Of a stretch of DNA of 64,000 bases, positions 1 through 64,000 are shown one piece after another. Origin of the DNA: Armatimonas rosea (GTDB lineage Bacteria; Armatimonadota; Armatimonadia; Armatimonadales; Armatimonadaceae). The DNA is taken from positions 124,001 through 188,000 of the forward strand of contig NZ_JACHGW010000001.1 in the NCBI RefSeq assembly GCF_014202505.1, written 5' to 3'. The position numbers were made by a program, and so were the translations under genes. The notes under the pieces were generated by a model. It saw nothing but the letters and a program-made list of their open reading frames with translations, searched no databases and was not told the DNA's origin. Within the stretch, counting starts at the first letter, position 1; each line of letters begins with the position of its first letter.

Positions 1-118
1 CCGGCGTGAGGCTGACCTTGTAGCGTGCCGCCAGCGCCGCCAGGGTGAGGGGCTGGTCGGGCGCGGGCGGATGGAGCGTCAGATCCGCAGCGATGAACTG
101 TGAGAGAGTTGTTGACAT
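1..118 (-). CDS. GntR-family transcriptional regulator, N-terminal fragment
   Basis: Reverse-strand reading from the ATG at 118 gives 39 residues that run off the window edge. The last visible part, LTLAALAARYKVSLTP, matches the start of the recognition region of GntR-type winged helix-turn-helix proteins, which usually continues as VREAL. The gene is divergent from the MFS permease at 161, and only 42 bp separate the two starts. That layout is typical of a local repressor controlling a transporter and catabolic gene. The ligand is unknown; the neighbouring DapA-family lyase makes a hydroxyproline-related or sugar-acid ligand plausible. The effector domain lies outside the window, so the subfamily (FadR, HutC and so on) cannot be read, although the motif spacing looks FadR-like. 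Confidence 0.7.
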   Translation of the reverse strand, partial: MSTTLSQFIAADLTLHPPAPDQPLTLAALAARYKVSLTP

Positions 119-149
119 ACCAGACAGAGCCGATTGTACCGGACACGGG

Positions 150-155
150 TATAGT
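150..155 (+). promoter_or_regulatory. -10-like TATAGT five bases before the MFS start
   Basis: TATAGT is followed by only aagcc and then the ATG at 161. No Shine-Dalgarno sequence fits in that space, so a transcript from this -10 would start at or within a few bases of the start codon. A TGT-N5-ACA half-palindrome at 135-145 could be an operator for the divergent GntR protein. No convincing -35 is visible. Confidence 0.45.
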
Positions 156-160
156 AAGCC

Positions 161-1435
161 ATGCAAGAGGCTACCCTACGAAAGGTGTCGAGGCGACTGA
201 TCCCCTTCATTGCCTTGCTCTACGCCTTCAATATTCTAGATCGCACCAACATCAGTGTCGCCGCGCTCAGCATGAAGCCCGACCTCGGCTTCTCCGACAC
301 GGTCTATGGGCTTGGCGCCGGGGTGTTTTTCCTGGGCTACTTTCTCTTTGAGGTTCCCAGCAACCTGATCCTAGAGCGTGTGGGCGCGCGCAAGTGGATC
401 GCCCGCATTCTCGTGACCTGGGGCGCGGTCTCTGCGGCGATGCTCTTTGTCAAGACCGCGCCGGTGTTCTACGGCATGCGCTTTCTGCTGGGCCTCGCGG
501 AGGCGGGCTTCTATCCCGGGATCATTCTCTACCTGACCTACTGGTTCCCCACCGCACAGCGCGCACAGGCGGTCGCGCGCTTTGTCGCGGTCTCAGCGCT
601 GGTGGGGATTGTGGGGGGGCCGCTCTCGGGCGCACTGCTCAAGCTCGATGGCCTGCTTGGCATGAAGGGCTGGCAGTGGCTCTTTCTGCTAGAGGGTCTA
701 CCGTCGTGCCTGCTCGGTGCCGTGGCCCTGCGCTACCTGACCGACCGCCCCGAAAAAGCGGAGTGGCTCAGCGGTGAAGAGAAGAGCTGGCTGGTGGGGC
801 AGCTGGAGAGAGAGCGCAAGGAGCGGGAGGAGACCCACCAGCACCTCTCGCTTCTCGATGCCTTCAAGAGCCCGCGTCTCCTGCACTTCGCGCTGATCTT
901 CTTTCTCTATGTCTCGGCGGGCTATGGGGTGAGCTTCTTTGCGCCGCAGATCTACAAGTCCCAGACGAATTGGAGCTCCCAGACTATCGCGCTGGTGGCC
1001 GCGCTCCCGGGAATCGCGGGCGCGATCTCGATGCTACTGACCTCGGCGCACTCGGACCGGACGGGCGAGCGCAAGAGATACGTCGCCTTTGGGACGACAC
1101 TCGCGGCGATTGGAGTCAGTGGCGCGGCGCTCTCGCCCAATGCCTATGTCACGCTGGCCGCACTGACAGTTGCGGAGTTCGGGCGCGGGATTGTTCAGGG
1201 GCCGTTCTGGGCCATGCCGACCAGCCTGCTCAGCGGCGCGGCGGCAGCGGGCGGGATCGCGGCGATCAACTCGATCGGCAACCTGGGCGGCTTTGCCGGG
1301 CCCTACGCGATGGGCTGGCTCAAGGACCGCACCCACGGCTACCAGACCGGGCTCTTCCTGCTGGCAGGGCTGCTGATCGGCTCGGCGATCAGCGCACTGC
1401 TCGTGCCCACCAAGCCCGCCAGCAAAGACACGTAG
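161..1435 (+). CDS. MFS transporter, anion:cation symporter (ACS) type
   Basis: The 424-residue protein has about 12 hydrophobic segments and the organisation of the major facilitator superfamily. An N-terminal LYAFNILDRTNISVA segment followed by a membrane-spanning GLGAGVFFLGYFLFEVPSN stretch is characteristic of the ACS family, which takes up organic anions such as phthalate, hexuronates, tartrate or 4-hydroxyphenylacetate. It is an inner-membrane protein. The gene is followed by a DapA-family lyase and preceded by a divergent GntR gene, so it probably imports the precursor of the lyase substrate. Hydroxyproline is one candidate, but ACS members usually carry acids, so the substrate remains open. 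The start is the first ATG after a -10-like hexamer. Confidence 0.88.
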   Translation: MQEATLRKVSRRLIPFIALLYAFNILDRTNISVAALSMKPDLGFSDTVYGLGAGVFFLGYFLFEVPSNLILERVGARKWIARILVTWGAVSAAMLFVKTAPVFYGMRFLLGLAEAGFYPGIILYLTYWFPTAQRAQAVARFVAVSALVGIVGGPLSGALLKLDGLLGMKGWQWLFLLEGLPSCLLGAVALRYLTDRPEKAEWLSGEEKSWLVGQLERERKEREETHQHLSLLDAFKSPRLLHFALIFFLYVSAGYGVSFFAPQIYKSQTNWSSQTIALVAALPGIAGAISMLLTSAHSDRTGERKRYVAFGTTLAAIGVSGAALSPNAYVTLAALTVAEFGRGIVQGPFWAMPTSLLSGAAAAGGIAAINSIGNLGGFAGPYAMGWLKDRTHGYQTGLFLLAGLLIGSAISALLVPTKPASKDT

Positions 1436-1447
1436 AAAATCATAAAA

Positions 1448-1476
1448 TTGACATTGCACACAATGTGAAATATAAT
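1448..1476 (+). promoter_or_regulatory. Consensus sigma-70 promoter with an inverted repeat in its spacer
   Basis: TTGACA (1448-1453) and TATAAT (1471-1476) are separated by exactly 17 bp, a perfect match to the housekeeping consensus. The spacer holds an inverted repeat, TTnCACA-CAA-TGTGnAA, a likely operator that would block RNA polymerase when occupied. The lyase ATG lies 9 nt after the -10, so the message would be leaderless or nearly so. The neighbouring GntR protein is the obvious candidate repressor. Confidence 0.8.
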
Positions 1477-1485
1477 CGAACCACT

Positions 1486-2400
1486 ATGGCAAACCAACCT
1501 ATCTCCCCTATCTCTTGGCGCGGAGTCTTCCCCGCCGTCACCACCCAGATGCACGCCGACCAGAGTATCGACTGGGCCGCACAAGCACACCATCTTGAGG
1601 TGCTGATCGACTCGGGCATCCATGGCCTGATCCTGTGTGGCTCGCTCGGGGAGAACCAGACCCTGCTCCCCGACGAAAAACGCGCGGTGGTGAAGCACGC
1701 CAAGGAAGTGGCCGCAGGGCGTATCCCCGTGCTCTCCGGGGTCGCGGAGATGAGCACGGCGGCGGCGTGCCAGTATGTCCAGGACATGGAGGCGCTCGGG
1801 GCCGATGGCGTCATGGTCCTCCCCGCGATGGTCTACAAGTCCGATCCCCGCGAGACCATGGCGCACTTTAGGACGGTCGCAGCCGCCAGCAAGCTCCCGA
1901 TCATTGTCTACAACAACCCGGTCGGCTATGGAGTCGATATCACCCCCAAGATGTTTGCCGAGCTCGCCGATGTCGAGACCCTGGTCGCGATTAAAGAGTC
2001 GTCGGCCGATACCACCCGCATCACCGAGCTCTACAACGCCTGCGGGGACCGCTACGCCCTCTACGGCGGGGTCGATACGCTCATCCCCGAGTGCGTGCTG
2101 ATGGGCGCGACCGGCTGGATCGCGGGAGTCGGGCTGGCCTTCCCCAAAGAGAATGCACGGATGTGGGAGCTGATGATGGCCGGTGAGTGGGACAAGGCAC
2201 GCGAGCTCTGGCGCTGGTTCCTGCCCCTGATGACCCTGGATATCGGGCCGCACTTTGTTCAGAAGATCAAGCTGGTGCTCCAAGAAGTGGGGCTCGGGAG
2301 CGAGTGGGTGCGCGCGCCGCGCCTGACTCTGGCGGGCACGGAGCGCGACGAGATCCTCGCCTTGATCCACAAGGGAATCGCGGAGCGCCCCACCCTCTAA
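1486..2400 (+). CDS. DapA-family (DHDPS/NAL) lyase or deaminase, probably of hydroxyproline catabolism
   Basis: This 304-residue TIM-barrel protein belongs to the dihydrodipicolinate synthase/N-acetylneuraminate lyase family. The Schiff-base lysine is K170 in LVAIKESS, and the partner tyrosine is Y142 in YNNPVGYG. The substrate loop GSLGEN (about 52-57) replaces the GTTGE of true DapA, so lysine biosynthesis is unlikely. Family members with other roles include the 4-hydroxy-pyrroline-2-carboxylate deaminase of D-hydroxyproline breakdown. A hydroxyproline epimerase (15358) and a DadA-like oxidase (18373) in the same window make that role attractive. Sugar-acid lyase is the main alternative. 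The frame is open far upstream, but the ATG at 1486 right after a perfect promoter is the sensible start. Confidence 0.82.
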   Translation: MANQPISPISWRGVFPAVTTQMHADQSIDWAAQAHHLEVLIDSGIHGLILCGSLGENQTLLPDEKRAVVKHAKEVAAGRIPVLSGVAEMSTAAACQYVQDMEALGADGVMVLPAMVYKSDPRETMAHFRTVAAASKLPIIVYNNPVGYGVDITPKMFAELADVETLVAIKESSADTTRITELYNACGDRYALYGGVDTLIPECVLMGATGWIAGVGLAFPKENARMWELMMAGEWDKARELWRWFLPLMTLDIGPHFVQKIKLVLQEVGLGSEWVRAPRLTLAGTERDEILALIHKGIAERPTL

Positions 2401-2404
2401 GCTC

Positions 2405-3781
2405 ATGCTGCCGCCTCTTCCTCCCGCACTCGTACTGAGCACCTGCGCTTTCCAGGAAGAGCGACACGCACAAGCACGCCAGCTCCTTGCCAACCTGGGA
2501 ACACTGAGCCAAGCGGAGATCACAACCCTCGTCCGCCTTGGCTCGGTGACCCACACCGAGCTCCTCCCCCTCCTCAAACAGTACCTGGCACTCTACAGAA
2601 CCGATGAGCCGCAGCGTGCTCTCTCACAGGCGATCGAGCTGTTGGACCGTGTGCGAAGACCGGGGCAGCTCATGGAGTACCAAGAGCTCCTCTTGCAGCC
2701 GGGGTTTCTGGAGAACGTGCGCTGGGACAGAGAACTCGCCGACTCGCGCCAGCCCGCTGTCCTTGCCTTTCTCAAGGCGGCACTGGCAAACCCGAACGCG
2801 CCCCCCGAGCTGCGCCGCTTGGCGTTCCTGAACCTGGGACGGACGGGCGGCGCCGCAATGGTGCCGACAATTCTAGCCGTGCGAAACCAAGAGCGCCAGC
2901 GCCGGGTCTCCGGTAGCTTTGTTGAGCGTCTACAGCTGGAGCGCCTCGCCCCACGCGTGCTCTCGAAAGAGGAGAGCCGGCATAGTAGAATTTTAACGGA
3001 GGTGATCGCCTTGGAGAAAGATTGGGCTCTGCTCACAAACGGGGAGCTGGGCCATGGCGACGATCTCTGGGTGGCACGCTGGGACGGAGCGCACTGGAGC
3101 GACCTGCGCTTCACCGGCGAGACGCTAACTCCCTGGAAGGGCCCCACACGCAAAGAGCCCAATCCGCCTCCGATCCGCTATCCGCTTGACTGGTACGCTC
3201 GCTTTGTGGGCAACGAGGCGCTCACCCAAGACAGCGACCACGATGGCCTCACGGAGCTCATGGAGAAGCGCCTTGGCACCGATCCCAACAACCCCGATTC
3301 CGATGGCGACGGCCTCACCGATAGCGAAGATAGAAACCCTCTCGCCGCGCCACGGCCGCCGGTCACCGATGAGGAGAAGATCATCGTGGCGAGCTTTGAG
3401 GCCCTGTACGCCTTTAGAAGCTACAATGCCTGGCCCTGCGTCATTGAGACTCCCAAAGGCATGCGCCCGTTGGAGTTTTTCGGCTTGAATGGGCGGCTCT
3501 TTGCTCTGCCCTATGTAGCGACGAAAACGCCCTTGACATCCTGTATCGGTGAAGGCACAGCAGCCTATCATTTTCATCTTCCAGAATACGACTTTGCGGG
3601 GAAAAAGCTTCCTCGGAAGAAAATTAAGGACTGGATTCTCTGGAACGCGGCACATACCGAGGCAAAGATCAGCCTGAATCGCTACTACGGGATGCTCAAT
3701 GCGGAAGGGTTTGATCTTCGGCTCCGCAAGTTCGGAGCAGAGTGGGTTGTGGTTGGGCTGCGATCGACTTGGGTCGCGTAG
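2405..3781 (+). CDS. Secreted or surface protein with thrombospondin type-3 calcium repeats
   Basis: The 458-residue protein begins 4 bp after the lyase stop. A short hydrophobic N-terminus ending near a cysteine (ALVLSTC) could be a degenerate export or lipoprotein signal, although threonine before the cysteine is not a classical lipobox. Residues 50-200 are helical and rich in leucine and arginine, resembling HEAT-like repeats. Around residues 273-310 two aspartate-rich loops (DSDHDGLTE and DSDGDGLTD) are typical calcium-binding type-3 repeats, with LGTDPNNPDSDGDG linking them. The C-terminal 130 residues are unrecognised. It was probably acquired as part of an extracellular protein, and the function is unknown. 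Confidence 0.7.
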   Translation: MLPPLPPALVLSTCAFQEERHAQARQLLANLGTLSQAEITTLVRLGSVTHTELLPLLKQYLALYRTDEPQRALSQAIELLDRVRRPGQLMEYQELLLQPGFLENVRWDRELADSRQPAVLAFLKAALANPNAPPELRRLAFLNLGRTGGAAMVPTILAVRNQERQRRVSGSFVERLQLERLAPRVLSKEESRHSRILTEVIALEKDWALLTNGELGHGDDLWVARWDGAHWSDLRFTGETLTPWKGPTRKEPNPPPIRYPLDWYARFVGNEALTQDSDHDGLTELMEKRLGTDPNNPDSDGDGLTDSEDRNPLAAPRPPVTDEEKIIVASFEALYAFRSYNAWPCVIETPKGMRPLEFFGLNGRLFALPYVATKTPLTSCIGEGTAAYHFHLPEYDFAGKKLPRKKIKDWILWNAAHTEAKISLNRYYGMLNAEGFDLRLRKFGAEWVVVGLRSTWVA

Positions 3782-3801
3782 GCTTTTAGAGAGGGAACAT
3801 A

Positions 3802-6183
3802 ATGCGAGGAATGGTTGCACTGGCGCTGAGCGCCATCGTCTTGGGAGGGATTGGGATGGCACAGGCACAGGGGACAAAGGCGGACTACGAGCGGGCGGCG
3901 AAGCTGGGTGAGCTGTCGCGGGGGAAGGTCTTCCGGGCGAGCGTGTCTCCCAACTGGCTCGACAGTGGGCGGCTCTGGTACCGGGTGGAGACGGGCACCA
4001 ATGCCTTTGAGTGGGTGCTGGTCGGGGCCGACGGCAAGCTCTCGCGCTTCCCCACCGAGGCGGCGCTCAAGGCGGCACTGGGCGGCAAGCTCGGCACCGA
4101 GACTGTCCAGCGCCTCACCGCACGACCGCAGCCCGGCGAGGCGGGTGAGCGGGTCGATCTGGTGTTTGACAACCAGACCAGCAGCGAGATTACGCTGTTC
4201 TGGGTGAGTGGCAGCGACCGGACGCCCTACGGGAAAGTAGCTCCCGGGAAGAAGTACAGCCAGAGCACGTTTGGCGGCCATGCCTGGGAGGTGCGCGATG
4301 CGAGCGGCAAGGTGCTGGGCTATGCCACCGCGCCCGCGCTCGGCGGCACGGTCGTCGTGGATGGCAAGCGCGCCGCCCCGACTCGTCGCGAGGGGCAGCG
4401 GGGAAATCCCGGCGCATCCCCCGACGGCAAGTGGGTCGCGTTTCTAAAGGGGGATAACCTCTGGGTGCGCCCCACGGCGGGCGGCGAGGCGGTCGCGCTG
4501 AGTAGTGATGGCAAGCCCAAGGACTCCTACGACGGCACGGGCTTTTTCTGGTCCCCCGATAGCACCAAGCTGGTCGCCTTCCGCACCGAGGCTGCGCAGG
4601 AGCACAAGGTCTATATTGTGTCGTCGTCGCCCCGGGACCAGACCCAGCCCAAGCTCGTCACCCTGGACTATCTCAAGCCCGGCGATAAGATCGAGCACCC
4701 ACGCCCCGTGCTCTTTGATGTGGTCAATAAGAAAGCGATTGCGCTGAGTGAGTCGCTCTTTCCCAACCCGTGGAGCCTGCCCGCGCTCGGGGACTCCGGC
4801 TGGGGCGCGGGTGTCACCTGGGCCGCGGACTCGTCGCGCTTCTTCTTTGCCTACAACCAGCGCGGCCACCAGGTGATGCGGGTCGTGAGTGTCGATGCGG
4901 CCAGCGGGACTCCCAAGACGCTCTTTGAGGACACGACCAAGACTTTCATCCACTACTCCGGCAAGTTCTGGGCGCGCTACCTACCCAAGTCCAATGAGAT
5001 TGTCTGGATGAGCGAGCGCGACGGCTGGAACCATCTCTTTGTCCACGATGCGACCAGCGGGCAGGTGAAGCGCCAGCTCACCAAGGGCGAGTGGACCGTC
5101 CGCGGCGTGGAGAGCTTCGACGAAGACAAGGGCGAGCTGCTACTCCGTATCGCGGGACGCACGCCCGGCGAGGACCCCTACCATGTCCACTTCGCTCGGG
5201 TCTCGGTCGCCACCGGAGCGCTCACGCCCCTCACCGACGGCGACGGCACGCATCGGATCGCCCTCTCCCCCGATGGGACGCGCTACCTCGATAGCTACTC
5301 CCGCGTCGATCTGCCGACGGTCACGGAGCTGCGTAGCACCGCCGACGGCAAGAAGCTCGCGACTCTGGAGAAGGGCGATGCGTCGGCGCTCCTAGCCACT
5401 GGCTGGAAGCAGCCCGAGCGCTTTGTGGCGAAGGGCCGCGACGGCACGACGGATATCTACGGCGTGCTCTGGCGCCCCACGAACTTCGACCCGGCGAAAA
5501 AATACCCTGTGATTGAGCAGATCTACGCCGGGCCGCAGGGCTTCTTTGTTCCGAAGCAGTGGAGCAGTAACTACGGCAACCCCCAGCAGCTCGCCGAGCT
5601 GGGCTTCCTGGTGGTCCAGATCGACGGCATGGGCACCGACGGGCGGAGCAAGGCGTTCCACGATGTCTGCTTCAAGAACCTCAAGGACGCCGGCTTCCCC
5701 GATCGTATCCTGTGGATGAAGGCGCTCGCCCAGAAGTACCCGTCGCTCGATCTCACGCGAGTCGGGGTGTACGGCGGGAGCGCGGGCGGGCAAAACGCGC
5801 TGGCCGCGCTGCTCTGGCACGGGGATTTCTACAAGGCCGCGGTCGCCGACTGCGGCTGCCACGACAATCGCATGGATAAGGTCTGGTGGAACGAGCAGTG
5901 GATGAGCTACCCGGTCGATAAGTCCTACGAAGAGAGCTCCAACGTGGTCAACGCCCACCAGCTCACGGGCAAGCTGCTCTTAACGGTCGGCGAGGTGGAC
6001 AGCAATGTCGATCCCGCCAGCACGATGCAGGTCGCCGATGCGCTGATTAAGGCCAACAAGGACTACGAGCTGATTGTCTTCCCCGGCGCCAACCACGGTG
6101 CCGGCGAGAGTCCCTACGGCAAGCGCCGCCGCATGGACTTTTTTGTCAAGAACTTACTGGGAGTGGAGCCTCGTAGCCGGTAA
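3802..6183 (+). CDS. S9 dipeptidyl-peptidase IV-like peptidase with inserted VHL-like beta domain
   Basis: The 793-residue protein has an N-terminal signal peptide (about 1-22, ending AQAQG), so it is exported. A DPPIV-type beta-propeller fills roughly residues 190-520. The C-terminal alpha/beta hydrolase carries S660 (GGSAGG), D733 and H765; the 32-residue Asp-His spacing equals that of human DPP4. Between the signal and the propeller, at about 115-185, a segment with FDNQTSSEITLFWV, PPG-like and GHAWEVRD motifs resembles the beta domain of the von Hippel-Lindau protein. It probably removes N-terminal dipeptides, often Xaa-Pro, from peptides in the periplasm. A good Shine-Dalgarno (agaggg) precedes the ATG. 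Confidence 0.88.
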   Translation: MRGMVALALSAIVLGGIGMAQAQGTKADYERAAKLGELSRGKVFRASVSPNWLDSGRLWYRVETGTNAFEWVLVGADGKLSRFPTEAALKAALGGKLGTETVQRLTARPQPGEAGERVDLVFDNQTSSEITLFWVSGSDRTPYGKVAPGKKYSQSTFGGHAWEVRDASGKVLGYATAPALGGTVVVDGKRAAPTRREGQRGNPGASPDGKWVAFLKGDNLWVRPTAGGEAVALSSDGKPKDSYDGTGFFWSPDSTKLVAFRTEAAQEHKVYIVSSSPRDQTQPKLVTLDYLKPGDKIEHPRPVLFDVVNKKAIALSESLFPNPWSLPALGDSGWGAGVTWAADSSRFFFAYNQRGHQVMRVVSVDAASGTPKTLFEDTTKTFIHYSGKFWARYLPKSNEIVWMSERDGWNHLFVHDATSGQVKRQLTKGEWTVRGVESFDEDKGELLLRIAGRTPGEDPYHVHFARVSVATGALTPLTDGDGTHRIALSPDGTRYLDSYSRVDLPTVTELRSTADGKKLATLEKGDASALLATGWKQPERFVAKGRDGTTDIYGVLWRPTNFDPAKKYPVIEQIYAGPQGFFVPKQWSSNYGNPQQLAELGFLVVQIDGMGTDGRSKAFHDVCFKNLKDAGFPDRILWMKALAQKYPSLDLTRVGVYGGSAGGQNALAALLWHGDFYKAAVADCGCHDNRMDKVWWNEQWMSYPVDKSYEESSNVVNAHQLTGKLLLTVGEVDSNVDPASTMQVADALIKANKDYELIVFPGANHGAGESPYGKRRRMDFFVKNLLGVEPRSR

Positions 6184-6210
6184 AATGCCGGCTAAGGAGT
6201 ACCCCCAACC

Positions 6211-6978
6211 GTGAAAAACTCGACAAACTGGACAAACTGGGAGACTGGGTTCTTCGTCATGATCGTGGTGACCAATCTTCAGCGCGGTCAGGCCATTGAT
6301 GCAGAGCATGCTCGCAATGTCGCTATCTACCGACTTGTGGTGACACTCATTGGGATCATTGGTCTGGTCACCGTGCAGGTTCTCAAGCGGAAGAACCCGC
6401 CGCCTGCCCCGCTTGCGGCCACACCAGAGAGCACTGAAGCGGGAATTGCGATCTCGTATGTCAATACCCGCGCCACTCTTTGGCGCGGGGAGCTCGCCGC
6501 TCTCAAGCACGCCCACTTTATGAGAAAGCTTCTTATCACTTTTGTGGTGACGGTCACGTTCCCGCTCACTGCCGCTCTCTGGCAGAAGCAAGGAAGCGTG
6601 ATCGCGCTCAGTGTCTTGCCGCTCACCATTCTTTTTTCCGCCGCCGCTGTGGGCGGTTTTATCCTCGCCATGACCTGGCTCGCGATCCTTGCCCGCTGCC
6701 CCACGCCCACGAGCACACGTCCGGTCACCACCGAGATCCGCGCGGAGGGGATCGTGGACCGGCTCCCCGAGAAGACCAATATGTTCCCCTGGAGCGCCAT
6801 CCGCCGCGTCTTTGTGCAGGATGGTGACCTCATGATCGAGCTGGTCAACGCGGGCTGCTGGATCCCCCGCGAGGCGTTCAACGACGGCGACGCGGAGAAG
6901 TGCCGGGCCATGATCGAGGCCCTCTGGAAGAGCAACGGCACCCGCTGGCCCGAGTTTGCTCCCCTTAAGTCCCGCTAG
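6211..6978 (+). CDS. Membrane protein with C-terminal YcxB-like domain
   Basis: The 255-residue protein starts with GTG. It has hydrophobic segments near residues 48-66, 103-122 and 131-160. The C-terminal 80 residues read like the YcxB family: a hydrophilic EIRAEGIVDRLP, then MFPWSAIRRVFVQDGDLMI and CWIPREAF, with the typical WSAI-(10)-iPK/RxAF spacing. In the YcxB family this soluble domain sits on the cytoplasmic side, and its function is not established. An AAGGAG lies 13 nt upstream of the start, rather far away. The gene stands alone between the S9 peptidase and a convergent reductase. Confidence 0.72.
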   Translation: MKNSTNWTNWETGFFVMIVVTNLQRGQAIDAEHARNVAIYRLVVTLIGIIGLVTVQVLKRKNPPPAPLAATPESTEAGIAISYVNTRATLWRGELAALKHAHFMRKLLITFVVTVTFPLTAALWQKQGSVIALSVLPLTILFSAAAVGGFILAMTWLAILARCPTPTSTRPVTTEIRAEGIVDRLPEKTNMFPWSAIRRVFVQDGDLMIELVNAGCWIPREAFNDGDAEKCRAMIEALWKSNGTRWPEFAPLKSR

Positions 6979-6990
6979 TTTTTGTGGATG

Positions 6991-7114
6991 GTGCGGGGAT
7001 GGGAAATCCCCGGCACAAGAGAGGGAGCGCCCCGTGGGCGCACAAACACAACGTCTCTGCGCGTCCACGGGACGCTCCCAAAATCCGAGGCGGGTATTTT
7101 CTAATGCCCGCCTC
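6991..7114. repeat. Cluster of three palindromes between convergent genes
   Basis: There are three successive hairpins: GGGGAT/ATCCCC (6991-7015), a 19-bp imperfect stem starting GGGAGCG with its partner at 7061-7079, and GAGGCGGGTATT/AATGCCCGCCTC (7087-7098 and 7103-7114). The last abuts the stop codon of the reductase gene. The middle stem is closely related to the hairpin at 55319-55369. The cluster probably serves both genes as a terminator and belongs to a dispersed repeat family. Confidence 0.7.
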
Positions 7115-7860
7115 TAACGCCCGCCACGCGCCACGCTGGCGCAGTTGATCGCCACCCACTCCGGGCGTCGCATGGCGACGATGAGCCTATCGACATTCGG
7201 GAAGAACGCCGAGAAGCGCAGCAGCTCGTCGGCGAGGGTGGCCTTGTCTTTTTCCTGCTGCTGGGCCTGCTTGTCTAGCTCCCAGCCGCGCACAAACGGC
7301 GACGTGGCAAGGGTCTCCCAGCCGAGGGCTTTGTAGGCGGCAAAGCGCGGCGCGGCATCGGCGGCGCAGGTCACATTGCACGGTGCGACCGCAAAGGCGT
7401 AGGGGCTGGCTTGGGGTGAGTCGAGCGGCGGCATCCAGGTCCCCAGTCGGCCGACATGGCCCGCTTGCTGCCAGGAGACTGCCAGTGCCTCTTGTGCCGC
7501 CTGCGCCGCGGGGTCGCTCACCGGATGGACAACCAGGTGCTCGATGTGCTCGCTCTGGAGCTCCGTCAGCATTTGCGCGAGGTGGTGCGGCTGGTAGGGC
7601 GCGTGGCCGCCCACGGAATCATCGGGGCCGAAGTCAGTGAAGAAGTTCCAGGCGATCAGCTGCGCCTCAGCGCGGCGGCCCAGGCGCTTGAGAGACTTAC
7701 CCAGCGCGACCCGCTCCGGCAGGTAGGTCGTGTCAAAGGTCGTGATGCCCGCATCCAGGCACGCCGCGACAATCGCGTCCTGTGTCCTCTCGTCCGGCGC
7801 GGGATCGGAGCCCAGCTGCGCGATAAACGAGTGCCCCCCAAGGATCAGCCGATGCGTCAT
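7114..7860 (-). CDS. Aldo/keto reductase-like protein
   Basis: The 248-residue protein starts LILGGHSFIAQLG, and an AGITTFDTTY segment near residue 40 matches the catalytic-aspartate motif of aldo/keto reductases (GxxxFDTA/SxxY). The family's usual lysine and histidine positions are weak here. It is shorter than the usual 300-330 residues and lacks an obvious C-terminal NADPH-binding half, so it may be a divergent or non-catalytic member. The ATG at 7860 is chosen because a TACAAT hexamer lies 6 nt upstream. A GTG at 7890 would add ten residues but would then overlap the AAGGAGG located there. The next gene is a divergent NRPS 123 bp away. Confidence 0.6.
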   Translation of the reverse strand: MTHRLILGGHSFIAQLGSDPAPDERTQDAIVAACLDAGITTFDTTYLPERVALGKSLKRLGRRAEAQLIAWNFFTDFGPDDSVGGHAPYQPHHLAQMLTELQSEHIEHLVVHPVSDPAAQAAQEALAVSWQQAGHVGRLGTWMPPLDSPQASPYAFAVAPCNVTCAADAAPRFAAYKALGWETLATSPFVRGWELDKQAQQQEKDKATLADELLRFSAFFPNVDRLIVAMRRPEWVAINCASVARGGR

Positions 7861-7866
7861 AGCGCG

Positions 7867-7872
7867 ATTGTA
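7867..7872 (-). promoter_or_regulatory. -10-like TACAAT six bases before the reductase ATG
   Basis: Read on the minus strand, TACAAT-cgcgct-ATG. An AAGGAGG lies directly upstream of the hexamer, 12 nt from the ATG. Both a leaderless message and a conventional leader with a distant Shine-Dalgarno are therefore possible. Confidence 0.35.
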
Positions 7873-7982
7873 CCTCCTTGGTCGTTGCACAAGAACTATC
7901 GCCTCAGTAGTTTAGTTGCAAATAGTAAGGGCCTCTGACCAGTCCCGAGCGACCACATCGCCGTCATCATTAAGGAATATCT

Positions 7983-10900
7983 GTGCCTCCTCAACCCCTA
8001 GCCCGCCCCACCCTCATTAAACTCTTGGAACACTCCGCAGGCCTGAATCCAGAGGCGATCGCCCTCTTAGCACCAGAGCGCCTGCCCCTGACGTACCGCC
8101 AGCTCCTGCTACAGTGCCAGGAAGTGGAGGCTTTCCTGCACACAAACGGGCTCGGACGGAGCGCACGAGTCGCGCTGGTGCTGCCCAATGGCCCCGAGAT
8201 GGCACTCGCCTTTCTCAGCTTTGGGAGCTATCTCACCACCGCCCCCCTCAACCCAAGCTATCGAGAAGCAGAGTTTGACTTCTACCTGGAGGACCTTCAG
8301 GCGAGCGCACTGGTAGTGCTGGAGGGAAGCGACTCCCCGGCCCTCGCCGTGGCACAGAAGCGCCAGATTCCTGTACTTACTCTGACTCCTCGGGGCGACG
8401 AAGGCGCGGGACGCTTTCAGCTCTCTGGAGCTCTCGCTCTCCCGCCTACTCCCCAAGAGCCTGCCCAGCCCGACGATATCGCGCTGGTGCTACATACATC
8501 GGGAACCACCTCACGCCCTAAGATCGTCCCCTTGACCCAAGCCAACCTCTGCCACTCGGCGCAGAACATCGCGCAGACACTCCAGCTAACCCCACAGGAT
8601 CGCTGCCTGAACGTGATGCCTCTGTTTCACATCCATGGCCTGATCGCGGCGGTCCTATCGAGTCTCACGGCGGGGGGAAGCGTGGTCTGCACCCCTGGCT
8701 TCTATGCCCCGCAGTTCTTCCCCTGGCTCACCGAGTTCACCCCGAGCTGGTACACGGCCGTGCCCACGATGCACCAAGCGATCCTTGCGAGAGCCCAGGG
8801 CCCGGTGGCGCACCACTCGCTGCGCTTCATCCGCTCGGCGTCGTCGGCGCTCCCCCCCCAGGTCATGGCGGAGCTGGAGTCGGTCTTTCAGGTCCCCGCT
8901 CTGGAGGCCTATGGGATGACCGAGGGCTCCCACCAGCTCGCCAGCAACCCCCTGCCCCCCGCGGTGCGTAAGCCTGGTTCGGTGGGGATTGCGGCAGGGC
9001 CAGAGGTCGCGGTGATGGACGATTCTGGTGAGCTCCTGCCACAGGGGAGTGTTGGGGAGCTGGTAGTCCGGGGCGCAAATGTCACGCCTGGCTACGAAAA
9101 CAACCCGAGCGCCAACGCCAGCTCCTTCACACAGGGGTGGTTTCGGACGGGAGACCAGGGCTATATCGACCCCGAAGGCTATGTTTTTCTCACGGGACGG
9201 CTCAAAGAGATCATCAACCGAGGCGGGGAGAAGATCGCCCCCCGTGAGATTGAGGAGGCACTGCTCAACCACCCCGATGTGACACAGGCAGTCTCTTTTG
9301 CGATCCCGCACGCGCGCTTGGGGGAGACGGTCGGGGCGGCGGTAATCCTGCGCGAGGGGCGTGAGCTCTCCTCAGAGACGCTAAGGCTCTTTCTCACCGA
9401 TACGCTAGCAGACTTCAAGCTTCCTGAGAGTATTTTGTTCCTCACGGAGTTTCCGAAAGGGGCAACGGGTAAGCTGCAGCGCATCGGGATGGCGGAGAGG
9501 TTGGGGGTTGAGCCTCTCCAAGAGAGTATCCCGACGGAACGCGTGGCCTATGTCGCCCCGCAGACGCCGCAACAGGAGCAGCTCGTCGCGCTCTGGGAGG
9601 CGGTGCTCCGTGTCTCCCCCATCGGTATCCACGACCATTTTTTCCAGCTTGGCGGCGACTCCATGCTGGCCACCCAGCTCCTCTCCCGTGTCCGTAGCCT
9701 GCTCGCTGTCGAGGTTCGCTTTGTGGAGTTTTTCCAGAATCCCACGGTGCAGGGCCTCTCAGAGCAGATTGCTGTCTCGCGTGGTAGACACACGACATTG
9801 CTACCACTGGTGGCTCACTCGCGTCACAACGCCCCACTCTCCCTTGGCCAGAAAGCCCTCTGGTTCCTTAGCCAGCTCGACCCTATGAGCCGTGCCTACC
9901 ACCAGACCCATGTTCTACGGCTCGATGGCCCCCTGAAGGTCAGGGCACTGGAGCGTGCGCTTGTTGCACTGGGAGAGAGACACGAGGCGCTCCGCACCAC
10001 CATCTCCCTTGTTGAGGGAGAGCCCACCCAGACCATCCTTCCCACCCAGCCGCTGGTACTCACGGTTCACACCATCCAAGAAGATGAGCTAGAGGCGTGT
10101 CTAACGCGCTTTACACAACCTCTTTACGACCTTGACACCGGCCCACTCTGGCGCACCCAGCTCCTTCAGGTGGAGAGTGGCACACTCTCAGACCGGCACT
10201 ACCTCCTGTTTGGTATGCATCACATTGTCTTCGACGATGGCTCCAAGAAGATCCTCTACGAGGAGCTCCTTCGGCTCTACGCCACCTTTGAAGCGGACCT
10301 GAACCAAGACTCCCCTCTTGCCCCCCTGCCCATCCAGTACGCCGACTTTACCCTTTGGCAGCAGCAGTGGCTTCAAGGGACCTCACGCGACGAGCAGCTC
10401 CAGTACTGGGTCCAGCAACTCGCAGATCTTCCCCTGCTACAACTAGAGACCGACCACCCTCGCCCTCCACTCCTGACAGAGCGTGGAGCCACGCTGGGAT
10501 CCCGGCTCTCTGTACCGCTCACGCAAGCGCTCAAGGACCTCAGCACCAAAAACAATAGCACGCTCTTTATGACCCTGCTTGCGGCCCTTAGCGCCTTGCT
10601 CTCGCACTATAGCGGCCAGGAAGACATCCCTCTGGGAATATCGATCGCCAACCGTAACCAAGCTGAGCTGGAGAGTATGATCGGGCTCCTTACCAATACC
10701 CTGGTAATCCGCACTGACCTCTCGGGGCGTCCCTCATTTCAGGCCCTCCTAGAGCGTGTTCGCCAGCGCACCCTTGAGGCCTATACCTACCAGGACCTGC
10801 CCTTCTCGACCCTTGTGGAAGTCCTTGTCCCTGAGCGAGACATGAGCCGAAGTCCACTGGTCCAAGTCATGCTTATCCAGCACCACCCCCCTCTGAAAGG

Positions 10901-13655
10901 GTGTACCTGCGGGGAGCTCACCGTCTCCGACCATGAGGTTGCTCGAGACACCACGGACATGGATCTCAACCTGTTTTTCCAGGAGACTCCCACTGGTCTG
11001 GAGTTTCAATGGAACTTCAATACCGATCTCTTCGACTCCAGCACGATCACACGGATGCAGCGGCACTGGGAGACACTGCTCGAGGCTATTGTTCAAGCAC
11101 CTGATGCGCCCCTTCTCTCGCTAGAGATCCTCCCGACCGAAGAAAAGCAGCAGCTTCTGGTTGATTTCAATGCAACCAAGATGGAGATTCCCCAGCAGTG
11201 CCTTCATGAGCTTATTGAGCAGCAAGTCGGGAAAACGCCCAATGCGATCGCGCTTGTCTTTGAGGACCAGAGCCTTACCTACTCTCAGCTCGACCAGCGG
11301 GCCAACCAGCTCGCGCACCGGCTCCAGAGCCTAGGAGCCGGTGCAGACACCTTGGTGGGGATCTCGCTGAAGCGCTCCGTGGAGATGGTAGTCGCCCTCC
11401 TGGCGACCCTAAAAGCAGGCGCGGCCTATGTTCCCATCGACCCCGAGTACCCCGAGGACCGTCGCCAGACAATCGCCGAAGAAGCCCGCGTGGTCGCGCT
11501 CATCACACACGATCCCGACTGGAGTGCAAACGAGACCTTCAGCACGCTCAAGCCTCAGGTCACTGTCCAGCCCGAGAATCTGGCCTATGTCATCTATACC
11601 TCAGGCTCTACGGGAACCCCAAAGGGCGCGATGAACTCCCACCAGGGAATTGTCAGCCACTTACTCTGGATGGAGGCGGCCCTCAAGCTGACAGCGGCGG
11701 ATCGTATCCTCCAAAAAACCCCTTATGGCTTTGATGTCTCGGTCTGGGAGTTTTTCTTACCCCTGATGATCGGAGCGACTCTGGTGGTGGCCCCACCCGA
11801 CCTCCATCGCGATGCTCCTGGGCTGATCGCCCTTATCCAAAAGGAGGCGATCACCACGGTTCATTTTGTGCCGTCGATGCTCCAGATTTTCCTAGAGGAG
11901 CACACCCACCGCCAGTGCACGACCTTAAAGCGTGTCCTCTGTAGCGGCGAGGCACTCCCCCCCAGCGTCGTGCAGCTCTTTCACCAGAGCCTTACAGCAG
12001 AGCTTCACAACCTCTATGGCCCCACTGAGGCCGCGGTCGATGTTACCCACTGGCCCTGCCTGCCCAATGCCAGCCCTGACGTTGTCCCGATCGGCAAGCC
12101 CCTCTGGAACACCCAGCTCTATGTCCTAAATGCACAGCAGCGGCTGGTCCCCTTAGGAAAGTCTGGGGAGCTCTATATCGGCGGTACTCAGCTCGCACGC
12201 GGCTATCTAAATCGCCCCGAGCTCACGGCAGAGTGCTTTATCGACAATCCCTTTGGGGAAGGAAAGCTCTACAAAACAGGGGACCTCGCCAAGTGGCTCC
12301 CCGATGGCAATCTGCTCTATCTAGGTCGCCTCGACCATCAGGTCAAGATACGGGGGATTCGAATCGAGCTGGCGGAGATAGATGTAGCTCTGGAGAGACA
12401 CCCTCAGGTCCAGCAGTGCGTGGTTGTCGCCCACAAAGACGCGATCACGGAGCGGCATCTTGTCGCCTATCTTGTTGCCTCCAAGCCCATTCCTGTTCTA
12501 GAGCTAAGGGCCTTTCTCACCAAGACTCTGCCCGACTACATGGTTCCCCAGCGATTTATCTTTTTAGAGAGCTTTCCACTCAACCCAAACGGTAAAGTCG
12601 ATCGCAAGGCACTCCCCGCCCCCGAGAGAGCTCCCCAGGAGCTCGGCTCCTCACTCGCACCCGAGACACCAGAGGAGAAACGCCTCGCTGAGCTCTGGTG
12701 TCAGTTCCTTGGTACCAAGCAAGTAGGCAGGCACGATAACTTCTTTGAGCTGGGAGGGCACTCGTTTCTAGCGATGCGGCTCTTTAAGGCTATCGAGGAG
12801 ACTTTTGGCGTGCGGATCCCGCTCGCCACTCTCTTCCAGTCCCCCACGCTTTCCCAGCTCGCGGCCCTGCTCCATCCCCAGACAGAACTCTCCCAGAGCT
12901 GGCGCTCTTTGGTAGCCATTCAGCCCAACGGAGCACGCCCCGCGTTCTTCTGTGTGCACGCCATCGGTGCCAATCTGCTGAACTACCGCCTCCTTGCACA
13001 GCACCTAGGCCAAGATCAGCCTTTCTACGGCCTTCAGTCTCAGGGGCTCGATGGCCTCCAGCCGCCCCACTCCTCGGTGGAGGAGATGGCCGCGCACTAC
13101 CTCACCGAGCTACGCACCGTCCAGCCGCATGGCCCCTACCGGCTGGGTGGCGGGTCGGCAGGCGGAACCATTGCCTTTGAGATGGCGCGACAGCTTCAAC
13201 AGCAAGGAGAGAAGATCGCGCTGCTAGTCTTCCTGGACACCGCTTACCCGGCACAGCGCACAACCCCTCTGCCCCTCCTCAAGCGCTTGGACCGTCGCCT
13301 AGGGCCACTCCTCCTCGGGAAGCGTGAGCATGCTTCGCGCCCCAAAAAGGCGACTCCTCCTACCAGCAACGCTCCCCTCTCTCCAACCATTCGCACCGTG
13401 ACCGAGACCAATCAGGCGGCTCTGCGCAGCTACAAGCCGCAGCCCTATCCTGGCCCCATCACGCAGCTCATGACCGCCAACCCCGTGCACAGAAGCGTAG
13501 ACGATCCCCGCTTGGTGTGGGGCCAGCTGACAAGCTTTGGGCTGGAGATACACCCAATTGAGGGGAATCATACCAACATGCTCAACGAGCCCCATATCCA
13601 AAATGTCGCCGCGGTTCTACGGCGTTGCCTGGACCGGGTGCTGGAACCACGCTAG
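7983..13655 (+). CDS. Non-ribosomal peptide synthetase, A-PCP-C-A-PCP-TE
   Basis: The protein has 1890 residues. Residues 1-520 are an acyl-CoA-synthetase-like adenylation domain (HTSGTTSRPK near 170), closest in appearance to oxalyl-CoA synthetases of the AAE3/Pcs60 type. A carrier domain has S560 in LGGDS. A condensation domain at about 610-1050 carries HHIVFDDG at 746. A second adenylation domain (about 1060-1560) has YTSGSTGTPKG, NLYGPTE and NGKVDRKALP. A second carrier has S1594. A type-I thioesterase has S1725 (GGSAGG) and H1863. The pocket residues read as D-V-W-H-L-S-L-V-D, an almost exact serine code. The predicted product is an acyl-serine or an oligomer of it. The GTG start has an AAGGA upstream. 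No dedicated transporter or phosphopantetheinyl transferase is nearby. Confidence 0.92.
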   Translation: MPPQPLARPTLIKLLEHSAGLNPEAIALLAPERLPLTYRQLLLQCQEVEAFLHTNGLGRSARVALVLPNGPEMALAFLSFGSYLTTAPLNPSYREAEFDFYLEDLQASALVVLEGSDSPALAVAQKRQIPVLTLTPRGDEGAGRFQLSGALALPPTPQEPAQPDDIALVLHTSGTTSRPKIVPLTQANLCHSAQNIAQTLQLTPQDRCLNVMPLFHIHGLIAAVLSSLTAGGSVVCTPGFYAPQFFPWLTEFTPSWYTAVPTMHQAILARAQGPVAHHSLRFIRSASSALPPQVMAELESVFQVPALEAYGMTEGSHQLASNPLPPAVRKPGSVGIAAGPEVAVMDDSGELLPQGSVGELVVRGANVTPGYENNPSANASSFTQGWFRTGDQGYIDPEGYVFLTGRLKEIINRGGEKIAPREIEEALLNHPDVTQAVSFAIPHARLGETVGAAVILREGRELSSETLRLFLTDTLADFKLPESILFLTEFPKGATGKLQRIGMAERLGVEPLQESIPTERVAYVAPQTPQQEQLVALWEAVLRVSPIGIHDHFFQLGGDSMLATQLLSRVRSLLAVEVRFVEFFQNPTVQGLSEQIAVSRGRHTTLLPLVAHSRHNAPLSLGQKALWFLSQLDPMSRAYHQTHVLRLDGPLKVRALERALVALGERHEALRTTISLVEGEPTQTILPTQPLVLTVHTIQEDELEACLTRFTQPLYDLDTGPLWRTQLLQVESGTLSDRHYLLFGMHHIVFDDGSKKILYEELLRLYATFEADLNQDSPLAPLPIQYADFTLWQQQWLQGTSRDEQLQYWVQQLADLPLLQLETDHPRPPLLTERGATLGSRLSVPLTQALKDLSTKNNSTLFMTLLAALSALLSHYSGQEDIPLGISIANRNQAELESMIGLLTNTLVIRTDLSGRPSFQALLERVRQRTLEAYTYQDLPFSTLVEVLVPERDMSRSPLVQVMLIQHHPPLKGCTCGELTVSDHEVARDTTDMDLNLFFQETPTGLEFQWNFNTDLFDSSTITRMQRHWETLLEAIVQAPDAPLLSLEILPTEEKQQLLVDFNATKMEIPQQCLHELIEQQVGKTPNAIALVFEDQSLTYSQLDQRANQLAHRLQSLGAGADTLVGISLKRSVEMVVALLATLKAGAAYVPIDPEYPEDRRQTIAEEARVVALITHDPDWSANETFSTLKPQVTVQPENLAYVIYTSGSTGTPKGAMNSHQGIVSHLLWMEAALKLTAADRILQKTPYGFDVSVWEFFLPLMIGATLVVAPPDLHRDAPGLIALIQKEAITTVHFVPSMLQIFLEEHTHRQCTTLKRVLCSGEALPPSVVQLFHQSLTAELHNLYGPTEAAVDVTHWPCLPNASPDVVPIGKPLWNTQLYVLNAQQRLVPLGKSGELYIGGTQLARGYLNRPELTAECFIDNPFGEGKLYKTGDLAKWLPDGNLLYLGRLDHQVKIRGIRIELAEIDVALERHPQVQQCVVVAHKDAITERHLVAYLVASKPIPVLELRAFLTKTLPDYMVPQRFIFLESFPLNPNGKVDRKALPAPERAPQELGSSLAPETPEEKRLAELWCQFLGTKQVGRHDNFFELGGHSFLAMRLFKAIEETFGVRIPLATLFQSPTLSQLAALLHPQTELSQSWRSLVAIQPNGARPAFFCVHAIGANLLNYRLLAQHLGQDQPFYGLQSQGLDGLQPPHSSVEEMAAHYLTELRTVQPHGPYRLGGGSAGGTIAFEMARQLQQQGEKIALLVFLDTAYPAQRTTPLPLLKRLDRRLGPLLLGKREHASRPKKATPPTSNAPLSPTIRTVTETNQAALRSYKPQPYPGPITQLMTANPVHRSVDDPRLVWGQLTSFGLEIHPIEGNHTNMLNEPHIQNVAAVLRRCLDRVLEPR

Positions 13656-13702
13656 GTCTCTTCGCGGGGAACTCTAAAGCGAGGTTCGGGGTCTTGTCTG
13701 TC

Positions 13703-14761
13703 ATGCAACTGGATCACTACCGACTTCTGGGCCGTAGCGGCCTGCGTGTCTCGCCGATCGCGCTGGGGACGATGACCTTTGGGCCGGACTGGGGCTGGGG
13801 CGCGGATGCGTCCGAGAGCCGCAAGCAGCTCGATCTCTATGCCGAGCGCGGTGGAAACTTTATCGACACGGCCAACTTCTACACCGAGGGCACGAGCGAG
13901 AAGTTCCTCGGGGAGTTTCTGCAGGGGCAGCGCGACCGGTTCGTGGTGGCGACCAAGTACACGCTGAACCTGCGCGATGGCGATCCCAACGGCGGCGGCA
14001 ACCACCGCAAGAGCCTGGTGCAGAATGTCAACGCCAGCCTCCAGCGCCTCCAGACCGACTATATCGACCTGCTCTGGGTGCACATGGACGATGGCATCAC
14101 GCCGCTGGAGGAGACGATGCGTGCCCTCGACGATGTGGTGCGGCAGGGAAAAGTGCTCTACGTCGGCATCTCGGACATGCCGGCGTGGCGGGTGGCGCGG
14201 GCCAACACGCTGGCGGAGTGGCGGGGCTGGTCGCCCTTTATCGGCCTGCAGGTCGAGTACAGCCTCGCTGAGCGCACGGTGGAGCGCGAGCTGATCCCGA
14301 TGGCACGCGAGCTCGGGCTGGGTGTCACCCCCTGGTCCCCGCTGGCACAAGGCGTGCTCAGCGGCCGCTATACCCAAGCCGATTTGGCCTCCTCCGCCCC
14401 CACAAGTGGGGGAACTTCTGAAGGTAGGCACGAGCGAAATAAGACCAATGGGCGGCTCAATGCGCGCACTCTGGCAATCGCCAATGAGGCCAAGGCGATC
14501 GCGGAGGAGCTGGGCGCGACCACGGTGCAAGTGGCGCTGCGCTGGCTCTTGGAGCAGCCGGGTGTTACCAGCCCAATTATCGGAGCGCGCACAGCGGCGC
14601 AGCTAGAGGACTCGCTGGGGTGCTTTGGAGTCAACCTCGCGCCCGAGCACTATGCGCGCCTAAATGCCGTGAGTGCCATCGAGCTAGGCTTTCCCCAGAG
14701 CTTTCTCAGCCAGGACTATGTCAAGAAGTTCATGAGCGGCGGTACGACTATCTTGCCCTAG
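13703..14761 (+). CDS. Aldo/keto reductase
   Basis: The 352-residue protein begins LGRSGLRVSPIALGTMTFG, the standard NADPH-dependent aldo/keto reductase N-terminus. Catalytic motifs are present: NFIDTANFYTEG (aspartate and tyrosine), ATKYTLN (lysine), and WVHMDDG, where the histidine follows the DYIDLLW motif. The C-terminal PIIGARTAAQLEDSL binds the cofactor phosphate. It is cytoplasmic, with an unknown carbonyl substrate. An unusual feature is a stretch near residues 230-255 (SSAPTSGGTSEG) encoded by a CCCCCA-N4-TGGGGG palindrome that also occurs between genes in this window. It lies in a loop that varies in the family. The ATG at 13703 aligns with family starts; the frame is open further upstream. 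Confidence 0.93.
   Translation: MQLDHYRLLGRSGLRVSPIALGTMTFGPDWGWGADASESRKQLDLYAERGGNFIDTANFYTEGTSEKFLGEFLQGQRDRFVVATKYTLNLRDGDPNGGGNHRKSLVQNVNASLQRLQTDYIDLLWVHMDDGITPLEETMRALDDVVRQGKVLYVGISDMPAWRVARANTLAEWRGWSPFIGLQVEYSLAERTVERELIPMARELGLGVTPWSPLAQGVLSGRYTQADLASSAPTSGGTSEGRHERNKTNGRLNARTLAIANEAKAIAEELGATTVQVALRWLLEQPGVTSPIIGARTAAQLEDSLGCFGVNLAPEHYARLNAVSAIELGFPQSFLSQDYVKKFMSGGTTILP
14397..14412. repeat. CCCCCA-N4-TGGGGG palindrome inside the aldo/keto reductase gene
   Basis: CCCCCAC-AA-GTGGGGG forms a perfect 7-bp stem within coding sequence, read in frame as part of a serine/threonine/glycine-rich loop. The same core occurs at 16362, 44917 and 51552. Confidence 0.7.
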
Positions 14762-14886
14762 CCCTCGTCCTCGGCCACTCGCAAAAAAGGAACCATTGCC
14801 AAGAGCGTCAGGAGGCTTAGGACATCCCTAAGGCTCCAGACATGGTCTTTTCTTGCCGTTGATGAAAACATAAACTCCCTCTTCTT

Positions 14887-14916
14887 TCTCCGTGTTCTCC
14901 CAAAAGAACACGGAGA
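14887..14916. terminator. 12-bp hairpin between convergent genes
   Basis: TCTCCGTGTTCT (14887-14898) pairs perfectly with AGAACACGGAGA (14905-14916) across a 6-nt loop. It lies between the reductase and the convergent glycine-zipper gene. No long U-tract follows on either strand, so termination is plausible but not certain. The rest of the 14762-14940 gap shows nothing recognisable. Confidence 0.55.
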
Positions 14917-14940
14917 AGAGGCGAAAAATACAGTCGCGGG

Positions 14941-15258
14941 CTATGCTTGTGCTTCTTCTTCTGCGGTCTCCAGCGGCAAGGGGTCATTTTTGGAGTCGCC
15001 GTCGACCTTATCCACCTCGGTCACGGCGAGGCCGCTGGCGACCGCGCCCGCAATCCCCCCCACGACCGCGCCTAGCACCGCGCCACCAGGCCCCACCATC
15101 GCGCCCGCCACGGCTCCGGTGACCGCGCCGCCAATCCCCCCAAGCCGTGCGCCTTTTTTCGCGTCGGTCTCGCCATCGGGGTTGACATGGTGCTCAGACT
15201 CGGGCGTGGTGAGGGGCACCTCAGCCATGGTGTCGTCGGAATTTGTCTCGTGTTTCAT
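14941..15258 (-). CDS. Small glycine-zipper protein
   Basis: The 105-residue protein starts at the ATG at 15258, behind a GGAGAG Shine-Dalgarno and an A-rich gap. An acidic N-terminus ([13 protein letters not shown]) is followed by a long run of GxxxGxxxG repeats between about residues 40 and 80 ([19 protein letters not shown] and onward). These resemble glycine-zipper membrane-inserting segments. The tail is acidic again (EEEAQA). Proteins of this kind associate with membranes and are often stress-related, but no function is assigned. The frame is open further upstream, but that part lacks a ribosome site and overlaps the divergent epimerase gene. Confidence 0.65.
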
Positions 15259-15357
15259 TTTTTTCTCTCCTACGCTCGCAAGCGTCACTGCACAGAGAAA
15301 ACTCCCGCCCGCAAGGTTCCCTCTCTCTTGGAGGCGCGTGGTAAAACGAGAGACAAA

Positions 15358-16338
15358 ATGATGCAGCGAATCTCTGTTATCGACTCCCATACCGGCGGCG
15401 AGCCCACCCGCCTGATTGTCTCTGGCGGCCCGGACCTGGGCGACGGCCCCCTCTCCGAGCGGCTTGCGCGCTTTGAGCGGGACTTCGACCACTACCGCCG
15501 CGCCACGGTCAACGAGCCGCGCGGCTCCGATGTGCTGGTCGGGGGGCTGATTGTCGAGCCGCACGCGCCGGGCTGTGTCTGCGGGATTCTCTTCTTCAAC
15601 AATGTCGGCTACCTAGGGATGTGCGGCCACGGGACCATTGGCCTGGTGGCGACCCTTGCCTACCAGGGAAAGCTGGGCCCTGGGACGCACCAGATCGACA
15701 CGCCGGTCGGGGTGGTGAGCGCGACCCTGCACCCCGATGGCCGCGTGAGTATCGAGAATGTGGTCAGCTACCGCACCGAGAAGGCTGTGGCACTGACTCT
15801 TCCCAGCGGCAAGACTGTCACGGGTGATCTCGCCTGGGGCGGGAACTGGTTCTTTCTCTGCGCGGACCACGGCGAGGAGGTCCATGTCGGCAATGTCGAG
15901 CGGCTGACCGCCCTTGCCTGGGAGATCCGGCGCGAGGCCAACAAGACCTGGCCGGAGCTGGACCATATCGAGCTCTTCGCCCCACCCGGCGACCCTGCCA
16001 ACCACTCCCGCAGCTTCGTCCTCTGCCCCGGCGGCGCCTACGATAGATCGCCGTGTGGCACCGGCACCAGCGCCAAGCTCGCCTGCCTCGCCGCCGATGG
16101 CAAGCTCGCGGCGGGGGAGCTCTGGCGGCAAGAGAGCGTCATTGGGAGCGTGTTTGAGGGCAGCGTCGAGTTTGCCTCTCCCCGCCGCTTAGACGGCGAC
16201 CCGGGTACCCTCTGGGTGCGGCTTCGCGAAGAGGGTGAGTATGAGGGGGTTATTCCGACCATCACCGGGCGGGCGTGGATCAGCGCGGAGGCGACCCTGC
16301 TCCTCGATGACACCGACCCGTTTTGCTGGGGAATCTAG
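15358..16338 (+). CDS. 4-hydroxyproline 2-epimerase (proline racemase family)
   Basis: The 326-residue protein opens with [16 protein letters not shown], characteristic of the family. The two catalytic cysteines are C89 in GMCGHGT and C233 in [13 protein letters not shown] Cys/Cys pair marks proline racemases and 4-hydroxyproline 2-epimerases, whereas dehydratases carry a threonine at the second site. The enzyme interconverts trans-4-hydroxy-L-proline and cis-4-hydroxy-D-proline in the cytoplasm. The DapA-family lyase (1486) and the DadA-like oxidase (18373) could act on the following intermediates. Proline racemase is the alternative assignment, but the GGEPTR start favours hydroxyproline. 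The start is the first of two ATGs, downstream of gagaga. Confidence 0.85.
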
Positions 16339-16361
16339 GCGATGCCCCGCCCGCCCCGTGC

Positions 16362-16377
16362 CCCCCACTTGTGGGGG
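16362..16377. repeat. CCCCCA-N4-TGGGGG palindrome between epimerase and ACT gene
   Basis: The core CCCCCA-CTTG-TGGGGG lies 24 bp after the epimerase stop and is followed by a G-rich tail. It may act as a terminator for both convergent genes and belongs to the same set as 14397, 44917 and 51552. Confidence 0.65.
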
Positions 16378-16406
16378 CAAGGGGGCGGGTGGGGCTAGGG
16401 GGCAAT

Positions 16407-16871
16407 TTAGAGCGCGACGGTGGCGATGGAGAGGGCGCTGAGGCTTCCGCTGGCGCGCAGTACCTCGACACTCACCTCGACCGCTAGCAAGGGGCCAAAG
16501 AGTGCCCAGAGGGTCTCCCCCGTGGCCGCGTCCACCCCGAGGCGCGTGAGCTGTACCTGCGGATCGGTGGGTAGGGCCGCGCCCGGAGCGAGCCGCACGA
16601 GGGCGCTCTGCTGGAGAGTGGGGTCGCCCTCCTCACGCTCCGTGATCGAGACCACGCGCGTGAGCCGAGCCAGTGCCGCCTTGACACCGTCCTTGCGCGA
16701 GCGGGTCGTCCGAAAGGTCACCAGAACGGTCGCGAGGCTATCCGGGGCCGTGGCCGCATCGTTGGCCAGGATGGTCGCCAGCGAGATGCCACGGTGGGCA
16801 AAGGTCGCCGCGATCACCTCCATCGCGCCCGGCTTGTCGCGCAGCTTCAGCAAAAAGGCATAGGTTTTCAT
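16407..16871 (-). CDS. ACT-domain protein
   Basis: The 154-residue protein starts at the ATG at 16871. Its N-terminus, FLLKLRDKPGAMEVIAATFAHRGISL, is a classic ACT-domain first strand and helix (DxPG motif), a small ligand-binding fold that senses amino acids. A second half with LTRVVSITERE and VEVSVEVL could form another divergent ACT-like unit. It is free-standing, with no catalytic domain. The start is 8 bp after the stop of the malate/lactate dehydrogenase-like gene, so the two are probably co-transcribed and the ACT protein may sense a metabolite of that step. Confidence 0.7.
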   Translation of the reverse strand: MKTYAFLLKLRDKPGAMEVIAATFAHRGISLATILANDAATAPDSLATVLVTFRTTRSRKDGVKAALARLTRVVSITEREEGDPTLQQSALVRLAPGAALPTDPQVQLTRLGVDAATGETLWALFGPLLAVEVSVEVLRASGSLSALSIATVAL

Positions 16872-16879
16872 CGCGTGGC

Positions 16880-17953
16880 TCACTCTTTCTCTCTCGCCCG
16901 CCACACCCCGACTTTGGTATTGACCTCGGTGGCGATCTTGGTCATCCGCAGGTGTTCCTGCTCGGTCAGAGGAATCTCAACAATGCGCCGAATACCCTCC
17001 GGCCCCACGATCACAGGAACTCCCAGAGGCCCCGTGAGCTCATAAAACTCGCCCGAGTGGACCTCGACCTGACCAGCGATCAGCATCTCCCGCCCATCCA
17101 GCAGGGTCGCCACCAGATCGACCGTGACATTGGCGGTGGCGCGGACGGTCTTGGCACCCGAGAAGTGGGTCAGGAGGGGCTTGAGCACCACACGCGCATC
17201 GGGGGGGAGCTGATCGAGCCAGGCAAAGGCCTCCGCAACCTGTCCCAGCGCCAAGAGAGTCTCCATGTGGGCACGCGCCGCCTGACAGAGGCTATCGAAG
17301 TCGTCTTGCTCCGTGCCATGCCGCAGGGTCGTGATGGTCTGCGAGACCTCGCCCGCGGTGAGGCCATGGAGGGTGACACTCGACCAGACCGGCACCTGCG
17401 CGGCGCCGTGCTCCCCCAGCATGAAGCCCCCGACACGCTGGCGGCGCACCCCCAGGTCCGCGGCGATCTCGCGGCGAAAACGGAGCGTGTCCTGGTAGGC
17501 CCCGATCCCAATCACCCGCTCGCGGCCAATCGCCTCGGCGAAGATTGCCACTCCCAGCTCCACAGGATTCGAGACCACCACCACGAGCTCGGTGCCATTG
17601 CCATAGCGTGCCAGTGCGCTCGCGTAGGTCTGAAAAACCTGGGCATTGCTCCGCGCGAGGGTCGCCCGATCGGTGACCGGGCCGCCCTGCGTGGGCATCG
17701 TCCCCCCAGCCGCCACAATCCAGACATCGGCGACAACATCCTCGGGGCGAAGCGCGACCGCCAGCTCGGGAACATACTCGGCGTGGGCATCCACAAGATC
17801 GCAGGTAAACCCATGCAGGAGACGCGCGGAGGGTCCCTCCTGACGCCCCACCAGCTGCAAGCACTCCGTGGGGGCAAGCAGGCGCGCCGCGACCAGCTGG
17901 GCCGCGATCTCGCGCCCACAGTCCCCTGAGGCTCCTAGAACCGCAACATCCAT
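16880..17953 (-). CDS. Malate/lactate dehydrogenase family protein
   Basis: The 357-residue protein begins DVAVLGASGDCGREIA, a dinucleotide-binding GxxGxxG fold. Family markers follow: VVVVSNPVELG, IGIGAYQDTLRFR (aspartate-arginine pair) and MLGEHGAAQVPVWS, holding the catalytic histidine. It is somewhat longer than usual (310-330 residues). It should reduce or oxidise a 2-keto/2-hydroxy acid with NAD(H) in the cytoplasm. Specificity for malate or lactate cannot be fixed by eye. A TATACT hexamer lies 8 nt upstream of the ATG, with AGGA between, so the leader is very short. It precedes the ACT gene in one operon. Confidence 0.82.
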   Translation of the reverse strand: MDVAVLGASGDCGREIAAQLVAARLLAPTECLQLVGRQEGPSARLLHGFTCDLVDAHAEYVPELAVALRPEDVVADVWIVAAGGTMPTQGGPVTDRATLARSNAQVFQTYASALARYGNGTELVVVVSNPVELGVAIFAEAIGRERVIGIGAYQDTLRFRREIAADLGVRRQRVGGFMLGEHGAAQVPVWSSVTLHGLTAGEVSQTITTLRHGTEQDDFDSLCQAARAHMETLLALGQVAEAFAWLDQLPPDARVVLKPLLTHFSGAKTVRATANVTVDLVATLLDGREMLIAGQVEVHSGEFYELTGPLGVPVIVGPEGIRRIVEIPLTEQEHLRMTKIATEVNTKVGVWRAREKE

Positions 17954-17961
17954 ACTGTCCT

Positions 17962-17967
17962 AGTATA
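17962..17967 (-). promoter_or_regulatory. -10-like TATACT eight bases before the dehydrogenase start
   Basis: Minus strand TATACT-aggacagt-ATG. The AGGA in the gap could serve as a weak Shine-Dalgarno if transcription starts just after the hexamer. Confidence 0.4.
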
Positions 17968-18023
17968 CCTATCCTGTCTGAATTTCTGCGTTTGATACAA
18001 TGATCACCGAGAGCTAGCTCACC

Positions 18024-18359
18024 ATGCGTTCTTTCCCGATACAACTCACCCACTTCCTACCCCACCTCGCGCTTGGAATTGCCCTGATCTGCTGGGGCGG
18101 CGTGGGAAGTCACGGACTCTACTGGATCAATCGCTCGATGGGTGACTACATCTACGGAGACATTGAGCTTGCCTCGTGCGGCTGGTGGATCGCGGCGTGG
18201 GTCTTGGGGATTCCTGTCGGTGTTGCGGCACTCGTAAAACAGTCGAAGCACCATGGTCTGGCTTATCTGGCTCTGGTTCTGGCGGTCTCTATCGTGGGCT
18301 GGAATCATTTTCTCTGGGAGCTGGCTGCCAGGTCACGCCAGCTCGTTGAAGTTGGATAG
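18024..18359 (+). CDS. Small membrane protein of unknown function
   Basis: The 111-residue protein has three predicted hydrophobic segments, at about 11-30, 55-70 and 78-96, separated by a polar loop with GDYIYGDIELASCGWW. No family is recognised. It sits 13 bp upstream of the DadA-like oxidase gene on the same strand and may be co-transcribed with it. The ATG has no strong Shine-Dalgarno; a TACAAT lies 22 nt upstream, which would give a short leader. Confidence 0.55.
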   Translation: MRSFPIQLTHFLPHLALGIALICWGGVGSHGLYWINRSMGDYIYGDIELASCGWWIAAWVLGIPVGVAALVKQSKHHGLAYLALVLAVSIVGWNHFLWELAARSRQLVEVG

Positions 18360-18372
18360 GGAGGCGTGTGCA

Positions 18373-19635
18373 GTGACGGTTTGTATTATTGGCGGGGGGA
18401 TTATTGGCCTTTGCTCGGCGTGGTACGCGGCGGAGCAGGGCTTCGATGTGACGGTGCTGGAGCGGGGACCGGAGAGCGGCGATAGCTGCTCGCTGGGCAA
18501 CGCGGGGATGATTGTCCCAAGCCACTTTGTGCCGCTGGCGGCACCGGGGATGATGGCCTACGGGCTCAAGCAGCTCACCAACCCGGAGAGCCCGTTCTGG
18601 ATCCGGCCCAAGCCCACCAAAGAGCTGATCGACTGGGGGCTGAAGTTCATGCAGTCCGCCACGCAGGAGCATGTCGAGCGGAGCGCTCCCCTGCTGCGCG
18701 ATCTCAACAACCTCAGCCGGGCGGAGTACGAGCGGCTCGCGGAAGCGTTTGGCAATGAGTTTGGGCTGGTCAAGCGCGGCCTGCTCATGCTCACCAAGAC
18801 CCAGCACGCCCTCGACGAAGAGATAGCCATGGCGGCGAAGGCACGGGCACTGGGAATCCCCGCCGAGGCCCTGACTCCCGAGGAGACCGCCCAGCTCGAC
18901 CCCGCGATCACGATGGATGTCGCAGGCTCGGTCTACTTCCCCAACGACTGCCACCTCGCGCCGGGCAAGCTGGTCGCGGGGCTGACGAAGCGCCTGCGGG
19001 AGCGCGGGGTGCAGATCATCTACAGCGCCGCCGTCACCGGCTGGGTGACCACCAGAGGCCGCGTGAGCGCCGCGCTGACCCCCGCCGGGCAGTTTGAGGC
19101 CGACCAGTTTGTCTTGGCGGGCGGTGCCTGGAGCCCGGAGGCGGCGCAGGGGCTGGGGCTCTCGCTGCCGATGCAGGCGGGCAAGGGCTACTCGCTCACC
19201 CTGGAAAACCCCAAGCAGCTCCCGGAGCTCTGCTCGATCTTTGTGGAGGCGCGGGTCGCGGTGACCCCGATGGGCGGGACGCTCCGTGTTGGGGGAACCA
19301 TGGAGATCGCGGGCAACGACCTCTCGGTGAACCCGCGCCGGGTGGCGGGGATTGTCAAGTCCGTGCCGCGCTACTTCCCGGCGTTCTCGGAAGACGACTT
19401 CGCGGGGCTTACTCCCTGGAGCGGCCTGCGCCCGGTCAGCCCCGACGGCCTGCCGTATTTGGGGCGCCCCGCAAAGTGGAGCAATGTGGTGGTCGCGACC
19501 GGCCACGCGATGATGGGGCTCTCGCTCGGGCCAGTCTCGGGCAAGCTCGTGGGCGAGCTTCTGGCCGACCAGTCCCCAAGTATCGCGCTGGAGCTGCTCT
19601 CCCCCGACCGTTTTTCTTCGGCAAGCAAGGGCTAG
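18373..19635 (+). CDS. DadA-like FAD-dependent D-amino-acid dehydrogenase, probably D-hydroxyproline oxidase
   Basis: The 420-residue protein starts with GTG behind a GGGAGG sequence 8 nt away. The N-terminus, VCIIGGGIIGLCSAWYAAEQG, is the FAD-binding Rossmann motif of the DAO/DadA family, followed by VTVLERG and the GNAGMIVPSH substrate-side motif of DadA. The C-terminus has GLRPVSPDGLPYLG and TGHAMMGLSLGP, both typical. It oxidises a D-amino acid to its imine, passing electrons to the respiratory chain. Because a hydroxyproline epimerase and a DapA-family deaminase are in the same window, cis-4-hydroxy-D-proline is the most economical substrate. D-alanine is the alternative. Its stop overlaps the convergent BlaR1 gene by 4 bp. 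Confidence 0.85.
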   Translation: MTVCIIGGGIIGLCSAWYAAEQGFDVTVLERGPESGDSCSLGNAGMIVPSHFVPLAAPGMMAYGLKQLTNPESPFWIRPKPTKELIDWGLKFMQSATQEHVERSAPLLRDLNNLSRAEYERLAEAFGNEFGLVKRGLLMLTKTQHALDEEIAMAAKARALGIPAEALTPEETAQLDPAITMDVAGSVYFPNDCHLAPGKLVAGLTKRLRERGVQIIYSAAVTGWVTTRGRVSAALTPAGQFEADQFVLAGGAWSPEAAQGLGLSLPMQAGKGYSLTLENPKQLPELCSIFVEARVAVTPMGGTLRVGGTMEIAGNDLSVNPRRVAGIVKSVPRYFPAFSEDDFAGLTPWSGLRPVSPDGLPYLGRPAKWSNVVVATGHAMMGLSLGPVSGKLVGELLADQSPSIALELLSPDRFSSASKG

Positions 19636-21491
19636 GGAGCGACAATCGGGGTGAGGCGGAAGGCACGCAGGTCCTCCCCGACCCAGCCCTGCCCCACGAG
19701 CTCGCCCCGCTGGTTGATCCCACGAGCGACCACCAGCGAGGGCTCTAAGGGAACTGGGGTGCCGTCGGGGGACCAGAGCGCCGCGTGGCTGTCGGCCTGC
19801 CCCACCACCTGCCCCTCATCATTGACAGCAAGGGCGATCCCATTGCTCCCCGGCAGGGCGCGCATCCCGGTCGCCTCGCTCCAGAGAAAGGCGACGCGCT
19901 CGCCGTGGGCCGTCTCGCTCACCCCCACAACCTGCCCACGGGCATTGATCGCCGTGGCGCGGCTATTGCGCCCACCCAGGGTTCCTAAGTCGCGCAGGCG
20001 GGTACCGTCGTAGAGGAAGGCGTGGGTCTGGGTCGCGCTCAGGTCGGCCTTTCCGACAACCCAGCCGTTTGCATTGGCCGCGCTTGCCTGGCTCGATGGT
20101 CCCCCGAGGGTCCCGAGCTCGCGCACCACACCCGCCTCCCAGACCACGGCGCGGGAGCCCGCTCCCTGAGACCGTAGCACACTTCCCACCACGCTCCCCT
20201 GTGCCGTCACGCCCACGGCGACGGTCTCGGGAAAGCCAGGGAGCCCGGAGAGCTCCTGGACACCATGGGTACTCTGCCAGAGAGCGCGCCGGTGCCCCCC
20301 GGATTTAAGCGCCGTCACCGCAACCTCCCCAAGCGCACTGGCGGCGAAGGCGATACTGCGCTGGTCGGAGAGCGGGGTGATGGTACCGTCCTGCCAGCGT
20401 GTCGCGCGCCCCTTGCCGTCGGTCCCATTGGCGGCCCCGAGCACCTGCCCCGAGTCCGTGATGGCGAAGGCATCGCTGTAGCGCCCGCCCAGTGTCGCGA
20501 GGTTCTCGCGGCGGTAGCGCACGGGCAGCGGTGATGGGCTCTGCACGAGCTGCCCCCGCTCGGAGAGGCGCCAGCCGGGGAGCACCAGGGTTCCGGGGAG
20601 AAGTAGCGGCCAGAGCGGGACTCTCTTCTGAGGAACGGCGAGGGTCTTGAGGCGGCTCTGGAGCTGGGAGAAGGCGGGTGAGGCCATCGCCAAGCTCCCC
20701 GTGCCGGCAGGGGTGTGCGTCAGCTTGAGCAAGAGCGCACCGTACTCCCGCGCGCTCGCTCCGGTCGCACGCCGCGCCCGGAAATCACAGTCCTCCTCAC
20801 GTGCCGTGGCGAGTGCCCGCTCGGCAAGCGAGACCGTCGGCAAGAACCAGAAGACCACACGCGCCGCCAGCGGCACCAGCGCCAGCCACGGGTCGCCGCG
20901 CTGGATATGGGCACGCTCATGGGCCAATGCGAGCTGTCTCTCCCCCTCCGTGAGGCCGGTAGGCAGGACAATCACGGGGCGCACGAGCCCGCGTACCAAG
21001 GGGCCCAACCCAGGCACCTCAAGGTAGCCCTCCCCCACGCGCCCTCCGGCCAAAGCGCCTGCCGACGGAATCTTTGCCAGAGAGCGAGCCAGCGCAACGA
21101 GCCCTCCGGCAAGCCAAAGGAACAGCAGAGAGTCCGGGAGAGACACAGGAACCGCGACGGCACGTGCGGGAGCACCTGTGAGCTCCCTAGGAGCCGTGGC
21201 GAAGCGCTCGGGAGCAGCGGGGACACGCTTGGGGGCGGTGCGAGGGCGCGCCGCAACGGCCAAGGAGTGCACCGCGACAGAGGCACGCTGCATGGGAGCA
21301 ACCGGGGAGGCGGGCAGGACCGCGAGGGAGAGCGCGGGAACCAGCCCGAGGAGGAGCTTGGCAGGCACCGCCCACCAGAGCCAGAAACGCACGGCGGCGG
21401 GAGTCTTGGGAAAGAGCCGACAGAGTAGCCAAACCCCGAGCGCGAGCGCGGTTCCCCCAAGCGATGCCCAGGCAAGCCGCTCTAAAAACAT
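19632..21491 (-). CDS. BlaR1/MecR1-type M56 membrane peptidase with C-terminal HAF repeats
   Basis: The 619-residue protein has N-terminal membrane segments (about 8-60 and 120-140) and an M56 peptidase core. That core contains the zinc motif HERAH within ALAHERAHIQRGDP, followed by EEDCDFRAR as third-ligand region. In BlaR1 homologues the C-terminus is a penicillin-binding sensor. Here, after about residue 310, it is instead a series of beta-propeller-like HAF repeats (LGTLGG, AINARGQVVGVS, HAFLYDG). The gene begins 2 bp after the BlaI gene, so the pair forms a classic signalling operon in which proteolysis relieves BlaI repression. The signal sensed is unlikely to be a beta-lactam. Confidence 0.85.
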   Translation of the reverse strand: MFLERLAWASLGGTALALGVWLLCRLFPKTPAAVRFWLWWAVPAKLLLGLVPALSLAVLPASPVAPMQRASVAVHSLAVAARPRTAPKRVPAAPERFATAPRELTGAPARAVAVPVSLPDSLLFLWLAGGLVALARSLAKIPSAGALAGGRVGEGYLEVPGLGPLVRGLVRPVIVLPTGLTEGERQLALAHERAHIQRGDPWLALVPLAARVVFWFLPTVSLAERALATAREEDCDFRARRATGASAREYGALLLKLTHTPAGTGSLAMASPAFSQLQSRLKTLAVPQKRVPLWPLLLPGTLVLPGWRLSERGQLVQSPSPLPVRYRRENLATLGGRYSDAFAITDSGQVLGAANGTDGKGRATRWQDGTITPLSDQRSIAFAASALGEVAVTALKSGGHRRALWQSTHGVQELSGLPGFPETVAVGVTAQGSVVGSVLRSQGAGSRAVVWEAGVVRELGTLGGPSSQASAANANGWVVGKADLSATQTHAFLYDGTRLRDLGTLGGRNSRATAINARGQVVGVSETAHGERVAFLWSEATGMRALPGSNGIALAVNDEGQVVGQADSHAALWSPDGTPVPLEPSLVVARGINQRGELVGQGWVGEDLRAFRLTPIVAP

Positions 21492-21493
21492 GG

Positions 21494-21883
21494 CTACTCC
21501 AGGGTCTCCAGCAGCGCCTTGAGTTTAGCGCGCTCGTCGGCGGTGAGGGTCGCGCCCCCCTCCGCCAAGTACGAGACAAACGGAGAGACCGAGCCGCCCA
21601 GAGTGCGCTCGACAAAGCTCTGCACCAGGCCGCTGAGCACCTCAGCGCGGGGTCGGGCGGGCCGGTACGCCCAGCTATCCTCGGGGGAGCGCTCGCGCAC
21701 GAGATGCCCCTTCTCCCGCAAACGCTCCAGCATCGTCAGGACAGTCGTCCGGGCCAGGCTCCGCGGCTCGCCCCACGAGGCCACCGCCTCGCGCACCGTC
21801 AGCGCCGCGTCTTGCTCCGCCACGAAGCGCAAGAGCTCGGTCTCCTGCTCCCCCAGCGCTCCATTTCCCGGTCGTCGTCCCAT
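21494..21883 (-). CDS. BlaI/MecI/CopY-family repressor
   Basis: The 129-residue protein starts at the ATG at 21883. LGEQETELLRFVAEQDAALTVREAV and RTTVLTMLERLREKGHLVRER are the winged-helix recognition elements of BlaI repressors. The C-terminal helical part (LSGLVQSFVERTLGG) is the dimerisation region, normally also the cleavage site. It should bind its own promoter as a dimer and be inactivated by the adjacent M56 protease. The open frame extends upstream, but the shorter start coincides with the family start and with a -10 only 6 nt away. Confidence 0.88.
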   Translation of the reverse strand: MGRRPGNGALGEQETELLRFVAEQDAALTVREAVASWGEPRSLARTTVLTMLERLREKGHLVRERSPEDSWAYRPARPRAEVLSGLVQSFVERTLGGSVSPFVSYLAEGGATLTADERAKLKALLETLE

Positions 21884-21889
21884 AGCCGC

Positions 21890-21918
21890 AAGATACCACT
21901 GACTATAGTTGTCGTCAA
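21890..21918 (-). promoter_or_regulatory. blaI-type promoter with palindromic operator, leaderless
   Basis: On the minus strand TTGACG (21913-21918) is followed, after 17 bp, by TATCTT (21890-21895), then 6 nt and the ATG. The perfect palindrome ACTATAGT (21902-21909) sits in the spacer, a position fitting autorepression by BlaI. The promoter lies against the 3' end of the HNH gene. Confidence 0.7.
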
Positions 21919-22667
21919 GAAAGCGCAGAGCTACGAAGTGCGCAGCAGGCCATGGCGGAGAACTCTGCACTCGGCTGCTGCCAGTCGTGTAGCCAGCGCT
22001 CTAGCAGAAGGACCACTGCCCTACCCGCCGGTGTACTCTCCAGCTCTCCTCGTCGCTGTAGCTTTTCTTGACACTCTTGAATGCGCTGCCAGCGTTCTTG
22101 TCGCCGAAGGTACATCCCACGCTCTGGGTCGTCCAGCCCCAGTGCCACAATGGTCCTCTGCCCCTTCTCCGTCAGACCACGTGGCTCGTCGCGATCAAAC
22201 GTCAGGTGCTCACTCGGATCGATGCTAGCTGGGTCAATGAAAAGTGGTTCCTCGTCCGTGAGTGGAGCGTCGGGGGTTTTGACGCGTCGCGTAGAATCGG
22301 TCAAAGGAAAGAGATTTTTCTTCTCGCGCTGATTGCAGTGGGTACAGCAGAGAAGTAGATTGCTCCAAGTATAGGCGAGCCACCAGTAGCCGGGCTTTTC
22401 TAGAGGCTCCGTCTCGGACTGTCGCACCGCGGCTTTGGGGCGGAAGTGCTCAATATCCCCTTCACCACCAATCCGCGCCTCGCAGAAACAGCACTTCTCC
22501 TGCTGGGCTTGCCGAAGTGCTTGTTTGACTTCAGGGTCTCGATAGATCTCTGAAAAGCTCAGTGTCTCCTCCCCCCGCGCCACCGCTTCCCTCAGCCGCT
22601 CCAGAGCCGCAGGACCACGTGTCAATAGAATCTCGGGGATTTCTTTTGGTCGGTGGATGCGGATCAT
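21915..22667 (-). CDS. HNH endonuclease, PtuB-like (Septu-type defence)
   Basis: The 250-residue protein has zinc-finger-like cysteine pairs CCFCEARIG (near 60) and CCTHCNQREKKNLFP (near 110), flanking GDIEHFRPKA. The latter is the histidine motif of the HNH nuclease of the TIGR02646 type. Such proteins are the nuclease partner (PtuB) of an ABC-like ATPase (PtuA) in Septu anti-phage systems and in some retrons. The start overlaps the ATPase stop by 4 bp (ATGA), so translation is coupled. No reverse transcriptase is nearby, which argues against a retron. The rest of the protein is charged and helical. Nuclease activity is inferred from family only. Confidence 0.8.
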   Translation of the reverse strand: MIRIHRPKEIPEILLTRGPAALERLREAVARGEETLSFSEIYRDPEVKQALRQAQQEKCCFCEARIGGEGDIEHFRPKAAVRQSETEPLEKPGYWWLAYTWSNLLLCCTHCNQREKKNLFPLTDSTRRVKTPDAPLTDEEPLFIDPASIDPSEHLTFDRDEPRGLTEKGQRTIVALGLDDPERGMYLRRQERWQRIQECQEKLQRRGELESTPAGRAVVLLLERWLHDWQQPSAEFSAMACCALRSSALS

Positions 22668-24022
22668 GGCTTCTGTAGCAAGACCTCGGCATAGCGTAGG
22701 ATCTCATCGACAGTCGCCGCTTCTGCGCCTGCTTCACTGGGCATCGCATCGAGCTTTGCATTGAGCGACGCCAGCTCCGCCTCATCCGCCTCCGTGCGTC
22801 CCGCTTTCTGCGCCAGCTCTCGCCGCCGCCGCAGGGCATCGCGTACCTCGTCGGAGAGGGCTCCTGCATCGAAGAGATCGCTGGCAAAAATCTGGTCCAC
22901 GCGCCAGTTACGCGCCTTCTCCCAACCGTTCTCAATCACCACATGGTCGCCTTCACGTCGCAGAAGCGCCACATTTGCATTCGGCGCGGCTTGCACAATG
23001 AGAGGGCTGTGGGCCGTCACAATAAACTGCGTCTTCGGAAACGTCTCCGAGAGTGTCTTGATCAGTTCTCTTTGCCACTTGGGGTGCATATGAAGATCAA
23101 TCTCATCGACAAGACAAACCGCGGGTTCGGTGAGCGGATTAGGGGAATCAGGATAATGATCCAACATACGCGATGCAAAATCCACAACCCATGCTATAGC
23201 GGTTCTATATCCCAAAGAAAGGTTCGCCATACTAACCCAGCCGTAATGCGTTTTCACTTCAATAGAAGGCGACAAGGCAACTTCATCTAGTAACACAAAT
23301 CTGAAATCTTGAACGTCTGGAAGAATTTTTTTCAAAATTTCTTGTATTTGAATTTTCCGGGTCTCTGCCTTACTGCTTTCTGATATTCGAGAAGAGTAAT
23401 CTGCCTGATATAACCAATATTCACCATTCAATAAATCCATTTTTTCGTTATAAAGAGGACTGGACTGCAAAAAGGAATTATTGATATTCCTTACCGGGAC
23501 ATCAGAAACTCTTCGAGATGCAGAATATCCATACCAGTTGCAAAAATTCAAAATAATAGACCTGTCAATATCTCTTTCAACATCTATATCTTCATTATAA
23601 AAAAAATTAATACCCCCATCTTTATAAATATGGGTGTATTCCTGCTCTTTACCCCCTACGCTAAATTTAGCGGAGAGCTTACATTTATATTCTACTCTCA
23701 AACCTGATTTAAAAATCTTTTTTTGGACTTTTTGATTTTTATGATCGATATTTGCATTAATAAATGCAGTCAATTCATCATTAAACCTAACCCAATCCAT
23801 TTTAGATTCAACACATAATGTCGGTAAACATTGTAAAAGTGTTGTTTTGCCAACTCCATTCTCTCCTAGCAGAATTGTCCACATTGCGGGCTTGCCGTTA
23901 CCGTCGGAGAGGTCAAGGGTTTGTTCTTCTTTGAAGCAGCGGAAGTTAGCAATGCTGAGGGAGAGAAAGTAGGCCGCTGGTGGGGTTTGAGCTTCGGATT
24001 GGGGAATGGGTTCGTTGGACAT
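22664..24022 (-). CDS. ABC-type AAA ATPase, PtuA-like (Septu-type defence)
   Basis: The 452-residue protein has Walker A GENGVGKTT at about 53-61, an ABC-type signature NLSLGYRT near 276, Walker B CLVDEIDLHMHP near 310, and the switch TAHSP near 345. This is the OLD/RecF-like ATPase architecture used by PtuA. The sequence is a mosaic: roughly residues 47-287 (23160-23880) are strikingly AT-rich, whereas both ends are GC-rich like the neighbours. The catalytic ends thus look native while the middle looks recently acquired. With the HNH partner it probably senses phage or nucleotide signals and triggers DNA cleavage. Confidence 0.82.
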   Translation of the reverse strand: MSNEPIPQSEAQTPPAAYFLSLSIANFRCFKEEQTLDLSDGNGKPAMWTILLGENGVGKTTLLQCLPTLCVESKMDWVRFNDELTAFINANIDHKNQKVQKKIFKSGLRVEYKCKLSAKFSVGGKEQEYTHIYKDGGINFFYNEDIDVERDIDRSIILNFCNWYGYSASRRVSDVPVRNINNSFLQSSPLYNEKMDLLNGEYWLYQADYSSRISESSKAETRKIQIQEILKKILPDVQDFRFVLLDEVALSPSIEVKTHYGWVSMANLSLGYRTAIAWVVDFASRMLDHYPDSPNPLTEPAVCLVDEIDLHMHPKWQRELIKTLSETFPKTQFIVTAHSPLIVQAAPNANVALLRREGDHVVIENGWEKARNWRVDQIFASDLFDAGALSDEVRDALRRRRELAQKAGRTEADEAELASLNAKLDAMPSEAGAEAATVDEILRYAEVLLQKP

Positions 24023-24036
24023 TCGAGTTCTCTCTA

Positions 24037-24225
24037 GGGTTCGTCAAATCGTTTCTAGGTTGTGACAGAGGATTCCGAGGCAGGGGCAAATCGTTGCGAG
24101 GTTGAGGCAGACAGCTCTGAGGGAGAAGCAAATCTTTCCGCACCCTAGACTGATGGGCGCAACGGTAAGTCAAACAGTTGCGACGTTGGTGCAAACAGCT
24201 CTGAAGGTGCTACAAATCGTTGCGA
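24037..24225. repeat. Nine tandem imperfect 21-bp repeats before the ATPase gene
   Basis: The sequence divides into nine consecutive 21-bp units with no slippage, the first at 24037-24057 and the ninth at 24205-24225. A common unit is roughly GG-TTG-GGCAAAtcgTTGCGA. Units partly alternate between a CAAATCGTTGCGA form (units 3 and 9) and a CAGCTCTGA form (units 4 and 8), suggesting a 42-bp higher-order period; unit 6 is the most degenerate. The array starts 15 bp before the ATPase start and fills the gap to the PP2C gene. It is too short and gapless for a CRISPR. It may be regulatory, or a mutational hot spot. Confidence 0.85.
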
Positions 24226-24253
24226 TATTTTTGCCAGCTTGCCTCTGGCTTGC

Positions 24254-24964
24254 TCAGACCTCCAGCTCGATAATCGTGACATCGTCGTTTTTGAGTGCGC
24301 CGCTGTCTCGGGTGCCCTTGAGCCAGGCGGGGAAGATGGGGTCGGGGGGGAGCAGGCTCCAGGGCTTGCGCTTACGCTCGTACTCTAGTAAAAACCACGC
24401 GGCGACCGCATCGGTGCAGGCGAAGAGGCGCACCGGAGCCGGAGGGAGCTTGGCGGTGAAGCGGACGATCTCCGGGCGGTCTTTGAGGGCGGTGGGATCG
24501 GTGGCGACCAGGCCAGGGTGGGTGTTGAACTGCTTGGACTTGGTGAGCGGGAAGGCGTAGTGCAGCTTATCGTCGACCACCAGAAATAGGCAGACATCCC
24601 CAATCGCGCGGGCCGTGAGCTGGCGTGTCTCGGAGTCCACATCCAGGACCAGCAGCGAGGCTTGCGAGCCTTGGGGGAGCTTCTCTTGCGCGTACCAGGA
24701 GGTCGCGCCGGTGCCGACTGTCTTCTGCCACTGGGTCCCAAGCCCACTGACACGGTGCCAGAACGCCTCGTCGTCGCTGGGGAAGGGCGCGCCGCTGGCG
24801 AAGTCAGCGACCAAGAGCTCCGCCCACTCGCGGGCATAGACCGCCGCCGACGCGCCATCGGCCACGGCGAGGGTGGGTTGGGTCTCGGAGAGGGCCCAGG
24901 CATCCTCGTACTGCTCGTCGGAGTTGCCGTCCTTGGGAGCCGTGAGCGCACGTACCAGCTTCAT
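24254..24964 (-). CDS. PP2C-family protein phosphatase (TerY-associated type)
   Basis: The 236-residue protein has the PP2C metal motifs in order: EDAWAL near 20, VADGAS near 34, an AIGDVCLFLV motif near 115, CTDAVAAW near 182 and NDDVTIIEL at the C-terminus. The aspartates at these positions bind the two metal ions that hydrolyse phosphoserine or phosphothreonine. The start codon overlaps the vWA stop as TGATG, so the two are translationally coupled. TerY-P triads known from stress and defence loci have vWA, PP2C and a kinase; no kinase gene is present here. It is cytoplasmic. Confidence 0.82.
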   Translation of the reverse strand: MKLVRALTAPKDGNSDEQYEDAWALSETQPTLAVADGASAAVYAREWAELLVADFASGAPFPSDDEAFWHRVSGLGTQWQKTVGTGATSWYAQEKLPQGSQASLLVLDVDSETRQLTARAIGDVCLFLVVDDKLHYAFPLTKSKQFNTHPGLVATDPTALKDRPEIVRFTAKLPPAPVRLFACTDAVAAWFLLEYERKRKPWSLLPPDPIFPAWLKGTRDSGALKNDDVTIIELEV

Positions 24965-25800
24965 CAGCGCAGGTCCGCCGTTCGGGTACCGATATCCAGG
25001 AACTGCACCAGCGAGCGCAGGTCGGCGTTGAAGGCGAAGCCACGGGAGTTCTCCGTGGTCGTGAAGCCCTCGCGGCGGGCCTCGTCGCGCAGCTTGGGTG
25101 GCAGGACACTGCTGATCTCAAAGAGCATCTGCGCGTACTCATCGGCCAGCCCGAGCTGGGTGTCGGGGAACTCGATGGGGCGCTTGGCGGCTCCCGAGAT
25201 ATGGATATTAAAGAGCAGGGATTTACCGTCGTTGGTGCCCAGGGTCTTGAGCTTATCGGCGGCCGGCCGCGGGGAGCCGTCGGTGGGCTCGCCATCGGAG
25301 ATATTGATGATGCTGGGCGGGTAGGAGAGCGGGTAGAGCTCGGTCCAGGCCTTGACAATCTGGTAGGCCTCCTCCATCGCCGCCACCATGGGGGTGTTGC
25401 CATTGGCCATGGGCTCGAACCAGACCGGGAAGCGCACCTGTCGCTCGATCAGCCCCCCCGCGCCATCGTCTTCTTTTCGCGCCCGGGTCTCCACACGCAG
25501 CGGGTTATCGGCGACCTCGGAGATCGGGACAAACTGGCGACCTGCGAGGGCGGCCCCAAAGCCGGGCCGGACCGCGCCACCGTAGCCGATCACCGCGAGC
25601 TGGAAGTAGTCGCGGACATCCTCTCCCTTGGCGCAACGCAGGACAAGCGTGGCGATCAGGCGGTTGACCGCATCGGCCACGGCATCGCACTTGCGCTTCC
25701 CCGAGTCCATCCCATACGGGTCGTCCATCGAGCCAGACTGATCAATAAGGAAACAAAACGCCGTCGGCTTGGCACGGCTGATCTCCGCTGAGTAGGGCAT
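24964..25800 (-). CDS. vWA-domain protein, TerY-like
   Basis: The 278-residue protein has the complete MIDAS metal site of von Willebrand A domains: D20-x-S22-x-S24 in LIDQSGSM, a threonine in NGNTPMVAAM, and an aspartate in NISDGEPTDG. The arrangement and C-terminal helical tail resemble TerY of tellurite-resistance-related systems. It should bind a divalent metal and a partner protein. A PP2C phosphatase gene overlaps its stop. A TATAAT hexamer lies 5 nt before the ATG, so the vWA-PP2C pair probably has its own leaderless promoter, independent of the upstream GH172 gene. Confidence 0.85.
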   Translation of the reverse strand: MPYSAEISRAKPTAFCFLIDQSGSMDDPYGMDSGKRKCDAVADAVNRLIATLVLRCAKGEDVRDYFQLAVIGYGGAVRPGFGAALAGRQFVPISEVADNPLRVETRARKEDDGAGGLIERQVRFPVWFEPMANGNTPMVAAMEEAYQIVKAWTELYPLSYPPSIINISDGEPTDGSPRPAADKLKTLGTNDGKSLLFNIHISGAAKRPIEFPDTQLGLADEYAQMLFEISSVLPPKLRDEARREGFTTTENSRGFAFNADLRSLVQFLDIGTRTADLR

Positions 25801-25805
25801 ACCAA

Positions 25806-25811
25806 ATTATA
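25806..25811 (-). promoter_or_regulatory. -10 TATAAT five bases before the vWA start
   Basis: Minus strand TATAAT-ttggt-ATG in a 17-bp gap after the GH172 stop. There is no Shine-Dalgarno. No good -35 is visible. Confidence 0.5.
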
Positions 25812-25817
25812 CCCCGC

Positions 25818-26963
25818 CTACACGCCACTCGGTCTCTCGTCGCCCCACGGATTCGCGCCCCCCACCGACTTGCGCCAGGCATCGCGCCAGCGGTGGATGT
25901 CCACGGCGGTGATCTCGGGGCGCGGCTTGCGTGCCTCCACACTCGGGAGCGCGGGAAACGGCTTGTGCGGCTCGCTCTGGTACCAGTAGGCGACCGTCGC
26001 TAGCTCCAGCGTTAAGACATTGGCGTGGCCGTGCTCAATACTCGCTCGGAGCGACTTGGTGAAGCGAACGGGGTCGGTGAGGTGCAGACGGTAGCAGTGC
26101 GTCCGGCCCAGCCAGCCGAGCTTGTCGCCGCCATTTTCTCCTGGTACGCGTCCAAAGCCAAAGCTAGGGTGGGAGAAGGGCTCGCGCGGGCACCAGGCCA
26201 TGTTGAAGTAGTCCTCCGTGCCCGTGCCGTGTGCGCTCCCCGGCCACGGCTCGCCATCGACCAGAAACATATCGTCGCCCTCGCCGTACCACATCGGGCT
26301 GGGGCAGTTGACATAGTAGTTCACCCCGACAAAGTGGCCCGTGCCTTCGATTTCCGCAAAGAGGTAGTTGTTCGCATCCGACGCGTTCTTGGGGGCGTCG
26401 CCAAAGAGCCCCCACTCGTTCTCGACATTGCCCTGCTCGCTCTCGGGAGCCGTGAGCTCCTGGTTGTACCAGGCATGGAAGCGCCCCAGTGAGTCGGGGC
26501 AGCTCTCCCACTCCTCATAGTCCACATAGTAGTAGAGCGAGCGAATCGGCTCGACACTCTGGTTCTCGATCTCGATGCGTGCACCGCGACCAAAGGGCAT
26601 GGGGAAGTAGCAGACATGGGCCTTGCCCCCGGCGGGCGCACAGGCCAGCGGCGGGGTCGAGAAGTTGTAGTGCATCCCCCAGCCATTGCCAAAGAAGTCC
26701 CCAATCGGCGACTCCACCGAGGGATTCTCTTCCCCGTCCCAGTAGCAGCGGAAGATTAAGTTCCGGCGGTAGAGCGGATCGGCGCAGTCGATCGTGATCC
26801 AGAGGTGCGTGATCTGCCCCGCCCCCTCAATCGCGGCGAGCGTGTGGGTCGCGCCCGGCTCGACTCCCACCCGGTCCGAGTTGCCGCCCGTGCGATCATA
26901 CGACGAGAGCCGCTTGCTCTTTGCGGTCGAGAGCGTGGCTAGGTTTGCGAGTGTGTTGTTCAT
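25818..26963 (-). CDS. DUF2961 / GH172 glycoside hydrolase-like protein
   Basis: The 381-residue protein shows the DUF2961 hallmark GTGTEDYFNMAW, along with DFFGNGWGMHYNF, YYVDYEEW and MWYGEGDDMFLVDG. This family, now CAZy GH172, includes difructose-dianhydride and D-arabinofuranosidase enzymes that form trimers with two glutamates at the active site. The glutamate in the GTGTEDYF motif and that in GEGDD are present. No signal peptide is evident, so the enzyme is probably cytoplasmic. A Shine-Dalgarno AAGGAA precedes the ATG. It follows the DUF4272 gene by 24 bp, apparently in one operon with the M28 peptidase. Confidence 0.85.
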   Translation of the reverse strand: MNNTLANLATLSTAKSKRLSSYDRTGGNSDRVGVEPGATHTLAAIEGAGQITHLWITIDCADPLYRRNLIFRCYWDGEENPSVESPIGDFFGNGWGMHYNFSTPPLACAPAGGKAHVCYFPMPFGRGARIEIENQSVEPIRSLYYYVDYEEWESCPDSLGRFHAWYNQELTAPESEQGNVENEWGLFGDAPKNASDANNYLFAEIEGTGHFVGVNYYVNCPSPMWYGEGDDMFLVDGEPWPGSAHGTGTEDYFNMAWCPREPFSHPSFGFGRVPGENGGDKLGWLGRTHCYRLHLTDPVRFTKSLRASIEHGHANVLTLELATVAYWYQSEPHKPFPALPSVEARKPRPEITAVDIHRWRDAWRKSVGGANPWGDERPSGV

Positions 26964-26987
26964 CGTTGATTCCTTCGTTGTGCCGTT

Positions 26988-27653
26988 CTAGGTCGGGGTG
27001 TCTGTGTCGTCCCACTCCGCATCGAAAAATCGGGTGAGCCAGTTGAGCGCGTAGTGGCGCTCGTAGACCACGCCACCGTCCACTCCCTCGGGATGCGCCG
27101 TGCCACCGAACTGAGCATTGCGCACCGCCCAGTGTAGGCGGAAGATATAGTCACAGGCATCGAGAAGCTCGTCCTCGGAGCGCGGCCTCGCCTCAGCAAG
27201 AATCATCTCGACCGTATGGTCACGAAAGAAGGCGGCGAGCCAGGGGACATTGCAGATATCCGTGGGATAGGGCAGCTCCTCGGCCAGCCCCAGCGCCCAG
27301 AGCAGAACCAAGACCCCCTCATAGCGCCAGACAAACTGCAGCGCCTCATGCTCCGTGGGCTCATCTTTTTCGAGAAAGGCTCGCTCGCGTGGCGTCACCG
27401 AGTCCCAGAGATTACGTTTCGTGAGAACATCCTGGGCAAGAGTGTCCTGGTGCTGTCCACTGAGACAGATCTCCGCCCGAACCGCAACCAGGATCAGCGC
27501 ACTGGCACGGACGGCGATCTCCTCAGGGGAGCGTATCCCGTTGCGCCCGATCCAGGGAAGTGCCTCGTTGAGAAGCACGCTGGTCTCTCCCAGGCGCGCC
27601 TCGGAGCGGGCTTTTCGTGCGAGCCCCTCGCTGGCGTCGCGCTCCTCGCTCAC
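26988..27653 (-). CDS. DUF4272 protein
   Basis: The 221-residue protein ends with YERHYALNWLTRF and DDTDTPT, the conserved C-terminus of DUF4272 proteins. Mid-protein QFVWRYEGVLVLLWALGLAEELPYPT is the other family signature. DUF4272 proteins are widespread and uncharacterised, often found near toxin- or defence-type genes. The fold looks all-helical, without a signal or membrane segment. The start overlaps the M28 peptidase stop by 4 bp (ATGA), so translation is coupled. Confidence 0.82.
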   Translation of the reverse strand: MSEERDASEGLARKARSEARLGETSVLLNEALPWIGRNGIRSPEEIAVRASALILVAVRAEICLSGQHQDTLAQDVLTKRNLWDSVTPRERAFLEKDEPTEHEALQFVWRYEGVLVLLWALGLAEELPYPTDICNVPWLAAFFRDHTVEMILAEARPRSEDELLDACDYIFRLHWAVRNAQFGGTAHPEGVDGGVVYERHYALNWLTRFFDAEWDDTDTPT

Positions 27654-28705
27654 TTGGGTGCCTGGCGCTCCTGCCAGGCTTTCAAATACCGAGCGGCTTT
27701 TTCGTTCTGCGCGTTCCAGCGGGGCTCGTCTTTGCTGTCGGCGAGGGTGAGGAGGCCCAGCGCGATTCCCTTGAGCACTTTTGCCGTGTTGGGATAGTCC
27801 ACTTTCTCCCAGTGATCGCCGACCCCGTGGTAGTCGGGATAGACATAGGCGACACAGAGCGTGTGGGCGGGAACCCCGAGATCGGCGAGGGCTTGGTTGT
27901 CGGAGCGGCCAAAGAAGGCATCGCTGTTTTTCGGGTGCTTACTGATCTCCACCCCGACCGCCTTGCCCGCCGTCGCGAAGATCGGGCCGAGATCGGAGAA
28001 GTCGAAGCCGGTCATCGACGCGCCACTGACCCGTGGACCCTCGCGGTCGTCGGTGCGGCCGATCTGCTCCAAGTTGATATGCGCGATAGTCTGGTTGAGC
28101 GGAAAGATCGGGTTCTTGCCGTAGTAGCGCGAGCCCAGCAGGCCGCGCTCCTCGCCGAAGAACGTCATGAAGACAATGCTGCGCTTGGGCCGCACCTTCA
28201 GCGTACTCAGCGCCTGCGCCAGCTCGATCACCCCCACCGTCCCACTGCCATCGTCGTTGGCCCCGTTGAAGATCTTGTCGTCGCCGGGCACGTTGGGGTT
28301 CATCCCGATATGGTCGTAGTGCGCCGTGACAATAATATAGCTGTCTTTGAGCTTTGGGTCCGAGCCGCGTAGCACCCCGATCACATTAGAGACTGGTTTT
28401 TCTTCGTCGGAGCCGCGCGCCTTGAGGGTCGTGGTCTGAAAGTAGCTGCTGCCGACACCGGGCTCTAGCCCTGCCTTGCGAAACTGCGCCGCGATAAACT
28501 CAGCGGCGATGGTCAGCCCCGGCGACGGTGTCGCGCGACCTTCGAGCGCATCCGACGCCAGAAACGAGAGGTTGCCCTTGAGCGAGTCCGGTGAGATGCG
28601 CTCCAGCGCCGCGCGGTGGTCGGCGCTCAGGTCCGGCTTCCAGCTTTGTGTCGTGGGCTTTGGCGGGAGGGCTGCAAGGACAAGCAGGGCAAGGAGTGGG
28701 TTCAT
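27650..28705 (-). CDS. M28-family zinc aminopeptidase, exported
   Basis: The 351-residue protein has a short hydrophobic N-terminal signal (LLALLVLAALPP). The M28 co-catalytic zinc ligands are visible: TAHYDHIG, NGANDDGSGT, FFGEERGLLGS (catalytic Glu pair) and, near the C-terminus, DYHGVGDHWEKVD. A FFGRSDNQALADLGVPA segment is also typical. It should release N-terminal residues from peptides outside the cytoplasm. Its start overlaps the stop of the upstream AfsR-like regulator by 4 bp and its stop overlaps DUF4272, so four genes from 31551 down to 25818 read as one transcription unit. Confidence 0.88.
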   Translation of the reverse strand: MNPLLALLVLAALPPKPTTQSWKPDLSADHRAALERISPDSLKGNLSFLASDALEGRATPSPGLTIAAEFIAAQFRKAGLEPGVGSSYFQTTTLKARGSDEEKPVSNVIGVLRGSDPKLKDSYIIVTAHYDHIGMNPNVPGDDKIFNGANDDGSGTVGVIELAQALSTLKVRPKRSIVFMTFFGEERGLLGSRYYGKNPIFPLNQTIAHINLEQIGRTDDREGPRVSGASMTGFDFSDLGPIFATAGKAVGVEISKHPKNSDAFFGRSDNQALADLGVPAHTLCVAYVYPDYHGVGDHWEKVDYPNTAKVLKGIALGLLTLADSKDEPRWNAQNEKAARYLKAWQERQAPK

Positions 28706-31551
28706 GGCTCAGGGTTCGGCGGCGGGTAGCCAGATTCCTTTGGGAGACGCAGAAACGGGGGGAGGACAAAGCCGTGGCGCTGGCGCAGAGCCTCCGCGCT
28801 GTCCCAGAGGAGCCGGGCCTGGGCAGGCTCTCCCTGCGCCTGGCGGAGTAGCGCTGCCTCTATCTGGACGAGCAGCCTGCTCTCAGGGGCATCCCAGTGC
28901 TGCAGTGCCCTCTGTGCCTCGTCCAGGAGTGCCTCGGCGCGGGAGAGCTCCCGCAGCTCACGACACGCGGCGGCTTGAACCAGCAAGAGCCGGGGAAGAG
29001 CCCCTGCGCTTGGCTCGCCCACGAGGCGCTTGCTGGCTTCGGAGGCAAGCTGCTCGGCCTGGACAAAGTGACCTAGACGCAAGAGCCGCTCTGCCTGCCC
29101 GTAGCGTGCTCCCACCTCGCCGAGTGTGTAGCCCAGCTCTTGGGAGAGCGCCAAAGCCTCGGTGAGCGTGGCCTCTTCGTCGCTCTCCTCCCCGCTATCG
29201 CGCTGGATCTTTGCCCACCAAAGCAGGCTGGAGGCGAGCGAGATGCGATTGTTCTCTGCACGTAGCTGTGCGATGCTGGGCTCCAGGAGAGCGCGGGCCT
29301 GCGGGTAGTCGCCTCGGAGCCAGGCAAGGGTGGCCCGTGCGCTGTGGCACCAAAGCGGGCTCCCGCCGAGGGAGTCGCAGAGGCTCTGCGCGGCCAGCAG
29401 CTCGGTCTCCGCGAGCTCCAGCTCCCCCTGATCCCGCGCCAGAACCCCACGTGCCTCCAGAACATAGACCTGCCCCCAGTCGCGCAGTGGCTTCCTTGCT
29501 TGGCCGAAGTACTCCCAAGCCGCCGCAAAGTCTCCCTGAAGGTGGGCGAGCTTCCCCAGGTGCCAGTGTCCGCGTGTGTACTCCGGGTCAGTTGCGGGAA
29601 GGGCTGCCAGAAACCGTGCCAGGTCCTGCCGTGCTTGGGTAATCCCGCCGCGGAGGCGGTAGAGAGAGCAGGTGCGGATCGCAACTTGCAAGCCTAGCGC
29701 GTGGAGCTCGGGAGTCTCCCCGGCAGCGTCCAGTGCGACCCGTAGGTTGGCCCGCTCCGCCTCCATGCGCTCCAGCCAGAGCTGCTGCTGGGAGTCCTCG
29801 CTGTCACGGAGGGCGAGCTCATGAAACCAGGTGAGGAGCCGTGTCTGGGCACACAGCCGATCTGCCGGAGCCAGGTGCTGCTCCGCAAAGAGGCGCACGG
29901 TCTCCAGCATCCGAAACCGTCCCCCCTCCGACAGCACAAACGAGCGAGCGACCAGGCGTGTGAGCCGATCCAGCGCCGTGAACTCATCCTCATCGGGAAA
30001 GACAACGTGCACTGCCCCCTCCAGCGACCAGCCCCCGCGAAAGAGAGAGAGCCATGCCAGTGCCTGCTGATCGTCGGGGGATAGCTGCTCCCACGACGAC
30101 TCCAACACGGTGCGGAGCGTCCGGTGCCGCTCGGGGTGGGCTGTCCCTCCCTGGAGCAGGCGAAAGCGCTCGGTCAGTCGCTCCAGAAGCTGGCTGAGTG
30201 TCAGCACTCCCAGGCGCCCAGCGGCCAGCTCTAGAGCCAGGGGGATCCCTTCCAGCTGCTGACAGAGGCTGGTCACGCTCCCGGCCTCCAGGGCACTTGT
30301 CGGACGCGCGCGGATCGCGCACTGGGAAAAAAGCCGACGCGCATCGTCGTCGGGGAGCGGCTCTAGGCGCCAGTGCACCTCCCCCAGGAGCTCCAGAGGC
30401 TCACGGCTGGTCACCAAGAACCGGAGCTGGGGGGCTCTCTGACGGAGCGCTTGAATCAGGACACGACAGGCAGGCAGGACATGCTCGGCGTTGTCCAGCA
30501 CGAGCAAGAGCCTCTGCCCCGCCAGTGCCGACACCAGCTCCTCCAGGCTCTCACAGCGCCGCCCCAGGCTCCGTGCGACCGCGGTCACCAGGGTGTCGCT
30601 CGCCGCGAGAGGTGCCAGCTCCACAAAGACAACCCCCTCGGGAAACTCCCCGCTCAGCTCCTCCGCCACACGCAGCGCCAGGCGGGTCTTGCCCAGCCCC
30701 CCCATCCCCAGCAGGGTCACCAGGGGCTCGTAGAGCAGGAGCGCCATCAGCTCCGCTTGCTCCCGGCGCCGCCCGACAAACGGGGTGAGCGACTGCGGCA
30801 GAGCCGGGCGCACTGTCTCGGTCCACTTGGGGCGAATCGGGGGCGCTTTTGGCTGGCGAAGCTTCTCTTGTAGGGAGAGATAGAGCGCCTGAGTCTGTGG
30901 GTCCGGGACCAGCCGCTGGGCGCTGAGCTGCTCCCGAAAGCGCCGAAAGATGGTCAGTGCCTCGCTCTGGCGCCCCAGCTGCCCCCCGAGCTCCATTAGC
31001 CGACGAACTGCCTCTTCGTGGGTCGGCTCGGTCTCTAGGAGCGCTTTTAGGTGGCTGTAGGCCTCGGCGGGTGGAGCGCTCTGTGCACAGGCAAGCCGGG
31101 CCTCGCTGTAGCGCGCCTCGCGCTGCCGCCGCTCCACAAAGACCCACTCTTCGTCGCAGCCCTCCAGGAGGATGCCACGGTAGAGCGCAAGCTGCCCTAG
31201 GGGATCGGCATCGAAGGCTAAGAGATCGCAGTCGATCCCCTGGGCATCGAAGCAAAGTGTCGTGGATGTGGGCGAGGAGATTCGCGTGGCATCGGGGCCA
31301 AGCGCCCCCCGGAGGTCGGTCAGCGAGCGGCGTAGGTTCGCAAGCCCCGTCTCCGCAGGAGCATCCGGCCAGAGCTGCCCCGCTAGCCAGAGCCGCTCCA
31401 CGGTCTTCCCCGCGCGGAGCACCAGAAGCGCCAGCAACCAGAGCCCCTTGCGTGTACGAAGCGTAGGAAGCCGCTCGCCATCGGAGCGGCGCACCTCAGG
31501 CGGACCAAAAAATCGCAGGGTCAGCCGTGCCATGGCGAGAAAATTCCCCAT
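28702..31551 (-). CDS. AfsR/SARP-like regulator: DNA-binding, BTAD, NB-ARC ATPase and TPR domains
   Basis: From the ATG at 31551 the protein has 949 residues. The first 95 residues (ARLTLRFFGPPEVRR, KGLWLLALLVLRAGK, LANLRRSLTDLRGALG) form an OmpR-type DNA-binding domain. A BTAD domain follows to about 245. An NB-ARC-like ATPase has P-loop GMGGLGKTRLA and Walker B LLLVLDNAE. After about residue 590 there are TPR-like repeats (the C-terminal 350 residues are rich in leucine, alanine and glutamate). Such regulators activate secondary-metabolite or stress genes on binding a signal. The frame extends to 31902, but the short start follows an AAAGG sequence. A divergent secreted-protein gene starts 79 bp away. 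Confidence 0.85.
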   Translation of the reverse strand: MGNFLAMARLTLRFFGPPEVRRSDGERLPTLRTRKGLWLLALLVLRAGKTVERLWLAGQLWPDAPAETGLANLRRSLTDLRGALGPDATRISSPTSTTLCFDAQGIDCDLLAFDADPLGQLALYRGILLEGCDEEWVFVERRQREARYSEARLACAQSAPPAEAYSHLKALLETEPTHEEAVRRLMELGGQLGRQSEALTIFRRFREQLSAQRLVPDPQTQALYLSLQEKLRQPKAPPIRPKWTETVRPALPQSLTPFVGRRREQAELMALLLYEPLVTLLGMGGLGKTRLALRVAEELSGEFPEGVVFVELAPLAASDTLVTAVARSLGRRCESLEELVSALAGQRLLLVLDNAEHVLPACRVLIQALRQRAPQLRFLVTSREPLELLGEVHWRLEPLPDDDARRLFSQCAIRARPTSALEAGSVTSLCQQLEGIPLALELAAGRLGVLTLSQLLERLTERFRLLQGGTAHPERHRTLRTVLESSWEQLSPDDQQALAWLSLFRGGWSLEGAVHVVFPDEDEFTALDRLTRLVARSFVLSEGGRFRMLETVRLFAEQHLAPADRLCAQTRLLTWFHELALRDSEDSQQQLWLERMEAERANLRVALDAAGETPELHALGLQVAIRTCSLYRLRGGITQARQDLARFLAALPATDPEYTRGHWHLGKLAHLQGDFAAAWEYFGQARKPLRDWGQVYVLEARGVLARDQGELELAETELLAAQSLCDSLGGSPLWCHSARATLAWLRGDYPQARALLEPSIAQLRAENNRISLASSLLWWAKIQRDSGEESDEEATLTEALALSQELGYTLGEVGARYGQAERLLRLGHFVQAEQLASEASKRLVGEPSAGALPRLLLVQAAACRELRELSRAEALLDEAQRALQHWDAPESRLLVQIEAALLRQAQGEPAQARLLWDSAEALRQRHGFVLPPFLRLPKESGYPPPNPEP

Positions 31552-31630
31552 TGACCACACCTTTTCCTTGTTTTTGACCACGCTGGTGTCCTCAGGGAGG
31601 TGCGAGAATCTGTCTTGAAAGGGAACTCTC

Positions 31631-32776
31631 ATGAAACGCAAAGACTTTTTGACTCTCTCGACCCTCACGCCTCTTGCAGTCGGCTTCCTGGCACAGCCAG
31701 GCAAAGCGGCCCAGCGGGGACAGCTCGCCAATGCACTAGGTCGCGATGAGCTTGTGCGCCCCACGAAGACCAAGGGCTCCGCCGCCGACATTAAGGAGCT
31801 CAAGGAGAGCAAGAGTGACCGGTTCGATCTCTCCTCTCTCTCTTCTAGTGACCGACAGGGGGCAATCCAGATCTCCGAGGCGACCGTTGCCCTGCTTACC
31901 AAGGTTCTGCTGAGCCGTAAAGATCCGGGTGCCTACCCGCTCTCCAAAGAGGCGCGCTCGCTGGAGCAGCTCGCGGACTCCCTGGTTGAGCCGCTCGCTC
32001 CAAAGACACTTGCTCGGTTTGAGAGTGCACTCAAGACCCCGGCTCGGCTGAAGAAAGGACTAGGGAGCCTGAGCGGGTTGGATCTGAAGACGGAGCTGAC
32101 GCAAAGCACCCTCCGCCTGCCGGCCTCCGTCTTGAAGCGGGGCTCGCTCGGGCCGGAGAAGCCCAGTGGTGAGCCTCTTCCTGCCGCTTGTGACACGGCG
32201 GTGCAGGGCTACAATCGGCTGGACCTGACCCTGCGTCGCCTCCACTGCATAGAGGAGACTAGCCCCAAGGGGGGCACCGATGACATGGTCCTAGGAGGGC
32301 TACTCATCGGGGCAAGCGGTAATGTTGCCAAGATGAAGGGAGTGGTCTGCGGAGAGTTCGAAGGGGGCGAGCTCAGTAACTACGGCGAGCTTCCGCTCGG
32401 TTTCTACAACCTGAACTCCACTCCAGGCTACCCCAAGACATTCTATGCGATCTTCATGCTTGTGGAGTCCGATAGCGACGATGCCGAGGTTGCGAGGAAC
32501 CTGACCAGTGCCCTCAAGACAGTTGCGACACTTGTCGTAGGTGCTTTTGCCGGAGCCTCGACGGGAGTCTTGGTGGGCGCGATCATCGATGCGATTGGGA
32601 AGTTTATCGGGATGTTCTTTGACGAGGACTACTTCCCTGCCTACGGGGTGCGCTTGACACTCAATAGCCCCAACCAGTTCGGTGGCTCCGACAGCCCCGC
32701 TCTGCGTACCGAGGATATTCGTGGGCATGGCGGCACCTACCGAATCGGCTACCGCTGGCATCTGGCCAGTGCTTAG
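31631..32776 (+). CDS. Secreted protein of unknown function
   Basis: The 381-residue protein opens with MKRKDFLTLSTLTPLAVGFLAQPGKA-type signal sequence (charged start, hydrophobic core, alanine before the mature end). The middle is a helical serine- and leucine-rich region. The C-terminal half has a recognisable pattern: DLTLRRLHCIEET, GGTDDMVLGG, GFYNLN and TPGYPKTFYAIFMLVESDSDD. It then has a glycine/alanine-rich hydrophobic segment (VVGAFAGASTGVLVGAII) that could insert in a membrane. I recognise no established family. It is divergent from the AfsR-like regulator and followed by another secreted protein and a papain-like peptidase, suggesting a functional set. AGGGAA lies before the ATG. 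Confidence 0.6.
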   Translation: MKRKDFLTLSTLTPLAVGFLAQPGKAAQRGQLANALGRDELVRPTKTKGSAADIKELKESKSDRFDLSSLSSSDRQGAIQISEATVALLTKVLLSRKDPGAYPLSKEARSLEQLADSLVEPLAPKTLARFESALKTPARLKKGLGSLSGLDLKTELTQSTLRLPASVLKRGSLGPEKPSGEPLPAACDTAVQGYNRLDLTLRRLHCIEETSPKGGTDDMVLGGLLIGASGNVAKMKGVVCGEFEGGELSNYGELPLGFYNLNSTPGYPKTFYAIFMLVESDSDDAEVARNLTSALKTVATLVVGAFAGASTGVLVGAIIDAIGKFIGMFFDEDYFPAYGVRLTLNSPNQFGGSDSPALRTEDIRGHGGTYRIGYRWHLASA

Positions 32777-32795
32777 GAGGAAGGATACCCATCCC

Positions 32796-33506
32796 ATGCG
32801 ACGACACTATCTTCTTGGAGCGGCCCTGCTCCTGCTCAGCCAGCTTCCCGCACACGCTCAGTGGCAGGTGAGCACGACCTACTCTGGAACGACGCAGTAC
32901 GATCCGCTGGCCTCGACCACCCCGACCCACGCGCTCACCAACTATATGCGCACCTACAGCGTGCCCATGGGTTCCAGCACCCTCCCGGGCTTTCTGTTCA
33001 GTGGGAGCGTCACGCACTCGGGGGTGCCCTCGGTCACCGAGCAGCTCCTCCTGGGTGAGGTACGCTTGGCAGATGTCACCCGTGGCGACGCGCGAGAAGT
33101 GGCTACGTACACTATCAATATCGAGTTTCGCTGGATCGGAACCAGCCCTCCCCCGAGTGTGGCGACCTGGATCTTTCAGAACAGCTCAAAACTCGAAAAG
33201 ACCGGCCTTCCCTTCTGGAACGATAGCCTCGCCCGCAACACGGTCACGATCTACGACACCACAGCCAACCCCGTCACTATCGCCCCCCTTGCCACCCTCT
33301 CCAGCATGAGCCAGTTTGGGATCAATGCCACCGGGACCTCGTCGCTAAGCACGCTGACCACCCAGACCGTCGCGGTTCAAGGCGGCTACGGACGCTATCG
33401 TCTCGCGGTGGAGGGCTACGGGCGGCACCGGTTCGGCCCGACCCTGGGTGCCTCCTCACTTGCGATGGGGAGCCTCAGGGTCAATCTGTACAGCGTCACC
33501 CCCTAA
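32796..33506 (+). CDS. Secreted protein of unknown function
   Basis: The 236-residue protein starts at the ATG at 32796, 8 nt after an excellent AGGAGGAAGGA Shine-Dalgarno. Residues 1-20 (RRHYLLGAALLLLSQLPAHA, followed by QWQ) form a clear signal peptide. The mature part is rich in serine, threonine and glycine, with predicted beta strands and motifs such as YTINIEFRW. It shows no cysteine or catalytic signature. The start of the frame overlaps the upstream gene, but only the chosen start gives a signal peptide. It is probably co-transcribed with the upstream secreted protein (19-bp gap). Confidence 0.7.
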   Translation: MRRHYLLGAALLLLSQLPAHAQWQVSTTYSGTTQYDPLASTTPTHALTNYMRTYSVPMGSSTLPGFLFSGSVTHSGVPSVTEQLLLGEVRLADVTRGDAREVATYTINIEFRWIGTSPPPSVATWIFQNSSKLEKTGLPFWNDSLARNTVTIYDTTANPVTIAPLATLSSMSQFGINATGTSSLSTLTTQTVAVQGGYGRYRLAVEGYGRHRFGPTLGASSLAMGSLRVNLYSVTP

Positions 33507-33595
33507 AAACAGATCTTCGCCCCTATAGGAGCCCACTTGAGGGGGTGCCCATAAGCCCAAGCTCGGACTGGCCTACCTAAGCGAGTAGAGCCACG

Positions 33596-33622
33596 GGCAA
33601 TTCGCCTTGTCAACGAATTGCC
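33596..33622. promoter_or_regulatory. 9-bp perfect inverted repeat upstream of the papain-like peptidase
   Basis: GGCAATTCG (33596-33604) and CGAATTGCC (33614-33622) flank a 9-base loop that contains TTGTCA. It could be an operator over a -35-like sequence or a hairpin ending the upstream unit. Nothing else is evident in the 33507-33673 gap. Confidence 0.45.
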
Positions 33623-33673
33623 AATGCTATGCTGGTATCACGCAGGCTATCTACCCATGAGGAGTTTGTGAAA

Positions 33674-34477
33674 ATGGCAAAGCAGGAAGTTAAACCTTCA
33701 GAGCGTATCTGTAACCTGATCCCCTCTAAGGACACTGAGACCGACTGGTCCATCGACTCAGGATTAATGGCGGGAGCCCTGGGTGCCGTGGCAGCCCTCC
33801 CTCCCTCGGTGGACCTACGTGCCACCTGGTGGAAGGTCGGTGACCAAGGGAGCACAGGGTCGTGCGTGGGCTGGGCCACCGCTGACGGGGTGATGCGCTA
33901 TCTACTGACCAATGCCAACAAGCTAAAGAAAACAGAGAGACTCTCCCCACGTTTTATCTGGATGGCTTCCAAGGAGACCGACCAGTTCACGACACGTCCT
34001 GAGAGCTTTATTGAGACGGCAGGAACCGCCCTCAAAGCGGCTGCAGATATCTGCCGCAAGTACGGAACCGTTCTGGAGCCCCGTCTTCCCTTTACTGTCA
34101 GTAGCAACATGTACCTCGGAGACGAGGATACCTTCTATGCGGAGGCCGCACAGCGACGGGCTGCGAGCTACTTTAATGCACAAAAAGACTTAGATCAGTG
34201 GAGGCAAGCGCTGGCAAGTGGTAAGCCCATTCTGGTGGGGTTGAGTGTGGATAGAGAGTGGGACACGGCGGCGGAGCGAGCGGGGAAGCTAGACACGTTC
34301 CAGCCAACCACCACACGTGGAGGACATGCCGTGTGCGTCGTCGGCTATACGGCGGATGGGCGCTTTATCCTGCGCAATAGCTGGGGAACGGCTTGGGGCG
34401 ACCAGGGCTTTGCCTACGCGAGCCCCGCCTATATCCAGGAAGCATTCTTCCCAGAGTCGTACGTCCTAACTGTATAG
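33674..34477 (+). CDS. Papain-like (C1 family) cysteine peptidase
   Basis: The 267-residue protein has the full C1 catalytic set: C in DQGSTGSCVGWAT (near 65), H in TRGGHAVCVVGY (near 215) and N in RNSWGTAWGDQGFA (near 235). No signal peptide or propeptide inhibitor is visible at the N-terminus, unlike in most exported papains, so it may act in the cytoplasm or be exported with help. The chosen ATG is 9 nt after a GAGGAG; an upstream GTG would leave only 3 nt. It follows two secreted proteins and might process them. The upstream inverted repeat suggests its own regulation. Confidence 0.88.
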   Translation: MAKQEVKPSERICNLIPSKDTETDWSIDSGLMAGALGAVAALPPSVDLRATWWKVGDQGSTGSCVGWATADGVMRYLLTNANKLKKTERLSPRFIWMASKETDQFTTRPESFIETAGTALKAAADICRKYGTVLEPRLPFTVSSNMYLGDEDTFYAEAAQRRAASYFNAQKDLDQWRQALASGKPILVGLSVDREWDTAAERAGKLDTFQPTTTRGGHAVCVVGYTADGRFILRNSWGTAWGDQGFAYASPAYIQEAFFPESYVLTV

Positions 34478-34530
34478 AGATTCGTGACAGCTCCACAGGA
34501 ATTCTATGAGCTCGTGGCGAACTCCAGGGC

Positions 34531-35355
34531 ATGACTGAGCAGCAACGGCGCTTTTTTGAGACCTTCGGCTACATCGGCTTTCCGGGCCTTCTTGCGGACT
34601 GTATCGACGAGATCATCGACGGCTTCGAGGCGATCTGGCAAGAGAACGGCGGCGGTCACGCGGGTCGTCCTCATGAGGGGACGGCCCGCTCGTGTATCGC
34701 GCAGTTTTTGGATCATCACGAGCGGCTCTGCGCCCTGCTCGACGATCCCCGGATTCTGGGGATCGCCAAGGCGCTCTGTGGCGATGACTTCAACTACATG
34801 GGCAGCGACGGCAACTACTATGTCGGGGATACCGGCTGGCACTCCGACGGCTGGCACCGGGAGCTTCGTCATGTGAAGATTGCCTTCTACCTCGACCCAC
34901 TCACGAAAGACACCGGCTGCCTGCGTGTCATGCCCGGAAGCCACCGAATTGGGGAGGGCTACACGGAGGAGCTACAAGCCAGCCTGCGCCAGAGCCGCGA
35001 CTTGTGGGGCGTCACCGGCCCCGAAGTGCCCGCGGTCGCGCTCGAGACCCAGCCCGGCGATGTGCTGGTCTTCAACCACAACACCAAGCACGCCGCGTTT
35101 GGCGGCGGCACCCGGCGGCGGATGTTCACGATGAACCTCTGCGAGCGCTACCCCGACGACAAGCTCCAAGAGCTACGCGACTATCTCAGCGGCGGTGCCC
35201 GCTTCTGGGTGGAGAGCGCCTACCACGAGACCCTGATCGCCACCGCCACCCCCGAGCGCCTACGGCACCTAGAGCAAGTGCGCGCCAACGACGGCCACCT
35301 TGCGGAGCTGGCCCGCGCCGCCCGCGAGAAGATGAACGAACCGTCACGGGGGTGA
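34531..35355 (+). CDS. Phytanoyl-CoA dioxygenase (PhyH) family protein
   Basis: The 274-residue protein carries the Fe(II)/2-oxoglutarate triad: HxD in GWHSDGWH (near 100), a distal histidine in NHNTKHAAFGG (near 190), and an arginine in the following GTRRRMFTMN for the 2-oxoglutarate carboxylate. CLRVMPGSHR is a typical PhyH motif. It hydroxylates an unknown small molecule in the cytoplasm. The gene lies alone between a peptidase and a convergent GH2 gene. Its substrate cannot be guessed; the family includes halogenase-like and epimerase-like members in natural-product and sugar pathways. Confidence 0.87.
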   Translation: MTEQQRRFFETFGYIGFPGLLADCIDEIIDGFEAIWQENGGGHAGRPHEGTARSCIAQFLDHHERLCALLDDPRILGIAKALCGDDFNYMGSDGNYYVGDTGWHSDGWHRELRHVKIAFYLDPLTKDTGCLRVMPGSHRIGEGYTEELQASLRQSRDLWGVTGPEVPAVALETQPGDVLVFNHNTKHAAFGGGTRRRMFTMNLCERYPDDKLQELRDYLSGGARFWVESAYHETLIATATPERLRHLEQVRANDGHLAELARAAREKMNEPSRG

Positions 35356-35413
35356 CCCCGCGAGATCGCCCCCGTTGGAGGGAGGCGTCAACGGGCGTCG
35401 CAAGCTCCGCCGC

Positions 35414-35457
35414 AAAGGCCTTCGGCCATACCGAATTTCGTATGGCCGAAGGCCTTT
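35414..35457. repeat. 17-bp perfect hairpin in the PhyH-GH2 gap
   Basis: AAAGGCCTTCGGCCATA pairs perfectly with its reverse complement at 35441-35457, and the loop adds CGAA/TTCG. The following GACGCCCCGCTCTAACCGGGG (35481 onward) recurs at 44281. A bidirectional terminator or a mobile palindrome is likely. Confidence 0.65.
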
Positions 35458-35491
35458 CTAGCCGAGGAACGAGGCTCGTTGACGCCCCGCT

Positions 35492-37291
35492 CTAACCGGG
35501 GCGCTTCTCAATCGCCGCGCGTTTGGTCTGCACGGCCTTGAGCTTTTCGTTATCAAACTTAGGCTGGCGGTCGAATGTGTAGACCCCGTTCTCCTCCGGG
35601 TAGATATCGGTGAGCTGGGTGTAGCAGTAGCCGAACATCTTGGGATCATTGAGCAGCACATCGCAGAGGCCCTCGAAGCGGGCGTAGAACTCGTCGAGGG
35701 AGGTGACCCGCTCGCCGTAGCCCCAGCTCTCCTTGTTGTCGAAGGCCGCTGGGTTCCACCAGATGCCACCAAACTCCGAGCAGAAGTAGGGCTGTCCACC
35801 GTAGGGAATGTTGGTCGGCTTGCCGTCCCAGCCGTTGTTGATGTAGGGCTTGCCATCGGCGAGCCCCGCCATGTTCGCGGCGAATTTTTCCGGGTTCTGC
35901 TCGTAGTCGTGGGAGTCGTAGATATCGGACTCACGGACCCGGTGGGCGTACCCCGACGTATCCAGCACCGGGCGGGTGGCATCGGCGAGCTTGGTAGCGA
36001 GCCACATCCCGCGGGTGACATCGTCGAGCGGGCGAATCTGGTCGGAGTTCTCCTGGTAGGTCTCGTTGAGGGGGCACCAGCCGACAATGCTGGGGTGCGA
36101 GTAGTCCCGCTCCACCGCCTCCAGCCACTGCGCGACATAGCTGGCATCGGGCTGCTGGTGGTTGGTGGAGGGCCCAAAGCCGCTACAGCCCCAGTCGCCA
36201 AACTCGCCCCAGACTAAGTACCCGAGCTTGTCGGCCCAGTAGAAGAAGCGCTCCTCAAAGACCTTCTGGTGCAGCCGCGCGCCGTTAAAGCCCGCGGCGA
36301 GCGAGCGCTCGATATCCAGGCGCAGCTCGTCGTCGCTGGGTGCCGTCATCACCGACTCGGGCCAGTAGCCTTGGTCGAGCACGGTGCGCTGGAAAATCAC
36401 CTCGCCATTGAGCTTAAACGCCATCCCCGAGAGCGCAACACTTCGCAGACCGGCGTAGCTCTCGACCGTGTCAATTGTTGTCTTGCCACTCAGCAACGTC
36501 AGCTTGATGCCGTAGAGATGCGGATCGGTCGTGCTCCAGACCCGTTTTCGGTCCTCGGGAACGTCGAGAATGAGTCGCGCTGCAAAGTCCAGATCGGCGC
36601 GCACGGTTGCGCTCGAGACCACGCCGTCGGCATCGGTCAGGGTCGCGGTGACGGTCAGCCCCTCCGCATTCGGTCCCGGCCCGTGCGCGGTCAGCGGCAC
36701 GACCAGCTCGAAGCGGGAGTTGGCCAGGTCCGGTGTGATGCGCGGGCGCTTCATGGCAATATCGCTCACCGGCTCCAGCCAGACCGTCTGCCAGATTCCC
36801 GTGGTGCGGGTGTAGAAGCAGGCGTACGGTGCAAAACGGTTGGCCTGCTTGCCACGCGCCTGGGGAATGCCGTGCTTGTCGCGCGCGCGCACCACGATCG
36901 TCACGGTCTGCCCGGCACACTTGCCTAGATTGGCGGAGAACGGCGTAAAGCCCCCCCGGTGGCGTGCTACTTCCACCCCATCGGCCCAAACAGTCGTGTC
37001 GTAGTCCACCGCGCCAAAGTGCAGCAGCACCACTTTGTCCGCCCAGCTTGCCGGAACCGCCACTTCCTTGCGGTACCAGACCGCGTTGAGGAAGTCCACG
37101 TGCTCCAGCCCGGAGAGCTTGGACTCGGGGCAAAACGGCACCGTGATCGTCCCCGTCAGCGCCCGGTCCTTCACCCCACGCTCGATGCCAGAGTCGCCGT
37201 AGTCCGCTTCGAACTGCCACGTCCCATTCAAATTCAGCCAGTCCGCCCGCACAAACTGTGGGCGGGGATACTCAGGTCTTGGAATGCTCAT
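35492..37291 (-). CDS. Glycoside hydrolase family 2 protein
   Basis: The 599-residue protein shows the GH2 order: N-terminal jelly-roll sugar-binding domain (LNGTWQF, HFGAVDYDTTVWADG, TTGIWQTVWLEPV), immunoglobulin-like domain, then a TIM barrel. The acid/base glutamate is in WCPLNET (near 415) and the nucleophile in FCSEFGGIWW (near 520). The GxLRSVAL-like and GFNGARLHQKVFEERFFYWAD motifs are standard. It is probably a beta-galactosidase, mannosidase or glucuronidase; specificity is unclear. There is no signal peptide, so it is likely intracellular. The stop lies next to a palindrome shared with other intergenic regions. Confidence 0.9.
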   Translation of the reverse strand: MSIPRPEYPRPQFVRADWLNLNGTWQFEADYGDSGIERGVKDRALTGTITVPFCPESKLSGLEHVDFLNAVWYRKEVAVPASWADKVVLLHFGAVDYDTTVWADGVEVARHRGGFTPFSANLGKCAGQTVTIVVRARDKHGIPQARGKQANRFAPYACFYTRTTGIWQTVWLEPVSDIAMKRPRITPDLANSRFELVVPLTAHGPGPNAEGLTVTATLTDADGVVSSATVRADLDFAARLILDVPEDRKRVWSTTDPHLYGIKLTLLSGKTTIDTVESYAGLRSVALSGMAFKLNGEVIFQRTVLDQGYWPESVMTAPSDDELRLDIERSLAAGFNGARLHQKVFEERFFYWADKLGYLVWGEFGDWGCSGFGPSTNHQQPDASYVAQWLEAVERDYSHPSIVGWCPLNETYQENSDQIRPLDDVTRGMWLATKLADATRPVLDTSGYAHRVRESDIYDSHDYEQNPEKFAANMAGLADGKPYINNGWDGKPTNIPYGGQPYFCSEFGGIWWNPAAFDNKESWGYGERVTSLDEFYARFEGLCDVLLNDPKMFGYCYTQLTDIYPEENGVYTFDRQPKFDNEKLKAVQTKRAAIEKRPG

Positions 37292-37370
37292 GGCAGACAG
37301 GGTACCCGAAACGCGCCCCGCTGGGAATGGCCCAATCGCACGTGAGGCTTTGCGAAACGCACCCTGGGCT

Positions 37371-37436
37371 AGCGTGGACGGTAAACGTCCCGCTTTGGGG
37401 CGCTTCGCGCCGCCTCCCTCGTTCCTCGCTCGGTAA
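37371..37436. repeat. Dispersed intergenic repeat copy 1 (GGTAAAC type)
   Basis: Contains GCGTGGACGGTAAAC at the left and CGCTTCGCGCCGCCTCCCTC-type sequence ending CTCGCTCGGTA. The same blocks return at 38765-38866 and in part at 40635-40761. It contains no reading frame of interest. Confidence 0.65.
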
Positions 37437-37441
37437 AGATG

Positions 37442-37918
37442 CTATTCGTGCTCTGCTTCCGCATGAGAAACCCACTCGAACCAGCCGATCACTTGGTTCT
37501 GAGAGAGGTCAACAGACTTCATGTACTTGATGAGGGAGTAGAACTTCTGCTGTGAGGAGCTCGGATGAAACTGACCGCCCGCTCTTCGGCCTTCGACATC
37601 ATAGTCCCAGTAGGTTCCGACCAAGCGACGGAAAAGTTCGTTGCGCCACTGTAGCTCATCGAACTGTGCCGCAGTGAGCTCCACCAAGAGAAAGTGTTGG
37701 TGCCAAGCTATCCATTTCTGGCCCTCGTCGTCAGTGTAGTGCTCAAATATATCGGCTCTCTCGCGAATGGTGAACCAGTAGGGCTTGCTCTGATAATGCA
37801 TCACCCCGCTACGAGGGCCATCATAGTAATCGCAGTGCCAGAGAATCGTCAGCTCACTCTCCGGAATCTGCGGTAAGTGATCAACAAAATCTGCGGGCGC
37901 CTCAGCCAGAGTAACCAT
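37442..37918 (-). CDS. Conserved hypothetical protein
   Basis: The 158-residue protein is acidic and aromatic-rich (LTILWHCDYYDGPRSGVMHY, YWFTIRERADIFEHYTDD, WRNELFRRLVGTYWDYD). No domain, membrane segment or signal is recognised. Its start overlaps the end of the DUF4058 gene by 17 bp, so the two genes share a transcript. The tyrosine/tryptophan content suggests a globular cytoplasmic protein of unknown function. Confidence 0.6.
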   Translation of the reverse strand: MVTLAEAPADFVDHLPQIPESELTILWHCDYYDGPRSGVMHYQSKPYWFTIRERADIFEHYTDDEGQKWIAWHQHFLLVELTAAQFDELQWRNELFRRLVGTYWDYDVEGRRAGGQFHPSSSQQKFYSLIKYMKSVDLSQNQVIGWFEWVSHAEAEHE

Positions 37919-38714
37919 TGGCTTCTAACTGGTCACGTGCCCACTCCGCGTCGCTTTCGGAAAGAGGTGGGTTGCAGGGCTGGGTGTAGTCGAGCGTCTC
38001 GGTGGGGCCTTCGTCGTAGGTGCGGTTGAAGACAGCTTGCAGGTCGAGGGCGAGATCGGGGAGGTTGTCGGTGAGGGGAACCAGGATCTCGGGAAGGCGG
38101 TCGCGCAGGGTGAGCGGCCAGACGGCGAAGTCATGGAAGCCAGGGACAGCAGGAGCGCGGTGTAGGGAGATAAGGTAGTCCCAGTGGCCATACTCGCGCC
38201 GTAGGGCCGCTTCACGGGGAGCAAGGGTGTACTCACCGCTTCGAAGAAAATCAAGCTCGATCAGGTGGGCGTCGCTGGTAAGTAAGTCGTGCTGCTTGCG
38301 CAGATACTCCTCGCGCCCCCTCCCAGACTCTTTATTAGCAGGGCTCAGAAGCTCAATCACCGTCACCACTTCGCCCGGCTCACGTACCCGGCGAATCTCC
38401 AAGAAGACCTCCCGTGCTGTCTCCTCATAGACCCGTAAGTAGCGTGGGGGTGTTGCGAGATGTGTGCGCTCCAAAGTGGCTACCCCACCCCCCGAGTTGG
38501 AGTCGGGGCGCTCACGACGCACCACGGCGACATCGGCACGGAAACGGTGCTCCCACTCGACAATGTAGACCCGCTCCTCAAGCCGTGCAACAAAATCCGA
38601 GGGAAGAAGCGGCTTCAGTGCCGCCCGCAGGGTCACCAGAAAGGTCGTGTGAAAATCCTCCCAGACACGACGATCCTCCAGATAAGGGTCCATTCCAGGA
38701 AAGGGGCTGGGCAT
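37902..38714 (-). CDS. DUF4058 protein
   Basis: The 270-residue protein starts PSPFPGMDPYLED, the unmistakable DUF4058 N-terminus, and continues with VFLEIRR and VVTVIELLSPANKE, where the E-L-L-SPxNK stretch resembles a PD-(D/E)XK-type core. The family is common in cyanobacteria and other non-model phyla and is uncharacterised. TACAAT lies 5 nt before the ATG, so the message is probably leaderless. It is followed by an overlapping hypothetical gene. Confidence 0.82.
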   Translation of the reverse strand: MPSPFPGMDPYLEDRRVWEDFHTTFLVTLRAALKPLLPSDFVARLEERVYIVEWEHRFRADVAVVRRERPDSNSGGGVATLERTHLATPPRYLRVYEETAREVFLEIRRVREPGEVVTVIELLSPANKESGRGREEYLRKQHDLLTSDAHLIELDFLRSGEYTLAPREAALRREYGHWDYLISLHRAPAVPGFHDFAVWPLTLRDRLPEILVPLTDNLPDLALDLQAVFNRTYDEGPTETLDYTQPCNPPLSESDAEWARDQLEANGYSG

Positions 38715-38719
38715 AGGAA

Positions 38720-38725
38720 ATTGTA
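38720..38725 (-). promoter_or_regulatory. -10-like TACAAT five bases before the DUF4058 start
   Basis: Minus strand TACAAT-ttcct-ATG, with no Shine-Dalgarno. Confidence 0.4.
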
Positions 38726-38764
38726 TCGCAAAGGCTCCTAAGCCTGCACGGTAAACACGTGGTT

Positions 38765-38866
38765 AGCGTGGACGGTAAACGCCCCGCAAGCCAGGGTGGA
38801 AATCATCCGGCTCACCCAGAGGGTACCCGGTCGCTTCGCGCCGCCTCCCTCGTTCCTCGCTCGGTA
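38765..38866. repeat. Dispersed intergenic repeat copy 2 (GGTAAAC type)
   Basis: Starts AGCGTGGACGGTAAAC and ends with the CGCTTCGCG to CTCGCTCGGTA block seen in copy 1. Between them lies CTCACCCAGAGGGTACCCGG, also present in the copy at 40635. Copy 1 appears to lack that middle part. The 38715-38976 gap holds only this repeat. Confidence 0.65.
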
Positions 38867-38976
38867 GATAGGGGCTAGGTGGGACACCAAGGGCCCTCAG
38901 CGTATGAGGCCCTCCGGGGAGAGCGGCTTCGTGTCCGTCACAAGGTAGTAGTTCCAGACTCCCATGTCTCTCTCTT

Positions 38977-39303
38977 TTAGCGCTGAAACCTAGTTCCTCC
39001 CCGGTACCAAGCCCCCGTTTGGTAGCGTTCTGGGATCGCTTGATCGCCGGGATCGTCAAAGCCTAAGGCAGCCAGCTCCTCAAACCAGCGGTCGCGCTGC
39101 GATTCGGGCAGACGCGTGCCACACCAGGGGCAAAAGTCAATCGTAAGACGAGCAGTGCCACCATCATGCAGGATGAGGCCGTACTCATCAAAGCGCTCCG
39201 AGTAGTGAATGAGACAATCGGGGCAGTCAAAGGGGTTGGGGTGTTCGGCACAGGTGAAGGTAACCTGGGCAGTCATCAGGGAGCAACAGTGGTGCTTGGG
39301 CAT
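38977..39303 (-). CDS. DUF6980 family zinc-ribbon-like protein
   Basis: The 108-residue protein starts at the ATG at 39303 behind GAGGAA. It has HHCC near the start, TCAEHPNPFDCPDCLIHY, DEYGLILHDGG and FCPWCGTRLPES, so three cysteine-rich knots can bind zinc. The order matches DUF6980 proteins, whose function is unknown. A shorter relative with the same FCPxCG ending lies immediately upstream in the same direction. Confidence 0.75.
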   Translation of the reverse strand: MPKHHCCSLMTAQVTFTCAEHPNPFDCPDCLIHYSERFDEYGLILHDGGTARLTIDFCPWCGTRLPESQRDRWFEELAALGFDDPGDQAIPERYQTGAWYRGGTRFQR

Positions 39304-39341
39304 GGGTTCCTCAGTCGGCAAACTTGTAAGCTCGCCAAGTA

Positions 39342-39575
39342 CTACACTGACCTATCTGATTTTTGGGCGATTTCTAACCGGGTTTGTAGCTCCTTCCCAC
39401 AAAAAGGACAGAAGAGAACAGCCTGGTCAAAAAATCCTGGCCCTTCTTCGGTCTCGACATAGCCGATTGTCAGGTAGAGAACTCCATTTTCTTCGACCCG
39501 AAAGAAAGAGTTAGGAACCGCGTTCATTACCTCGGCAAGTTCATCACAGCAGGAACCAAAGGGATGTGTTTGCAT
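39342..39575 (-). CDS. Small zinc-ribbon-like protein related to the DUF6980 gene
   Basis: The 77-residue protein contains CCDEL near the N-terminus and AVLFCPFCGKELQTR near the C-terminus, so four cysteines could coordinate a zinc ion. A GGAGG lies 6 nt before the ATG. It ends 38 bp before the DUF6980 start and probably shares its message. The resemblance to the DUF6980 C-terminus suggests duplication. Confidence 0.65.
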   Translation of the reverse strand: MQTHPFGSCCDELAEVMNAVPNSFFRVEENGVLYLTIGYVETEEGPGFFDQAVLFCPFCGKELQTRLEIAQKSDRSV

Positions 39576-39593
39576 TGTGCCTCCAAGTCGCTA

Positions 39594-40145
39594 TTATTCA
39601 CGTTTAGGTGCCATCGCTGCAAGCCGCTTGTAGATGGGGCCGCCGGGGACATACCAGCTGGCGATCTTGCGCACCACGGGGTGCGGGTCGTGGGTGTGGG
39701 CGTGCTGGAGGGCGGGGAGGACGGCGGGGTGGCGCAGGACACTGGGACCGAGGAGTCCGGCGGCCATCTGGCGCACCCAGCGGCTCTCGTCCGAAAGGAG
39801 CATCTGGGCGGCGACCGGGATGATCTCGCCCTCACCGGGGCGGCAGGTGCCTTCTTTGCAGCGGTCGCAGGCCAGCGCGTGGATGGCCCATGCGCGGACT
39901 TTTTCGTGGGGATGGGAGAGGTTGGCGAGCAGGTCGGGGATGGCCTCGGTATCAAGATGGTGGTCTAAGATCACGCAACAGCCGACCCGCACCGTGGGAT
40001 CAGGGTGGTGCAGGCCCTCCCGCAGCGCCGTGCTCGCCAGCGCTCCCGCCGCCATCAGGGAGCGCTGGGCGGCCTTAGCACGGTGCTTCACCCCCAGGTC
40101 CTCGACCCACTGGCGGTAGTCTTGTGTCTCAAGCGGCAGGCTCAT
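39594..40145 (-). CDS. HEAT-repeat protein
   Basis: The 183-residue protein is a set of about four 30-residue helical repeats with the HEAT pattern (HHPDPTVRVGCCVILDH, SHPHEKVRAWAIHALACD, SDESRWVRQMAAGLLG, HDPHPVVRKIASWY). Each has a proline-x-valine-arginine turn. Such proteins are scaffolds or phycobilin-lyase-like, and no catalytic feature is seen. One repeat carries CDRCKEGTC, an extra cysteine cluster. It follows the YCII gene by 28 bp and has a TATAAA 7 nt before its start. Confidence 0.78.
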   Translation of the reverse strand: MSLPLETQDYRQWVEDLGVKHRAKAAQRSLMAAGALASTALREGLHHPDPTVRVGCCVILDHHLDTEAIPDLLANLSHPHEKVRAWAIHALACDRCKEGTCRPGEGEIIPVAAQMLLSDESRWVRQMAAGLLGPSVLRHPAVLPALQHAHTHDPHPVVRKIASWYVPGGPIYKRLAAMAPKRE

Positions 40146-40172
40146 CCCCTTTTTTATAACACAGTTGGGCCG

Positions 40173-40529
40173 CTACTGGATCGGGCGCACCTCGATTCCA
40201 AAGCCGTACTGCTCGCCCAGGAGCGCCGCGGGGTGCTTGGAGGCGATCTCCACGGCCTCGTCGATACTGTCCGCCTCGACAATAAAGAAGCCACCGAGCT
40301 GCTCCTTGGTCTCGATAAACGGGCCATCGGTCACCGACGGTCGCCCGTTGCGGGGCCGGATGGTCTTGGCGAGGCGGGTGTTCACCAGCCCCTCCTCCAG
40401 CTTGATCTTGCCAGTGGCACGCAGCACCTCACACTGGGCGAAGCACTCCTTGAGCACAGCGCTTTTCTCGGCCTCCGGCACGGCGTCGAACTGCTCCATA
40501 TTCAGGTAACCAAGGCATAAAAACGTCAT
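40173..40529 (-). CDS. YCII/DGPF-family protein
   Basis: The 118-residue protein starts at the ATG at 40529 behind GAGAGG. The DGPF motif is present in VTDGPFIETKEQLGGFFIVEA, with RPRNGRPSV before it. YCII proteins have a ferredoxin-like fold with a His-Asp pair of unclear activity. DGPF genes accompany ECF42-type sigma factors, and such a sigma gene lies upstream at 40760. Here an intergenic repeat (40635-40761) sits between the two. Confidence 0.85.
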   Translation of the reverse strand: MTFLCLGYLNMEQFDAVPEAEKSAVLKECFAQCEVLRATGKIKLEEGLVNTRLAKTIRPRNGRPSVTDGPFIETKEQLGGFFIVEADSIDEAVEIASKHPAALLGEQYGFGIEVRPIQ

Positions 40530-40634
40530 TTCATTTTCCTCTCTCGCTTTTAGCAAGCGTACCTTTAGTCGCTCCGACGAGCGGCGCTTCGACAAAAGCG
40601 CGACGCGGCAAAATTATTTTTGGTGATTGCCCTC

Positions 40635-40761
40635 GACGGTAAACCTCGGGGCTCACCCAGAGGGTACCCGGGCCTTCGGCCGCCTCCTCGTTCCTCGTCG
40701 GTAATATTTGAGCGAAGCGAACGGCGGAGGAACGACGCCCCATAGCCGGACGTTTACCGTC
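40635..40761. repeat. Dispersed intergenic repeat copy 3, with 10-bp terminal inverted repeats
   Basis: GACGGTAAAC (40635-40644) and its exact complement GTTTACCGTC (40752-40761) bound a 127-bp unit. It includes CTCACCCAGAGGGTACCCGG and GTTCCTCGTCGGTAA blocks shared with copies 1 and 2. No open frame is present. The size and ends look like a MITE, but no transposase is seen in the window. Confidence 0.65.
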
Positions 40762-42001
40762 ACGGAATTTTGAGGAGGCGCTCTTGGAGAAAGCGGCGCT
40801 CGGGCTCTTGGGTGGCAAGGGTAAGGGCGCGCTGGTAGGACGTGCGGGCGTCGGCGATGCGCCCGAGGCGGCGGCAGAGATCGGCGTGGGTGGCGTGGGC
40901 GAGACCGTAGTCGGTGAGGTGGCCTTGGGCAAAGAGCGCCTCGACCAGCGCCACACCGGCGGCGGGGCCAGCGTGCATGGCAACGGCGACCGCACGGTTG
41001 AGCGCGACAACCGGCGAGGGACTGACAGCAACAAGCTGGTCGTAGAGGCGGACGATCTCAGCCCAGTCGGTCGCGCTGGCGTGGGGGGCGGCGGCGTGCA
41101 CCGCGGCGAGCGCGGCCTGGAGGGTGTAGGGGCCGGGGGAGCCGACCTGGAGCGCATGCTGCACCAGCGCCGTGCCCTCGGCGATGAGCGGCTGGCTCCA
41201 GAGCGAGCGGTCTTGGTCATCGAGGAGGATCAGGTCCCCCGCGGGGGTTGTGCGGGCGGCGCGGCGGGACTCTTGGAGGAGCATCAGGGCGAGCAGGCCC
41301 TTCACCTCCGGCTCGGGCAGGAGCTCGGCGAGCAGTCGGGCCAGGCGGATGGCTTCCTGGGAGAGGCTCTGCCGGGTGGCCTCCGCCCCCGACGACGCAT
41401 AATACCCCTCATTAAAGACCAGGTAGGCCACGCGTAGGACCGCCTCCAGGCGCTCCGGGAGGGCGGCGTGGTCGGGCACCTCGTAGGGAAGCTTCTTGTC
41501 GCGAATCCGCGCCTTAGCCCGCACGATGCGCTGCGCCAAGGTGGTCGGCGATGTCAGAAAAGCGCGGGCGAGCTCGTCGGTGGTCAGCCCACAGACCTCG
41601 CGCAGGGTGAGGGCGACCTGGGCATCGGCGGGGAGCGCGGGGTGGCAGCAGATGAAGATCAGCCGCAGCCGGTCATCGGTGATATTGCTATCGTCGAGCG
41701 TGCTCTCCTGGGCATGCTGCTCGGCGAGGCCCTGGAGCGATGCGTAGAAGCGAGCACGCCGCCGGAGCGTGTCGATCGCCTTGAAGCGCCCGGTCGAGAC
41801 CAGCCACGCACGGGGATTTTTAGGCACTCCCTCCCGCGGCCACTGCACCAGCGCCGCCGCAAACGCCTCCTGGAGCGCGTCTTCGGCCAGATCAAAGTCG
41901 CCCAAAAGCCGAATAAGGGTCGCCAGTACGCGCCGCGACTCGGTGCGGTAGAGTGTGTCCACGACCTCGGAGATCGGGGAGGGAGAGGGGTCAGAGCTCA
42001 T
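40760..42001 (-). CDS. ECF42-type RNA polymerase sigma factor with C-terminal TPR domain
   Basis: The 413-residue protein has sigma region 2 (LIRLLGDFDLAEDALQEAFAAAL, NPRAWLVSTGRFKAID) and region 4 (LTLREVCGLTTDELARAFL, TLAQRIVRAKARIR). A long C-terminal extension with helical TPR-like repeats follows (LFNEGYYASSG through the terminus). This long tail is the mark of ECF42 sigma factors, which have no anti-sigma factor and pair with DGPF proteins. The tail is thought to control activity. The start at 42001 matches the family, and the frame is open upstream. The DGPF gene lies downstream, beyond a repeat. Confidence 0.88.
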   Translation of the reverse strand: MSSDPSPSPISEVVDTLYRTESRRVLATLIRLLGDFDLAEDALQEAFAAALVQWPREGVPKNPRAWLVSTGRFKAIDTLRRRARFYASLQGLAEQHAQESTLDDSNITDDRLRLIFICCHPALPADAQVALTLREVCGLTTDELARAFLTSPTTLAQRIVRAKARIRDKKLPYEVPDHAALPERLEAVLRVAYLVFNEGYYASSGAEATRQSLSQEAIRLARLLAELLPEPEVKGLLALMLLQESRRAARTTPAGDLILLDDQDRSLWSQPLIAEGTALVQHALQVGSPGPYTLQAALAAVHAAAPHASATDWAEIVRLYDQLVAVSPSPVVALNRAVAVAMHAGPAAGVALVEALFAQGHLTDYGLAHATHADLCRRLGRIADARTSYQRALTLATQEPERRFLQERLLKIP

Positions 42002-42050
42002 AGCGGGGCACTCCGCCTCCGCTCTGCGAGGCGGCAACGCGGAAGAAACT

Positions 42051-42344
42051 TTACTGGATCGTCCCCATGTACTTTTCGTAGTTCTCGATGTAGTCGTCGA
42101 GGTTCTCTTCCAGCATCTTGCGGTACTGCTCGCAGAAATAGTCGAGGGTCTCCTCGCGGCCCTTTGCCATCTCGGTGCGCGACAGGTACCCCGTGGCGCT
42201 GACCCAGGCATTGAAGCGGGCGGCAGCGTAGAGCATCGACGCGCTCACCTTGCCGCGGCTGACTTCTTTGGAGATCTGCTCGTTGGAGAGCTTGATGTGG
42301 GCATCGGCTCGTGCGAAAAATGTCTTGTCAGCTTGGTTTGCCAT
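42051..42344 (-). CDS. DUF3144 protein
   Basis: The 97-residue helical protein contains FFARADAHIKLSNEQ, GKVSASMLYAAARFNAWVSA and YFCEQYRKMLEENLDDYIENY. These are the DUF3144 signatures of a small cytoplasmic protein of unknown role. TAAAAT lies 6 nt upstream of the ATG with no Shine-Dalgarno. It precedes the sigma factor gene by 49 bp, so the two may be co-transcribed. Confidence 0.82.
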   Translation of the reverse strand: MANQADKTFFARADAHIKLSNEQISKEVSRGKVSASMLYAAARFNAWVSATGYLSRTEMAKGREETLDYFCEQYRKMLEENLDDYIENYEKYMGTIQ

Positions 42345-42350
42345 GCCCGT

Positions 42351-42356
42351 ATTTTA
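42351..42356 (-). promoter_or_regulatory. -10-like TAAAAT six bases before the DUF3144 start
   Basis: Minus strand TAAAAT-acgggc-ATG; no ribosome-binding sequence in the gap. Confidence 0.4.
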
Positions 42357-42387
42357 GCACAACACGCTCCAACAGGCGGGAGCTGAC

Positions 42388-42690
42388 TCAGGGTCGCAAT
42401 CGGTTTTTCCAGCTCTTACCTGCTGCACATCCACGCACCAAATCGCCGTTTTCACCTGGCTCGACGAACGAGAGGCGATAGGTTTTTGCTTCCAGCGTGA
42501 GCTTCACCCCTGCACCAAAGTAGTACCAAGGGAAATAGACACGGTTGAGAGACTCCCGTGGGACATCAAAGACAGTCTCGCCTCCACTCAAAAGTCGTAA
42601 GCGTCCTTGGACCAGCTCAAGTGTTCCCGGCGCGCTCCGAAAAAGCCCCGTTAGTACCCACACCGGGGTGGAGAATCGATCACGACTCAT
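42388..42690 (-). CDS. Small hypothetical protein downstream of the nuclease gene
   Basis: The 100-residue protein starts at the ATG at 42690, preceded by AAGGA about 8 nt upstream, and overlaps the nuclease gene end by 11 bp. It reads like a short beta-rich protein (VWVLTGLFRSAPGTLELVQG, ETVFDVPRESL, KLTLEAKTYRLSF). The pattern resembles a PH-like or lipocalin-type fold, but no family is recognised. Confidence 0.55.
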   Translation of the reverse strand: MSRDRFSTPVWVLTGLFRSAPGTLELVQGRLRLLSGGETVFDVPRESLNRVYFPWYYFGAGVKLTLEAKTYRLSFVEPGENGDLVRGCAAGKSWKNRLRP

Positions 42691-43477
42691 CGACATATCC
42701 TTCCATGCGTCGCTGGCGCTTCCAGTAGCGCTCGCAGTGGGGGAGATAGTCGCAGTCGGGGCAGTGGTCGTTGAGCACGGGCAGGACACCGTCCCAGTCT
42801 TTGTTGCGCAGGGTCTCGGCGGTCTCCAGACAGTCGGCGAGGAGCCACTCACGCTCCTCGGGGGTCTGCTCATGGGAGGCCTGCGAGCCGGTTCGGAGCG
42901 CGATAATTGTCGCAAAGACCCGTTGCTCCGGGTGGTGGTGCTTGAGGAGCGCCTGGTAGATACTCATCGCCAGCGCCCCCGCGACGTGCTCCGGCTCGAC
43001 CACTTCCCGGCCACTTTTATAATCGACGATCTCCAGCGACATATCCGGGTGCTGGTCCACGCGGTCCACCCGCCCGGAGAGGACAATCTCCGGCGAGAGC
43101 GGCGCGTTGAGGGTCTTCTCCGAGTACAGAGTCACGGGTGCCTCCTCGATCGGCACCTCGACCGCGCGGGCATGGTAGGCCGCCAGAATCTTGACCGCCT
43201 CGGCCTTGTAGGCCTGCTCCTGCTCCGCGTCTCTATAGCCCTGGGACTGCCACTTGCTCGCCAGAGTCTCCGTGAGCGCCTCGACCGTCACCGCTTCGGG
43301 GCCGCCTTGGGTATGAAACTGCTCCAGGACATTGTGCAGCGATGCCCCAAACGAGAACCCCGCCCGTGGCTTGCGATAGAACCGACCGAGCCTCTCGATG
43401 TACTCCAGCTTGTACTTGGTTGGGCACTGGTGAAACGTACGAAGCTTGGTCGGGCTCACGGTGAACTTACGCGCCAT
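42680..43477 (-). CDS. PD-(D/E)XK nuclease of the RecB/Cas4 type with Fe-S cysteines
   Basis: The 265-residue protein has the nuclease core GRVDRVDQH and LEIVDYKSG (Asp...Glu-x-Lys-type site, with the lysine in DYKSG). An N-terminal cysteine (FHQCPTKYKLEY) and a C-terminal CPDCDYLPHC give four cysteines placed as in the iron-sulfur cluster of Cas4 and AddB nucleases. No cas genes or CRISPR array are nearby, so a stand-alone DNA-repair nuclease is more likely. Its start lies 6 bp after the QueE stop, so it may share that message. Confidence 0.82.
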   Translation of the reverse strand: MARKFTVSPTKLRTFHQCPTKYKLEYIERLGRFYRKPRAGFSFGASLHNVLEQFHTQGGPEAVTVEALTETLASKWQSQGYRDAEQEQAYKAEAVKILAAYHARAVEVPIEEAPVTLYSEKTLNAPLSPEIVLSGRVDRVDQHPDMSLEIVDYKSGREVVEPEHVAGALAMSIYQALLKHHHPEQRVFATIIALRTGSQASHEQTPEEREWLLADCLETAETLRNKDWDGVLPVLNDHCPDCDYLPHCERYWKRQRRMEGYVDES

Positions 43478-43483
43478 GGTGCC

Positions 43484-44149
43484 TCACGGAATCTCCAGCA
43501 ATTTATGGGTTTGGAGGCTCAGCCGGAAGCGCTGGGGCTGATTCTTCACGGCCTCGATACACAGCGGAGTTGCAGCGGGGTTGAGGGCATTGGGCTGGAG
43601 ATAGATCGTCCCCGGGAAAAGAGAACATTGTGCACGATATACATCCGCCTCGTCATCCACCACGTACTTAAACTCCGTGGCGTGCTCAAAGTACCAGGGC
43701 TTGATATGACCGCCCTCGGTCTCTTTTGGCGAGACTGTGATGTGCTCCAGCCCCCACTCCGGGCGCGGGTGCATGCCATTGGTCTCGATCTGGAGCTTTA
43801 GGCCCGCGCCGTGAAGGGCATCGCAGAGCGGCTTGAGGTCAAAGAGAGTCGGCTCGCCGCCGGTGAGGCAGACCCACTCGCAACCAAACCCCAAGACCTC
43901 GGCGACGATCTCCTCAATCGTTAGCACGCGCTTTACCCGAAAGTCCGTGTCGCAGAACGAGCAGGCCAGCGAGCAGCCCGCCAAGCGCACAAAGACGGTC
44001 GCCTGGCCCACGCGCCCGCCCTCGCCCTGCAATGAGTAGAAGATCTCCACGAGGGGAATCTTGCCGGTCTTCCAGATCGCGACGGCTTCTTTGGTGGCCG
44101 CAGCGGGATCGGGGGTCTGGCCCTGGTAGGTAGGAAGAGGAAAACTCAC
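43484..44149 (-). CDS. queE: 7-carboxy-7-deazaguanine synthase
   Basis: From a GTG at 44149 the protein has 221 residues. The radical-SAM cluster motif is CSLACSFCDTDF (CxxxCxxC). EIFYSLQGEGGRVG and VCLTGGEPTLFDL are the other QueE hallmarks. It converts 6-carboxytetrahydropterin to 7-carboxy-7-deazaguanine, the committed step to queuosine precursors. QueC, QueD and QueF are not in the window. The frame extends further upstream, but the chosen start aligns with the family and follows a TAAAAT hexamer by 5 nt, so the message is probably leaderless. Confidence 0.9.
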   Translation of the reverse strand: MSFPLPTYQGQTPDPAAATKEAVAIWKTGKIPLVEIFYSLQGEGGRVGQATVFVRLAGCSLACSFCDTDFRVKRVLTIEEIVAEVLGFGCEWVCLTGGEPTLFDLKPLCDALHGAGLKLQIETNGMHPRPEWGLEHITVSPKETEGGHIKPWYFEHATEFKYVVDDEADVYRAQCSLFPGTIYLQPNALNPAATPLCIEAVKNQPQRFRLSLQTHKLLEIP

Positions 44150-44154
44150 GGGGT

Positions 44155-44160
44155 ATTTTA
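44155..44160 (-). promoter_or_regulatory. -10-like TAAAAT five bases before the queE GTG
   Basis: Minus strand TAAAAT-acccc-GTG, with no Shine-Dalgarno. Confidence 0.4.
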
Positions 44161-44186
44161 CCCCGCCCGCGTCTCGCTCCCATGAA

Positions 44187-44304
44187 CGGGAGCGTCTAGC
44201 TGTCCTCGTTCCTCGGACACAAAGGGCTCCGCCCATAAATTGGTATGGCCGGAGGCCTTCGTGTCGCGCAGCGACAGCAAGACGCCCCGCTCTAACCGGG
44301 GCGA
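44187..44304. repeat. Palindromic intergenic repeat between queE and the enolase-family gene
   Basis: Contains GTCCTCGTTCCTCGGAC, GGTATGGCCGGAGGCCTTCG and GACGCCCCGCTCTAACCGGGG. The last two resemble pieces of the 35414-35504 repeat. No gene is present in this gap apart from the promoter at 44325. Confidence 0.6.
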
Positions 44305-44324
44305 TCTAAATCGACGCGATCCGC

Positions 44325-44330
44325 TATAAT
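44325..44330 (+). promoter_or_regulatory. -10 TATAAT six bases before the enolase-superfamily start
   Basis: TATAAT-ctcccc-ATG. The consensus hexamer leaves no room for a Shine-Dalgarno. Confidence 0.5.
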
Positions 44331-44336
44331 CTCCCC

Positions 44337-45653
44337 ATGATTCGCATCGCCCGCTGTCGCCTGCGCCTGCAAGACCTGCGCCTGCGCCTGCCTTTTCGCT
44401 ACGGGATCGCCACGGTCACCGACCTCACGCATGCCTTTGTGGAGGCGGAGGTGGAAATAGACGGCCAACATGCCACGGGGATCGCTGCCGAGCACCTCTC
44501 GCCCAAGTGGCTCTACAAGCGCCCGGACACCTCGCCAGAGGCCGACAACGCCGAGCTGATCGCGCTGATCGAGACAGTTCTGGAGTGGGCGACGGGCTTA
44601 GAGGCACCGACCGCCTTTGCCCTCTGGCAGGCACTCTATGAAAAGCAAGCGGCCTATGCACAAGAGACGGGCCTGCCAGGACTTTGGACACACTTTCCGG
44701 TCACTTTAGTGGAGCGTGCCGTCATTGATGCGCTCTGCAACGCCACCGGCCAGCCCTTCCACGCGCTTCTCAAGACCAATGCCTTCGGGATCGAGCTGGG
44801 CGCGGTGCATCCCGAGCTGGCGGGGACGCAGCCCGCCGACTGGCTCCCCGAAGCGCCACGCCAGCAAATCACGCTCCGCCACACGGTCGGGATGGCTGAT
44901 CCGCTGGCCCCCCCCGCCCCCAATAATGGGGGAGCCAGCATTGATGATGGACTTCCTCTGACCCTGGAGGATAACATAGCCACCTACGGGCTAAAGCACT
45001 TCAAGCTCAAGCTCGGGGGCAATGTCGAGGCGGATATCGCCCGCACCCGTGCCGTCTTGGAGGTCTGCGCCGCTCATGCGCCCACTGACTGGGCCTTCAC
45101 ACTCGACGCCAATGAGTCCTACACGGATTTTGCGACGGTTCGCGCCTTCTGGGACGGCCTACCAACGGACCACAAACTCCGCTGCCTCTTTATTGAGCAG
45201 CCGCTCCACCGCGACCACGCCCTCACCGATGCGGCGGGAGCGGGGCTCGCGGCGTGGGAAGGGCACCCGCCCATTATTATCGACGAGTCCGACGGGGCAA
45301 TCGGGGATTTTCCGCGCGCACTGGCCTTGGGCTACGCCGGGACGAGCCACAAAGGCTGCAAGGGAGTCTTCAAGGGAGTCACCAACGCCTGTCTGGCCAA
45401 AAAGCGCGGTGCCCTTCTCTCCGGCGAGGACCTCACCTGTGTCGGCCCGGTCTGTCTGGAGCAGGACCTCGCGGTGATGGCCGCCCTCGGAATTGAGAGT
45501 GTCGAGCGCAACGGCCACCACTACTTCGCCGGGCTCTCGATGTTCGATACGGCCACCCAGGACGCCGCCCTCGCCGCCCACCCGACCCTCTACCACCGCT
45601 CCGCTGCGGGCTGGCCCACCCTCACCATCACCGACGGTACAATCACGCCATGA
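44337..45653 (+). CDS. Enolase-superfamily protein (mandelate racemase/muconate-lactonising type)
   Basis: The 438-residue protein has the metal-binding acids of the superfamily: aspartate in TLDANESYTD (near 260), glutamate in FIEQPLHRD (near 290) and a following IDESDG (near 320). A KLKLGG motif near 225 supplies the base lysine. The N-terminal domain (PFRYGIATV) is the capping domain. It should abstract the alpha-proton of a carboxylate; the substrate is unknown. An in-frame insert at residues about 190-205 (APPAPNNGGAS) is encoded by a CCCCCA-N4-TGGGGG palindrome. It overlaps the DUF6807 gene by 4 bp, so the two probably act in one pathway. Confidence 0.85.
   Translation: MIRIARCRLRLQDLRLRLPFRYGIATVTDLTHAFVEAEVEIDGQHATGIAAEHLSPKWLYKRPDTSPEADNAELIALIETVLEWATGLEAPTAFALWQALYEKQAAYAQETGLPGLWTHFPVTLVERAVIDALCNATGQPFHALLKTNAFGIELGAVHPELAGTQPADWLPEAPRQQITLRHTVGMADPLAPPAPNNGGASIDDGLPLTLEDNIATYGLKHFKLKLGGNVEADIARTRAVLEVCAAHAPTDWAFTLDANESYTDFATVRAFWDGLPTDHKLRCLFIEQPLHRDHALTDAAGAGLAAWEGHPPIIIDESDGAIGDFPRALALGYAGTSHKGCKGVFKGVTNACLAKKRGALLSGEDLTCVGPVCLEQDLAVMAALGIESVERNGHHYFAGLSMFDTATQDAALAAHPTLYHRSAAGWPTLTITDGTITP
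44903..44939. repeat. Palindrome inserted in the enolase-superfamily gene
   Basis: Outer arms GCTGG and CCAGC surround the core CCCCCA-ATAA-TGGGGG (44917-44932). It is read in frame as a proline/asparagine/glycine-rich loop, presumably between secondary-structure elements. Confidence 0.7.
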
Positions 45654-46468
45654 GAATCACCCACGAAATCGGCCAGTGGATCGGCCTCACCGACGACAAC
45701 GGGATCGAGCGTCTGCGCTACGACTACGGGTCGGCCCCCAAGCCCTTCGTCCACCCGCTACGCCTCCCCGACGGCACCGTCATCACCGAGCACGAGCCCA
45801 CCGACCACATCTGGCACCGCGGCCTCTGGTTTGCGTTTAAGTTCGTCAATGGCATCAACTACTGGGAAGAGCGGGATGAAATCTTCGGGCGACAGGAGAC
45901 AATGAACACGCCACAGTGCAGTGCGCTCCCCGATGACTCCTTTCGAATCACAAGTGCTGCAAACTGGCGTGACCAAGACCAGGATCGTCTTCGTGACTAC
46001 CGTGAGTGGCGCTATCAGATAGATAAATCGGGCGCGAGCCTACTCCAGTGCTACACGAAGCTAGAAGCACTCGAAGACGTAACTCTCGACCGAACGCCCT
46101 TTACCACCTGGGGCGGCTACGGCGGCCTCTTCGTGCGCCTCAAAAATGACTTAGAGAACCCGCGGCTGGTCTTCGATGACGGCACAATCACCACGCGCTG
46201 CACCGGCGAGCGCTACAAGTGGGGCGGAATTGAGGGCACCACCCCCGACGGCAAGGACTGCGCCGTGGTCTTTCTCCCCTCGCCTGAGAACACCCGCTAC
46301 CCCGAGCCCTTCTACGGCGCCGCCAAGACCGACTACAACTTCTTCGGCCCCGCCCCCCTCTTCCACGAGCCGATTGTCTTCAAAGCTGGCGAGACCCTCA
46401 CCTACCAAGTCCGAGTCCTGATCCTCCCCCGCCGAATAGACGCCGCCGAAATAGAAAACTACTTGTAG
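45650..46468 (+). CDS. DUF6807 (PmoA-like) protein
   Basis: The 272-residue protein begins with a RYDYGSAPKPFVHPLRLPDG segment and EHEPTDHIWHRGLWFAFKFVNG. These are signatures of the DUF6807 family, once mislabelled methane oxygenase PmoA. The histidine-rich HIWHRGLW could bind a metal. The rest is beta-rich, and there is no signal peptide. Because its start overlaps the stop of the enolase-superfamily gene, it is likely translationally coupled to it. The family often accompanies sugar-acid catabolism genes; the function is unproven. Confidence 0.8.
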   Translation: MRITHEIGQWIGLTDDNGIERLRYDYGSAPKPFVHPLRLPDGTVITEHEPTDHIWHRGLWFAFKFVNGINYWEERDEIFGRQETMNTPQCSALPDDSFRITSAANWRDQDQDRLRDYREWRYQIDKSGASLLQCYTKLEALEDVTLDRTPFTTWGGYGGLFVRLKNDLENPRLVFDDGTITTRCTGERYKWGGIEGTTPDGKDCAVVFLPSPENTRYPEPFYGAAKTDYNFFGPAPLFHEPIVFKAGETLTYQVRVLILPRRIDAAEIENYL

Positions 46469-46529
46469 GGGCTCTAGTCGCGGAGCGACATCGTGGCGGG
46501 ACGCCAGAAGCGAAGCGTGCCCGCCTCGT

Positions 46530-47252
46530 TCATGAGGCCAGGGGCCATACCGGCCGCGCACCACGCCCGAGAAACTCGACCAGCCCCCAGCCCACTAAGC
46601 CCCCCAGGACCGTCACCAGCCCTGCCAGCGCCCCAAGGAGAGCGGCGCGGCGGTAGGACTCGGTGCGGAGCGTAAAGTGCCCCCAGAGCGCCAAGCCCGC
46701 CCCGATCACAAACTCCGCCACAATGATATAGACCGGTGTGTGGCCCAGCATCCAGCAGTTCTGGTAGCGCCACCAGTGCGCTCCCCAGGCCATCTCTTCG
46801 TAGAACGGGATCAGCAAGGCACCCAGCAGCCCCGTGAGTAGCGCACCCCGTACCAAACCAAAGCGCTCGGTCGCCCGATTCCCGAGCACCCCCACTTGGA
46901 GCGCCACAATCGCCCACGAGAGCGGCATCCACCACGGCGACTCCCAGAGCAGCGGCGAGCGGGCCACGGAGTAGTCCAGAGTTCGCGTGCTGCGGACGCA
47001 CAGAAAGTCGGCCAGGAGCTCCACAAGCCCAAAGACAGCGGCGGAGAAAAGCAAACAAGCGAGTGCCTTCTGGCGGGCTTTGATCGTGTATAAAACAAAC
47101 AAAGCCAAGTTTAAGAGATTCAGGACAATCGCACTGCGCCCATCGGAGTTTGCCCAATGCGAACAGGCAAACGAAAAGCCAACGGAGACAATCACGGAGA
47201 GAAGCACTATCCGATATACTATTAGACCTATTTTAGTATCTATATCTATCAT
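46530..47252 (-). CDS. Multi-pass membrane protein of unknown function
   Basis: The 240-residue protein has about seven hydrophobic stretches. Distinctive polar spots are ACSHWANSDGR, ESPWWMPLSWAIVALQ and PFYEEMAWGAHWWRYQNC. I recognise the general type (membrane proteins with a SPWW motif) but not a named family with certainty. The start at 47252 is 13 bp from a TGAACA-N2-TGTTCA palindrome that resembles a LexA box. It is divergent from dnaA. Confidence 0.65.
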   Translation of the reverse strand: MIDIDTKIGLIVYRIVLLSVIVSVGFSFACSHWANSDGRSAIVLNLLNLALFVLYTIKARQKALACLLFSAAVFGLVELLADFLCVRSTRTLDYSVARSPLLWESPWWMPLSWAIVALQVGVLGNRATERFGLVRGALLTGLLGALLIPFYEEMAWGAHWWRYQNCWMLGHTPVYIIVAEFVIGAGLALWGHFTLRTESYRRAALLGALAGLVTVLGGLVGWGLVEFLGRGARPVWPLAS

Positions 47253-47264
47253 TTAAAAATATTA

Positions 47265-47278
47265 TGAACAGATGTTCA
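47265..47278. promoter_or_regulatory. LexA-like palindrome GAAC-N4-GTTC
   Basis: TGAACA-GA-TGTTCA is a perfect dyad containing GAACnnnnGTTC, the Gram-positive SOS-box pattern. It lies between the divergent membrane-protein gene and dnaA. Binding would cover the start region of the membrane-protein gene. Confidence 0.4.
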
Positions 47279-47329
47279 CCCGACGCATAGTACCCTGTCT
47301 AGAGGCAATGTGTACAGGTTTCGCAGGTA

Positions 47330-47358
47330 TTGCAAGCTAAAAATTTTAATGCTACTAT
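47330..47358 (+). promoter_or_regulatory. Putative dnaA promoter
   Basis: TTGCAA (47330-47335), 17 bp, then TACTAT (47353-47358). A start about 7 nt later would leave a leader of about 145 nt to the GTG at 47509. The rest of the gap shows no exact DnaA box. Confidence 0.55.
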
Positions 47359-47508
47359 TCGCGCGAATTTAACACTTCTGACGCTGGCTAAACACAGCAA
47401 ACGACGGTTTCGACGTCCTTGCGGCTTGCCTCCACGTGGGCTAGAATCCCCTCCGTCTCCTCGCCAGAATCTGCCTGGTGGATCTGGGACGGGGAGCACA
47501 AAGACGAC

Positions 47509-49236
47509 GTGAGCGAGCAACTACAATTTGAGGACGAAGAGATTCCTATCGTCCTGCGGCGCGCCTGGGACCGCGCACTTCGGATGCTCGCAACACGAGT
47601 GAATAAGCCGACGTTTGAGGCACATATCCGCACCCTGAAGCCCTTGGCGCTCCACGAGCCCATGGTCGAAGGACGGATTCTCTGCCAGGTTGTTTTGGGA
47701 GTCCCCTCGGCCTTCACCCGTGAGTGGGTAGAGAAGCGGCACACTCCCCTGATCCAAGGACTGCTCGAAGAGATCCTGGACCGGGAGGTCCGACTTCAGT
47801 TTGCCTTGCTGCAACCGCAAAGCCGCACCTTTGCCGAGCAGTCAGGCCAACCAAGGGCGATCACACCAAGCCTGTTCGAGGCACCGACCGACGGTCATTT
47901 CCTCGCTCCGACCGAAGCGCTCACCCGTTTCGAACAGGAATCCGCACCCACTGGGGCTCTGGTAGCCGCACTGCCAGAGCCTCAAGGGGAAATCCTCACC
48001 CTTGAGCCCGAGATCGTGGTCGTCCCCGCGCCACGCGTCTCTCTTGCCCCCGCGCGCACGAAACCCGCACAGACCGCTCTCCCGCGCACGGGTGCCAACA
48101 CGCACTCACAGCCCGGCAACCCGGACTCCCCGCAGCTCAACCCCCGCTACACCTTCGATTCTTTTGTCACGGGGCGCAGCAACCGACTGGCGGAGGGTGG
48201 TGCCCACGCGGTCGCACAGGCCCCCGGCGAGGTCTACAACCCCCTCTTTCTCTACGGCCCTCCTGGAATCGGCAAGACCCACCTGATGCACGCCATCGGC
48301 CACGAGATCGCGGCGCAGCGGGGGTCGGAGCATGTCTGCTATGTCTCCGGCGAGGCCTTCACCACCGCCTTTGTCAAAGCCAGCCGCGAGAACAAGATGG
48401 AGGAGTTCCGCCGCCGCTGGCGCAATGTCGATGTCTTCCTTCTCGATGATATTCAGTTCATCGCGGGCAAGGACAAGACCAACGAAGAGTTTTTCCACAC
48501 CTTCAACGCCCTCTACCAGACCGGCAAGCAGATCGTGATCTCGTCGGACCGGAGCCCCCGGGAGCTGAAGATGATGGACGAGCGCCTGCGCTCGCGCTTT
48601 GAGTCCGGGCTGATCGCCGATATCGCGCCGCCCGACCTTGAGACGCGCCTGGCGATCCTACAGAAAAAAGCCGAGCTGGAGCGCATGCGCATCCCCGACG
48701 ATGTGTTGATGTACATGGCGCGCCTGGTGCAGAGCAATATCCGAACCCTAGAGGGTGCCCTGGTCAAGCTGGTCGCCTACGCGTCGCTGGTCAACTCCCC
48801 CGTGACGGAAGAGCTCGCCTCGGACATCCTGGAGCGCTACTTTGCCTCAGCGGGCCTAACCCTTCCCGGTGACTCAGAAGACGCCCCCGTGGCCCTCCTG
48901 GAGGCCGCACAAGCCGCCACAGGCGGTCCACGCGGCCGGATCACCGCCGAGGTCATCCAGAAGGTCGTGGCGCGCCGCTACGGCCTCGATCCCGAGGCGC
49001 TCAAGGGCAAGAAGCGCGACAAAGAGACCGCCCGTGCCCGCCAGGTCGCGATGCTGCTCATGCGCGAGCTCACCGAGACCAGCCTCCCCGGGATCGGGCA
49101 GTTCTTCGGCGGCCGCGACCACACGACCGTCATGCACGCCTGTAGCAGCCTGCGCGAGCAGCTCACCGGCGACGACACCCTGCGCGAGCTGGTCGGCGAG
49201 CTAACCACAGAAATCCGTCACGAAGCCACTCCTTAG
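47509..49236 (+). CDS. dnaA: Chromosomal replication initiator DnaA
   Basis: The 575-residue protein starts with GTG; a GGGGAG lies 12 nt upstream. Domain I is at about 15-90 (TFEAHIRTLKPLAL). Domain II is an unusually long, low-complexity linker to about 200. The AAA+ domain III has Walker A YGPPGIGKTHL near 250-258, Walker B LLDDIQFIAGK near 313 and sensor RLRSRFESGL. The DNA-binding domain IV has GGRDHTTVMHACS near 535, the DnaA signature. It binds the DnaA boxes at 49416 and beyond to unwind the origin. dnaN and recF, its usual partners, do not follow. Confidence 0.98.
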   Translation: MSEQLQFEDEEIPIVLRRAWDRALRMLATRVNKPTFEAHIRTLKPLALHEPMVEGRILCQVVLGVPSAFTREWVEKRHTPLIQGLLEEILDREVRLQFALLQPQSRTFAEQSGQPRAITPSLFEAPTDGHFLAPTEALTRFEQESAPTGALVAALPEPQGEILTLEPEIVVVPAPRVSLAPARTKPAQTALPRTGANTHSQPGNPDSPQLNPRYTFDSFVTGRSNRLAEGGAHAVAQAPGEVYNPLFLYGPPGIGKTHLMHAIGHEIAAQRGSEHVCYVSGEAFTTAFVKASRENKMEEFRRRWRNVDVFLLDDIQFIAGKDKTNEEFFHTFNALYQTGKQIVISSDRSPRELKMMDERLRSRFESGLIADIAPPDLETRLAILQKKAELERMRIPDDVLMYMARLVQSNIRTLEGALVKLVAYASLVNSPVTEELASDILERYFASAGLTLPGDSEDAPVALLEAAQAATGGPRGRITAEVIQKVVARRYGLDPEALKGKKRDKETARARQVAMLLMRELTETSLPGIGQFFGGRDHTTVMHACSSLREQLTGDDTLRELVGELTTEIRHEATP

Positions 49237-49271
49237 CCCTACATAACCCCCTTAAGGGCCTCCCTAAGAGC

Positions 49272-49306
49272 GACAGATCGAGCATTGCTGCTTGATCTGT
49301 CTTTTT
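49272..49306 (+). terminator. Intrinsic terminator after dnaA
   Basis: GACAGATCGAGCA pairs with TGCTTGATCTGTC (12 of 13 pairs, loop TTGC), followed by TTTTT at 49302-49306. Confidence 0.85.
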
Positions 49307-49415
49307 GCGTCTGAATAAACCTCTATAGTTTTCTACATATCTTCTTATGTCTCATATTTGTCTCAAGTAAAACCCTACAGAAATTACCTGTTTCCCCCGA
49401 AGAATTAAAAAAAAG

Positions 49416-49830
49416 TTATCCACAGGGCCTGTGGATAACCTGTGGATAACCTGTGGATAACCTGTGGATAACTTGTGGATAACTTGTGGATAACTCGGGC
49501 GGCCTGTGGATAACTTTCGTTTGAAAAGCGTTTGCCTGTGGATAACCTGTGGATAACTCAGAGCCTGCCTGTGGATAACTGCCGAGTTATCCACAGGCTA
49601 GAGCGAGTTATCCACAGGCCTGTGGATAACTCTGTTTGCCCCTAAATCTAGTTTTTCTCTCGATAGAGAGTGTCTTTTGTTTGTGCTCTGTTTGCCTTTT
49701 TTAGAGCATTTTTTTACTTTGTCAGTCAAAGCGTTTGCCTGTTTTTGCCGAGTTATCCACAGGCTGGGCTCTCCCCTACTACTACTACTAAGAGTAATAA
49801 AAAAAGAAAGAGTAGAAAACTAAGAAAGAA
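49416..49830. other. Chromosomal origin of replication, oriC
   Basis: This stretch fills most of the gene-free gap 49237-49940. I count fifteen exact TTATCCACA/TGTGGATAA boxes, starting at 49416, 49430, 49441, 49452, 49463, 49474, 49485, 49505, 49537, 49548, 49570, 49587, 49608, 49621 and 49753. Six consecutive reverse-strand boxes (49430 to 49485) are exactly 11 bp apart, about one helical turn. T-rich sequence occupies 49631-49750. The last forward box is followed by a GC-rich linker, the CTA triplets at 49776-49790 and an A-rich tract to 49830, a likely unwinding site. Its position next to dnaA supports the assignment. Confidence 0.97.
49776..49790 (-). other. DnaA-trio element of the basal unwinding system
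   Basis: Five consecutive CTA triplets (TAG on the minus strand) lie 14 bp after the forward DnaA box at 49753-49761. The linker GGCTGGGCTCTCCC is GC-rich. This box, GC-rich gap and trio order matches the bacterial unwinding system described for Bacillus subtilis, where DnaA loads onto single strands at GAT-type (3' to 5') triplets. An A-rich tract follows directly. Confidence 0.85.
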
Positions 49831-49834
49831 GCGC

Positions 49835-49858
49835 GAGGCGAGATTCGAGGCTCGCCTC
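49835..49858. other. 8-bp perfect hairpin between oriC and the purS promoter
   Basis: GAGGCGAG and CTCGCCTC flank an 8-nt loop. It is placed just before the -35 of the purS promoter and could insulate the origin from transcription. Confidence 0.45.
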
Positions 49859-49863
49859 TTGCC

Positions 49864-49893
49864 TTGACAGTGAGGCCGATGGCATGGCATACT
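49864..49893 (+). promoter_or_regulatory. Promoter of purS-purQ
   Basis: TTGACA (49864-49869), an 18-bp spacer, then CATACT (49888-49893). It reads toward purS, away from oriC, leaving a leader of about 40 nt. Confidence 0.6.
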
Positions 49894-49940
49894 GAGAGCC
49901 GTCCCACCCGTATTTTCAGCACTCTCGAAAGGAACCTCTC

Positions 49941-50168
49941 TTGCCCAAAGTCACCGTTACCGTCACGCTCAAGCCTGCTCTTCTGGATGCCCAAGGCCGC
50001 ACCATCCAGGAAGCCCTTCACAGCCTGGGCTATACCGATGTCGCCAATGTCCGTGTCGGCAAGGTGATCGAGCTGGAGACGGCCAATCCGGCGGATGTCA
50101 CGGCGATGTGCGAGAAGCTACTGGCCAATCCTGTGATGGAGTCCTACAAGATCGAGGTGGACGGGTGA
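49941..50168 (+). CDS. purS: Phosphoribosylformylglycinamidine synthase, PurS subunit
   Basis: The 75-residue protein begins with TTG behind AAGGAA. It reads PKVTVTVTLKPALLDAQGRT, the standard PurS opening, with DVANVRVGKVIEL and a CEKLLANPVMESYKIEV ending. PurS bridges PurL and PurQ in the fourth step of purine biosynthesis. The stop overlaps purQ by 4 bp (GTGA). purL is not adjacent in the window. Confidence 0.95.
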   Translation: MPKVTVTVTLKPALLDAQGRTIQEALHSLGYTDVANVRVGKVIELETANPADVTAMCEKLLANPVMESYKIEVDG

Positions 50169-50854
50169 GTGGCTTCACAGCAGGGGTGATTGTCTTCCCC
50201 GGCTCCAACTGCGACCGCGATGCGGCAAATGCCTGGAGCGAGCTGGGCTGTGGCGAGGCCAAGCTGCTCTGGCACCAAGACAAGGACCTGCAAGGGGTCG
50301 ATATCGTCATCGTTCCCGGAGGCTTCTCCTACGGCGATGCGCTCCGGGCCGGTGCGATTGCCCGCTTTGCGCCGATCATGGACGAAGTCGCGGCCTTTGC
50401 CCACGACGGTGGCTTGGTGATGGGGATCTGCAATGGCTTCCAGATTGTCTGTGAGGCGGGGCTGCTGCCCGGTGCCCTGGCACGCAACGAGGGGCTGAAG
50501 TTTGCCTGCAAGCATGTCGATTTGAGAGTGGAGACAACCAGCTCGCCCTTTACCTGCACCAGCGAGAAGGGGGCTCTGCTCTCGATCCCGATTGCACACG
50601 GCGAGGGGCGCTATGTCTGCGATGAGGCCACGCATGCCCAGCTGATCGCGGAGGATCGGATTCTCTTCCGCTATGCCAATGGGAACCCCAACGGTGCCTT
50701 CGACGATATCGCGGGGATCTTGGGGGGGCCCAATCGCAATGTGATGGGAATGATGCCCCACCCCGAGCGCGCCATTCGGGCCGCACTGGGCTCCGCCGAT
50801 GGTGCCGTGATGTTCGAGAGCATTCTTGCCACACTGGCTCAGGCTCAGGTATAA
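50165..50854 (+). CDS. purQ: Phosphoribosylformylglycinamidine synthase, PurQ subunit (glutaminase)
   Basis: From a GTG at 50165 the protein has 229 residues. AGVIVFPGSNCDRD and VPGGFSYGD are the PurQ start motifs. The class-I glutaminase triad is C in GICNGFQ and H/E in PHPER. It supplies ammonia from glutamine to PurL. A longer frame exists, but the GTG overlapping the purS stop is the usual coupled start. Confidence 0.96.
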   Translation: MSGFTAGVIVFPGSNCDRDAANAWSELGCGEAKLLWHQDKDLQGVDIVIVPGGFSYGDALRAGAIARFAPIMDEVAAFAHDGGLVMGICNGFQIVCEAGLLPGALARNEGLKFACKHVDLRVETTSSPFTCTSEKGALLSIPIAHGEGRYVCDEATHAQLIAEDRILFRYANGNPNGAFDDIAGILGGPNRNVMGMMPHPERAIRAALGSADGAVMFESILATLAQAQV

Positions 50855-50855
50855 C
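50826..50855 (+). promoter_or_regulatory. Promoter for the Crp/Fnr gene inside the purQ end
   Basis: TTGCCA (50826-50831), 18 bp, TATAAC (50850-50855), then 6 nt and the ATG at 50862. The message would be leaderless. Confidence 0.55.
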
Positions 50856-50861
50856 ACTGGT

Positions 50862-51542
50862 ATGATGCTTGCAAAGGTACTGGGAGCGGTCCCACTCTTC
50901 TCAGGGCTCACGGAAGAGCAGCTGGAGTATGTCGCAAAGCACCTGAAGCGACGAAACTACGCCGAGCGTGAGGTGATTGTCCGCCGTGATAGCCCCGGCG
51001 ACTCCCTCTTTATCCTGACATCGGGGAAGGCAAAGTGCGCCTACCTAGACTCCGAGGACGAGACCATTATCGCCATCTACCGCCCTGGAGACTTCTTTGG
51101 GGAGCTCTCGGTTCTCGATGGCGAGGAGCGCTCCGCCGATGTGGTCGCGCTAGAGTCTACTGAGGTGCTGGTTCTCTCCGCCACCGACTTCCACGCCTGC
51201 CTGCACGCGGTTCCTGCGATCGCGGTGGAGCTTCTCAAGCAGCTGGCAGGCCGCCTGCGCCGCGCCACGAGCTGGATTCGCTCGCTCTCCAGCCAGGATG
51301 TCTACGGCCGGATCGCCAGCCAGCTCCTGCACCTCTCCCAGACCCACGGCACCGATGTCGAGGGCGGGCGGCTGATCGGCCTGCGCCTCACCCAGAACGA
51401 TATGGCGAGCCTCGTGGGGGCGTCCCGTGAGTCCGTGAACAAGGCGATGGGCTACTTCAAGCAGAAGGGCTACATCACCGTGGACACGACCTACCACATC
51501 ACGGTCCACAACCACGACGCCCTCTCCAAGCGCGCCCAGTAA
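50862..51542 (+). CDS. Crp/Fnr-family transcriptional regulator
   Basis: The 226-residue protein has the cyclic-nucleotide-binding fold (GDSLFILTSGKAKCAYLD, IYRPGDFFGELSVLDGEERSADV) and a C-terminal helix-turn-helix (RLTQNDMASLVGASRESVNKAMGYFKQKG). PGDFFGELSVLDG-ERSA resembles the cAMP-binding signature of Crp, although the normal glutamate-arginine-threonine spacing is altered (ERSAD). The FNR cysteines are absent. It therefore probably senses a nucleotide or another ligand. It has its own -10 box 6 nt upstream, and a palindromic repeat follows the stop. Confidence 0.9.
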   Translation: MMLAKVLGAVPLFSGLTEEQLEYVAKHLKRRNYAEREVIVRRDSPGDSLFILTSGKAKCAYLDSEDETIIAIYRPGDFFGELSVLDGEERSADVVALESTEVLVLSATDFHACLHAVPAIAVELLKQLAGRLRRATSWIRSLSSQDVYGRIASQLLHLSQTHGTDVEGGRLIGLRLTQNDMASLVGASRESVNKAMGYFKQKGYITVDTTYHITVHNHDALSKRAQ

Positions 51543-51551
51543 GGCCTGGCC

Positions 51552-51567
51552 CCCCAATCTTGGGGGT
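51552..51567. repeat. CCCCCA-N4-TGGGGG palindrome after the Crp/Fnr gene
   Basis: Core CCCCCA-ATCT-TGGGGG directly after the stop and touching the end of the convergent plsY gene. Probably a shared terminator. Confidence 0.7.
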
Positions 51568-52163
51568 CAGGGGGCTGGTGTTTTCTTCCGGTAGTGGTTC
51601 TCCTCGCCCTTGAGGAGCCGCTGGATATTGCTGCGGTGGCGCAGGATCACAAACACCCCCACGACCGCCCCGAAGAGCTTCATGGGCAGTGGGTCGCCAA
51701 AGACCCAAAAGAGCGCCGCTTGGGCCACAGCGGCCGTGATAGAGCCCACAGAGATGTAGTCCGTAACAGCGGTGACCACCAGAAACACTCCGAAGCCCAG
51801 CAGCCCCACGCGCCAGTCCAGCCCCAGCAAGACCCCCAGCGTGGTCGCCACTCCCTTACCGCCCTTGAAGCGCACAAAGGGGGAGTAGATGTGCCCAAAG
51901 ACCGCCGCCAGCCCCACCCCGACCACCCACTCGGGGCTCAGCGCTTGCTGGTGGGCCAGCAGGGTCGGCAGGAGCCCCTTGAGCGTGTCCAGCACAAAGA
52001 CCAAGATCCCCAGCGGCTTGCCCAGCTGGCGCATGGCGTTGGACGCACCGATATTGCCCGAGCCTTTCTCTCTTAGGTCAATTCCCTTGAGCTTGCCAAT
52101 GAGGAGCCCAAACGGAATGGCACCCACAAAAAACGCGAGCAGACAGAGCACATACGAAGGCAT
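51567..52163 (-). CDS. plsY: Glycerol-3-phosphate acyltransferase PlsY
   Basis: The 198-residue protein has five to six hydrophobic helices and the three PlsY motifs: GSGNIGASN (near 35), FKGGKGVATTLG (near 100) and RHRSNIQRLL at the C-terminus. It transfers acyl groups from acyl-phosphate to glycerol-3-phosphate at the inner membrane, the first step of phospholipid synthesis. TAAAAT lies 6 nt upstream of the ATG. Confidence 0.95.
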   Translation of the reverse strand: MPSYVLCLLAFFVGAIPFGLLIGKLKGIDLREKGSGNIGASNAMRQLGKPLGILVFVLDTLKGLLPTLLAHQQALSPEWVVGVGLAAVFGHIYSPFVRFKGGKGVATTLGVLLGLDWRVGLLGFGVFLVVTAVTDYISVGSITAAVAQAALFWVFGDPLPMKLFGAVVGVFVILRHRSNIQRLLKGEENHYRKKTPAP

Positions 52164-52169
52164 GCCTTC

Positions 52170-52175
52170 ATTTTA
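52170..52175 (-). promoter_or_regulatory. -10-like TAAAAT six bases before the plsY start
   Basis: Minus strand TAAAAT-gaaggc-ATG. GAAGG could be a weak ribosome site, so a short leader is also possible. Confidence 0.4.
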
Positions 52176-52200
52176 CCCTGCGGCGGAAGGGGGCCAGAAA

Positions 52201-52490
52201 TAAGGTTTGAGATAGAGTAGTGAATGTTTTGAATTATTGCTTGAAGACGCTTTTTACTCTTTTATTACGTTTTTATATTGATGTTAAAGTTATTGTATAG
52301 AGTGATAAGTATTGTTTTGTCTTTTTAGTTTGGAGATTTGATTTTTATTATGTTGATTTTTGATATGATTTTTAGGTGTTTGAAATATGTTATAGTGTTT
52401 TAGTTCTCTGTAGTTGTGAATTTAATAATTACAATGCCTTGTATTGATTGGATTTTTCTGAATAATGATCTGTAGGATTGAAGGGTTTTA
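52201..52490. other. AT-rich, cytosine-poor gene-free tract
   Basis: About 290 bp of mostly T, A and G with very few C, in strong contrast to its GC-rich surroundings. It contains no convincing open frame, DnaA box or tandem repeat. It lies in the long gap 52164-52540 between plsY and zwf, about 2.4 kb from oriC. A 9-bp hairpin (AGAGGGGGC/GCCCCCTCT, 52498-52520) closes it on the zwf side. Confidence 0.8.
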
Positions 52491-52540
52491 TGAGGTGAGA
52501 GGGGGCGGAGAGCCCCCTCTGGGGGTGCGGAGGGGCGAAA

Positions 52541-54001
52541 CTAGGGCTCGCGCCAGGTCTGGCCGGGCTCTAGGAGGGTGCTGGCTTTCTCGGGGCCCCA
52601 GGTGCCGGTGAAGTAGGGCTGGACATCGTGGGGGCGCTCTTTCCAGGCTTCGAGGACCGGGGTCAGGAGCTTCCACGCCGCCTCGACCTCGTCGCCGCGG
52701 GCAAAGAGGCTGGCATCGCCGCGGATGGTGTCTAGGATCAGGCGCTCGTAGGCATCGGCGATGGGCATGTCCTTGAACTCATCGCGGTAGAGAAAGCCCA
52801 GATTCACGGGGTGGAGGGTCATGTCCGGCCCCGGCTGCTTCGCCCCCATCTGCAAGAAAATGCCTTCGTCGGGCTGGATGCGCAGCACCAAGACATTGGG
52901 CTGGACCTCATCGCGCTTCATCTTGGCAAAGAGCACCTGCGGGATCGCGCGGAACTGCACCGCCACCTCGGTCGTGCGCTTGGGCATCGCCTTGGCGCAG
53001 CGCACATAGAACGGAGTTCCCGCCCAGCGCCAGTTGTCCATGTGGAACTTCATCGCCACAAAGGTCTCGGTGTCCGAGCCGGGCGGAACCCCCTCCTCGT
53101 GGCGGTAGCTGTCGTACTGGCCGCGCACGGTGAGCTTGTGGACATCCTCGCGCGGGATCGGCCGGATTCCCCGGATCGCCTTGACTTTCTCATCGCGGAT
53201 GGCGTTGGCATCCAGGCGCACCGGCGGCTCCATCGCCACCAGAGAGACAATCTGGAGGGCGTGGTTCTGCAGGACATCGCGCGTCATTCCCGTGGCATCG
53301 AAGAAGTTGCCGCGCCCCTCCACCCCGATCTTCTCCGCGACCGTGATCTGGACATGATCGACATACTTGTGGTTCCAGAGCGGCTCGAAGATCTCATTGG
53401 CAAAGCGGAAGAAGAGGATGTTCTGGACGGTCTCTTTGCCCAGGTAGTGGTCGATTCGGTAGACCTGGTCCTCCGTGAAGTGCTCCAATAGGGCCGCGTT
53501 AAGATGGCGGCTGGTCTCTAAATCGTAGCCAAAGGGCTTCTCAACAATCACACGCGCCCAGCCCTGCTCGGTCATCCCGCGCCGCGAGAGCCCCGCCGCG
53601 CCCAGGTGCCCAACCACGCCCTCGTACTGCTCCGGGGGGATTGCCATGTAGAAGAGCCAGTTGTGGTGCGTGTTGGTCTCCGTATCGAGCGACTCCAGCT
53701 TGGTTCGGAGCGCGGCAAAGCCCTCGGGAGAGTCGAACTCGCCACGGACATAGAAGCAGCGCTGCTCGAAGCTGTCCCACTTGTCCAGCGGGATACTGGG
53801 GGCGAACTCGGCCATGTTGGCCTTGAGGTCCGCACGGAAGACCAGGTCGTCTTTATCGCGGCGGGCGTAGGCCAGCACGACAAAGTCCTTGGGGAGAAGC
53901 CCCTCACGGTGGAGGGCGTAGAGGGCAGGAGTCAGCTTGCGGCGGGTAAGATCGCCGGTTGCGCCAAAGAGAACAAAGACGCAGGGATCGAGGTCGTTCA
54001 T
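52541..54001 (-). CDS. zwf: Glucose-6-phosphate 1-dehydrogenase
   Basis: The 486-residue protein begins with the NADP-binding FVLFGATGDLTRRKL and carries RIDHYLGKETVQN, holding the substrate-binding lysine and catalytic histidine, near residue 195. VEKPFGYD, FFRFANEIFEPLWN and DATGMTRDVLQNH are standard. It oxidises glucose-6-phosphate to 6-phosphogluconolactone in the cytoplasm (oxidative pentose phosphate pathway). The downstream 6-phosphogluconolactonase and dehydrogenase are not nearby. The gene is divergent from the PqaA-like gene. Confidence 0.97.
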   Translation of the reverse strand: MNDLDPCVFVLFGATGDLTRRKLTPALYALHREGLLPKDFVVLAYARRDKDDLVFRADLKANMAEFAPSIPLDKWDSFEQRCFYVRGEFDSPEGFAALRTKLESLDTETNTHHNWLFYMAIPPEQYEGVVGHLGAAGLSRRGMTEQGWARVIVEKPFGYDLETSRHLNAALLEHFTEDQVYRIDHYLGKETVQNILFFRFANEIFEPLWNHKYVDHVQITVAEKIGVEGRGNFFDATGMTRDVLQNHALQIVSLVAMEPPVRLDANAIRDEKVKAIRGIRPIPREDVHKLTVRGQYDSYRHEEGVPPGSDTETFVAMKFHMDNWRWAGTPFYVRCAKAMPKRTTEVAVQFRAIPQVLFAKMKRDEVQPNVLVLRIQPDEGIFLQMGAKQPGPDMTLHPVNLGFLYRDEFKDMPIADAYERLILDTIRGDASLFARGDEVEAAWKLLTPVLEAWKERPHDVQPYFTGTWGPEKASTLLEPGQTWREP

Positions 54002-54028
54002 TACGATCTCAGGGTATCATAGACAACC

Positions 54029-55267
54029 ATGAACCGACGACGATTTACACGAAATTTCGAGGGGGGACTCAAGGGCTATATCGCCCGCCCCGAGCCTGTC
54101 TACAAGTGGGAGAAGCGCGGCGAGAAGAAGCTCGCGGGGGGCGTGATCTACGACCTCTGGCTGGTCTCCCAGACCTGGCACGAGCATGTCTGGGAGCACC
54201 GGCTCCAGCTCTTTGTGCCCGCTAAGATTACCTCCCCAGACTTCTGTACCCTGCTCAATACGGGCGGCGGCGGCAATGTGAGCGAGGAGCTGATCGGGAT
54301 GTCGGCGGCCAATAACACCGGCAATGTCTTTGCGATCCTCTACCACATCCCCAAGCAGCCGCTCTACGGTGGCCTCACGGAAGATGCATTAATTGTCTAT
54401 ACCTGGCAAAAATTCTTAGAGAACGGCGATGACACCTGGCCGCTCCACTTCCCGATGGCCAAGGCGGTGATCAAGGCGATGGACGCGCTCCAGGCGTTTC
54501 GCCCCGAGCTGAGGCGCTTCCTGATCACCGGCGCGAGCAAGCGCGGCTGGACCACCTGGCTGGTGGGAGCCAGCGAGGACAAGCGCGTCGTCGGGATCGC
54601 TCCCATGGTGATCGATATCCTCAATGTGCCCAAGCAGATCCCGCACCAGCTGGAGATGTACGGCAAGCCCAGCGAGCAGGTGGCCGACTACACGGCTGTC
54701 GGGTTTGACAAGCTCCTGCTGGCACCTCGTGGCAAGGATCTGATGAAGCTAGAGGACCCGATCTCCTACCGGGATCAGCTGACCCTGCCCAAGCTCCTCC
54801 TGCTGGGCACCAACGACCGCTACTGGTCCCAGGATGCGCTCAATCTCTACTGGGACGATCTCAAGGGGAGCAAGTGGGTGCTCTATCTTCCCAACTCAGG
54901 CCACGGCATGGAAGACCGCGGGCGGCTGCTGACTACTCTCTCCGCCTTTGCGCGCACCCTGGCCGCAAAGAAAAAATGGCCCGCTCCCCGCTGGAAGTGG
55001 ACAGCCACGAAGCGCACCGCGGAGCTCTTGGTTGAGAGCGATGCCCCGCTGACCTCGGCGCGAATCTTCCGCTGCACCTCCGCCACCACCGACTTCCGCG
55101 ACTCTAAGTGGACATCGGAGGAGATCACGGCCGCGGGGAGGCAGGCCCGGGGGCGCTACCAAGCCCCAGAGACCGGCTTCGCCGCCTGCTACGGGGAGCT
55201 GACCTACGAGCTGGAGCCCGGAAAGCCCTTCACCCTGGCAACCCAGATGCAGATCCTGGGGCGCTAG
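54029..55267 (+). CDS. PhoPQ-activated protein PqaA-like
   Basis: The 412-residue protein matches the PqaA (PhoPQ-regulated) family: WLVSQTWHEHVWEHRLQLFVP, NTGGGGNV, HFPMAKAVIKAMDALQAF, and an alpha/beta-hydrolase nucleophile-type site TGASKRGWTTW with S in GASK. A later GTNDRYWSQD could hold the acid, and SGHGMED a histidine. The function is unknown; homologues are exported or membrane-anchored in other bacteria, but here no signal peptide is visible. The start lies 8 nt after a TATCAT. Confidence 0.85.
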   Translation: MNRRRFTRNFEGGLKGYIARPEPVYKWEKRGEKKLAGGVIYDLWLVSQTWHEHVWEHRLQLFVPAKITSPDFCTLLNTGGGGNVSEELIGMSAANNTGNVFAILYHIPKQPLYGGLTEDALIVYTWQKFLENGDDTWPLHFPMAKAVIKAMDALQAFRPELRRFLITGASKRGWTTWLVGASEDKRVVGIAPMVIDILNVPKQIPHQLEMYGKPSEQVADYTAVGFDKLLLAPRGKDLMKLEDPISYRDQLTLPKLLLLGTNDRYWSQDALNLYWDDLKGSKWVLYLPNSGHGMEDRGRLLTTLSAFARTLAAKKKWPAPRWKWTATKRTAELLVESDAPLTSARIFRCTSATTDFRDSKWTSEEITAAGRQARGRYQAPETGFAACYGELTYELEPGKPFTLATQMQILGR

Positions 55268-55284
55268 CGAGCCGGGTATGGAAG

Positions 55285-55400
55285 GCCGGGGATTGAAAGC
55301 CCCGGCTGCACTTTGGGGAGCGTCCCGGGGACGCGTGGAGCGAGCCTGTTTCCGCGTCCTCGGGACGCTTTTTTTCGGGAGCCGGGGATTTTAATCCCCG
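55285..55400. repeat. Palindrome cluster with terminator after the PqaA-like gene
   Basis: First hairpin GCCGGGG/CCCCGGC (about 55285-55306). Then a 17-bp stem (16 pairs) AGCGTCCC..GGACGCG (55319-55335) with its partner at 55353-55369, followed by seven Ts (55369-55375), a good intrinsic terminator. Then GGGGATT/AATCCCC. The central stem is homologous to the one at 7023-7079. Confidence 0.75.
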
Positions 55401-55496
55401 ACTCTCCTGGAAAATTAAATCTTTATCCGTAGGAATACGGGTTTATGCTTGTATATAGTGTTAAACATAGGTTGTCGTGGGTAGCATGCTGTCATC

Positions 55497-55733
55497 GTGG
55501 GCTATCTTAACAATAAAGACAAATTTGTGGCGGCAATGATGGCGCTGTCCACTCTCGGCCTCTTTGGAGGTTTTTGTGCGGTGACGGTGGCGGGGGCCAA
55601 GCGCGCCCGCGCTGAGTCGCTTCGTCAGACAGTCCTTCAGGCACAGCCAAAAGGCCCTCGGGTCGAGGGCCTGGGAGCACTGGTTCTAGGGAGCTTCACG
55701 CTGGCACTGAGCCGGCGCATGCTACGCGGGTAG
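55497..55733 (+). CDS. Small membrane protein
   Basis: The 78-residue protein begins with GTG. A hydrophobic stretch at about 12-32 (MMALSTLGLFGGFCAVTVAG) is followed by a basic linker and a second weak hydrophobic part (LGALVLGSFTLALS). No family is recognised. The stop overlaps the convergent DUF3472 gene by 12 bp. There is no strong ribosome site, so the call is tentative. Confidence 0.45.
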   Translation: MGYLNNKDKFVAAMMALSTLGLFGGFCAVTVAGAKRARAESLRQTVLQAQPKGPRVEGLGALVLGSFTLALSRRMLRG

Positions 55734-56828
55734 GGTCTCGGGGGGCATGCCGTGGAGCGTCCGGGGCGGGAGTGGGTCTTTGTAGGCGATCCCGTTCTTG
55801 ACAAAGCCGCCGTTGGAAAGATACCAGCGCCCGCTCTTGGCGACCCCTGCGGCAAAGTCGAGGCGGTCCTTGGCGCGACCCGTTGCATCGCAGCTAAAGC
55901 TGGCTGCTGCTAGCTCTTGCCACTTGCCGTCGCTGGTGCGCACCCAGCTTGGGCCGAACTCCGCCAGACGAAGAAGCTGCCCGTTATCGCCCCAGAAGTT
56001 CTCGTTGAACGAGTACAAGCCCGAGAGGTAGCTGCCGTCTTTGGGCGCACGGAAGCGGGCGATCAGGCCCCAGCTACGCTTCTCGGGGAACCAGAAGTAG
56101 CCTGAGTAGACGGTCAGTTGACGGATGCCGACATACTCGGGCTGGGCGTGGACGAGAAACTTATAGGTCGTGTCCTTTTTCCATGGGTAGACCAGGTGGC
56201 TGTGCCCGCCCGTCCCCTCGTTGCCAAAGCCACTCGCCACGACACCGTCGCCCTTGGCTAGGAGCTTCACTTGGTCTTCGTCGGCGACTTTACTGCGGTC
56301 CACGCCCTCGTTGCCGCTGTCCCAGATCGAGAAGATGATCCGCCGCTCGGTGGGGCTGTTGACCTGAATCCCAAAGTAGCCGCGCTTAAACCCGCAGGCC
56401 ATGTAGTACGAGTGCAGTGGCTCGGTGCGGACGGTGACTTCGTTGTAGAACCACTCCGCCTTAATCTCTTTATCGAGCGCGTAGCTTAGGTGCACCGAGG
56501 CCGCATTCTTGCGTTCCTTGAGGTTAAAGTGCGCGTCTTTGGCGGCCGGACCCGAGAGTAGCAGCGCCTCGGCTTTTCCGCGTACCGTGAAGCGCCAGTA
56601 GCCAGTCGTGACGGTGACCGTCTCTTTGGCACCGACAAAGCGCTTGCCGGCACCACGGGGCATGCGGATACCCTCTGCGGGCACTTTTTCGACAAACAGC
56701 TCGCCTTGCCTGCCTTCCAGGTCGAGGGTGAGGGAGCCGGCTTGCTTGAGCTCGCCGTACCAGACCGTGACCCCTTGCTCTTCGTAGGCGGTGAAGGCGG
56801 GGACACGTAGGGTGGATTCTTGTTTCAT
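55722..56828 (-). CDS. DUF3472 (with N-terminal DUF5077-like) protein
   Basis: The 368-residue protein contains the DUF3472 signatures [40 protein letters not shown] and [10 protein letters not shown]. The N-terminal 120 residues ([21 protein letters not shown]) look like the DUF5077 domain that accompanies it. There is no signal peptide. The family is a beta-sandwich of unknown role, often in carbohydrate-degrading loci. It is divergent from hisF with 36 bp between starts. Confidence 0.82.
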
Positions 56829-56851
56829 ACTGTCCCAATAATTCGCCGCGA

Positions 56852-56857
56852 TAGAAT
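56852..56857 (+). promoter_or_regulatory. -10-like TAGAAT before hisF
   Basis: TAGAAT-gaaagtc-ATG (56865). The hexamer overlaps an upstream in-frame ATG at 56856. Confidence 0.35.
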
Positions 56858-56864
56858 GAAAGTC

Positions 56865-57632
56865 ATGCTAACCCGCCGGATTATTCCCTGTCTCGATATC
56901 AAAGAGGGCCGCGTCGTCAAGGGCGTCAACTTCCTGGGCCTGCGCGATGCGGGCGACCCGGTGGAGCTTGCCGCGCGCTACGATGCCCAGGGCGCCGATG
57001 AGCTGGTCTTTCTGGATATCACGGCCTCATCGGACAAGCGCAGCTTAATCTTCGAGCTGGCCAGCCGGGTGGCGGAGCAGGTCTTTATCCCCTTCACGGT
57101 CGGCGGCGGGATCACCTGCGTGGACGATGTCCGGCGCATGGTGGCCACGGGTGCCGATAAGGTCTCGATCAACTCCGCCGCGCTCAAGAACCCCGACCTG
57201 ATCCGTGAGGCTAGCGAGCGCTTCGGGAGCCAGTGCATCGTGGTTGCCATTGACCCAAAGAAAACGGGCAACACAAAATCGGGCTGGGAGGTGCACTCGC
57301 ACGGCGGGCGGACGCCCACAGGAATCGACGCGCTGGAGTGGGCGGAAAAAGTCGCAAAGCTCGGGGCGGGCGAGATTCTCCTCACCTCGATGGACGCTGA
57401 CGGCATGAAGACCGGCTACGACCTGCCGCTCACCCGCGCGGTCTCCGAGCTTGTGCCCATTCCCGTGATCGCCTCCGGCGGAGCGGGGACCCCGCAGCAC
57501 CTAGTCGATGCCGTCACCGAGGGCCGCGCCGATGCAGTGCTCCTCGCCTCCATGCTCCACTACGGCGAGTACACGGTCGGGCAGCTCAAAGACTATTTGG
57601 CAGAAAATGGCGTCGCGGTGCGGAAGCTGTAA
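56865..57632 (+). CDS. hisF: Imidazole glycerol phosphate synthase, cyclase subunit HisF
   Basis: The 255-residue TIM-barrel protein starts [20 protein letters not shown] with the catalytic aspartate in PCLDI and a second in [20 protein letters not shown] and [11 protein letters not shown] are phosphate-binding loops. HisF joins ammonia from HisH to form imidazole glycerol phosphate and AICAR in histidine biosynthesis. The ATG at 56865 matches the normal family start; a frame-compatible ATG at 56856 would add three residues. hisH is not next to it. Confidence 0.97.
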
Positions 57633-57635
57633 AAT
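57630..57635 (+). promoter_or_regulatory. -10-like TAAAAT inside the hisF stop region
   Basis: TAAAAT-actgtt-ATG (57642). The hexamer overlaps the hisF stop codon. Confidence 0.4.
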
Positions 57636-57641
57636 ACTGTT

Positions 57642-57911
57642 ATGAACGCAACCCAAACCCGCCGTTTCCAAGACCTGCATCTGCGTCATGTTCAAGGTGA
57701 GGTTCTGTCTGCCGATGACTTTGCGTTCTATCAAACGACCTTAGCCGAGCTGGATGCCCAGGAACTTAGCGAAGTGAGAGCCCATCAGGGGGGCGTCGAG
57801 CTGCGTATCCAGGAGCTAGAGGCTGAGCTTTCACGTTTGCAGGAGCGTGGAAGTCAGCTACGCGAGCAACTTTCCCAGCTCCGCCAGGCTCCCCAAGTTC
57901 ATACGGCGTAG
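57642..57911 (+). CDS. Coiled-coil protein paired with an HNH gene
   Basis: The 89-residue protein is entirely helical, with heptads in the C-terminal half (LEAELSRLQERGSQLREQLSQL). QRRFQDLHLRH-like and LDAQELSEV segments resemble the small partner that precedes HNH nucleases in cyanobacteria and related groups. The downstream HNH gene is broken at its 5' end. Transcription would begin from the TAAAAT just upstream. Confidence 0.65.
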   Translation: MNATQTRRFQDLHLRHVQGEVLSADDFAFYQTTLAELDAQELSEVRAHQGGVELRIQELEAELSRLQERGSQLREQLSQLRQAPQVHTA

Positions 57912-58339
57912 GACATGGCACATCTGAACATCAAGCGGGGGGCGAGCTGACAGTTGATCACTACCAGCCACTCTCCGCACAAGGCACCGATGATCTAGAA
58001 AACCTTGTTTACGCTTGCTTTCGTTGCAACCTCTACAAAGGAGATTTTTGGGGTGGCAACCATCCGGAAAGCCAAGCACGCGTTCTTCATCCTCGGCAAG
58101 ATCGTTTAGAAATACACTTTACACTTGATAGTTTTAGTGGGTTATTGGTAGCTATTACATCTCTTGGTGGGTTCCATATTGCGCTTCAACACTTAAATCG
58201 CGAGGCGCTCGTATTTCGTCGCCGAGAAGAGGTAACTCAGCTTGCCTACCAAACTCTTCTCGAAGAAATGATCGTTCGGCAGCAGGAGCTGCTTCAACTT
58301 TATGAGGAGCGCCTTCGATTCTTGGAGGAAAATCTATGA
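57911..58339 (+). pseudogene. HNH endonuclease remnant without an N-terminus
   Basis: Frame 57911-58339 codes for 142 residues with HNH features: GGELTVDHYQPLS (the DH motif), TDDLENLVYACFRCNLYKGD (CxxC and the asparagine-histidine region), and a long C-terminal helical tail. The usual first cysteine pair (CGYCG before TSE) and start codon are missing: VGHGTSE appears where CGxCGTSE is expected, and no ATG, GTG or TTG lies in frame before the motif. About 20 residues have been lost, probably by deletion. Its stop overlaps the amidohydrolase start by 4 bp, so the remnant may still be translated from an internal TTG. Confidence 0.75.
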
Positions 58340-59547
58340 CCGACCTTAGCGCTTTTATCGCGGCGACGCCGCTGGCGGATACGCATGAGCATCTTCATAG
58401 CGAGGAGAAATTTCTCGCCGAGTCGCCGGATGTCTTGCAGGACTTGTTTGACCACTACACCCAGGCCGACCTGCGGGTGGCAGGGGCAACGCCTGAGGCG
58501 CTGAAGAAGCTGACGGATGCGAGCGATCCGGACTTGGCAGGGCGCTTTCTAGGCGTTCGCGCAGCCTGGGAGGCGATCCAGCACACCGGCTATGGCCAGG
58601 CAGTGCGGCTGACCGCAAAGCGTGTCTATGGCCTTGACGAGCTTGTCCCCGAAGCGCTCCCCGCGGCGCAGAAAATTGCGGAGAGCTTTCGCAGACCGGG
58701 CGAGCGGCTACGGCTCTTGCGAGATATTGCGAATCTTTCCTATGTCCAGATAGATGATTTTCGCTGGGAGTGCACGCCCAGCGACGATGGCTTTTTCCAG
58801 TACGACATCAGTGTCGTGGGGCTCGTCCAGGGCAACGTACCCGAGGGCTGCACGACTCCTGACGCCGTTCGGGAGCATATCGGCGCTCGCTTCGCGCAGT
58901 GGGCACCCAAAGCGATTGCCATCAAGAGCCAGCATGCCTACAATCGCACGCTGCTCTGGCAGGCGCGCACCGACAGCGAGATCGCGCCGCTTTTAGGGAA
59001 GACGGAACACACGGAGTCGGAGAAGCTCGCGCTGGGGGACTGGATGTTTTCCCGGTGCATTGAGGAGGCGACTCGCCACGAGCTTCCGATCAAGATCCAC
59101 ACGGGCTACTACGCCGGTCATAGCTACATGCCCATCGAGCGGGTGCCCTCGGGGCTGCTGACCGGCCTGCTACGGGCCTACCCCGCGGCGCGCTTTGTGC
59201 TCATGCACACGAGCTATCCCTACGGCCACGAACAAATTGCCCTCGCCAAGCACTTTCCCAATGTTTTCCTGGATCTCTGCTGGGCCTGGAGTATCGACCC
59301 GTACGCCACCCGCGACTTTGTGCGCCACGCCATCCACGCGGTTCCGGCGAATAAGCTCTTTGCCTTTGGCGGCGACTCGTTCTGGCCCAATGTGGCGGTA
59401 AGCTATGCGTTTCAAGCGCGGACATGGCTCACGCGGGCGCTCCAGGCCGAGGTAGACGAGGCGCTCCTCACGGAGAAGCAGGCGATTGCCGTGGCGGGGC
59501 GCTGGATGGGCGGCAACCAGGCGGCGTGTTTTAACCTGCCTCAGTAG
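58336..59547 (+). CDS. Amidohydrolase-2 family metal-dependent hydrolase
   Basis: The 403-residue protein begins with the HxH metal motif ADTHEHLHSEE. KIHTGYYAGHS (histidine near 255), VLMHTSYPY (near 295) and FGGDSFWP (aspartate near 355) complete a metal-hydrolase site of the amidohydrolase-2/uronate-isomerase type. It is a cytoplasmic TIM barrel with an unknown substrate; uronate isomerase and decarboxylases such as 2-amino-3-carboxymuconate decarboxylase are distant relatives. Translation is coupled to the HNH remnant (ATGA overlap). Confidence 0.84.
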   Translation: MTDLSAFIAATPLADTHEHLHSEEKFLAESPDVLQDLFDHYTQADLRVAGATPEALKKLTDASDPDLAGRFLGVRAAWEAIQHTGYGQAVRLTAKRVYGLDELVPEALPAAQKIAESFRRPGERLRLLRDIANLSYVQIDDFRWECTPSDDGFFQYDISVVGLVQGNVPEGCTTPDAVREHIGARFAQWAPKAIAIKSQHAYNRTLLWQARTDSEIAPLLGKTEHTESEKLALGDWMFSRCIEEATRHELPIKIHTGYYAGHSYMPIERVPSGLLTGLLRAYPAARFVLMHTSYPYGHEQIALAKHFPNVFLDLCWAWSIDPYATRDFVRHAIHAVPANKLFAFGGDSFWPNVAVSYAFQARTWLTRALQAEVDEALLTEKQAIAVAGRWMGGNQAACFNLPQ

Positions 59548-59579
59548 GTAGGCGATAGAGAAAGTAGGAGGTTTGTGAC

Positions 59580-60140
59580 ATGAAACGTGGGGAGATCGTT
59601 CGCGCGCTGGAGCTGGCCTACACCACCGAGAGCTTGGTCTGGGTGCGGAGGGCCTTTGATGGCCGGCCATGGCGTGGGTTTGTGGTGGGGGTTTCCGAGA
59701 CTCTGGTGGTCTTTCATGTGCTGAGCTCGGGGACCATGCGGCTCAATGGCTACACCGCCATACGCCTCAAGGACATTCAGGAGTGCACCGAGGACGATAC
59801 CTTCGCCCCGACTGCACTCAAGCTCATGGGGGAGCGCCCGAGGCCCCAGCCCGACCTGCTCTTTGTGGATATTCCCGGCCTGCTCTCGTCGGTGGGGGCG
59901 CACTTTCCACTCCTGGAGGTCTACCAGGAAAAGACCAATCCCTCGTTTTATATTGGGCGTGTGGTCGGCTTTGGGAAGAAGAAAGTCCACTTGCAAGCGG
60001 TCTCCCGTGGCGGCGAGTGGGGCGATATCCATAAGTTCTCCTGCGCCGATATCACCCGAATCGACTTTGGCGATGGCTACGACCAAGCACTGTGGCTCGT
60101 CGCACGCCGCCAGCCGCGCAACCTCCCAAGGCAAAAATAG
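59580..60140 (+). CDS. Conserved hypothetical protein
   Basis: The 186-residue protein starts behind a strong AGGAGG. Its C-terminal DITRIDFGDGYDQALWLVARR is a sequence found in many uncharacterised bacterial proteins with a WYL- or Tudor-like beta fold. The N-terminus is beta-rich (SLVWVRRAFDGRPWRGFVVG). It is soluble, and no catalytic feature is seen. It follows the amidohydrolase by 32 bp. Confidence 0.65.
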   Translation: MKRGEIVRALELAYTTESLVWVRRAFDGRPWRGFVVGVSETLVVFHVLSSGTMRLNGYTAIRLKDIQECTEDDTFAPTALKLMGERPRPQPDLLFVDIPGLLSSVGAHFPLLEVYQEKTNPSFYIGRVVGFGKKKVHLQAVSRGGEWGDIHKFSCADITRIDFGDGYDQALWLVARRQPRNLPRQK

Positions 60141-60278
60141 GTCAGGGCCTGGAAGTCCCTGCCCGGGTACCCTTTGGGTGCGCCTTCGGCGAAGCGGCCC
60201 GAGGCCGCACCGAATTCCCCGCGGGCCCGGCCCGCTTGACGCGAAGCGTCGCCTAGGCAGGGACTTTCAGCCCTGACA
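60141..60278. repeat. Long inverted repeat with nested palindromes
   Basis: The ends, GTCAGGGCCTGGAAGTCCCTG (60141 onward) and GCAGGGACTTTCAGCCCTGAC (to 60278), are imperfect complements. GGGTACCC and GCGGGCCCGG-type palindromes lie between. A related GGGGACTTTCAGGCCCC block is at about 60741. No gene is present. Confidence 0.65.
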
Positions 60279-60305
60279 AATCCCATCTGATACCATAACT
60301 ATCCC

Positions 60306-60698
60306 ATGACTAGCTTTCCTATTGAGACGCTTCGCTTCGACGACAACGGGCTGATCCCGGCGATTGTGCAGGATGTCAACAACCAGACCGTCCTGATGCT
60401 CGGCTTTATGAACCACGACTCGCTGCTCCGCACGGTCAACGAGGGCAAGGTCTGTTTCTGGAGCCGCTCACGGCAGAAGTTCTGGCTCAAGGGCGAGACC
60501 AGCGGGATGTTCCTCCTGGTGCGCTCGATCCGGGTCAACTGCGAGAACAACTCGCTCCTCATCCTCGCCGAGCCCATCGGCCCGACCTGCCACACCGGCC
60601 ACGAGTCCTGCTACTACCGTGAGGCCCAAGAGAGCGGTGAGTGGGCCGAGATCGCTCCTGTTTTAACCGACCCCGAGGCCCTCTACGGCAAAAAATAG
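60306..60698 (+). CDS. hisI: Phosphoribosyl-AMP cyclohydrolase HisI
   Basis: The 130-residue protein has LIPAIVQDVNNQTVLMLGFMN, FWSRSRQKFWLKGETSG and GPTCHTGHESCYYR, the HisI signatures. The three zinc cysteines are kept (C79, C95, C102). The usual magnesium aspartates in DCDxD are replaced by N78-C79-E80-N81-N82. HisI opens the ring of phosphoribosyl-AMP in histidine biosynthesis; hisF lies 2.7 kb upstream. A fused HisE domain is absent. Confidence 0.93.
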   Translation: MTSFPIETLRFDDNGLIPAIVQDVNNQTVLMLGFMNHDSLLRTVNEGKVCFWSRSRQKFWLKGETSGMFLLVRSIRVNCENNSLLILAEPIGPTCHTGHESCYYREAQESGEWAEIAPVLTDPEALYGKK

Positions 60699-60814
60699 CT
60701 CCGCTGCGGGCTCGGCCCGCTTCGCCGAAGGCGGCTTTAGACGGGGACTTTCAGGCCCCGGCTAAATGAAGCCCTCCCGCCTCCAGGGAGTCCAACTCTC
60801 TGGAGGCATTTCTT

Positions 60815-61558
60815 ATGTGTTGTTTTTCTGGTGCGGTGGACAGCGTCACGAATACGCGCATCTTTGCGCGGCTGACGGGCAAGGGGAGCCAGTTTGTGGT
60901 CTACCAGATGCGCTGGCAGGCACAGAAGCCCGTCGCCATGATCTTGCCCGTCCCGGTGGTCCAGGACAAGCCCGATGCCGTGCGCTTTATCAACCTGAAG
61001 GGCTATGCGAGCTTCTTCGACGATCTCAAAAAAGGCTTTCCGGTCGCGCCTACGACCCGCTCAGGGGGTCGGACTCCTGCGCCCGCAGCCAAGGCCGCCG
61101 ACCCGGCGCTGCCGGTCGAGGAGGTGGGGGACTTTGTGGCCAGCTTTGTGCCCACCCTTGCGGACTTTGCCCGGCTCGACCCGCGCTTTGTCCTCCCCAC
61201 CGAGGTCTGGGACCAGGTGCCGGGCTACCGACGCTATGGCTTTGCGGTCTTTCAGCTCAAGGCTGTCGCCAAGACGGGTGCCACGGTCCACCCGATGGCC
61301 TTTGAGTTCGACACGCGCATGCACGGCTCGCTGTTCTTCCCAACCCTACACATCCACGATGGCATGGTTCACCCCCGCGAGGACTTCGACCACACGCTCT
61401 ACACTCAAGGGGTCGCTATCGGGGAGCGGACCCCGCAGGCTGCGGAGAAGTTTGTCGCGATGGACAAGGCCTTGGGCGTTGTCGATGGCAAGCTGCCCGT
61501 GGCGCGCAAGATTCTCAAGGGCCACCTGCAAAACCGAGACACGATCTACGCGGCGTAA
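60815..61558 (+). CDS. Conserved hypothetical protein
   Basis: The 247-residue protein starts MCCFSGAVDSVTNTRIFAR, an opening shared by uncharacterised proteins in Planctomycetes and related phyla. It continues with MILPVPV, GYASFFDDLKKGFP and a HGSLFFPTLHIHDG block. The N-terminal cysteines suggest a processed N-terminus or metal binding. There is no signal peptide. The function is unknown. Confidence 0.72.
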   Translation: MCCFSGAVDSVTNTRIFARLTGKGSQFVVYQMRWQAQKPVAMILPVPVVQDKPDAVRFINLKGYASFFDDLKKGFPVAPTTRSGGRTPAPAAKAADPALPVEEVGDFVASFVPTLADFARLDPRFVLPTEVWDQVPGYRRYGFAVFQLKAVAKTGATVHPMAFEFDTRMHGSLFFPTLHIHDGMVHPREDFDHTLYTQGVAIGERTPQAAEKFVAMDKALGVVDGKLPVARKILKGHLQNRDTIYAA

Positions 61559-61598
61559 AAGCTGCAACCCAGCCCTCGTTTGCAGGGTCGGAGAGGGC

Positions 61599-63062
61599 AT
61601 GAGTCTCCAGAAGCAAGGCCCGGAGAGAAAAAACGGGCCCCAGCGTATCGCCGCTACTCCCTCGCGTGTGTTCTTCGCAATCGCCGCCCCCTGCCTCGGC
61701 GTGGCACCCTTTTGTCTGACCCCCGACAAGACTGGCCAGACCGGCTGGTTTCTCCTGCCCATTCTTCTTCCCGGAGGAATCTCGGCGCTGCTCTACGGCC
61801 TGCGTACCACGGTAGTCGCCGATGCAAGCGGCCTGCGCTGGCGTAAGAGCCTTGGCCCCTGGCAGAGCGCCGCTTGGGACGACGTTGCGGACTACTTTCG
61901 GGTGGTCGATAAAACCCTTGGCTCCAGCAACATGATTGTCTTTCGGGATGGCAGAAAGCTCAAACTGGGCAGCGACTGGAACGACCTCAAGCGCCTAGAG
62001 GCCTGGGTTGTGGAGCACGCAAAGAGCGCCGCCGCGAGTGGCTGGCTGATCCGGGGCAAAGAGGGCACGATCCAAGGAACCCACACGTTTACCTACTCCG
62101 AGAGCGCGATTCGGACACAGAAGATAGGCCTAGGGGCATTTCTGGGGGTTTTCTCGGCCCTCGCGATAGGCATTATCACTCTCGCCGCTCTAGAGAAGCG
62201 CCCCGACCAGATTGGCGCGGCGCGTGCCGCCATGGGCCTTATTGTCAGCATGGTGGCCTTTGGGAGCTTTCAGCTCATCCGAGATACACGTCGCACGATC
62301 CACGATATTCGAGAGCGATGGGAACACCAGGAGCGCTTCGAGGCAGATGAGCAGGGATTTACCTTCTGGCGCGATGGTGAGCCGCAGCATATCGCCTGGA
62401 GCGAGCTAGAGACCACAAGCACGAAAACACTTCAGGCAAACGGGGCGATTCTCTACCGCGGGACGCTGCAAACCACCAAGGGAGCGATCACGTTTAACAC
62501 CGCCCTCACCGACCAGAGCGTGTTTCTGAGCATGATCGCGCTCTATGCTCCGCAAGGGGTGAGACAGCTTCACCGCCCTCGGCCCCATGACGCGCTGGCC
62601 TCAACGGAGTGGGATGGGGGGCGCAGGACATTTCACTACCGCACGCGGAGCAACCGGAGCGGGCTGGGAATGCTCTGGACCATTCCCTTGTTTTGTGTGC
62701 TAGCGCTGGGAGGAGTTGTGGCCACGTGGGTGCGCTACGGCCTTGATCTTCGCGAGCTGCCTCTCGATGGCCTTGGGATCATTGTTGGGCTGGCACTTGC
62801 GGGCGTGGTGGCCTGGGCGTTTCTGCTCTGGCGCTACAAGGCGGCGCGGCTGGTGCTGGATCGGGAGAGCCTGACTTCCTACGGGCTTTGGGGGAAGAAG
62901 CAGGTCTTTTTCGAGGAGCTGACCGCTCTCGGGCGCGATGACCTGAGCCTCTATGTGGAGACCCACGACGGCAAGCGACCCATCCGCTGGGGGGCGAACC
63001 TGGCTGGCAACACGGAGCTACTGGAGGAGCTGGAGCGTCGGGCGGGGGTGACCCTGCCCTGA
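61599..63062 (+). CDS. Membrane protein with PH-like domains
   Basis: The 487-residue protein starts at an ATG behind GAGAGGG. Hydrophobic segments are near 24-62, 175-195, 205-225, 365-385 and 395-420. Between them are three similar beta-rich domains (TTVVADASGLRWRKSLGPWQ, FEADEQGFTFWRDGEPQHI, LVLDRESLTSYGLWGKKQV) like bacterial PH domains of YdbS proteins. It probably acts at the inner membrane; the role is unknown. Confidence 0.7.
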   Translation: MSLQKQGPERKNGPQRIAATPSRVFFAIAAPCLGVAPFCLTPDKTGQTGWFLLPILLPGGISALLYGLRTTVVADASGLRWRKSLGPWQSAAWDDVADYFRVVDKTLGSSNMIVFRDGRKLKLGSDWNDLKRLEAWVVEHAKSAAASGWLIRGKEGTIQGTHTFTYSESAIRTQKIGLGAFLGVFSALAIGIITLAALEKRPDQIGAARAAMGLIVSMVAFGSFQLIRDTRRTIHDIRERWEHQERFEADEQGFTFWRDGEPQHIAWSELETTSTKTLQANGAILYRGTLQTTKGAITFNTALTDQSVFLSMIALYAPQGVRQLHRPRPHDALASTEWDGGRRTFHYRTRSNRSGLGMLWTIPLFCVLALGGVVATWVRYGLDLRELPLDGLGIIVGLALAGVVAWAFLLWRYKAARLVLDRESLTSYGLWGKKQVFFEELTALGRDDLSLYVETHDGKRPIRWGANLAGNTELLEELERRAGVTLP

Positions 63063-63084
63063 CCTAAACGGGCTCCAAGCATGG

Positions 63085-63921
63085 CTAGAGGTTGCGGGGG
63101 AGGCACGACGAGGGCGGCATGCCCATGACACGCTTAAAGGCCGTGGAGAAGGCCAGTGTGTTGTCGTAGCCGACCCGTAGCGAGACTTGTGTCACGCTGT
63201 AGCGCCCTGAGGCCAGGAGAGCGGTGGCGTGCTGCATCCGAAGCCGGGTGACATAGGCCATCGGGCTCATTCCGGTGGAGTCCTGGCAGAGCTTGCGGAG
63301 GCGCTCGCCGCTGAGGCCAAGACGCCCCGCGAGCTCGTCGCGTGTCCACGGGTGCGCCAGATTTGCCTGAACCTCGGCCCAGAGCGGGGATAGGCGGCTG
63401 GTGTTGCGCGCGGTTCCACAGACCAGGCGGCGTACCTCGCAGGCCGTGAGGCGAATCCAGTCGGCAAGCGGCTCGGGCTCGGCGTAGCCCAGGGCCTCGT
63501 GGAGGAGCCCCCCGATGCTATACTGGAGCCCCTGTGCCTCCTGCTCGACCATAGTGGCTACGGGGGAGGGAAAGCGCAGGGCTCCCGCATTGATGTGCAC
63601 CCAGAGCAGGGTCCAGTCCCTCTCTGCAAGCACATGGTAGGCCGAGGGGGTCTCTGCGGGCATGAGGTAGGCCATCCCCGGCTTGAGCTCTCGCCAGGCC
63701 TCTCCCACCCGCACGATCCCACAGCCGGAGAGGGTGACCAGTACCTGGGCAAAGCGAGGACGCAGGCGCACGAACCGGAATCCTTCCCTGGCCTCAGAGC
63801 GGCCTACCATCCCCAATCCGTACTCCGTCAAGAGGGGAAGCTGCTGGGACGTGACCAGAAACTCATTTGTCTGATCGCCGATTTGTTGCGTTTCACGAAG
63901 GGGGAGTTGGGTTTCGCTCAT
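63085..63921 (-). CDS. AraC-family transcriptional regulator
   Basis: The 278-residue protein has an N-terminal cupin-like ligand-binding region (CGIVRVGEAWRELKPGMAYLMPA) and a C-terminal pair of helix-turn-helix motifs (WTRDELAGRLGLSGERLRKLCQDSTGMSP and SVTQVSLRVGYDNTLAFSTAFKRVMGMPP). The PxxYVTRLRMQHA segment between them is the AraC signature. It probably controls a sugar-use operon lying beyond the window; such regulators often sit next to glycoside genes. The chosen start at 63921 excludes a poorly conserved upstream extension. Confidence 0.9.
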   Translation of the reverse strand: MSETQLPLRETQQIGDQTNEFLVTSQQLPLLTEYGLGMVGRSEAREGFRFVRLRPRFAQVLVTLSGCGIVRVGEAWRELKPGMAYLMPAETPSAYHVLAERDWTLLWVHINAGALRFPSPVATMVEQEAQGLQYSIGGLLHEALGYAEPEPLADWIRLTACEVRRLVCGTARNTSRLSPLWAEVQANLAHPWTRDELAGRLGLSGERLRKLCQDSTGMSPMAYVTRLRMQHATALLASGRYSVTQVSLRVGYDNTLAFSTAFKRVMGMPPSSCLPRNL

Positions 63922-64000
63922 GGCTAAAAAAAAGCTCGGTGTGTATAATTCTACCATTGCACCCGAAGGCAGGGATGTGGTAGATTAAATAAACTAGTTT

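Follow-up and report, generated by a model that had tools for sequence, protein, structure and literature searches.

Between dnaA and purS, in a window that comprises the whole 64-kb stretch of DNA analysed here, 15 exact copies of the DnaA box TTATCCACA lie within 346 bp (49416–49761), and the first of them begins 180 bp to the right of the dnaA stop (Table 1). An earlier note on this DNA had reported 15 such boxes, six of them on the reverse strand at 11-bp steps and a further pair in the same register at 49537 and 49548, and all of this was recovered exactly as described. The dnaA product, 605 aa from a mechanically assigned TTG start, displayed recognisable domains I, III and IV and scored 481.8 bits against the NCBIfam equivalog TIGR00362, for which the DnaA cut-off is 343.9.

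Table 1. Features of the dnaA–purS region (positions in the window) and three-box clusters elsewhere in the genome (contig:position).
Feature	Position	Strand	Basis or remark
dnaA, initiator protein	47419..49236	+	Pfam DnaA_N, Bac_DnaA, Bac_DnaA_C; TIGR00362
Exact DnaA box, facing the array	49416..49424	+	exact match
Six exact DnaA boxes at 11-bp steps (49430, 49441, 49452, 49463, 49474, 49485)	49430..49493	-	four in the sister species
Exact DnaA box, 20 bp (2 turns) past the array	49505..49513	-	exact match
Two exact DnaA boxes 11 bp apart (49537, 49548), 32 bp (3 turns) past the previous box	49537..49556	-	exact match
Exact DnaA box, 22 bp (2 turns) further	49570..49578	-	exact match
Two exact DnaA boxes 21 bp apart (49587, 49608)	49587..49616	+	exact match
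Exact DnaA box facing 49608	49621..49629	-	exact match
T-rich region between array and BUS, 123 bp	49630..49752		distance kept in three genomes
Inverted repeat ACTTTG-N5-CAAAGC shortly before the BUS	49716..49732		sequence comparison, four genomes
DnaA box of the BUS, exact	49753..49761	+	exact match
GC-rich BUS spacer, 14 bp	49762..49775	+	sequence; limit 0–16 bp in PMC8287927
Five CTA repeats (DnaA-trios, 3'-GAT-5' on the other strand)	49776..49790	+	recognisable in four family genomes
A-rich stretch past the trios, probable DNA unwinding element (DUE)	49791..49838		sequence; function inferred
purS, right neighbour, bounding the origin but not part of it	49941..50168	+	Pfam PurS, 5.5e-27
Seven three-box clusters of perfect DnaA boxes (L003–L009)	C1:607529, C1:899817, C1:1252977, C2:52541, C2:156938, C2:449566, C8:114025		present genome (G000)

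With up to one mismatch allowed, 26 matches to the box were counted in the window, as against 4.3 ± 1.9 in shuffled sequences, none of which reached 26, and the whole genome contains 55 exact copies compared with nine of a reversed control pattern. Single-mismatch boxes were lacking from the dnaA–purS interval, and the two boxes there that differ at two positions both lie to the left of the array. The view that low-affinity boxes are missing accordingly holds at this stringency between the two genes, although weaker sites are possible.

Identity of the origin

GC skew was sampled along contig C1 (1.69 Mb) of the metagenome-derived Armatimonadota draft assembly (19 contigs) in 40 stretches of 20 kb. 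Cumulative skew was lowest at the two sampled windows flanking the site, which lies at 173.4–173.8 kb of C1, and of the 35 sampled windows further right, across 1.5 Mb, 33 had positive skew; contig C2, sampled in the same way, displayed no comparable minimum. Both marks by which a bacterial chromosomal oriC is recognised, a DnaA-box cluster adjoining dnaA and a GC-skew minimum, are hence present, and among the sampled windows of C1 the minimum was found at this site and not elsewhere. Together with an unwinding module and conservation in relatives (see below), they make the identification as chromosomal oriC, already proposed in the earlier note, well supported. A plasmid or phage iteron origin was rejected, as the site adjoins dnaA, coincides with the skew minimum and lies far inside the 1.69-Mb contig.

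Spacing and conservation of the boxes

The same-strand gaps at oriC and in the three-box clusters measure 11, 20–22 or 32 bp, i.e. one, two or three helical turns. It had been suggested that all boxes of the register run face the same side of the helix, which is correct only approximately, because six boxes at 11-bp steps accumulate a shift of 2.5 bp (about 86 degrees) on a helix of 10.5 bp per turn; the phasing in turn reaches further than was claimed, as with 10.7 bp per turn the ten reverse-strand boxes from 49430 to 49570 deviate from a common phase by no more than about 1.5 bp. The eight corresponding boxes in the sister species of the same genus (G001; JAPLCP, a genome from a lake metagenome and the nearest named relative) stay within 0.9 bp of one phase. 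When all 11-bp gaps were removed, the eight left-over spacings, pooled from oriC and the three-box clusters, were still whole-turn (p = 2.5e-4 under a simple uniform-spacing null).

The boxes themselves are strictly conserved: in the sister species 117 of 117 aligned box bases of oriC are identical, compared with 307 of 481 other bases. Six and four boxes form the register run in these two species and two each in G003 and G007 of the same family, and since the number varies to this extent, members of the family can do without a long run. The distance from the last array box to the box at 49753 was found to be 132, 130 and 127 bp in the present genome, G001 and G007, respectively.

Sequence elements between the array and purS

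The forward box at 49753 is followed by a GC-rich spacer, the repeat CTACTACTACTACTA and an A-rich stretch (Table 1). Judged by the published definition of the Basal Unwinding System (BUS), i.e. a box with at most two mismatches, a spacer of 0–16 bp and at least three DnaA-trios (PMC8287927), a BUS of the DnaA-trio type is recognisable here from sequence, with an exact box, a 14-bp spacer and five CTA/GAT units, of which five also occur in G001 and G007. It can be recognised in all four family genomes compared (G000, G001, G003 and G007), with a weak box in G003. The main series of the array is oriented opposite to the BUS box. Neither this orientation nor the BUS and its trios, nor the three-box clusters elsewhere in the genome, had been noticed earlier, and the previous interpretation is supported only in part.

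Two further elements occur in the region. The inverted repeat ACTTTG-N5-CAAAG is exact and identically placed in G000, G001 and G007 and imperfect in G003; its longer form ACTTTG-N5-CAAAGC was found once in 800 kb of sampled background, which includes the contig of the present copy, and it is possibly the site of another factor. The heptamer GTTTGCC is present four times in the 0.7-kb origin (49530, 49634, 49690 and 49733) and 110 times in the 800-kb background; three relatives each have at least one copy in their origin, and the heptamer may possibly represent a candidate site of a further origin-binding factor.

Three-box clusters outside the origin

All 30 exact genomic copies of the extended site GTTATCCACAGG belong either to oriC (13 copies) or to one of seven three-box clusters (triplets), which together hold the other 17; the rest of the genome contains none. 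The refuting case considered earlier, a dense array away from the origin in relatives, thus has a faint counterpart within the genome itself. At three loci two direct boxes 11 bp apart are followed by an inverted box 12 bp on, while the other geometries are 21+11 (two loci), 21+21 and 11+17. Five of the seven triplets are located at orthologous sites in G001, where 135 of 135 box bases are identical and the flanks only 41, 53, 53 and 66% at four loci and 89% at the one locus inside a gene; the sixth site retains one box in G001 and the seventh none. A search for one triplet geometry in the rest of the family was negative. In the in-gene case (L004:3018–3068, C1:899817–899867) the triplet lies in frame within the gene of a CBM9-like protein, and translation of its boxes gives PVDN three times in either species, with different residues in the nearby spacers.

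The triplets were encountered between divergent, convergent and co-directional genes and in coding sequence, and their neighbours comprise pth, the CBM9 protein, an N-acetyltransferase, a GDSL lipase, an MR/MLE enzyme, a TPR protein, an M16 peptidase, an MFS protein and a flavodoxin. A DnaA regulon was not supported by these unrelated neighbours and mixed contexts. Neither were the triplets supported as a mobile repeat, for their geometries differ and non-orthologous matches stop within about ten bases of the boxes.

Register arrays in other genomes

That a register array is unique to the present lineage was rejected, as such runs were detected in other Armatimonadota, in a sample of genomes around a Christensenella-like genome and in viral contigs. 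Runs of at least three boxes were present in six of 291 Armatimonadota genomes, belonging to three separate families (relaxed TTWTNCACA boxes), and in one of 299 genomes of the Christensenella-area sample (exact boxes). In that sample a genome found through the array pattern (L157) has two boxes, ACCC and then CTA repeats, the same order as in the BUS described above. In the genomes G028 and G186 the sequence next to the boxes reads as dnaA-like and recF-like coding sequence, which shows an origin context; in G186 (contig C5, L104) the origin beside the recF-like gene carries a three-box run at 12-bp steps and a four-box run with steps of 11, 11 and 12 bp. Within Armatimonadota, such arrays seem to have originated on more than one occasion. 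Among viral contigs (IMG/VR), 32 (L158–L189) with widely varying base composition contain perfect boxes exactly 11 bp apart in runs of four to six, which may be DnaA-dependent phage origins or DnaA sinks.

A dense array off the origin in relatives occurred only in weak form, as a four-box run in one f28 genome on a contig that may not carry oriC. In another Armatimonadota genome, a four-box array (L103, G174:C39) is situated close to a contig end that is rich in GC; no dnaA turned up in the 2.1 kb inspected, and the locus may belong to a mobile element or be a stray contig.

Discussion

Anatomy, conservation and GC skew make it very probable that this oriC consists of two working parts, a phased box scaffold and a BUS as unwinding end. 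The fourteen perfect boxes at 49416–49629, ten of them in one phased reverse-strand series, would form a scaffold of high occupancy on which DnaA assembles cooperatively, and the filament on one face of the helix that was envisaged earlier fits this layout. About 125 bp further on, the single forward box, the GC-rich spacer and the five DnaA-trios would act as the unwinding end. Contact between the two parts would be made by looping of the T-rich 123-bp segment, probably not by one straight filament, because the scaffold series points in the direction opposite to the BUS box. DnaA would then pass from the duplex to the single strand at the trios and presumably melt the A-rich DNA for helicase loading. 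A probable role of the distant three-box clusters is to restrain or modulate DnaA.

Other explanations have to be weighed against this one. The 11-bp register might largely be a by-product of tandem duplication by slippage of an 11-bp unit, the number of units being nearly neutral and the 2-bp gaps tolerated since they happen to suit DnaA. The array units are near identical to one another, six copies here stand against four in the sister species with the flanking boxes unchanged, and the phage runs of four to six boxes are of a like kind. However, gaps of 20, 21, 22 and 32 bp with unrelated spacers hold the same phase, and 11 and 21 bp are also used by the triplets elsewhere in the genome. Because the non-11-bp gaps remain phased, the spacing rule does not derive from duplication alone, and we regard slippage as the main cause of the register as a reading with something to be said for it, though on balance somewhat doubtful; the length of the six-box run as such may be accounted for by tandem duplication.

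It is rather unlikely that the 14-box region is mainly a brake, i.e. a local, datA-like DnaA sink beside a minimal BUS origin. Perfect boxes would be expected to fill early, the array lies 125 bp from the BUS in the opposite direction, and four to seven boxes suffice in relatives; yet the array is placed inside the origin and conserved along with the BUS, and box clusters beside the DUE direct assembly in origins that have been studied (PMC4285127). That the boxes serve to control transcription of purS-purQ, upstream of which they do lie, appears very improbable, as such a function would not need a GC-skew minimum, a BUS or so many boxes. The scaffold with its separate unwinding end is preferred.

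The conserved triplets are of more interest than the array. Since their neighbouring genes share no theme, titration or reactivation of DnaA is a better guess than a regulon, and by analogy with the DnaA-box clusters of B. subtilis they are probably DnaA-titration or control sites. They would make the titration idea countable, with 21 boxes outside the origin rather than hundreds. We propose tentatively, at a likelihood a little short of even, that DnaA control in the genus relies on a small, near-complete set of perfect boxes (15 at oriC and 21 in seven triplets) that acts as a discrete system of initiator titration or reactivation; oriC and triplets would share an 11, 21 and 32-bp rule, and each triplet would therefore bind a defined DnaA oligomer. 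To our knowledge, no co-factor of the datA/DARS type (IHF or other) has been described for this phylum.

Compared with known systems, the present origin is ordinary in its components and mostly of a known kind. Its box number, believed earlier to exceed that of most origins, is partly in line with this, origins on record having 5 to 19 boxes (PMC4285127). Origins of Thermus and Streptomyces (cited in PMC4451416 and PMC4285127) likewise possess many close consensus boxes that are thought to be filled cooperatively, a likeness drawn without a base-by-base comparison of layout. With the B. subtilis-type BUS (PMC8287927, PMC6669920) it has in common the order of box, GC-rich spacer, DnaA-trios and A/T-rich DNA, downstream of dnaA; in contrast, its main cluster is large, 125 bp off and mostly of opposite orientation, one exact BUS box is found and not two, and dnaN is absent beside dnaA, unlike in the B. 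subtilis type. A handful of multi-box clusters off oriC, here seven triplets with five at orthologous sites, is likewise common to B. subtilis, where removing six DnaA-box clusters (DBCs) together leads to early initiation (PMC5295017). The present triplets differ from the DBCs in being rigid, with perfect boxes in few fixed geometries, and in that the exact extended site is confined to them and oriC.

The 11-bp register is not new, and the array takes a known arrangement to an extreme. For Thermotoga maritima, a pair of boxes in the same direction binds best when 2 bp lie between them (PMC10316083), the boxes there being 12-mers (PMC4285127). Shifts of origin spacing by part of a turn are harmful, whereas a full turn is tolerated (PMC4285127). 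The low-affinity arrays of E. coli oriC consist of same-direction 9-mers exactly 2 bp apart, which are said to place DnaA on one face (PMC4451416). The six boxes at 49430–49493 share this direction and 2-bp distance and thus the 11-bp register, but they are not weak, non-consensus sites: all six are perfect consensus, with no visible gradient of affinity. The less usual features of the present origin are that every box is perfect and that the same-strand gaps are whole turns, and it hence offers a clean natural test of how far initiation timing depends on differences in affinity, as in E. coli, and how far on geometry alone.
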